DNA of 27,965 bases from the IMG/VR virus record IMGVR_UViG_3300028393_000280, positions 1-27,965 of that record; one strand, given 5' to 3'. This DNA is from a virus. The position numbers and the translations under genes are program-made. Positions 1 through 27,965 of this stretch are shown here, one piece after another. The first letter of the stretch is position 1; each line of letters starts with the position of its first letter. The notes under the pieces are model-generated. The model was not told where the DNA came from, did not search any database, and saw only the letters and a list, made by a program, of their open reading frames with translations.

Positions 1-225
1 CTCAGCACTCACTACCACATTGATTTTGCTTTGTAGCACAGTAAGATCATGACTGGCTGCACTCAATGCCGTCATGAGATACACTATGCATGAAAACATG
101 ATGGGTATGCCTGCAAAGGTTATCTTTTCAACCAGGCCGCCTTTGCTGGCGGCAGCCATCTGAGTTTCTCTTAGTTCTTTTACATCTTTAACTAATGCTT
201 CAATATCATGTTCTTGTGTTGACAT
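1..225 (-). CDS. Small membrane protein beside the endolysin, possible holin (3' end outside window)
   Basis: The window holds the first 75 residues; the gene runs off the left edge. It starts with ATG at 225, one base after the endolysin stop, and its Shine-Dalgarno (AGGAG, 6 bases upstream) lies inside the last endolysin codons, so the two are translated together. The first ~28 residues are charged and helix-forming (MSTQEHDIEALVKDVKELRE), followed by one hydrophobic segment at about residues 35-58 (ITFAGIPIMFSCIVYLMTAL) and a polar, again helical stretch. One membrane span next to an endolysin and spanins fits a holin or an accessory lysis protein. No family signature is certain, so holin is an inference from position and topology. 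Confidence 0.7.
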   Translation of the reverse strand, partial: MSTQEHDIEALVKDVKELRETQMAAASKGGLVEKITFAGIPIMFSCIVYLMTALSAASHDLTVLQSKINVVVSAE

Positions 226-226
226 G

Positions 227-847
227 TTATGCTCCTAATACATGTAGTGCGTGTTCGTAGTGTTTGATACGATCTTCTAATCCAATAGTACCACCGTTGA
301 TGCGTTTGGTCATTGTTAGGATATCGCCTGTATCGGCAAATTGATTTAGGTTGTTGCTTTCCCAGAACCAGCAGGCACTTTGTACAGCACCTTCGAATGT
401 GGCAAGATACTCAGGAACATCTTCTACTGCCATTTGTAAACTATCGGCAAAATTTTGATAATTTTGTTTACCTGTAAGTTGGATCAAGCCGCGTCCACAA
501 TAACGATACCCGTCACCTGATTCTTCTGGACCATTTCCCATTCTGTTGCCATACACACGATTGGCAATCATTTCTTGTTTGCCGGCATATGCTTCAGCTG
601 CTGCGTCAGTAAAGTATTTAGGAAATACTTTTCTTAATGTAGCAGCACGATAATTTAAGTTTTCTTTGATGGCAGTGAATCCGCCCGACTCGTGAGCACA
701 TTGAGCAAGGAATGCTGCTACGCGGTGAGGCGTATTGATATCGTAATCTGGCAATGCTTGTTCTAGAGCACCATACCAATGATCAATGTGCGGATTACCT
801 GGTATGATTTTTGCCAGTTGCTCTTTGATTAAAATAAAATTTGACAT
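227..847 (-). CDS. Glycoside hydrolase family 19 endolysin
   Basis: A 206-aa, single-domain chitinase-class (GH19) lysozyme that would cleave the peptidoglycan sugar backbone at the end of infection. Visible family marks are the first catalytic Glu in AHESGGF (E53), the second in the following KENLNYRA segment (E62), and the block GYRYCGRGLIQLTGKQNY near residues 113-130, which is the most conserved GH19 stretch. There is no signal peptide or binding domain, so a holin is needed for export. It starts with ATG at 847 after an AAAGGTAA ribosome site, and a late-promoter-like AATAAATA lies at 865-872. It sits in a lysis cassette with spanins upstream and a membrane protein downstream. Confidence 0.93.
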   Translation of the reverse strand: MSNFILIKEQLAKIIPGNPHIDHWYGALEQALPDYDINTPHRVAAFLAQCAHESGGFTAIKENLNYRAATLRKVFPKYFTDAAAEAYAGKQEMIANRVYGNRMGNGPEESGDGYRYCGRGLIQLTGKQNYQNFADSLQMAVEDVPEYLATFEGAVQSACWFWESNNLNQFADTGDILTMTKRINGGTIGLEDRIKHYEHALHVLGA

Positions 848-863
848 GTGATTACCTTTTAAT

Positions 864-1118
864 TTATTTATTTTGAGAAATATCTATAAGTTTCAAAATG
901 GAGTTGTTCATTTCGTCCATTACTTTAAGATTTTTTATATTTCTGTTTACGTTATTGGTATCTACAATAAAAGACATGAGTTTTGTGTATTCGACTTTAT
1001 CTATAACACTATTGTTAAAGGCATTAGTATATTGTATAGCAGCCTCAGCAGCACCTTTAACAGCCGTATCTTTTGACTTATTAAATATCTCTGTTAATAC
1101 CGCCTGACTTTCTTCCAT
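864..1118 (-). CDS. Small helical protein in lysis cassette, unknown function
   Basis: An 84-aa protein with no recognised family, predicted to be almost entirely alpha-helical (MEESQAVLTEIFNKSKDTAV, then alternating charged and hydrophobic residues), without a membrane span or signal peptide. It lies between the o-spanin (2-bp gap) and the endolysin (16-bp gap), all on the same strand. The start ATG at 1118 has AGGA eight bases upstream, inside the end of the o-spanin gene. Its stop codon overlaps a late-promoter-like AATAAATA box for the endolysin. The position suggests a lysis accessory or a small structural protein, but nothing in the sequence decides this. Confidence 0.75.
   Translation of the reverse strand: MEESQAVLTEIFNKSKDTAVKGAAEAAIQYTNAFNNSVIDKVEYTKLMSFIVDTNNVNRNIKNLKVMDEMNNSILKLIDISQNK
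865..872 (-). promoter_or_regulatory. Late-promoter-like box AATAAATA
   Basis: AATAAATA on the minus strand, 17 bases before the endolysin ATG (847); it overlaps the stop codon of the 84-aa gene. It may give endolysin an extra late transcript. Confidence 0.45.
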
Positions 1119-1120
1119 AT

Positions 1121-1411
1121 TTATTTTCCTGCTTTCTCAAATATGGGTTTCTGTGATTGATACCATTCTACCCAAGCATTATTCTTTTCTGCACACTCGT
1201 AATATGTGGTATAGTTTTGGGTCACAGTTTTAATAAGATCAGTAATAGAAACTTTTTCACCTTCGATTGTTTTTAGCGGCGGACATTTTTCTAATATCAA
1301 TACAGGAGCATCCGGAAATCTTTGAGTCACAGGAACTGTAGTGCTACATCCTGTCACTAAAAATGCCAGTATGATAAAGATTACTAATACGAATAATTTA
1401 ATCAAGTTCAT
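1121..1411 (-). CDS. Outer-membrane spanin lipoprotein (Rz1-like o-spanin)
   Basis: A 96-aa lipoprotein: a short N-terminus, a hydrophobic segment at residues 5-20 and a lipobox VTGC with the lipidated cysteine at residue 22, giving a mature protein of about 75 residues. After the cysteine comes a Pro-containing stretch (TTVPVTQRFPDAPVLILEKCPP), then a helical C-terminal half that would meet the i-spanin in the periplasm. The spanin pair fuses inner and outer membranes in the last step of lysis of Gram-negative hosts. The start ATG overlaps the i-spanin stop by 4 bp (ATGA) and has a GAGGAG ribosome site, so translation is coupled. Family call rests on lipobox, size and pairing. Confidence 0.85.
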   Translation of the reverse strand: MNLIKLFVLVIFIILAFLVTGCSTTVPVTQRFPDAPVLILEKCPPLKTIEGEKVSITDLIKTVTQNYTTYYECAEKNNAWVEWYQSQKPIFEKAGK

Positions 1412-1869
1412 TTCTTCTCCTCGATGATTTTATTCAATGCTGCTGCATTATGTGTGCTGATAATGATTTCGGGTATAGGGCAATTCTCTACGAACTTGAC
1501 AACCTCTCTATCTTTGACAACTTCTTTATCCACGTATGTGACAATGTCCTGTCCTCGCTCTCGAACTATTTCAATTTGTTTAACTGTTTTAGTTACGATT
1601 TTGACATTTGTTTCTTGGCTTTGTGCCTGTGCTTCTGCTACCTTGACTTCAAGATCTTTTACCTTAGCTTCCCATTCTGCTTGATTGCTCATGGCACCCT
1701 CGAACCAAATACCTAACCCAATTAGCAATACAGAGACGACCTGTAGTGGTAAATGATAGAGTTTGAAGGCAGGAATAAAATTTAATATAAAACTAGATAT
1801 TAGTCCTAATGAACCTGCTAACAGTATAGCATGGAATATCCAATCGGGCATGAAATTCATTAACCACAT
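1408..1869 (-). CDS. Inner-membrane spanin (Rz-like i-spanin)
   Basis: A 153-aa protein with two hydrophobic segments (about residues 10-32 and 38-57), then a long charged coiled-coil region (AEWEAKVKDLEVKVAEAQAQ and on), ending with a cysteine-proline segment (ENCPIPEI). This is the layout of phage i-spanins: anchored in the inner membrane with a periplasmic coiled coil that joins the lipoprotein partner. Two spans rather than the single span of lambda Rz are a mild departure. It overlaps the o-spanin gene by 4 bp and starts at ATG 1869 just behind GGTGGTAAC, where the upstream gene also ends. It could in principle be an unrelated membrane protein, but the pairing makes spanin the best call. 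Confidence 0.82.
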   Translation of the reverse strand: MWLMNFMPDWIFHAILLAGSLGLISSFILNFIPAFKLYHLPLQVVSVLLIGLGIWFEGAMSNQAEWEAKVKDLEVKVAEAQAQSQETNVKIVTKTVKQIEIVRERGQDIVTYVDKEVVKDREVVKFVENCPIPEIIISTHNAAALNKIIEEKK

Positions 1870-1870
1870 G

Positions 1871-2626
1871 TTACCACCTATCTTTTTCTAATACCACTGC
1901 TTGGTTGCCATTCTTGATCAAGAATTTATTACCAATCTTGTTGATCTCGTAGTTGCCTAAGAATTTATTTAAAAACAGTACTTGTGTTTGACTGCTTTCA
2001 TCTAATGATATTGCGCCCGGTACTATATTTTTAACATCTTCGTAGTCACCGATGGCAATGAATTTAGCAGATATTTCCCCTGAATAGACCTTGTTAAATC
2101 TAATCATACTATTGGATTCGAGTGTTAACTCTACTGTTCCTTGATTAAAGAATCCTTTAAGATCGGATGTTTTAATTTCTGTGATTTTAGAATCGTAATC
2201 TTCTTGGCTCAATGGAATATTTTCCATCACAGTTTCTTCATTGAATGGCAAACTGGAATTGGCCTTTTGATATCTAAAACGCCAATCTCTATTGCCTGTT
2301 AATTGTCCGATACCATCTAATAGATGTTTCAATTGTGAAGGAAGTTCTTTAGTTCTTTCCATTTCTACAAAAACTTGATATTTTCCATCTGATTCTTCGC
2401 CTGTGCTCATATCGGCATCTAGAATGTAAGCATACCCTTTTTCGATAAATTCCATTAGATCAACCGCTGGATTTTTCTCTCGAACGCTGAATCCCAATAC
2501 AACGATATCTCTATCCTCGCCCATTTTGCTGCGGTATTGATCTACTGTAAAGAGATCGCTTACCAGTTCTTTGAGATCTCCGGATCTAAGTCCTTCGGAT
2601 AAATTATATTTTTGCTGGTTCTTCAT
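1871..2626 (-). CDS. Conserved-looking phage protein of unknown function (251 aa)
   Basis: A 251-aa soluble protein without signal peptide or membrane span. The N-terminus reads MKNQQKYNLSEGLRSGDLKE, followed by an acidic, mixed alpha/beta region and a beta-rich C-terminus (about residues 160-251) that could be a small globular domain. I do not recognise a catalytic motif. The start ATG at 2626 lies 23 bp inside the upstream gene in another frame and is fixed by a strong GGAGG seven bases upstream. Together with the upstream gene it forms a two-gene unit running into the lysis genes, so a structural or assembly role expressed late is plausible. That is an inference from context only. Confidence 0.85.
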   Translation of the reverse strand: MKNQQKYNLSEGLRSGDLKELVSDLFTVDQYRSKMGEDRDIVVLGFSVREKNPAVDLMEFIEKGYAYILDADMSTGEESDGKYQVFVEMERTKELPSQLKHLLDGIGQLTGNRDWRFRYQKANSSLPFNEETVMENIPLSQEDYDSKITEIKTSDLKGFFNQGTVELTLESNSMIRFNKVYSGEISAKFIAIGDYEDVKNIVPGAISLDESSQTQVLFLNKFLGNYEINKIGNKFLIKNGNQAVVLEKDRW

Positions 2627-3128
2627 CTGGAGCCTCCTGTGCTACTTCGCCCGATTCTACTGTGGTATCATTTTTATAACGCATGAATTCTGCCATACGA
2701 TTGTGTTCTTGATTTTCTTTTCCAATATAGACATCTTGCATCAATTTCTTAGGCATGGTGATTTCCACAATCCAAATTGGATGAGCATCGATCTTGCCTT
2801 TCTTGGTACCTGGGCGATAGTCGCCAGGGTCTTTGATTTTTCTAGGAATCAGTATATGTTCTTTTTTATAAACCACTTGACACCCATAGTCATAAAGTCT
2901 TTTGGCGCCTTCAGGATCTGGCATCTCTTCATGAGTCCACATAAAAGCACAGCGAACACTATAACGATCAACATCGGGGCCCGATACTAGTTCGCCGTCC
3001 TCCCAGTTTTTAAAAACATAGATGTCTAACTCGTCCAATACACGTTCAAAGTCTTTCAAGACACGGAACGCATCATTATTTTCACTGAGTGTTTGTATGT
3101 TTTTGATTACGTCAATAATGTCATGCAT
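2604..3128 (-). CDS. Phage protein of unknown function (174 aa)
   Basis: I place the start at ATG 3128 (MHDIIDVIKNIQTLSENNDA), behind AAAGAG and a late-promoter-like CATAAATA at 3149-3156. An ORF open to 3185 adds 19 low-complexity residues that would lie upstream of the predicted transcription start, so the long form is unlikely. The protein has a helical N-terminal ~45 residues, then a mixed domain rich in aromatic residues (YVFKNWEDGE, CAFMWTHEEMPDPEGAKRLY, HPIWIVEITMPKKLM) and an acidic, disordered tail. No family is recognised with confidence. It is the first gene of the leftward late unit continuing into the 251-aa protein and the lysis cassette. Confidence 0.83.
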   Translation of the reverse strand: MHDIIDVIKNIQTLSENNDAFRVLKDFERVLDELDIYVFKNWEDGELVSGPDVDRYSVRCAFMWTHEEMPDPEGAKRLYDYGCQVVYKKEHILIPRKIKDPGDYRPGTKKGKIDAHPIWIVEITMPKKLMQDVYIGKENQEHNRMAEFMRYKNDTTVESGEVAQEAPDEEPAKI

Positions 3129-3148
3129 AGTGGTTCTCTTTATGTTAT

Positions 3149-3156
3149 TATTTATG
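3149..3156 (-). promoter_or_regulatory. Late-promoter-like box CATAAATA
   Basis: CATAAATA on the minus strand, 20 bases before the ATG at 3128. It differs from the T4 late-promoter consensus TATAAATA at one base. It is the leftward half of a divergent region shared with phoH. Six such boxes lie upstream of structural or lysis genes in this window. Confidence 0.55.
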
Positions 3157-3186
3157 CTTGAGTATGTTCTTGGGTTATGGTTCAAT

Positions 3187-3215
3187 TTGATATCGTTTTG
3201 GAACCTTTTTATAGA
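3187..3215 (+). promoter_or_regulatory. Possible sigma-70-type promoter for phoH
   Basis: TTGATA (3187-3192) and TATAGA (3210-3215) are separated by 17 bases. The -35 matches the consensus at five of six positions and the -10 at four of six, so this is a moderate promoter. It points rightward at phoH, which starts at 3264, leaving a leader of about 40 bases. Confidence 0.45.
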
Positions 3216-3251
3216 TAATTTGTAAATATCTGTGCAGGTCGATCTTCACCA

Positions 3252-3257
3252 AGGAGG
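3252..3257 (+). promoter_or_regulatory. Strong Shine-Dalgarno that fixes the TTG start of phoH
   Basis: AGGAGG six bases before TTG at 3264. No in-frame ATG exists near the N-terminus, and the conserved ATPase core follows in this frame, so TTG is the start. Confidence 0.85.
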
Positions 3258-3263
3258 TAAAAA

Positions 3264-4016
3264 TTGCCCAAAGCTAGAAGAACAGAAAGAAATCAGACCG
3301 CTAGTCGAGATCCTCGATTTAGCACTGATACAAATAACTTGATACCCATCAAGCCTTATTTGAAAAAAAAGCAACAAGTTCTAATCGTTCCGCGTAATTT
3401 ATCGCAAGAAAAGTATCTAGAATTGTTAAAAAATCCCAAAAAATACATTGTTTTTGCCATCGGCCCAGCAGGCACGGGTAAAACTATGTTGGGTGTACAA
3501 ATGGCCATTAAACTATATAAAGAGGGGGTGATTAAGAAAATTATTATCACAAGGCCAGCTGTAAGTGTAGATGAAGATCATGGATTTTTACCAGGAACAC
3601 TAAATCAAAAGATGGAGCCCTGGACAAGACCCATAATGGATGTTTTTGAAGATTACTATCATCCAAAGGAAATAGCAGAAATGTTAGAAGATGGTGCTAT
3701 TGAAATATCACCATTGGCATACATGAGAGGTAGAACATTTAAGAATGCTTTCGTTATCGCAGACGAAATGCAAAATGCCACACCTAGCCAAATGAAAATG
3801 CTATTGACTAGACTAGGCGATAATAGTCGTATGGTAGTAACAGGAGATTTAAACCAAGCCGACCGTCCTCGTGAAAACGGTTTACTAGAATTTTGCTCTC
3901 TATTCGGAGAAGGAGGTGATTACCGAATGATTGCTATGGCCAGGTTTGAGACACAGGATGTAGAAAGACATCCTGTAGTACGTGAAGTTTTATCTATATA
4001 TAAGGAGACTGAATAA
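3264..4016 (+). CDS. phoH: PhoH-like ATPase
   Basis: A 250-aa P-loop NTPase of the PhoH family, common in marine and T4-like phages; its role in infection is not settled (RNA handling or phosphate stress have been proposed). The Walker A motif GPAGTGKT is at residues 67-74, the conserved ITRPAVSVDEDHGFLPG block follows at about 95-111, and Walker B is in FVIADEMQ at 163-170, with VVTGDLNQ at 191-198. The length is normal for the single-domain family. Start is TTG with a perfect AGGAGG, which is unusual. This is one of only two plus-strand genes in the window and it runs toward the clamp-loader gene, ending before a shared terminator. Confidence 0.95.
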   Translation: MPKARRTERNQTASRDPRFSTDTNNLIPIKPYLKKKQQVLIVPRNLSQEKYLELLKNPKKYIVFAIGPAGTGKTMLGVQMAIKLYKEGVIKKIIITRPAVSVDEDHGFLPGTLNQKMEPWTRPIMDVFEDYYHPKEIAEMLEDGAIEISPLAYMRGRTFKNAFVIADEMQNATPSQMKMLLTRLGDNSRMVVTGDLNQADRPRENGLLEFCSLFGEGGDYRMIAMARFETQDVERHPVVREVLSIYKETE

Positions 4017-4025
4017 AGATCTGCA

Positions 4026-4045
4026 CTTAACTTAACTTAACTTAA
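4026..4045. repeat. Tandem pentamer (CTTAA)4
   Basis: Four perfect copies of CTTAA directly after the phoH stop codon and just before the bidirectional terminator. It may be slippage-prone spacer DNA; no protein site is recognised. Confidence 0.8.
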
Positions 4046-4056
4046 CAAAAAGAGCC

Positions 4057-4092
4057 AACCGCACAGTTTCGACCTGCATCGACTGTGCGGTT
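4057..4092. terminator. Bidirectional intrinsic terminator between convergent phoH and clamp loader
   Basis: An 11-bp perfect stem (AACCGCACAGT, 4057-4067, with its complement at 4082-4092) and a 14-base loop. A run of five T follows on the plus strand (4091-4095), and a run of A precedes the stem (4047-4051), which gives a U run on the opposite strand. It can stop transcription from both sides and overlaps the last codons of the clamp-loader gene. Confidence 0.85.
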
Positions 4093-4093
4093 T

Positions 4094-5014
4094 TTATTGT
4101 AACCTAGCCAATTTGGTAAGAGTGGCTGACAAATTAATTTCAGGATCGGCTATAATAGTATGATCAACTAATCCCTGTTTGATAATCAACAATGCTGAAT
4201 CTTTTTGTTCTTCGGACTTACCAAATAAATCCAAGTTGTCATACATCCATCTAAAGATGTCACCTATTTCTTCGGGACGAGCGCGCCCGCACAGCAATGT
4301 ACGTGCCTCTTTGATCTTTCCCTTCTTGAACAACTCAACCATTTCAATCTTGTAGTCGCTAATACCTTCTTCACCTGCTGTGGGAGTTTGTAGTCGACTG
4401 TCGCTGACATTTTGCTGTACCATGTTGATACACTTACGCAAATCTGGATATGCTACTTTGACATATGTGTCTAATACATCGAGGTCAAAGTCTACAGCCT
4501 CCTCCACAAGAATAGTAGCCACGCGAGCAGTATACTCAGTAAGATCAGTACGTTCAATGTGGAACCCTTGACATCTACTATGAAGGGCAGGAATAATCCT
4601 ATTAGGATAATTGCAAGTAAGAATAAATCTACTATGATTGCTATAGGTTTCCATGACTCCGCGAAGTATGGCCTGTGCGTTAGGAGTGAGATAATCTGCT
4701 TCATCTAATAGTACCACCTTAAAAGGACCAAACGGAATCATCTGAACAAAGTTGATGATTTTGTCTCTTACTGTTTCTACATTATTATCACGCGACGCAT
4801 TGATCTCCAATACATCATATTCTTCGATGTTGAGTTCATGGCATAGGACTCGAGCCAATGTGGTCTTGCCAATGCCAGCCGCACCGCTCAACAATAGATG
4901 AGGGATGCTACCATCCTTGATCCAAGAGTTAACTTGTCTACGCTGTGCGTCATCTCTGAATACATAGTCGCTGACAGTTTTTGGACGATATTTCTCAACC
5001 CACAATTCAATCAT
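4094..5014 (-). CDS. Clamp loader large subunit, T4 gp44-like AAA+ ATPase
   Basis: A 306-aa AAA+ ATPase that loads the sliding clamp on DNA for the phage replisome. The start MIELWVEKYRPKTVSDYVF is the typical loader N-terminus. Walker A GAAGIGKT is at residues 44-51, Walker B LLDEAD at 102-107, sensor 1 around FILTCNYPNRI at 130-140, and the SRC arginine-finger motif at 146-148. The length matches phage and archaeal small-RFC-type subunits. The gene overlaps the upstream 63-aa gene by 4 bp. No gene for the small subunit (gp62) or the clamp (gp45) is recognised in this window. It is the last gene of the operon from the promoter at 6518-6546 and ends in the bidirectional terminator. Confidence 0.95.
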   Translation of the reverse strand: MIELWVEKYRPKTVSDYVFRDDAQRRQVNSWIKDGSIPHLLLSGAAGIGKTTLARVLCHELNIEEYDVLEINASRDNNVETVRDKIINFVQMIPFGPFKVVLLDEADYLTPNAQAILRGVMETYSNHSRFILTCNYPNRIIPALHSRCQGFHIERTDLTEYTARVATILVEEAVDFDLDVLDTYVKVAYPDLRKCINMVQQNVSDSRLQTPTAGEEGISDYKIEMVELFKKGKIKEARTLLCGRARPEEIGDIFRWMYDNLDLFGKSEEQKDSALLIIKQGLVDHTIIADPEINLSATLTKLARLQ

Positions 5015-5202
5015 ACATAGTCCTTGAACATTTGTTTCCTACCTTCGATGCCAAGTTCAGCATCATATATCTCTCTTGTTCGTTGTTGCATAGCACATGC
5101 CAACATTAATAATTCTTGTCTGTTGTCACTCATCATGATCTGACGATCAATTGGTTCCATCAGTTCGTTCATACGCTTTATCACTGCTTCTTTATCATAC
5201 AT
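5011..5202 (-). CDS. Small helical protein upstream of clamp loader, unknown function
   Basis: A 63-aa, probably all-helical acidic protein (MYDKEAVIKRMNELMEPIDR). It overlaps the clamp-loader start by 4 bp and has GAGGAG ahead of its own ATG, within the end of the preceding gene. This tight coupling suggests a replication-related job. It is too short for the T4 gp62-type small clamp-loader subunit (about 190 aa) and shows no similarity that I can see to it. Confidence 0.8.
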   Translation of the reverse strand: MYDKEAVIKRMNELMEPIDRQIMMSDNRQELLMLACAMQQRTREIYDAELGIEGRKQMFKDYV

Positions 5203-5203
5203 T

Positions 5204-5380
5204 TTATACCAACTCCTCGATAATGCCTAATAGTTCAGCTGCTATAAGACTCAATCCGGCGATGGGAACATTGCCATTGATTAGGGCAATACCGGCAAAT
5301 ATCCTCACAAAACTCTTTACGATACTGACATAAAAATGTCCGCGACTTGTGTCTTTGGGTTGTACTTCAAAGTTATCCAC
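5204..5380 (-). CDS. 58-aa membrane-associated microprotein with GTG start
   Basis: An open frame from GTG 5380 to TAA 5204-5206 that fills an otherwise empty 170-bp gap in a fully packed operon. The product begins MDNFEVQPKDTSRGHFYVSI and has a hydrophobic second half (FAGIALINGNVPIAGLSLIA) ending in acidic LLGIIEELV, so it may lie in or on the membrane. GTG overlaps the end of the 93-aa gene by 8 bp and has GGAG seven bases upstream; its 3' end carries the GAGGAG ribosome site of the next gene. No family is recognised. The exact fit and the lack of stop codons make it likely to be real. Confidence 0.72.
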   Translation of the reverse strand: MDNFEVQPKDTSRGHFYVSIVKSFVRIFAGIALINGNVPIAGLSLIAAELLGIIEELV

Positions 5381-5654
5381 GCAATGTCTCCATGGTAATG
5401 ATTTTGCTTAGACTGCGACCAAGATCTTCGTCATTGCCTACAATATGTAGTTGATTTTGACTGCGATCTTTCTGACGGTCATATGTACGAGTCTCGACAA
5501 TGGTACCACCGTTGGCACGATAGATACTCAACCGCATGGGTTCTGAACTAAGTGTTTCACTATCTGCAGATACCACAAGTCCTCTCGATGTTTTCTTTTC
5601 ATTTTCATCAGAACTAAATGCCCAAACCCGTAGTCGTCGTTTTAACCAGTTCAT
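5373..5654 (-). CDS. Phage protein of unknown function (93 aa)
   Basis: A 93-aa basic-to-neutral protein (MNWLKRRLRVWAFSSDENEK) with a beta-type central stretch (MRLSIYRANGGTIVETRTYD) and a helical end. Many Arg, Asp and Gln residues and no membrane segment suggest a small soluble protein. ATG overlaps the stop of the upstream gene (ATGA) and AGGA lies eight bases before it. No family recognised. Confidence 0.8.
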   Translation of the reverse strand: MNWLKRRLRVWAFSSDENEKKTSRGLVVSADSETLSSEPMRLSIYRANGGTIVETRTYDRQKDRSQNQLHIVGNDEDLGRSLSKIITMETLRG

Positions 5655-5851
5655 GCTGTTAGTCCTTGTGCTAGGGTTTTCATATCTTCGTCGGTCATGA
5701 AAAACTGATATGTTGATGCAAAGTTAACCGCACCATCCTTCATACATTCTTGAATAAATTCAACGGCATTAAGATTATTTGGTGTAAGACATTTCCATGA
5801 CTTAACTCGGAGTCTAAATGCGGCATCCTCTTTGACTGTAAATTCTTTCAT
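5651..5851 (-). CDS. Small phage protein of unknown function (66 aa)
   Basis: A 66-aa protein, MKEFTVKEDAAFRLRVKSWK at the start and ending in an acidic-helical segment (FFMTDEDMKTLAQGL). It is coupled at both ends by ATGA overlaps, with the cytidylyltransferase upstream and the 93-aa gene downstream, and has an AGGA site. Nothing identifies its function. Confidence 0.8.
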   Translation of the reverse strand: MKEFTVKEDAAFRLRVKSWKCLTPNNLNAVEFIQECMKDGAVNFASTYQFFMTDEDMKTLAQGLTA

Positions 5852-6312
5852 TTCTTGTTCCTTTCTGCTTCTGCTACACGTTTGCGTAGACTGCTACTAC
5901 TAAAGGAATGATCACGCCCATTGTAGACGATTTCAATTCCACGCTTCTTACAGATTTCTTTACCTGTAAATTCTTTGTCCGCATACTCTATACCTAATAT
6001 TCTAACATCTACAGGCAAGATAAGCAAGAGGTCTTCGAGGTCTTTTTCAGTCTGATATACAACTACTTCGTCCACGTTACGATTGGTGCTGAGTTGTATC
6101 TGTCGTTCTACGATACTTTGTACTGGGGGATTTTTACTATCTGGGCGATCTATTGTAGGATCGGTTTGTAGTGCTGCGATCAAATAATCGCAATGGTTCT
6201 TAGCTTCGGCTAGCATGGCAATGTGTCCAGCGTGAAGCAGATCGAAGGTACTAAAAGTAATACCAATCTTCAGGCCATCTTGTTTTAGTTGTTTTACTTT
6301 GTTGAAAATCAT
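5848..6312 (-). CDS. Cytidylyltransferase-like nucleotidyltransferase
   Basis: A 154-aa Rossmann-type nucleotidyltransferase of the glycerol-3-phosphate/FAD synthetase class, which transfers a nucleotide from CTP or ATP onto a phosphorylated small molecule. The signature HAGH (residues 27-30) sits in TFSTFDLLHAGHIAML, and the second conserved element SSSSLRKR (138-145) corresponds to the family's STSxLxxR loop. Length equals single-domain bacterial enzymes. An alternative TTG start at 6318 adds two residues, but the ATG at 6312 makes a perfect ATGA overlap with the preceding gene and has GGGGA nine bases upstream, so I prefer it. The substrate cannot be told from sequence; a role in making a modified lipid, sugar or cofactor is possible. 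Confidence 0.88.
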   Translation of the reverse strand: MIFNKVKQLKQDGLKIGITFSTFDLLHAGHIAMLAEAKNHCDYLIAALQTDPTIDRPDSKNPPVQSIVERQIQLSTNRNVDEVVVYQTEKDLEDLLLILPVDVRILGIEYADKEFTGKEICKKRGIEIVYNGRDHSFSSSSLRKRVAEAERNKK

Positions 6313-6512
6313 TTCCAATCATCCCCGTGTCGAAATATCATATGCGGCCAAATATCGTTATCAAATATTTGAGCCATTTGATTCCATAATGCTTTGCGTT
6401 GAGAGCCTGTCATGCCTGCTACGAAATCGGCATCGTCGGGATGTTTGTCCAGTCCGTAGTCGTGCCTGTAAGTCATGCACATACCGGTAATAATTTGTTC
6501 GCGTGTCTTCAT
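6309..6512 (-). CDS. Small phage protein of unknown function (67 aa), first gene after a consensus promoter
   Basis: A 67-aa soluble protein rich in Asp, His, Met and Trp (MKTREQIITGMCMTYRHDYG). It is the first gene of the operon that ends with the clamp loader and overlaps the cytidylyltransferase by 4 bp. No Shine-Dalgarno precedes ATG 6512: the -10 box TATAAT of a perfect promoter ends only 5 bases before it, so the mRNA would begin at or next to the ATG (leaderless). Internal ATGs at residues 11 and 13 are alternatives, but they also lack a clear ribosome site. Confidence 0.78.
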   Translation of the reverse strand: MKTREQIITGMCMTYRHDYGLDKHPDDADFVAGMTGSQRKALWNQMAQIFDNDIWPHMIFRHGDDWK

Positions 6513-6517
6513 AATAT

Positions 6518-6546
6518 ATTATAGTCGTAAAAAAAGGGCCTGTCAA
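6518..6546 (-). promoter_or_regulatory. Perfect sigma-70 consensus promoter inside a terminator
   Basis: On the minus strand TTGACA (6546-6541) and TATAAT (6523-6518) are separated by exactly 17 bases, six of six matches in both. The TTGACA lies in the loop and arm of the terminator hairpin that ends the co-chaperonin operon. It drives the clamp-loader operon with a predicted start at about 6511-6512, which is the start codon itself. Confidence 0.88.
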
Positions 6547-6553
6547 GCCCTTT
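6533..6553 (-). terminator. Intrinsic terminator of the co-chaperonin operon
   Basis: On the minus strand AAAGGGC, a 7-base loop (TTGACAG) and GCCCTTT, then a run of T reading through 6529. This is a typical Rho-independent terminator 17 bases after the co-chaperonin stop. Its loop holds the -35 box of the next promoter. Confidence 0.85.
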
Positions 6554-6570
6554 GTTCAATGTATTGGCAA

Positions 6571-6954
6571 TCACATGCCCGGTATATTGAAGTTGAAGTT
6601 AGATCCAGCACCAACTGCTTCTCGACGATCAACATCATAGGGTTTTTCATCAGCTGACATCATGATAGCATTATTATCCACCATACGGATAGTGATATCT
6701 TCTCCTGCATCGTTTCTGTATTCAATACCTCTGGTCCATCTACCGTGTTCAACGCAGACCCATTCGCCTACCTTGACATCTTGTTGATCTGGTCCAATTG
6801 CCCATACACGAGCCCAGCGTGGATGAATGCCAGCACTTTTACCATCATCAGACAGAAAGTATATACCGCTGGCTGTTTTCTCCATTCCAAATTCCATATC
6901 AGTGACAAGTATCTTGTCATATAGTGGAATTATTTTTCCTGTTACTGGTTTCAT
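6571..6954 (-). CDS. GroES/gp31-like co-chaperonin
   Basis: A 127-aa GroES-fold protein that would cap host GroEL, as T4 gp31 does, to fold phage proteins such as the major capsid protein. The start MKPVTGKIIPLYDKILVTDM matches the GroES first strand (PLxDxVLV). A mobile-loop-like segment, MEKTASGIYF, is at residues 24-33, and ARVWAIGP at 48-55 corresponds to the VVAVGxG strand. The C-terminal extension (about residues 100-127, Asn, Phe and Gly rich) is longer than in bacterial GroES, as usual in phages. ATG directly abuts the preceding stop codon, and its ribosome site GAGGAA lies in that gene. A terminator follows. Confidence 0.88.
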   Translation of the reverse strand: MKPVTGKIIPLYDKILVTDMEFGMEKTASGIYFLSDDGKSAGIHPRWARVWAIGPDQQDVKVGEWVCVEHGRWTRGIEYRNDAGEDITIRMVDNNAIMMSADEKPYDVDRREAVGAGSNFNFNIPGM

Positions 6955-7245
6955 TTATTCCTCTGGGGTTTGTTTTTTTGGTTTTTCTACAACCGTCTTG
7001 GATTCTGCCACAGTATCGGATTTTGGTTCAGGAATGGTTTGAGGGATACTAGAACGTTTGGCCTTGGGATTTGTTTCGTAATATTCAGCAACGATATCTT
7101 CGCGTTTCTTGACGATTTTCCCGCCGTCTCCAATTTGGTCTCCGCGAGCGTTGACCTTCATATTGCCCACTGCTGGAACCAATTCATTTTTCATGGCAAG
7201 TTTATCCATATCGATTTCTCTGCCTTGCATAGTTTTATATGTCAT
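6955..7245 (-). CDS. Phage protein of unknown function beside co-chaperonin (96 aa)
   Basis: A 96-aa protein. The first ~55 residues form a conserved-looking block (KTMQGREIDMDKLAMKNELV, VNARGDQIGDGGKIVKKRED), and the last 40 are a disordered tail rich in Pro, Lys, Glu and Thr. Start ATG 7245 has AGGAG seven bases upstream. It ends at the base before the co-chaperonin start, so the two are coupled. I recall similar short proteins next to the GroES gene in marine T4-like phages but cannot name a function; a virion or assembly role is possible. Confidence 0.83.
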   Translation of the reverse strand: MTYKTMQGREIDMDKLAMKNELVPAVGNMKVNARGDQIGDGGKIVKKREDIVAEYYETNPKAKRSSIPQTIPEPKSDTVAESKTVVEKPKKQTPEE

Positions 7246-7254
7246 TTTTTTCTC

Positions 7255-7776
7255 CTATTTTAAAAATTCTCTTATATCTAATGAGAATTTTATTGAATCA
7301 ATTTTGTGTACACCTAACAAGTATAAGCAGTAACTGGCTACACTACTACCGCGCCCTACTCCCCATACAATGTTATTTTCTCTCATGGTGTCTACCAAGT
7401 ATTTAAGATAACACAGTAAGGTAATCATGTCATATTGAACAAATAGTTTCAACTCTTCTGATACTCTGTTAATTTCTATATCATTTTTACATAGAGAAAA
7501 CAAGTATTCCCCTATATCAAATGTCCGATAACTTTCGGGCATGAACCAGTTATCTTGTAAATTTCTATCAAACTGCTGTACCGATATGTCTAAATTTGGT
7601 AAATGCTCCAGTCTTGGTACACGATCGGCATTTAGATCACACGCACTATTATATTGATTAATTACAGTATCGGTATCAAGAAACACATTTTCCAATGTAT
7701 CGATCCGTTGCAAGTATAAGACTTCAAACGCCTCTTGCTCGGATATTTGTATTTGTCCGTATTGATTAGTTTTCAC
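7255..7776 (-). CDS. Stand-alone fragment of a C-family DNA polymerase (DnaE-like), catalytic aspartates absent
   Basis: With the GTG start at 7776, a 173-aa protein. The last ~50 residues (GVGRGSSVASYCLYLLGVHK, then IDSIKFSLDIREFLK) match the start of the DnaE palm, whose usual form is GPGRGSAAGSLVAYxLxIT.IDPLxYxLLFERFLN. The region before it (RVSEELKLFVQYDMITLLCY; QYNSACDLNADRVPRLEHLP) resembles the stretch between the PHP and palm domains. The ORF stops just before the PDxDxDF motif with the catalytic Asp residues, and there is no PHP, fingers or thumb, so it cannot polymerise. GTG overlaps the preceding stop (GTGAAAACTAA); a TTG at 7806 is an alternative. A DNA- or nucleotide-binding accessory role is a guess. 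Confidence 0.78.
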   Translation of the reverse strand: MKTNQYGQIQISEQEAFEVLYLQRIDTLENVFLDTDTVINQYNSACDLNADRVPRLEHLPNLDISVQQFDRNLQDNWFMPESYRTFDIGEYLFSLCKNDIEINRVSEELKLFVQYDMITLLCYLKYLVDTMRENNIVWGVGRGSSVASYCLYLLGVHKIDSIKFSLDIREFLK

Positions 7777-8320
7777 TCTTTCCGCCCTTGATGATTCGAG
7801 GTTCAAATCGTGGGCCGTCGTCGATATTTAAATCGCTCCATTCTGTGCTGTTATCAATACCTGTACTTACAGAATCCATATTCCACCAATAGTCACCTTT
7901 GAGATCTAATCCACATTCTTCTGGATCGTCGATACAATATTGTATATGATCTCCTATGGCGCTGTCAATGGTTATAAATTCAATGTCAAAGTATTTGGCA
8001 GATATTGCTCGTAATTTTTTACACAGTATTCCACCTACAAAGTAGTCATATGGTTCTGCTGGAAATATTACCAAATTTGTATCTAGTGAAACCAATGATT
8101 CTGTCAGGGGATGATCGGCATTGATGAATACACTATTATGGAGATAATTTTCTGTAAAATGTCTTATCTTTTTAAAACCAACTGGAACTACATTTTGAGG
8201 ATTTTCTATAGGTTCTATACTGATATTGATCATGTATGTGTTAGGTAACACAGCATTATCTGTAATCAGTGTACAGGCAAAAGAAATAGGCCAATTAAAT
8301 TGATGCATGTTAATCGACAT
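7766..8320 (-). CDS. Phage protein of unknown function (184 aa)
   Basis: A 184-aa acidic soluble protein. The middle (residues 65-135) is a mixed alpha/beta region (SLVSLDTNLVIFPAEPYDYF, KYFDIEFITIDSAIGDHIQY), and the end is rich in Asp, Trp and Ser and probably flexible. No family is recognised. The start ATG 8320 lies 11 bp inside the upstream gene; an ATG at 8308 just after that gene's stop would shorten it by four residues, and neither has a clear ribosome site, so coupling to the upstream gene is likely. Its 3' end overlaps the DnaE-like gene. Confidence 0.8.
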   Translation of the reverse strand: MSINMHQFNWPISFACTLITDNAVLPNTYMINISIEPIENPQNVVPVGFKKIRHFTENYLHNSVFINADHPLTESLVSLDTNLVIFPAEPYDYFVGGILCKKLRAISAKYFDIEFITIDSAIGDHIQYCIDDPEECGLDLKGDYWWNMDSVSTGIDNSTEWSDLNIDDGPRFEPRIIKGGKSEN

Positions 8321-8555
8321 TTATAAGATCGGAGAGACCTTGCTTTTTCTGTCGTTTATCCATTTCTTTAATAGATTCAGCTTGACGTGTTTGTTGTTCA
8401 CTTCTATAGGCTTCTAAAGTTATCACGATCTGTTGCGCGATTCCGCCTTGTCCTAATCTCATGGCAATATGGTATTTGTTGGTGAGATCCATGATCTTGT
8501 TTTCAAGATCTTGATCTTTCAATTTACTGACATTTTCTAATAAAGGGTGAAACAT
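8310..8555 (-). CDS. Small helical phage protein of unknown function (81 aa)
   Basis: Start placed at ATG 8555 (MFHPLLENVSKLKDQDLENK), just after the stop of the glycine-rich gene (8561) and behind GGTAA; a longer ORF to 8582 would run into that gene. The 81 residues are almost all helix-forming: a first helix with DQDLENKIMDLTNKY, a turn at RLGQGG, and a second helix IAQQIVITLEAYRSEQQTR with a charged end. The helix-RLG-helix layout resembles short proteins of unknown function seen in T4-like marine phages. Its position after the fibre genes fits a structural or chaperone role, without proof. Confidence 0.78.
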   Translation of the reverse strand: MFHPLLENVSKLKDQDLENKIMDLTNKYHIAMRLGQGGIAQQIVITLEAYRSEQQTRQAESIKEMDKRQKKQGLSDLINVD

Positions 8556-8560
8556 TGTGA

Positions 8561-9346
8561 TTACCAAGTGATACGAACCCAACCTGGAAATTGTCCTAAT
8601 CCCAGTCGAGTATAATTTGTCATGCCGCTATCAGGAGCAACGGACTGCGACCCTATATCTGCTGTACTGGTTCCTGCTGCTCCGACATCGACATATACCC
8701 AGGGGTTATATGGACTTCCAACATTGCTACCATCACTGGTATTAAAGGTATTACTAGGGGCTGTTCCGGACACTACTGTTCCACCGTAGGTTCCTACATT
8801 TAGTGTTCCGCTGCCTGCCGATCCTGGCCCGCCGCCGGCATTGGCTGTGAATATCAATGTGCCTTTGTAATAAAATGTGGTAGGTGCGCCGGCGCCTCCG
8901 TATCCCCAATTATCTGTTCCATTATAATATCCGGCTCCGCCACCGCCTCCGGCTGTACCACTAATGACATCCCCGGGCGTGACAGGAATAGTCACTCCGG
9001 TTATACCGCCCCCGGGTCCGCCTAGACGAGCATGTTCTCCATATCCACCATCGTGATATGCTCCGCTGTTACCGCCACCGCCGACACCTTTGACATAAAT
9101 GGTATGTACTCCTATTGGTACGGTCCAGGTATATGCGGTTGAATATGTTGATCCGGGGGAAGTAGAATTATTACGTGCTCCGGAGTTGGCAATAAAGTTA
9201 GCAGCACCAGGAACATAAAATGCAGATTTCCAAGTATTGTTATCTTTTATATAGACATCGTTACACTGTTTCCATTGTCCGCCATCTTTTATATAGGCCA
9301 CATTGACCTGTTTCCAAGCACCAGAATCTTTTACATGTAGGGCCAT
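8561..9346 (-). CDS. Glycine-rich tail-tip adhesin-like protein with WK repeats
   Basis: A 261-aa protein in three parts. Residues 1-42 hold three tandem ~13-residue repeats of the type (V/I)KDxGxWKQxNxxY; copies begin at about residues 5, 18 and 31. Residues about 50-90 form a beta segment (YTWTVPIGVHTIYVKGVGGG) of the kind that opens glycine-rich phage and bacterial surface domains. The rest is Gly-rich (GGGGAGYYNGTDNWGYGGAG) and ends in a hydrophobic GWVRITW. Such Gly-rich tips are known to form polyglycine-II sandwiches in phage adhesins (the gp38 type); assigning that fold here is an inference. The ATG shares one base with the previous stop (TAATG), so translation is coupled to the short structural protein upstream. 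Confidence 0.8.
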   Translation of the reverse strand: MALHVKDSGAWKQVNVAYIKDGGQWKQCNDVYIKDNNTWKSAFYVPGAANFIANSGARNNSTSPGSTYSTAYTWTVPIGVHTIYVKGVGGGGNSGAYHDGGYGEHARLGGPGGGITGVTIPVTPGDVISGTAGGGGGAGYYNGTDNWGYGGAGAPTTFYYKGTLIFTANAGGGPGSAGSGTLNVGTYGGTVVSGTAPSNTFNTSDGSNVGSPYNPWVYVDVGAAGTSTADIGSQSVAPDSGMTNYTRLGLGQFPGWVRITW

Positions 9347-10128
9347 TATGATACCTGATACCAGATGTCTCCATTATTGCCGCCGCTTGGAGCACTACTA
9401 GACACAGTTCTTTTGCCATATGAGTTGTATCTGGAACCATTGGCATAGACATTGGCAAAGGTATCACCTGTCATTGATGCCACAGTATTTGTAAGTGAAC
9501 TGTTCACAATGGCAAGATCTGTTTGACTTGCTCCTTGAGCCATTCCTCCAAAAAACGGATTTGTGAATGTGACGGAATCTCCAACTGTAAATAACGGAAC
9601 AGTAGCAGTAGTAGCAGCAGTGATGATATTATTTCCAACATCGACGCTTGCCACGGTGTATGTAACACCGGCATGAAATGTGCTTAATTTGTATGTGGCG
9701 CCGACTGAGATATTTGAAGCATCAGTGACTCCAAATCTATTGGCCCAACTATCGCCGGGACTATCGGTCAGGGCACCTGTGGTCTGTACAGTAAATGCAG
9801 CAGGAACCATAGATATTGCCCCGCTTTGACCGTTAGCAGTAATTATGGTAGTAAAATTATCGCCGGTACTGATAACATTTGTTCCGCCTACGGTAATGTC
9901 TTCTACTGCGATTACATGTGTCCCTGTTACCAACGGAGCATTAACATTAACGGTTGTGGCGCTAAGAGACCCTACTCTGGCAACCATTGTGGTAAGAGTA
10001 CTGTCAATGGCCAGCATGGCTGTTTTTATCAAGTTGAAATTTGAACGGAATCCTTCACTGTCGTTATTTTTTCCAGCCACAGGATAACTTGCGTCGATTC
10101 CGTTGATTAAAGGGGTTGTGATTGACAA
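9346..10128 (-). CDS. Short tail/fibre structural protein, TTG start
   Basis: A 260-aa protein with an N-terminal motif common in T4-like aquatic phage structural proteins (ASYPVAGKNNDSEGFRSNFN, residues 14-33, followed by LIKTAMLAID). The central part is beta-rich with many Thr, Val, Ala and Ser and few charges, and the C-terminus ends with SAPSGGNNGDIWYQVS, a tail-fibre-type end. It starts at TTG 10128 with a good AGGAG seven bases upstream and a late-type AATAAATA 30 bases upstream. It is coupled to the glycine-rich tip gene downstream, so the two may form one fibre or collar part. Confidence 0.82.
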   Translation of the reverse strand: MSITTPLINGIDASYPVAGKNNDSEGFRSNFNLIKTAMLAIDSTLTTMVARVGSLSATTVNVNAPLVTGTHVIAVEDITVGGTNVISTGDNFTTIITANGQSGAISMVPAAFTVQTTGALTDSPGDSWANRFGVTDASNISVGATYKLSTFHAGVTYTVASVDVGNNIITAATTATVPLFTVGDSVTFTNPFFGGMAQGASQTDLAIVNSSLTNTVASMTGDTFANVYANGSRYNSYGKRTVSSSAPSGGNNGDIWYQVS

Positions 10129-10157
10129 TTTAGCACTCCTGTTATTATATTTCGTTG

Positions 10158-10165
10158 TATTTATT
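10158..10165 (-). promoter_or_regulatory. Late-promoter-like box AATAAATA
   Basis: AATAAATA on the minus strand, 29 bases before the TTG start at 10128. A TATAAT also occurs at 10144-10149, but no good -35 box sits at the right distance, so the late-type reading is preferred. Confidence 0.5.
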
Positions 10166-10174
10166 GTTCAGTTT

Positions 10175-10234
10175 TTATGACACTCTTTTTTCGAGTTCTT
10201 TGACTTTATTTTCTAATTCTTCGACTACTTCAAT
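10175..10234 (-). pseudogene. Out-of-frame coiled-coil continuation after the 1975-aa fibre
   Basis: Just past the fibre stop (TAG at 10225-10227), another reading frame of the same strand continues without a stop as [19 protein letters not shown] and ends with TAA at 10175. The heptad-like coiled coil is what the C-terminus of S74 chaperone domains normally looks like; the neighbouring fibre ends in similar [10 protein letters not shown]. This suggests a frameshift or a recombination scar that cut the fibre C-terminus by about 18 residues. Confidence 0.6.
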
Positions 10235-13200
10235 GCCAATAATTCTACATTGATCTGATCTATTTGTTTTTGTTGTTGTTCAATGATAGCATTTTGTTCT
10301 TTAATTGCTTCAATTAACAATGATGTTATTTTACCATAATCAACAGATAATATATCTTCTTTTGTTTCTGGATTTATGTTTGAAATTACAACTTCCGGTA
10401 ATACTTGTTGTATTTCCTGTGCGATAACTCCAATGCAGTCACGAAGATCATCATCTGGATCTGATATTCTATTGAAATAAACACCACGCAATTTTAAAGT
10501 TTTTTCCAACGCATTATCAATGGTAACAATATTTTTCTTAATCTTTCTATCGGAATATGCTGTAACATTGGCACCAAAGGTTGCATCGTTGTTTTCTAAA
10601 TTAATCTGCATCGGCCACTGGTTCCCGACTGTTGCCCATGATAAAGAGTTATTTCCACTACCTCTTAATATATAAAATGTATTGCCATTACAATGTATCA
10701 TCGCCGATCTATGATCTGTATCCTGTAGATATATAGTCGGTGAGCTATTATTAATTACCATATTACCGACCATTTCAATCGATCCATTGCTGAGTAATGA
10801 AATAGCTGTTGATCCACCAGATTTGGCCGAATAAACTCTAACACCGTTGCTAAATCGCATCGAAGCGTATCCATCATTTAAGTCAACAATATCTCCATCG
10901 TCGCCTAAAATGAGGCCGCCTCCTGTGGTGTTACCGCTTGTTACAGTTAATGAGTTTGTTATGTTCATATTACCACTGGAGTCAATATAGGCCCTATCTG
11001 TGCCGTTAGTCCTAAAATATATATTTTTAGCAGCGGAAGTACCAATACGCAAATTACCCGGGCCTAAAAGTTCAAGACCCACATCGGAATTTGATACAGT
11101 TCTTGGAGTAGTATTACCGTTGTTATCCCACCCACTGGCAGTAACACCATTAAGTCTAAAATTCCAAACACTATCGTCTGTGTGCCATATACTGGCGTTA
11201 CCAACTCCGCCGTCGGCTCCTTTGGCATCATTTGGCAAGGTAAATGACAGCATTGTTTGCCGGTAGTAATCACCATAGGCACTTAAGGCTAAAACAGGCC
11301 ATGGCCAATCTGCATTTTCTATTGGTGCTGCTCTTGTTCCACTATAATTTTTAAACCAAGCAACATTCTGGTCAGTAGAGTTTTGAACTACTAATCTAGC
11401 ATTGTTTTCAACGGCTGTGGCACCAATTGCAGCTCTACCAGTTGTTAATAAGTTACCATCTTTTACCCCTACATATGTAGTACCGGCGCTGAATCCACCA
11501 ATTTTGAAAACATTATCGGTATCAAGACCCATGTTGATCCCATAATTGCCCGGACGATGGAATGAAATTATCGCAGCATTATTTTGATCTCCCCGTACAC
11601 TCATTGAACCTGTGTCATTGGATGCAGAATAATCTCCGCCGGTATTAGTTTTACCAACAATCAATCCGTTAACTGATAGTTGTGTTCCATCCCAGGTTAA
11701 CTTAGATGATCCGGTTAATGTTTGAGCCGCGCTATAGTATGCTACATTATTAGCAGTTCCGCTAGTTAATGTACCGGGTCCTGCTGGACCTGTTGCACCT
11801 GTATTACCCTGGACCCCTTGATTACCTTGATTGCCTTGTGGTCCTTGTGGTCCTTGTGGTCCTTGAGGCCCAGTAGCACCTGTATTGCCCTGCGGGCCTG
11901 CTGGGCCTGCCGGTCCCTGATTACCTTGGACCCCTTGAGGTCCTTGGGGACCGGCAGATCCACTAGTACCGGCATTACCAGCTGCTCCGGCAGGTCCTGT
12001 ATTACCAGCGGGTCCAGTAGGTCCGGTAGATCCAAGTGCTCCAGTGATCGAAAAGCCCCAGATGGCAATGGTTCCACTGCCCACAACATAATCGATATTG
12101 ACTGTCAATAGATTAGTTGCGTAGGCAGTTATGGCACCTTCCATGTAGTTTGCGGGACTTGAGGTACTTACAATTCGAACACGATCGCCGATTATATATG
12201 CATTTGTTCCTGCTGCTTGGTTTACAGTAAATGATTTAGATCCTGTTCCCATCGCCACGCTCGTGGTAGAGGTCAATCCACTGTAGCCTAATCCTGTTGC
12301 TCCACCTGAACCTCCTGTGCCCGAAGGTCCCTGCGGTCCACTTACGCCCTGCGGTCCTTGTGGGCCAGTTGATCCAGCTGCGCCTGCGACACCTGATACC
12401 CCTTGCGGTCCTTGTGGCCCAGTTGACCCAACAGTGCCCGCGCCACCCGCTGGCCCGGTAGGACCCTGTGGTCCAGTTGCTCCTGCGATTCCTTGAGAGC
12501 CTGTTAGTCCTTGTAGTCCAGTTGCTCCTACAGTTCCTGCTCCGCCGACCGGTCCTTGTGGTCCACTTACACCTTGCGGTCCTTGTGGTCCAGCAGCGCC
12601 TGCTGTACCAGCAGTTCCTTGAGAGCCTTGAGGTCCTTGTGGCCCACTTACACCTTGTGGTCCTTGTGGTCCTTGTGCTCCTGCCACCGCGCCTGGATTA
12701 ACCCAAGTAGGAGTAGCATCACCATTACTTCGTAAAATCTGCCCACTTGTACCAACATTAGCTGCGCCGCCAAACGCAATACCGCCAGCAGAAGTGATAC
12801 GAATGCGTTCAACATTTCCATTGGTATAAAATGCCATTGAATTTGTACCTGTTGCATAACCGGAATTAAAATATGCAATTTGGCCTAATACAGTAGTAGT
12901 TGGATCAGTGAATATAATTTGACTAAAATTCGCAGCAGGACTCTTAAATGTAGCCGCAGCATAATCAGTTGCTTCTACAAGCAGTTTTGTATAACCATTA
13001 ATAGATCCCGAGCCAATAGATGATCCAACACTGAGTTTGGCACTTGGTGAAGTAATACCAATACCGACATTTCCTCCAGTTAATACCATTTGTGTGCTGG
13101 TTATAACTGCATTATTGTAAGCAGCAAAATTTAAACTTGCTACAGTTGAATTGGTAGCAGTAGTCCATATACGAGCAGCATTAGATTGATTAAATCCATT

Positions 13201-16152
13201 AGCATCATTTATTCCAAATTCTAATACTGGTGTGGCAGTTCCCGATGATCTATCCTGGATTGATATTTTTGCTAGGCCGGCTGTTGTAGAAACAACAGCT
13301 AATCTTCCAAATGTATCTGGTGTCGTAGTTCCGATACCCACACTTCCTGTTGCTGGATTGATTACAAAACTACTTGTGGTATAAACACTCATGCCAGCAG
13401 CCGTGTCATTATTAGCACTTACAAATGTTGGGTAATAACTGGCATTGGTTGTTTGAGACACAGTCTGTACTTGACCTGCGCTACTGGCAATTATTGATCC
13501 GGTTGATATCCATGTCGGCGCAGCCCCTGCGCCATTACTTTGTAAAAGCTGTCCACTGGTGCCGTAGTTGCTAACTCCACCAAAAGAAACAGCACCGGTA
13601 CTGGTTACTAAAAATCTTATACTTCCATTAAAGTTAAGATAAATTGGAAGGCCGGCAGTCTTCTGATTGATTTGGAATCCACCAGTTCCGTCGAACCCTA
13701 CAAAAGCACCATTTGCCTGACTAGGGGTAGTAATAGTAATACCGGAGTTGGCATGTCCTTCTATTCGTACCTGACTTGCCGCACCACCTGTTTCATTGAT
13801 ATGTAATTTAGAAATAGGGACTGTAGTACCTAATCCTACAAATCCTGTACTGGCATTGAATCCAAATTGACTGTTAGAGTTTGTGACGATATAAGGTGGC
13901 TGGTTTGAGCCCGCCGAGGCTACTCCTACTACATATTCGAATGCTGATGTATTAGAAGAAGCATTAATAGATGTAGTTGATCCTGCGCCCGCTGGTCCTG
14001 TTGGTCCAGTAGGTCCTGTTGACCCAATATTGCCAATTGGTCCTGTGGGTCCTTGAGGTCCTGTTGCTCCAACTGGACCAATTGGCCCACTTGGTCCTTG
14101 TGGTCCACTCACAGTACTGGCTTGACCATTTGTTCCGCTTGGTCCAATTGGGCCCGTTGCGCCCTGTGGACCCGATACGCCTTGTGGTCCTTGTGGTCCT
14201 TGTGGTCCTTGTGGACCCATTGGTCCTCTTAAACCCTGTGATCCAATTGGTCCGCTTGGTCCGGAAATCGTACTAGCAGCTCCTTGTGGCCCTGATACGC
14301 CTTGGAATCCTATAGGTCCCTGCGGTCCCATTGGTCCTTGAACTCCTTGTGGTCCTTGAACTCCTTGTGGTCCTTGTACACCACTTACACCTTGTGGCCC
14401 TGACACACCTTGTGGTCCGCTTACGCCTTGTGGTCCTTGTATACCAACTGGTCCTCTTATAACTCCAACATCGGTAAATCCGTCATATGGATTTGATGTA
14501 GGACCGGTATATACCCAAAGATGTCCAGTATCATCTGCTAGGAATCCATCGCCGGCTACTGGAATAGGATCTACCGTTATAAAATTAGATGTTGTAGCAG
14601 ACGCAATACTTCCGATGATTCTTACAGATGTTCCGTTTTGCCCTGCGGCACCCTGAGGGCCCTGCGGTCCCATTGGTCCCTGCGGTCCCGTTACACCTTG
14701 TGGCCCTAATACGCCTTGTGGTCCTTGTACACCACTTACACCTTGTGGTCCTTGTGGTCCCTGCAGTCCCTGCGGTCCTTGTGGTCCTGACACACCTTGC
14801 GGTCCCTGTGGTCCTTGTGGTCCCATTGGTCCTTGAACTCCTTGTGGTCCTTGAACTCCTTGTGGTCCTTGTGGCCCAGCAAACATACCAACATCAATGA
14901 ATCCATAGTTGGGATTATTTATTGGACCTTGATATATCCAAAGATGACCAGTAGAAGAAACAATAACACCATCGCCGGCAACCGGAGATGGATCAATGCT
15001 TTGCATATCCGATGAACTGCTAGTGCCGGTAGTTCCTATAATAGTTATAGATGTACCAGATACGCCCTGCGGTCCGGTAACACCCTGCGGTCCTTGTGGC
15101 CCTTGTGCGCCATCCGGTCCGCTTGGCCCTACTGGTCCTTGTGGTCCTTGTGATCCTTTCGGTCCCTGTGGTCCTGTTGATCCTATTGGTCCTTGAGGTC
15201 CTTGTATACCACGTGGTCCAGTTGGTCCGCTAGCACCAGACGGTCCTTGTGGCCCTACTGCTCCGATTAATTCAGAACCATTTTGATAAATTTTTCCATC
15301 AAACCATATATCACCCCCTACACCAACTCCGCCCTTAACTACCAATGCTCCTGTCTGTGCAGAAACAGCATTTTGGCTGCTAGTAATTAGCACACTGGTA
15401 GCAGTGACTACAGGAACAGTAAGTACCCCTTGACTACCATTAAAAGTTATATTTCCTGGAGAATAAGCATCTAGATATTGTCCTACAGAAGAAACCATAA
15501 TAGGAGAATAATCTGTTATGTCTGATTGAGTTAATGTGTTTACATATATTTTGGTTGCTTTATTAGGAGCGGTTATAATACTTGAAGTACTGACCCACGA
15601 AGCAGTAGTTCCATTAGATTGTAATAGATATCCATTCGGTCCTATAGGTATAAATGATGTGGTACTACCGGTGCTTTGTATTAGTATACTACCTGTAAAT
15701 CCACCGGAAATATTTGTAGCGGTAAAAAAATTAGCACCATCTATTCCCCTCGGTCCGGTTGGTCCACTAACTCCTTGAGGTCCGCTCGGCCCTTGTACAC
15801 CAGCAGGACCACTAACTCCTTGTGGACCTCTAAGCCCTTGGCTTCCGGACGGTCCTGTTGGTCCGGTTGATCCGGTAACACCTTGCGGTCCTTGATTTCC
15901 CGTTGGTCCAGTTGGACCTACTGGTCCTTGCGGTCCTACCGGTCCTATTGGTCCTTGTGGTCCACTTACTCCGGAAGGCCCTGTTTCGCCTACTGGTCCT
16001 TGCGGTCCTTGGCTACCAGCACCGATTAAATCTTTTGTTTGTTGAACGGTAATATATTGTGCTACCGTAGAATCTTGAACCACAAACTGAGTTTCAGCTG
16101 TGGTTGGATTTATTAATTGCGGTAACGAGGTAAGGTCTAAACGTGCTGTCAT
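10225..16152 (-). CDS. Giant collagen-like tail fibre with S74 chaperone domain (1975 aa)
   Basis: The largest gene of the window. Residues 1-50 are the adaptor shared with three neighbours ([20 protein letters not shown]). Then come several collagen-like Gly-X-Y blocks (mostly GPQ, GPS, GPT and GPV), broken by two copies of a ~60-aa knob domain (core PVAGDG...TGHLW, at about 14877-15057 and 14452-14633) and by beta-rich trimeric-fibre segments with SVGIGTT-type repeats. The end is an S74 endosialidase-type chaperone starting near S1867: SDRKIK has the Ser and the Lys five residues later of the self-cleaving dyad, so about 109 residues are likely removed after trimerisation. ATG 16152 has no clear ribosome site and follows the 653-aa gene by 8 bp. 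Role: host binding. Confidence 0.92.
14452..14633 (-). other. Knob domain copy interrupting the collagen shaft (second in the 1975-aa fibre)
   Basis: A ~60-residue non-collagen insert with the core [18 protein letters not shown] and end [10 protein letters not shown]. It is closely similar, also at DNA level, to the copy at 23226-23402: the stretch AAAATTAGATGTTGTAGCAG is identical in both. Confidence 0.8.
14877..15057 (-). other. Knob domain copy interrupting the collagen shaft (first in the 1975-aa fibre)
   Basis: The same ~60-residue insert in a more diverged form: core [18 protein letters not shown] and end [10 protein letters not shown]. Collagen triplets resume directly on both sides. 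Confidence 0.78.
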
Positions 16153-16160
16153 ATATTTTA

Positions 16161-18122
16161 CTATTTAATAGAAAGATTTTTTTTGAGTTCTTTAACCTCG
16201 TTGGAAAGTTCTTTAATGGCTTCTACCAGTAATGGTACGACTCTTTCATATTTAATTGCTAGATATCCGTCGGTTCTTGTAGTTGATATTTCGGGCAGTA
16301 CTTCGACAATCTGCTGAGCAATCAATCCAGCTTCACGTTGTGTGGAATCTTTATCCACGGCTAATTCATTCCAATTATAAGTAACACCATCCAGACCATG
16401 AACCTTATCGAGCGCATTGGTAATTTTTTCAATATTATTTTTTAATCTAAGATCGGAGGATGAAAATGCTGTAACGTCACCGCCTGTCTCTATTGCTCCG
16501 TCAACACGTAGACCACCTGTTGCTAATTTATAGTTGCCTCCTGAGAATTGAAGATAATAACTAGCATCAGTACTAAAAAATATACTACCACTGATCAATT
16601 TGATATTATTTTCAAAAGTAGCCTCATTATACACATGTAGGTATCCGTCGGAATTTCCAGTTCCTACTTGTAATGTTGTTGATGTTCTAGTAAGGCCTGC
16701 ATCTCCGGTAATGCTTGATCCATTTACACTATATAAAATTTGATTAGCCCCAACAGAAATGTTTGGTCCTTGTGGTCCGCTTACACCACTAGGACCTTGT
16801 GGTCCGCTTGGTCCAGTTGATCCTTGCAGTCCTATTCCAATATTTCCTTGTGGTCCTGTCGCACCTTGTGGTCCCTGAGGGCCTTGTGGTCCCTGAGGGC
16901 CTTGTGGTCCCTGAGGGCCTTGTGGTCCACTTAATCCTTGACTACCTCTTGGTCCCTGTGGTCCAGTAGCACCACTGGGTCCTTGTACACCTTGTGGTCC
17001 AGTTGCGCCAACTGATCCGCTTGGTCCTATTTCTCCCTGCGGCCCGCTGGGTCCTCCACTGGGTCCTTGCGGTCCAACTGGACCTGTTGGTCCTGTTGCT
17101 CCAGGAATCGTACTTGCTGCTCCTGTTGCTCCTCTTGATCCTACTGGCCCACTTACACCTTGCGGTCCCTGTGGTCCCATTGGTCCGCTAGGTCCTCTTA
17201 CAAGTCCAGCATCAATAAATCCTGCCACAGGCCCTGTACCAGTATAAACCCATAAATGACTAGTATCGATTGCTATAAATCCATCTCCAGCAACTGGGGT
17301 AGGATCTGCTGCTTGAAGATTAGATATTGTAGCAGATGCCACAGTTCCTTTGATCTGTATTCCTGTACCGGCAGGTCCTTGCGGTCCACTAATTCCTTGT
17401 ATTCCGCTAGGTCCTTGTGGTCCCATTGGACCACTTGGCCCCGATGGTCCACTGACTCCTATTGGACCCTGTGGGCCACTTGGCCCTCCACTGGGTCCTT
17501 GCGGTCCTGATAATCCCTGTGGTCCTTGTAAACCTCGAACTCCTTGTGGCCCACTTACGCCCTGTGGTCCTTGTGGTCCAGTTGCTCCTTGTGGTCCTTG
17601 AGGTCCGCTCAACCCTTGTGGTCCTTGAGGTCCGCTTGTTGAACTTCCTGGTCCACTTGGCCCTGTAGGTCCCATTGGTCCTGTGGCACCTAGCGGTCCT
17701 TGTGGTCCTTGTACACCGCTTGGGCCCTGCGGTCCCCTTGGTCCAGTTGCTCCGCTTGGTCCCGTAGGTCCAGTTGCTCCTGTAGAACCGAGAATACCAG
17801 TAGCACCCCTAGGTCCGGTTGCGCCTGTGGAACCTATATTGCCTTGCGGTCCTTGAACTCCGCTAGGTCCTTGCGGCCCGGAAAATCCCTGCGGTCCTAT
17901 AAAACCCTGTGGTCCTTGTGGTCCACTCAATCCGTCGGGTCCTTGAGGGCCAGTTGCTCCGATTGGTCCACTTGGACCAGTGGGTCCTGCTCCTATTAAA
18001 ACCCTGGCCTGTGCTACAGTTAGTGTTTGTGAAACACTAGAATCCTGTACAACAATACGAGTTTCCGACTCTGTAGGATTGACTAAAGGGGGTAATGATG
18101 ATAAATCAAGGCGTGATGTCAT
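16161..18122 (-). CDS. Collagen-like tail fibre with S74 chaperone domain (653 aa)
   Basis: A shorter paralogue. Residues 1-50 carry the shared adaptor ([20 protein letters not shown]), then about 370 residues of Gly-X-Y triplets with one knob insert (core [18 protein letters not shown]), a short beta-rich trimeric segment, and the S74 chaperone from about S556. SDLRLK holds the Ser/Lys dyad, and the end [13 protein letters not shown] is a coiled coil. Near the C-terminal end of the shaft a DNA unit of 18 bp is repeated (16864-16928). The start ATG 18122 has a late-type box (18144-18151) but no clear Shine-Dalgarno. The length difference from the 1975-aa fibre comes from the shaft and beta segments, as expected for modular fibres. 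Confidence 0.92.
16864..16928 (-). repeat. 18-bp tandem repeat in the collagen shaft
   Basis: Three full and one partial identical copies of CCTTGTGGTCCCTGAGGG (plus strand), coding for GPQGPQ units. An in-frame 18-bp period means that slippage changes shaft length without breaking the gene. Confidence 0.88.
17197..17372 (-). other. Knob domain copy in the 653-aa fibre
   Basis: A ~59-residue insert with the core [18 protein letters not shown] and end [10 protein letters not shown], between two collagen blocks. It is the same module as in the 1975-aa and 1126-aa fibres and has a slightly shorter loop before GFIDAG. Confidence 0.78.
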
Positions 18123-18143
18123 TTTAATTAAGGCTTATTGGAA

Positions 18144-18151
18144 TATTTATG
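18144..18151 (-). promoter_or_regulatory. Late-promoter-like box CATAAATA
   Basis: CATAAATA on the minus strand, 21 bases before ATG 18122. It lies between the arms of a 6-bp inverted repeat (TAAGGC at 18129-18134 and GCCTTA at 18151-18156). It would start a transcript for the 653-aa and 1975-aa fibres. Confidence 0.5.
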
Positions 18152-18196
18152 CCTTAGATATGTTATGAACATCCTGTACGAAATATGCGTATATTA

Positions 18197-18469
18197 TTAC
18201 TCAATTGTAAAAATATTAACAAAAACTGAACCATCTTCTAATGCTTCAATTTCGTGCCATTCATTGGCTGCAAGATCAATTGGTTGTGTGTACTTATTGA
18301 TAATCTTTTCACGACCTTCTTTGCGTATAATACAACTCCCGGCATTGCATATTGTAGCATGAGCAAATGTATGCTCGTGTTTGGCCAATCCTTCACCTCG
18401 ATTGGCATGGTAAACATTGAAAGATGCTTGACCATAATTGAAAGTGTGTGACGGGCCGATGGTAATCAT
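18197..18469 (-). CDS. Cupin-fold protein (90 aa)
   Basis: A 90-aa single-domain cupin. Motif 1 is GEGLAKHEHTFAHATICNAG (residues 25-44), with possible metal ligands H31, H33 and H37, and motif 2 is PIDLAANEWHEIEALEDGSV (63-82) with H72. The size is that of the minimal beta-barrel. Small cupins bind metals and act on sugars, amino acids or other small molecules, or only bind them; the substrate here is unknown. The start shares a base with the stop of the preceding 68-aa gene (TAATG). It sits between two collagen-like fibre genes, so a link to fibre modification or assembly is possible but unproven. Confidence 0.82.
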   Translation of the reverse strand: MITIGPSHTFNYGQASFNVYHANRGEGLAKHEHTFAHATICNAGSCIIRKEGREKIINKYTQPIDLAANEWHEIEALEDGSVFVNIFTIE

Positions 18470-18675
18470 TAGAAACTCTGTAAACCGTTGTTTATTGAAA
18501 TGTCCGTACGTTTTGTAATTTCGCCATCTTTAAAATACCAATAGTCTGCAACTACATCATCTGCACATTCTGTCCAGTAAGTTGGATCACCTACAGGAAA
18601 CGTAAATTTTTCAACCTGTGCTACACGATACCCATCTAACACAGGCTCATTAGGACAAATTAATGCATATTTCAT
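18469..18675 (-). CDS. Small phage protein of unknown function (68 aa)
   Basis: A 68-aa acidic protein (MKYALICPNEPVLDGYRVAQ, ending in ITKRTDISINNGLQSF) with many aromatic residues in the middle (TYWTECADDVVADYWYFKDG). AGGA lies 11 bases before ATG 18675, just after the stop of the 694-aa fibre. It is coupled to the cupin by TAATG. A fibre-linked small protein, for example an assembly factor or a tip cap, is conceivable from position, but no family is recognised. Confidence 0.78.
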   Translation of the reverse strand: MKYALICPNEPVLDGYRVAQVEKFTFPVGDPTYWTECADDVVADYWYFKDGEITKRTDISINNGLQSF

Positions 18676-18686
18676 TATTCCAATCC

Positions 18687-20771
18687 TTAATACTCAAATA
18701 TAACCACACCAGGTGCTCCTGCGCCACCTGGTTCATCACCAGCACCACAGTCGCTGCCCCGACCTGAACTTCCTCCGCCACCACCACCGTAACCGCCGCC
18801 TGCGGCACCAGCACTCGTACCGCCAGCACCACCACCGCCTAATATAGAACTGCCTCCGGTGCCGCCAAAAGAACCTCCAACCCCAGTGCCGCCGCTCCCA
18901 CCTTTAATATTTAAATCTCCTCCAGAACCATTTCCTCCGTTACCGGTAGCACTAACAGTCGAAATTGATTGTGAACCCGACGCAACGCTAGATGCGCCAG
19001 CCGCAGCGCCCACTGTTACAGATAATGTATTACCGGGTGTTAATCCCGATAACCATTTAATTGCTGCACCACCTCCACCACCGCCAGCACCAGCTGTATA
19101 TATTGTGTTGCCATTTTGGCCGCCTACTGACCTGGATGTACCTACACCGCCACCACCTCCGCCGCCTACTACTGTTACTTTCATTTTGGTAATACCTGTT
19201 GGTATTGTGAATGTACCTGAACTGGTAACAACAGTTACAGTTACACCTCCGGCAGTTCCTGCCGGTCCTTGATTACCTTGATTACCTTGATTACCCTGAT
19301 TACCTTGAGCTCCTGCTGGACCGGCAGGTCCAGTATTACCCTGATTACCTTGAGCTCCTGCTGGACCGGCAGGTCCAGTATTACCCTGAGTACCCTGTGA
19401 TCCGGCTGGTCCGGCTGGTCCTATATTACCTTGCGTACCTTGAGCTCCAGCCGGTCCAGTTGGTCCTTGTGGTCCCGGATTACCTTGCGTACCCTGATTA
19501 CCTTGCGTACCCTGGTTACCTTGCGCACCGGCCGGGCCTGTTGGTCCTTGCGGTCCGCTGGGTCCTACATTACCCTGATTACCTGTTGGGCCTTGTGGTC
19601 CTGTTGGTCCTGTTGCTCCTACTGAACCGGCATTTCCTTGAGGACCAGCAGGTCCTGTTGGTCCTGTTGCTCCGGTAGCGCCTACTCCACCCGATGTTCC
19701 AGCTGGTCCTGCTGGGCCGGATACGGTACTAGCAGACCCGGCAGGTCCTGCCGGTCCTTGAGGTCCTTGAGGTCCGCCGGCTGGACCAATTGGTCCCGTT
19801 GGCCCTGTTGCTCCAGTAGCGCCTATACCTGTTGCTCCAGTAGGTCCGCCGGCTGGTCCTGTTGCTCCTGTATTACCTTGCGGTCCAGTCGGTCCTTGCG
19901 GTCCAGTAGGTCCGCCGGCTGGGCCTTGCGGTCCGGATGATCCTGCTGGGCCAGTTGACCCTGCTGGTCCTTGTGGTCCCTGCGGTCCACTTATTACACT
20001 TCCTGCGCCTGCTGGTCCAGTTGACCCTGCTGGTCCTTGTGGTCCCTGCGGTCCACTTATTACACTTCCTGCGCCTGCTGGTCCAGTTGGTCCTTGTGGA
20101 CCTGTAGATCCGGGTATTCCGGTTGCGCCCGACGGCCCACTTGGCCCACCACTAGGTCCTTGAGGTCCGCTTACGGTACTGGCCGCGCCAATTGGTCCCT
20201 GCGGTCCTTGTGGTCCTTGAGGACCTGTCGCGCCAACTGGTCCTGTGAATCCTATAGGACCCTGATTACCTTGTGCTCCAGATGGCCCACTTAATCCTGT
20301 AGATCCAGTTGCTCCACCAGCAGATCCAGTAGGTCCACTAGGGCCAGTAGATCCTCGAACTCCTTGCGGTCCTTGAACGCCTTGTGGTCCTAGCAGTCCA
20401 GTTGCTCCAATTGGTCCTTGTGGACCTGTAGATCCGGTTATTCCTCTTGGCCCAGTTGCTCCAGCAGGTCCTGTTGCTCCAGTTGCTCCAGTTGCTCCTT
20501 GTGGGCCCACCGGCCCTGATGGACCACTGGGTCCTTGTACACCTTGTGGACCAGTTGGTCCTAAATCACCCTTTGGCCCTTGTGGACCAGTTGCTCCGGT
20601 AAATCCTGCAGGACCGCTAGGACCAGTTGGACCAGCAGCTAATAATGTTCTAGCCTGATCTACTGTGATATATTGAACAATGCTAGAATCCTGAACAACC
20701 AGTCGAGTCTCCGACTGGGAAGGATTTAACAAATTTGTTAGAGCATCAATTGATGGGGGTCGTATTGCCAT
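18687..20771 (-). CDS. Collagen-like tail fibre with glycine-rich tip (694 aa)
   Basis: The only one of the four paralogues without an S74 domain. Residues 1-50 hold the shared adaptor ([20 protein letters not shown]). Residues ~50-505 are nearly unbroken Gly-X-Y triplets with several perfect DNA repeats and no knob insert. From about residue 508 a beta strand [20 protein letters not shown] opens a glycine-rich domain ([20 protein letters not shown] and further runs) that ends in [10 protein letters not shown]. The same type of Gly-rich domain forms the tip protein at 8561-9346. The domain probably forms the receptor-binding tip in place of an S74-matured end. It is followed by the 68-aa and cupin genes. 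Confidence 0.9.
19291..19380 (-). repeat. 45-bp tandem repeat in the 694-aa fibre
   Basis: Two identical 45-bp units (19291-19335, 19336-19380), coding for the 15-residue unit [15 protein letters not shown]. Shorter GNQ units continue next to it. Confidence 0.9.
19945..20082 (-). repeat. 66-bp tandem repeat in the 694-aa fibre
   Basis: About two copies of a 66-bp unit coding for 22 residues with the core [19 protein letters not shown]. The TGCGGTCCACTTATTACAC part recurs at 19981 and 20047, exactly 66 bp apart. Confidence 0.88.
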
Positions 20772-20777
20772 TTTATT

Positions 20778-23700
20778 TTATAATCCTGCTGTTGATTCAA
20801 GTACTGCAACACGGGCAGTCAAGGTGCTAATAAGTACTTGCTGCTCTTTAATTGCAGCAACCAGTAATGGAATAGTATCTGAATATGCAATACCAAGATA
20901 TTCTATATTTTCTCTAACACTGATACTAACCGCTTCTGGTAATACTTTCTGAACATCCTGAGCAATAAGGAATGGTCTTGATTTTTTATTTTCATCTGAA
21001 ATAAAGTTGCCGGTAACTGTACGTAGACTTAATACTTTTGTTACCGCATCAGTGATTGGTATGAGATTTTCTTTTAGACGTTCATCGGAAACAGAACTCC
21101 AACTGTTAACTGAATTTGGTAGATAAACACCGTATGATGAAAAAGAGTTACCAGAGCCGAAATAAAAATTATCATCGGAAGCATTAAATCCAATATAACC
21201 TTCTACCTGCGTACTTTTAGTCAGATATAAATTTAATTGCGTATTTGCAGGACTATATAGATTTAGATTTCCTTTGGTTTGAGCAACAGCGCCAATTGTG
21301 ACTACACCGTTGCCCGCAATACGTAGTTTTTCTGTAGGATTATTTGACGCTTGATTACTTGTTCTAAAAATAATATCTCCACTGATAGCCGCGCCGCCCC
21401 CGGTTCCGCCATTTGAGACCTGTACAGTTATCTGCGCTAGTCTATTATATGTTTCCGATGTTGTTCCATGGAAATCTATTCCAGTGTATCGGTCGGAACT
21501 TTCGTTGTATAATTTAAGAACACCGGTGTTAGAACCGGCAGTGGTAGTATATACGTCTAACTTGGATAACGGCGAATTAGTACCAATACCTACATTACCA
21601 AGACTGTCAATACGCATACGTTCTATTGGTTGGGAAGTATTGTCATCTAAATACTTTGTGTAGAACAGAATCTGACCACGCTGACCATTTGGAACGCCCG
21701 ATGCCCCTAAAAATATTCTTGCTCCATTTATAGGATTATTTTGATAAGAACCACCAATAGAAACACCATTGCCCACCCCAGATGGTCCATCAGTTCTACC
21801 TTGAATAGTTGCCCAATTACGAACTGAACCAACCACTAATGTTGTTCCTTGACTGTCGGTATATACGTCTGGTGTAGCAGTTCCAATACCAACAGTACCG
21901 GTGGAGTCAATACGCATACGTTCTGTGTTAAGGGTACCAAATATTAATGGGTATACTGATTCAGTTGCTATAGCGATGTGTGAGCTACCGTTGCTTATAT
22001 ATGTGGCATTTGGAGCTCGATTGTAGAAATCGGCCACTTGGCCACTACCGAATAATGTAATTCTACTAATAGAGTTTGCGGCGTTGTTGCCAAATATCAG
22101 CTGCGATGAGGCCAGAGGATTCTTATTTTGTATAGATACAGCACCAGTGGATGGATTAATATAGAAGCTACTGGTGGTATAAAAACTCATAGCAGTTGCA
22201 TTGGCATTGTTGTTACTTACAAATGTTGGATAATAATTACTATTGGCTGTTTGTGCTACAGTGTTTAACTGCAAAGTACTTGCCGCCCCGGCAGGCCCTT
22301 GAGGTCCTTGTGACCCTGATACACCTTGCGGTCCTTGCGGTCCGATAGCACCTGCAACACCTGCTGGACCTTGATTGCCAATAGGACCTTGTGGTCCTTG
22401 TGGTCCTTGATTGCCTTGTGCTCCTTGCGGCCCCTGTGGTCCTTGTGGACCGGCTACTCCTTGTGGACCGGCTGCTCCAGCAGGTCCTTGATTACCTTGA
22501 GCACCAGCTGGTCCTGCTGCTCCGGTAGTTCCTGCTCCGCCATTTGCGCCAGCAGGTCCCGATGGACCTTGAGGACCAGTTGCTCCAATAGTTCCTGATC
22601 CACCTGCCGGTCCAGTTGGTCCTTGGGGCCCTGTTAATCCGGCATTTCCAGTGCCGCCACTTGTGCCTGATGGTCCCTGAGGTCCACTCAATCCTCTAGG
22701 TCCTTGCAGTCCGGTTGCTCCTATAGTACCTGCTCCTCCGGTTGGTCCAGTTGGTCCTTGTGGACCAGCTACTCCTTGTGGACCAGCTGCGCCAGCAGTT
22801 CCTTGGGATCCTGAATTTCCTACAGGCCCTTGCGGTCCGATAGCACCTGCAACACCTGCTGGACCTTGATTGCCAATAGGACCTTGTAGTCCTTGTGGCC
22901 CTTGTATACCACCTAGTCCTTGCGGCCCCGATGGCCCTTGAGGACCAGTTGCTCCAATAGTTCCTGATCCCCCGCCAGGGCCCGATGGACCTTGAGGACC
23001 AGTTGCTCCAATAGTTCCTGATCCCCCGCCAGGGCCCGATGGACCTTGAGGACCAGTTGCTCCAATAGTTCCTGATCCACCTGCCGGTCCAGTTGGTCCT
23101 TGGGGCCCTGTTAATCCGGCATTTCCAGTGCCGCCACTTGTGCCTGATGGTCCCTGAGGTCCACTCAATCCTCTAGGTCCTTGCAGTCCGGTTGCTCCTA
23201 TAGTACCTTGAGGTCCACTAGGGCCCCTTATCAATCCAACATCAGCAAATCCATCATAAGGATCGGATGTGGGCCCAACATATACCCAAAGGTGGCCGGT
23301 ATCCTCGGCGATATATCCATCTCCTGCTACAGGACTAGGATCTATAGTGACAAAATTAGATGTTGTAGCAGAAACAATACTTCCATTGATTTTTACTGAT
23401 GTACCAGCTGGTCCTTGTGGTCCAGTGGCACCTTGTGGTCCTTGCGGTCCTTGTACTCCGCTTGGGCCTTGTGGTCCGCTTATGGTACTGGCAGGTCCTT
23501 GCGGGCCAATCGGTCCTTGCGGTCCACTTGGGCCACCGCTAGGGCCTTGTGGACCAATGTCTCCTTGTGGTCCCTGCGGCCCAATTGGTCCTTGGGGACC
23601 TTGTATACCTGTGGCACCATCCTGCCCTATATTTCCATTATTGCCTGACAATCCAATTGGTCCTTGTGGCCCGCTTGGTCCGCTTGGGCCGCCGCTTGGT

Positions 23701-24158
23701 CCTATTGGCCCTTGCGGGCCACTTATGGTACTAACAGCACCGCTAGGTCCCTGAGGTCCTTGAGGTCCTTTTGGCCCACTTACGCCTACGACTCCTTGTG
23801 GGCCTTGTGGTCCAGGTACTGAACTAGCATTGCCCTGAGCACCACTTACTCCTCTAGGTCCCTGAGGTCCGCTCACTCCAGACGGTCCTACTGGGCCACT
23901 AACACCCAATGGACCCGAAGGTCCGCTAACTCCACTAGGTCCCATTGGCCCGCTTGGTCCTACTAGTCCTAATGGCCCTGTAGGTCCCGAAACACCAGCC
24001 GGTCCAGATGGACCAGCACTGCCTAATCCTAGCAGTGTTCGAGCAACTCCTACTGTTAGATATTGGTTTACGCCAGAATCTTGTACAACAATACGAGTTT
24101 CTGTTTCGGTGGGATTCGTTAATTGTGGTAGGAAGGTTACGAGCGGTCTTGTTGCCAT
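20778..24158 (-). CDS. Collagen-like tail fibre with S74 chaperone domain (1126 aa)
   Basis: First of the four fibre genes in transcription order. Adaptor [20 protein letters not shown] lies within residues 1-45, then a collagen block, one knob domain (23226-23402), a second long collagen block with large perfect repeats, a beta-rich region (about residues 640-1020) with SVGIGT-like segments ([24 protein letters not shown]) typical of trimeric fibres, and the S74 chaperone from S1024 (SDERLK keeps the Ser/Lys dyad; about 103 residues released). It starts at ATG 24158 with a late-type AATAAATA 22 bases upstream, and its stop is 6 bp from the next fibre start. Probable host-binding fibre. Confidence 0.92.
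22333..22392 (-). repeat. 60-bp direct repeat, copy A
   Basis: A 60-bp block coding for [16 protein letters not shown]-type triplets, identical to 22828-22887 (495 bp apart) in the same gene. Confidence 0.85.
22558..22731 (-). repeat. 174-bp perfect direct repeat, copy A
   Basis: Identical by eye over 174 bp to 23035-23208, 477 bp away in the same gene. It codes for 58 residues including [18 protein letters not shown]. 174 and 477 are both multiples of three, so recombination between copies would keep the frame and remove or add 159 residues. Confidence 0.9.
22828..22887 (-). repeat. 60-bp direct repeat, copy B
   Basis: Second copy of the block at 22333-22392. The 495-bp spacing is divisible by three. 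Confidence 0.85.
22927..23078 (-). repeat. 54-bp tandem repeat in the 1126-aa fibre
   Basis: Units start at 22927, 22981 and 23035. The second is a full 54 bp, the first differs by a base or so, and the third runs into the 174-bp repeat. The unit codes for the 18-residue [18 protein letters not shown]. Confidence 0.88.
23035..23208 (-). repeat. 174-bp perfect direct repeat, copy B
   Basis: Second copy of 22558-22731; the match ends where copy B meets the knob-proximal collagen triplets. Confidence 0.9.
23226..23402 (-). other. Knob domain copy in the 1126-aa fibre
   Basis: A ~60-residue non-collagen insert with the core [18 protein letters not shown] and end [10 protein letters not shown]. 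It is the closest relative of the copy at 14452-14633 in the 1975-aa fibre. Confidence 0.8.
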
Positions 24159-24180
24159 TTTTGATTACCTATTAATTATA

Positions 24181-24188
24181 TATTTATT
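24181..24188 (-). promoter_or_regulatory. Late-promoter-like box AATAAATA
   Basis: AATAAATA on the minus strand, 22 bases before ATG 24158 of the 1126-aa fibre and directly after the Ig-like gene. It probably starts the fibre transcript. Confidence 0.52.
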
Positions 24189-24207
24189 TTGATAGAACCA
24201 GGACATG

Positions 24208-25557
24208 CTATTCTATTTTCCCAAACAGAAGATACTGATTTGATGAATTATCTAGGGTATTTTCTATAACCAATCTATCTATTTCAAAGTCAAGTATTTT
24301 AAAATCAAATTTAGATAAGTGTATGCGGGCCAATATTCTATTTCCCAAGGTTGGTAGTGTGTAGCATAATACTACAACTTTTACATATCCCAGTGGAAGA
24401 TAATTTTTCTGTTGAGCAGTATTCATGAATCTAGGTAAATTGTTGGTATCAATACCAATCACATCGCCGCCGACCTGTATGTTTTCTAATCTATAGCGCA
24501 TATTTTCCACACTAGGTGGAAAATACGTAGAAGAATTTATAGTTATAGTCTGTGTGGCCCCTTCGATATCGTCTATTATATCAACGTATACAACATCATA
24601 CACATAACGACCTTGATCGTTTATGGCTCTGGCAACTTTGACTGTACCAAAATTTAATCTTCGTCTATTGAAGTTTTCCATCAAGGCAGAGTAGTAGTCT
24701 TGTAAATTTAGTTTTTGTATTCCAAATTCTAAATTCATTTTTATTTTTTCCTGTACTCCAAAGTTACTGTCGTCAGCTCTATAAATCATTTCCGGCACAA
24801 ATATAGATTTATCTGTTATAAACTTTTGATAACGACGACGGCTTTCAAGACGCATGAGCGGTGTTGCGTATATATTGGTGATGGGTATTGCTCGTGGAAG
24901 AACATTGATAGTGATCGTCTGCGTGGAAAAAGGATACGGATAAACCGGTCCAAACATATATGGATCATCGAAATATGTAGAGGTACTGGCAACAACTGTG
25001 GCAGTAAATATTCCAGAAGTTTCAACAACTCCCACAATATTACCCGATGTATTTAGAGTTAGCCCTTGCGGTAGATCGTATGGAGATCCTACTACTCTAT
25101 ATCGTAGATCATATACACTTATATTGGTATCAGCAGATATGCTAAGGTCGCTGAATGAACCTTGTGTTAATGTTCCTAAGAATGGCGGATTAGTCCAAGT
25201 TATCGTAGAGTTATCGGAATTTCTTACTGATAAATTGAATATATTTGTAACTGTAAATGAACTGGTACCGTATATATTAGTTTTCGTGGCACGTATTTTG
25301 AGAGAATATTTTTTTAGGAAACTGGTCTGTGTAGAAACAGAACCATAAATGTAGCCTGATCCTGTGTCCAATGTCAATATAGGAGGAAGTTGTTCTGTGA
25401 CTGACAGTCCGGGTACTATTGAATATGTTAGAGTTTCGCCGGTGTAGGGATCAGGATCGTGGGCAGCGACAGAGATAATTCTATTATCTCCCTCTTTTAT
25501 GGTACCTAGATCAGTTCCATTAAGAAATACTGGTGGCTGTATTGGTGCGGCAGGCAT
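24208..25557 (-). CDS. Virion structural protein with Ig-like (cadherin/He_PIG-type) domains
   Basis: A 449-aa protein. Residues ~10-110 and ~125-215 are two Ig-like domains of the putative-Ig type: each has a T-Y-(S/R) strand, then LPPILTLDTGSGYIYGSVST or LPQGLTLNTSGNIVGVVETS, where xLPxxLTLxxxSGxIxG is the family pattern. Residues ~230-449 form a different domain with many aromatic and basic residues, beginning around PLMRLESRRRYQKFITDKSI, which may be the virion attachment part. No membrane span or collagen is present. It lies directly upstream of the fibre array, so a tail, neck or baseplate-fibre role is likely. Start ATG 25557 follows a small hairpin and has only a weak GAG-type ribosome site. 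Confidence 0.82.
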   Translation of the reverse strand: MPAAPIQPPVFLNGTDLGTIKEGDNRIISVAAHDPDPYTGETLTYSIVPGLSVTEQLPPILTLDTGSGYIYGSVSTQTSFLKKYSLKIRATKTNIYGTSSFTVTNIFNLSVRNSDNSTITWTNPPFLGTLTQGSFSDLSISADTNISVYDLRYRVVGSPYDLPQGLTLNTSGNIVGVVETSGIFTATVVASTSTYFDDPYMFGPVYPYPFSTQTITINVLPRAIPITNIYATPLMRLESRRRYQKFITDKSIFVPEMIYRADDSNFGVQEKIKMNLEFGIQKLNLQDYYSALMENFNRRRLNFGTVKVARAINDQGRYVYDVVYVDIIDDIEGATQTITINSSTYFPPSVENMRYRLENIQVGGDVIGIDTNNLPRFMNTAQQKNYLPLGYVKVVVLCYTLPTLGNRILARIHLSKFDFKILDFEIDRLVIENTLDNSSNQYLLFGKIE

Positions 25558-25564
25558 GCTTTTT

Positions 25565-25588
25565 CTCTATAAACCTCATGTTATAGAG
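25565..25588. promoter_or_regulatory. Perfect 8-bp inverted repeat before the Ig-like gene
   Basis: CTCTATAA (25565-25572) and TTATAGAG (25581-25588) flank an 8-base loop and end 7 bases before the start codon of the Ig-like gene. The RNA hairpin would overlap the ribosome-loading site. It could be an operator or a translation-control hairpin; there is no direct evidence. Confidence 0.45.
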
Positions 25589-25610
25589 ATATTTACCAAA
25601 ATCTACTAGG

Positions 25611-25832
25611 TTAATGTAGACGTCTATTATTCAATTCGTTGATGTTATTGATACCGTATATGTTTAAGATCATTGTGACTTCATCAGGAAACTCACCAAC
25701 ATGATCCTCGGGTATCATTATTGATTTTAATTCTCCATCTGGTCCTAGGATAAATCCAAAATCATCCTTGCCAAATTCGTCTGTTTCCTCAAATTCTTCG
25801 ATAGTTGAAGTTGCTACTATATTGTTGGGCAT
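25611..25832 (-). CDS. Small acidic phage protein of unknown function (73 aa)
   Basis: Start placed at ATG 25832 (MPNNIVATSTIEEFEETDEF) because GGAG lies eight bases ahead; an in-frame ATG at 25844 lacks a site. The protein is very acidic (EEFEETDEFGKDDFGFILGP; MIPEDHVGEFPDEVTMI) with a helical end (LNIYGINNINELNNRR). No family recognised. It is divergent to the histone-like gene and lies before the structural block. Confidence 0.76.
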   Translation of the reverse strand: MPNNIVATSTIEEFEETDEFGKDDFGFILGPDGELKSIMIPEDHVGEFPDEVTMILNIYGINNINELNNRRLH

Positions 25833-25872
25833 ATTTCTCTCCATCTATTATAAGAAATGTTTTTTGCACAGG

Positions 25873-25880
25873 TATTTATG
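25873..25880 (-). promoter_or_regulatory. Late-promoter-like box CATAAATA
   Basis: CATAAATA on the minus strand, about 40 bases before ATG 25832. A plus-strand TTAAATAA (25886-25893) lies next to it, 30 bases before the histone-like gene, so the 91-bp gap looks like a divergent promoter region. Confidence 0.45.
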
Positions 25881-25923
25881 CGAGGTTAAATAAACGTACA
25901 TTTTTCTAAAAGGAAATAAAAAA

Positions 25924-26280
25924 ATGCTAAACAAGATCAAAGAATTCTTTACCGGAAAGAAACCTGAAAGCAAATTCGCTCATCCACTAGATGCAGTGAC
26001 CACACCAAAGATGCCTGAGTCAGTTACAGAGACTATGGTTGTTATGGAACCTCCAAAGGAACAAATGATACCAACTCCATATGTTCCCGAAGCAGCACCG
26101 GCCGTTACTACATTGTTGTATGTGCCACCGGCAACTGAACAAGCACCGGCAGCGGTAGAAGTAGCACCTGAGAAAAAAGCACGTAAGCCACGTGCTCCTA
26201 AAGCAGCGCCAGCGGCCAAAGAAAAAGCCCCGGCCAAAGCCAAGGCTCCTAAAGCTGCTGCTAAGTCGAAGAAAGTTTAA
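25924..26280 (+). CDS. Histone-H1-like Lys/Ala/Pro-rich basic protein
   Basis: A 118-aa protein. The N-terminus MLNKIKEFFTGKKPESKFAH is an amphipathic basic helix, the middle (residues 30-80) is Pro/Val/Thr-rich and mildly acidic, and residues ~83-118 are an H1-like tail (EKKARKPRAPKAAPAAKEKA and on, ending KSKKV). Such tails bind DNA or RNA without sequence preference, so DNA packing, protection of phage DNA or nucleoid takeover are possible roles. It starts at ATG 25924 with AGGA nine bases upstream. It is one of two plus-strand genes, and its stop codon directly abuts the stop of the UV endonuclease gene on the other strand. Confidence 0.82.
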   Translation: MLNKIKEFFTGKKPESKFAHPLDAVTTPKMPESVTETMVVMEPPKEQMIPTPYVPEAAPAVTTLLYVPPATEQAPAAVEVAPEKKARKPRAPKAAPAAKEKAPAKAKAPKAAAKSKKV

Positions 26281-27318
26281 TTATTTGGACTGTTTGAGCA
26301 GTTCAAGTTCCAGTGCTCGATTGTATACCTGAGCACTACTCAAATTCTTGCCCTTGCTTTCGCACATGATATCAAAGTGCTCCCAGAAGCTCAGTGCCCA
26401 GTCAGTCACTGGCTGATTCCAGTACCAATCACTGTGTGCCCGCATCTTTTGTTTTTTGTAACCTGATTCCAGCAGAGCTGCATGATCGGGTACGATATCC
26501 AGTGCATGATCAATGAGTACATCTTCTCTTGATACACTGTAATGGCATACTGGCCTTACACCACGCCACGAATCAATCAGGCGTAAAACTCTATCGTCCT
26601 TGGGACTGATGTATTCTCCTGTACGGATCCAGTGATGGTGTATGTCAAGCACAAGGGCGCAGTCTTTGACAAGTTCGAGGCTGGCATCAACTCCCCATGA
26701 CATCTCGTCGTTTTCAATAGTGATACAGTTTCTTGCTTCAGGGCTAAGTCGCTGGAGGGCAGCGCGAATACCGTCCGGGCCGCGTTTACCCGAGATGTGT
26801 ACATTGATCTTGAAGTCCTGAAAGGTTTTTCCGTAACCCATCCACCTAGCCATGTCAGCATGATATTCAAACTCCTCCACGCTTCTATTTACTATTTCTT
26901 CAGCTTCGCTAGCCAACACGCAGAACTGTCCAGGATGGAAACTGAGTCGCACATCCAATCGTCTAGCAGTTTCACCAATAGGAGCAAAGATTTTTTCAAG
27001 ATGGTCTTGAACTTCTCTACGCTGCCACCACACAATCCAATCTTTCTCAGTATAGCCTTGTAGCATTTCTGATCCAATACGCACCATTCTGCGCTCGGGC
27101 GGCAGTTGAGCCACACGCTCAATCATTTTTACTGCAGCAGCAGTATTGTGATTCATAATGTCCCATTGACGCTGTTCAGCTTCCAACGGATGTTCGCGCA
27201 GCCACCGCATGGTAGTACTACGACCATTTAGCTCTCTGTTGGCAGCATTGACCTTCATGCCCTTTACTTCAGTAGCATCATCTAACCACTTACAAGCAAA
27301 ACCGATTCGTTTGGTCAT
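26281..27318 (-). CDS. uvsE: UV damage endonuclease (UvsE/UVDE family)
   Basis: A 345-aa TIM-barrel repair enzyme that nicks DNA 5' of UV photoproducts. Family marks are the N-terminal strand TKRIGFACKWL, RLSFHPGQFCVLAS, the FKINVHISGKRG and CITIENDEMSW blocks and VLDIHHHW, where the His, Glu and Asp residues bind the catalytic metals. Length fits bacterial UVDE. I start at ATG 27318, which overlaps the stop of an upstream 34-aa ORF (ATGA); an ORF open to 27366 would add 16 residues that do not look like the family and lie within that small gene. It is the last gene of the operon from the promoter at 27721-27749. Confidence 0.92.
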   Translation of the reverse strand: MTKRIGFACKWLDDATEVKGMKVNAANRELNGRSTTMRWLREHPLEAEQRQWDIMNHNTAAAVKMIERVAQLPPERRMVRIGSEMLQGYTEKDWIVWWQRREVQDHLEKIFAPIGETARRLDVRLSFHPGQFCVLASEAEEIVNRSVEEFEYHADMARWMGYGKTFQDFKINVHISGKRGPDGIRAALQRLSPEARNCITIENDEMSWGVDASLELVKDCALVLDIHHHWIRTGEYISPKDDRVLRLIDSWRGVRPVCHYSVSREDVLIDHALDIVPDHAALLESGYKKQKMRAHSDWYWNQPVTDWALSFWEHFDIMCESKGKNLSSAQVYNRALELELLKQSK

Positions 27319-27419
27319 GATACCGCAATCAAAAAGATTAAAAAAGCCCAACCAGGATGCCCACAAAATAACGCAAGCACAGCTAGTACGGTGCCAAAAA
27401 ATACCCTATCGTTATTCAC
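27315..27419 (-). CDS. 34-aa membrane microprotein
   Basis: A 34-residue ORF, MNNDRVFFGTVLAVLALFCG followed by HPGWAFLIFLIAVS. GTG 27419 overlaps the stop of the 58-aa gene (GTGA), and its own TGA overlaps the UV endonuclease start (ATGA), so it fills the gap between them exactly. A hydrophobic stretch covers residues 6-18 and another 24-33, with a Cys-Gly-His-Pro-Gly break between them: a possible hairpin in the membrane. A weak site (GAAAA) precedes the GTG, so translation likely depends on coupling. No family is known to me. The double 4-bp overlap is the main evidence that it is real. Confidence 0.62.
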   Translation of the reverse strand: MNNDRVFFGTVLAVLALFCGHPGWAFLIFLIAVS

Positions 27420-27592
27420 TTTTCAACTTTCGATAGAGTCCACGAACCATTTTCGTTGTCAGACCAATCTAGTGTGTCTCCTTCTTTCCACTGTTTCATT
27501 TCTAGGATTTCGTTGGGTATAGGAAGTAGCAGTTCTTTGGTTTCAGGATCTTCTTCCAGAGTAATTATCCAAGATGTTGCTGTAGTAGTCAT
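27416..27592 (-). CDS. Small phage protein, possible AbrB-type domain (58 aa)
   Basis: A 58-aa acidic protein: MTTTATSWIITLEEDPETKE, then LLLPIPNEILEMKQWKEGDT and LDWSDNENGSWTLSKVEK. The layout (beta strands, a LPxPxxxLEx helix, then WKEGDxLxW and a strand) resembles the swapped-hairpin AbrB/SpoVT DNA-binding fold, and short proteins of this kind are frequent in phages; this is an impression from the pattern. It is coupled by ATGA to the 41-aa gene upstream and by GTGA to the 34-aa gene downstream. It may be an early regulator. Confidence 0.8.
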   Translation of the reverse strand: MTTTATSWIITLEEDPETKELLLPIPNEILEMKQWKEGDTLDWSDNENGSWTLSKVEK

Positions 27593-27714
27593 CGCTTTTC
27601 CTTGATCATATTAATAACAGCCATTGCTTCTGTAAAGTCAATAATTGGCAACTCGAAGGGTTCCCAGTTATGGTAAGACTGCTGCCATTTAATTGTGTAA
27701 AAAATTATCTTCAT
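27589..27714 (-). CDS. 41-aa phage protein, first gene after a consensus promoter
   Basis: Start at ATG 27714: MKIIFYTIKWQQSYHNWEPF, then ELPIIDFTEAMAVINMIKEK. A longer ORF to 27819 would cross the promoter and the oxygenase stop, so the short form is favoured. The pattern is a beta strand, an EPFELPI turn and a helix. No Shine-Dalgarno precedes it, and TATAAT ends 6 bases before ATG, so the mRNA would be leaderless. Its stop overlaps the start of the 58-aa gene (ATGA). Confidence 0.68.
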   Translation of the reverse strand: MKIIFYTIKWQQSYHNWEPFELPIIDFTEAMAVINMIKEKR

Positions 27715-27720
27715 GCTGAT

Positions 27721-27749
27721 ATTATACATTAAATTCAACAAGATGTCAA
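27721..27749 (-). promoter_or_regulatory. Perfect sigma-70 consensus promoter
   Basis: On the minus strand TTGACA (27749-27744), 17 bases, then TATAAT (27726-27721). All twelve positions match the consensus. It overlaps the stop codon of the oxygenase gene and points to the 41-aa/58-aa/34-aa/uvsE operon, with a predicted start at or next to ATG 27714. Confidence 0.88.
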
Positions 27750-27965
27750 TTGGTTTTATGATACCAGCCTGTGGCAATATATTTCGGTTGTGTATAAACA
27801 GTGAGCCCTCTATGTACATGAGTCATTCCAGCAGGCCATATAACTACAGTTCCTTGTGTAGGACGGATTTTTCTGTGTTGGAACAAGAACTCAGTTTCTG
27901 CTTCTCCCTCGGGCATGTCGTTTAGATATATCATCCAAACCAGTTCTCTTGAATGGGAGTTAGTA
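27746..27965 (-). CDS. 2-oxoglutarate/Fe(II) oxygenase, prolyl-4-hydroxylase-like (5' end outside window)
   Basis: Only the last 72 or so residues are in the window; the frame is open to the right edge (TNSHSRELVWMIYLNDMPEG at the start of the visible part). The signature is the C-terminal half of the double-stranded beta-helix: YLNDMPEGEAETEF, then WPAGMTHVHRGL with the distal iron-binding His, and PKYIATGW at the end. The HxD half lies outside, so activity cannot be judged. Such oxygenases are common in marine phages, with substrates mostly unknown. The gene ends inside the -35 box of the next operon's promoter. Confidence 0.85.
   Translation of the reverse strand, partial: TNSHSRELVWMIYLNDMPEGEAETEFLFQHRKIRPTQGTVVIWPAGMTHVHRGLTVYTQPKYIATGWYHKTN

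Follow-up and report, generated by a model that had tools for sequence, protein, structure and literature searches.

Genomic context of the element

The window (the whole stretch of DNA analysed) is a virus record of 27,965 bases, and its contig is probably a fragment. The element described here is located on the minus strand, between a co-chaperonin gene and an ORF of 67 aa. The features of this region, following the minus strand, are:

6571..6954, minus strand: co-chaperonin gene (GroES/gp31-like; PF00166 (Cpn10), E 1.3e-5; PHROG 931/3188), last gene of the upstream unit
6533..6553, minus strand: predicted terminator hairpin with a 9-bp stem, formed by arm 1 AAAGGGCTT (6553-6545), loop GAC (6544-6542) and arm 2 AGGCCCTTT (6541-6533)
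6541..6546, minus strand: -35 hexamer TTGACA
6529..6535, minus strand: T7 tract, whose initial T bases form pairs with AAA in arm 1; RNA 3' ends are expected here from the sequence
6518..6523, minus strand: -10 hexamer TATAAT
6510..6512, minus strand: predicted transcription start and ATG of the 67-aa ORF, leaderless or with a leader of at most 1-2 nt; the -10 hexamer ends at 6518
6309..6512, minus strand: 67-aa ORF of unassigned function, first gene of the downstream unit
5848..6312, minus strand: cytidylyltransferase-like gene (PF01467, E 1.9e-9; PHROG 7878), with its start set by comparison with contig L003
4094..5014, minus strand: clamp loader ATPase (PHROG 168, E 1.1e-76; PF00004/PF13177), distal gene of the same-strand block

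The stop codon of the co-chaperonin gene is separated from the hairpin by 17 nt. Among named phages, the co-chaperonin has its best relatives in jumbo phages, for example Munch and Atu_ph07 (42-43% identity) and PA5oct (~41%), and the clamp loader DNA was ~71% identical to that of PA5oct-group phages. The 67-aa ORF has a relative of 94% identity, and gave no match in Pfam or PHROG. Its stop codon is overlapped by the ATG of the cytidylyltransferase-like gene, which is followed by three small ORFs and then by the clamp loader. The downstream block had been named a clamp-loader operon in the preliminary description; this suits its end, the clamp loader (PHROG 168), but not its beginning, which is the 67-aa ORF and the nucleotidyltransferase, the clamp loader being only the sixth ORF. 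The clamp loader lies ~1.5 kb downstream of the element, beyond a 170-bp gap (5203-5372) that may hold a further promoter, in which case its transcription might be independent of the nested one.

Elsewhere in the window, a 183-aa ORF (7255-7806, minus strand) shows a partial match to PF07733 (DNA polymerase III alpha) and ends inside the domain, as in a split or fragmentary polymerase gene. Four consecutive large proteins of 1975, 653, 694 and 1126 aa (10225-24158, minus strand) are rich in collagen-like Gly-X-Y repeats, which were read from the translation of the first protein and deduced from DNA repeats for the other three. Rfam and tRNA scans of the window gave no matches.

Structure of the element

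The element is AAAGGGCTTGACAGGCCCTTTTTTTACGACTATAAT, the minus strand from 6553 to 6518, and both sequence and coordinates agree with those given in the preliminary description. Folding of the RNA paired AAAGGGCUU with AGGCCCUUU around the loop GAC. The minimum free energy of the hairpin was -12.2 kcal/mol for 43 nt (6560-6518), with a z score of -4.62 that no shuffled sequence equalled, and -10.8 for the 30-nt core. A GC-rich stem, a U tract directly after it and compensatory changes in the stem, as expected of an intrinsic terminator, were all found in sequence tests. The built-in terminator scan missed this hairpin, and its counts in general were at chance level; the A-T pairs counted into the stem are probably the reason for the miss.

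The -35 hexamer does occupy loop and arm, as had been proposed: its TT ends arm 1 at the top, GAC forms the loop and arm 2 begins with the A. The spacer of 17 nt (GGCCCTTTTTTTACGAC) consists of arm 2 together with the T tract, and TATAAT follows. The promoter thus matches the sigma-70 consensus at 12 of 12 positions, in accordance with the earlier claim, and the sharing of one 36-bp element by a terminator and a promoter after a co-chaperonin gene (PF00166) is borne out by the fold, the T7 tract and the two complete boxes. The strength of promoter and terminator is judged from consensus.

On this basis, the co-chaperonin message very probably stops at the element and the following message begins there. 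This reading draws on its anatomy, covariation, conservation, spacing and enrichment and on a natural split in one relative, all visible in sequence; from them we infer terminator and promoter activity, a leaderless start, early timing and mutual occlusion of polymerases.

Frequency of the nested arrangement

Two promoters matching the consensus at 12 of 12 positions were found in the window, against 0.04 expected from Markov sequences, and in none of 300 such sequences were two reached. The second one (27749-27721, minus strand) has a TTGACA that shares bases with the stop codon (TGA) of the preceding gene, and its TATAAT is followed 6 nt later by an ATG; it has no hairpin and, judging from this spacing, is a probable further leaderless start.

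These counts bear on the reading in which the hairpin serves termination alone and the promoter is a by-product of chance or decay. Phage DNA of this kind is AT-rich and holds many weak promoter-like matches (43 in 14 kb, 40.7 expected), but perfect matches are far rarer than that. In addition, the -35 box, the spacing of 17 nt and the -10 box are kept in relatives despite changes in the arms, and the 67-aa gene has a promoter of its own where it has been relocated (contigs L029/L033, see below). We give this explanation a very small chance of being right.

To quantify nesting, a promoter was taken as nested when its -35 box lay inside a hairpin of at least 6 bp with at least 4 GC pairs, and the expectation was obtained by shuffling the 16 upstream bases. 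The related contigs (1.06 Mb) contained 191 unique promoters with at least 11 of 12 matches, of which 13 were nested, against 0.3 expected. All 13 had a spacer of 17 nt, and 11 were followed by 6-7 T in 8 bases, a run that was not a search criterion. Additionally, IMG/VR was sampled with the pattern TTGACA-N8-TTTT-N5-TATAAT, and 31 of 129 unique sites were nested among the matches listed (1.5 expected); about seven of these precede MDKEKL-type genes, and since some sites are mutually homologous the 31 do not amount to 31 independent origins. The genes that follow viral nested sites belong to several families, among them those for high-light-inducible proteins, a nucleotidase, an RtcB-type ligase, an exonuclease and one apparent tRNA. 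With the same pattern, bacterial genomes yielded one nested site in 80 among the matches listed (0.45 expected), mostly from Clostridia, so that the contrast is only indicative. As judged from these counts, the nested arrangement is not a product of chance. At most one element per contig was found with a strict DNA pattern, and it is therefore not a high-copy repeat.

Conservation and covariation in related phages

IMG/VR was the source of relatives for both the co-chaperonin and the 67-aa protein. The element was found directly 3' of the co-chaperonin gene in L002, L003, L004, L006, L013, L016, L023/L024 and L026, where the gene after it is one of several unrelated kinds; 5' of the 67-aa gene in L035/L036, L040 and L171; and between two other genes in L190. 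Ungapped identity to the window element ranged from 71 to 100%, with flanking DNA often down to 20-30%. In L003 and L190 the element was 88-91% identical and both flanks were at background (20-28%), the co-chaperonin protein still being encoded upstream in L003, in a comparison of phages that are not near-identical. On the other hand, the element is often missing at the same boundary in relatives: in several the genes adjoin each other directly, and L015, L018 and L028 carry there a promoter without hairpin.

No single common structure fitted all eleven syntenic elements, because their loop registers differ by one base, and covariation was therefore counted on the eight elements in the same register. 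Among these, 96.9% of the cells were paired and changes on both sides were found in 4 of 8 pairs; none of 500 shuffles matched the observed pairing or covariation score. The loop core TTGAC was kept despite the changes in the stem (one element has ATGAC), and relatives with altered arms retained both the spacing of 17 nt and TATAAT. This pattern is consistent with an RNA hairpin in which a separate constraint, the -35 box, keeps the loop from changing, and the terminator and promoter halves both appear to be under selection.

The same data allow two other readings of the inverted repeat to be rejected on arm covariation and box spacing. A protein operator covering the -35 box, in place of a terminator, is very unlikely: operators commonly take the form of a palindrome that covers a -35 box, but a repressor that reads sequence would not tolerate compensating changes in the arms and variable arm lengths, nor does an operator agree with the T tract on the same strand in 11 of the 13 nested promoters, which emerged unasked. 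Extremely unlikely is a hairpin promoter of the N4 type, used by a virion RNA polymerase; it shares with the window element a short hairpin beside the start site, but complete sigma-70 boxes at a fixed distance, together with arms that covary and a T tract, agree with the host polymerase.

Separation of the two halves in a relative

In L029/L033, which represent one phage, a 193-aa gene on the opposite strand separates the co-chaperonin gene from a 67-aa gene that is 94% identical to that of the window. The hairpin after the co-chaperonin gene keeps its stem and a T7ACG tail, its loop is TTATTA and no promoter is present. The 67-aa gene is preceded by a leaderless-type promoter (TTGACT-N17-TATAAT) without hairpin (z +0.7). 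From this arrangement, each half seems able to work as a unit, nesting being the compact form. The inserted gene (L029:3346-3996), methyltransferase-like by eye, lies exactly between the terminator-only and the promoter-only half.

Predicted leaderless start

The ATG of the 67-aa ORF (6512) is located 5 nt past the -10 hexamer. Dozens of relatives (>60) with unrelated upstream DNA share the ATG at which the N-terminus MKTREQI begins, and the start codon is therefore sound. In the strong promoters of the clade (L117-L169), the distance from the -10 hexamer to the ATG is two-peaked, at 5-6 nt and at ~20-33 nt, and controls with shuffled or reversed boxes gave no comparable peak at 5-6 nt. An ATG 5-7 nt past the -10 was found in 9 of the 13 nested promoters versus 12 of the 178 others (Fisher 2e-7, a value inflated by related contigs). 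A Shine-Dalgarno sequence was present in 58 of 77 leadered genes and in none of 21 leaderless ones, a zero that is partly forced, as the -10 occupies that position. L016 and L026 have a Shine-Dalgarno leader in place of the leaderless start. The mRNA of the 67-aa gene is thus probably leaderless, as far as promoter spacing indicates, and the two-peaked distances point to a likely class of leaderless genes in this phage group.

Leaderless mRNAs are known, for instance that of lambda cI, whose transcript begins at the AUG and has no Shine-Dalgarno sequence. The window transcript is likewise predicted to begin at the AUG without one; it differs in that its leaderless start is deduced from promoter spacing, and in that the phage group also has many leadered genes.

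Comparison with known systems

PeSL (promoter-early stem-loop) cassettes were reportedly described by Arbiol in 2010 and Comeau in 2014 in the T4-type phages RB49, phi1, PST and nt-1. They are said to combine a terminator stem-loop with a strong sigma-70-like promoter at the boundaries of gene blocks, kept while the flanks change, and reportedly occur as many similar, recombining copies per genome that act early in infection. Composite promoter-terminators of this type in T4-type phages are cited in PMC4503421.

The window element resembles these cassettes in its strong sigma-70-like promoter (12/12, 17-nt spacer) and in the predicted terminator stem-loop joined to it. Their layout is different: measurements in RB49 and T4 put the loop of the hairpin, in most cases, 29-31 or 42-46 bp before the -35 box, in tandem, whereas the offset in the window is ~0, the arms form part of the spacer and the start is predicted to be leaderless. 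Copy number differs as well, with one copy in the window and 0-2 per related contig (these contigs being partial); G006 carries two copies, with different arms. The element would work in a PeSL-like way, but layout and, across the contigs searched, copy number set it apart. We therefore class it among composite promoter-terminators, as a nested variant, rather than as a true PeSL, the definition of PeSL being taken at second hand. No description of the nested layout was found in the literature searched, which did not include the original PeSL reports, so that an earlier description is possible.

Among the cyanophages (Kyanoviridae), Syn1, S-CREM1 and Sf-CH11 show the nested layout in host-like promoters. 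The Syn1 example, GAAGAGGGTCTTGACGCCCCTCTTTTTTTCATATATAAT, is located 5' of hli03. L410:801-870 corresponds to Syn1 169039-169108 and places a nested terminator-promoter directly before this high-light-inducible gene in a cultured cyanophage. The ATG is 6 nt past the -10 in S-CREM1, close to the window arrangement, whereas Syn1 and Sf-CH11 have longer distances, and the downstream genes in these cyanophages are not those of the window. No convincing nested element was found in Syn9 and T4, and S-PM2 gave one weak candidate. The jumbo phage PA5oct (Arenbergviridae) has one nested 12/12 element at 186478, ~2 kb before its co-chaperonin gene; it differs in its spacer of 18, and between the co-chaperonin gene and the next one, 13 bp apart, no nested element is present. 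The likely leaderless start, the recurrence across phages and the T4-type precedent had been overlooked in the preliminary description.

Proposed mechanism

In the proposed mechanism, the RNA hairpin and its U tract would terminate the co-chaperonin message at ~6535-6529, and the same DNA would be recognised as a consensus promoter by host RNA polymerase carrying its principal sigma factor. Transcription would start at the ATG or within 1-2 nt of it, and the resulting mRNA, without a leader, would cover the 67-aa gene and those that follow it, among them the nucleotidyltransferase and perhaps also the clamp loader. Nesting would spare ~30 bp relative to the tandem hairpin-then-promoter of RB49 and T4, and gene blocks could be exchanged on either side, each retaining its own terminator and promoter.

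Because the termination zone (6535-6529) sits between the -35 and -10 boxes, terminating and initiating polymerases would exclude each other, with no simultaneous occupancy of the element by both, as a single polymerase footprint spans the two sites. This geometry is what speaks for a regulatory switch, in which a terminating polymerase blocks initiation, a promoter-bound polymerase forms a roadblock that makes termination stronger, and the two operons are inversely expressed. We hold such a switch to be possible but unlikely: some occlusion is expected for any promoter just past a terminator, the halves persist apart in L029/L033, so that their coupling is not essential, and many relatives have the boundary without the element. 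Any regulatory effect of mutual occlusion is conjectural, and the simpler reading would be a compact boundary at which one unit is insulated from the next and transcription begins anew.

The position of the promoter also raises the question of a restart coupled to termination, in which the terminated host polymerase would stay on the DNA, slide a few bases and re-initiate at the nested promoter. Nesting gives the shortest possible distance from terminator to promoter, and bacterial RNA polymerase that has terminated intrinsically can remain on the DNA and begin again at the closest promoter (PMC11347151); the range of this recycling was estimated at ~1000 bp (PMC11347151), however, and nesting would be unnecessary for it. 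Such a restart seems to us decidedly improbable. We are similarly doubtful of a full coupling device, going beyond a saving of space, in which the terminating polymerase would be handed to the promoter of the same hairpin to make a leaderless message, tying the replication genes to the end of co-chaperonin transcription, by a design that phages have evolved repeatedly and bacteria almost entirely lack.

Under the preferred reading, a compact boundary between transcription units, the parts of the element are ordinary, and the whole is a recurrent, little-described arrangement. Phages including Kyanoviridae, PA5oct and uncultured jumbo phages would fuse a terminator and a promoter in one hairpin of ~36 bp, in which compensation in the stem would preserve termination and the loop would preserve the -35 box. 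The arrangement provides a signature by which operon boundaries can be searched for in the genomes of uncultured phages, and adds a likely class of leaderless genes to this phage group. It may also serve as a small natural element for the study of RNA polymerase collisions, recycling and re-initiation, for which the hli03 site of Syn1 would be tractable for experiment.
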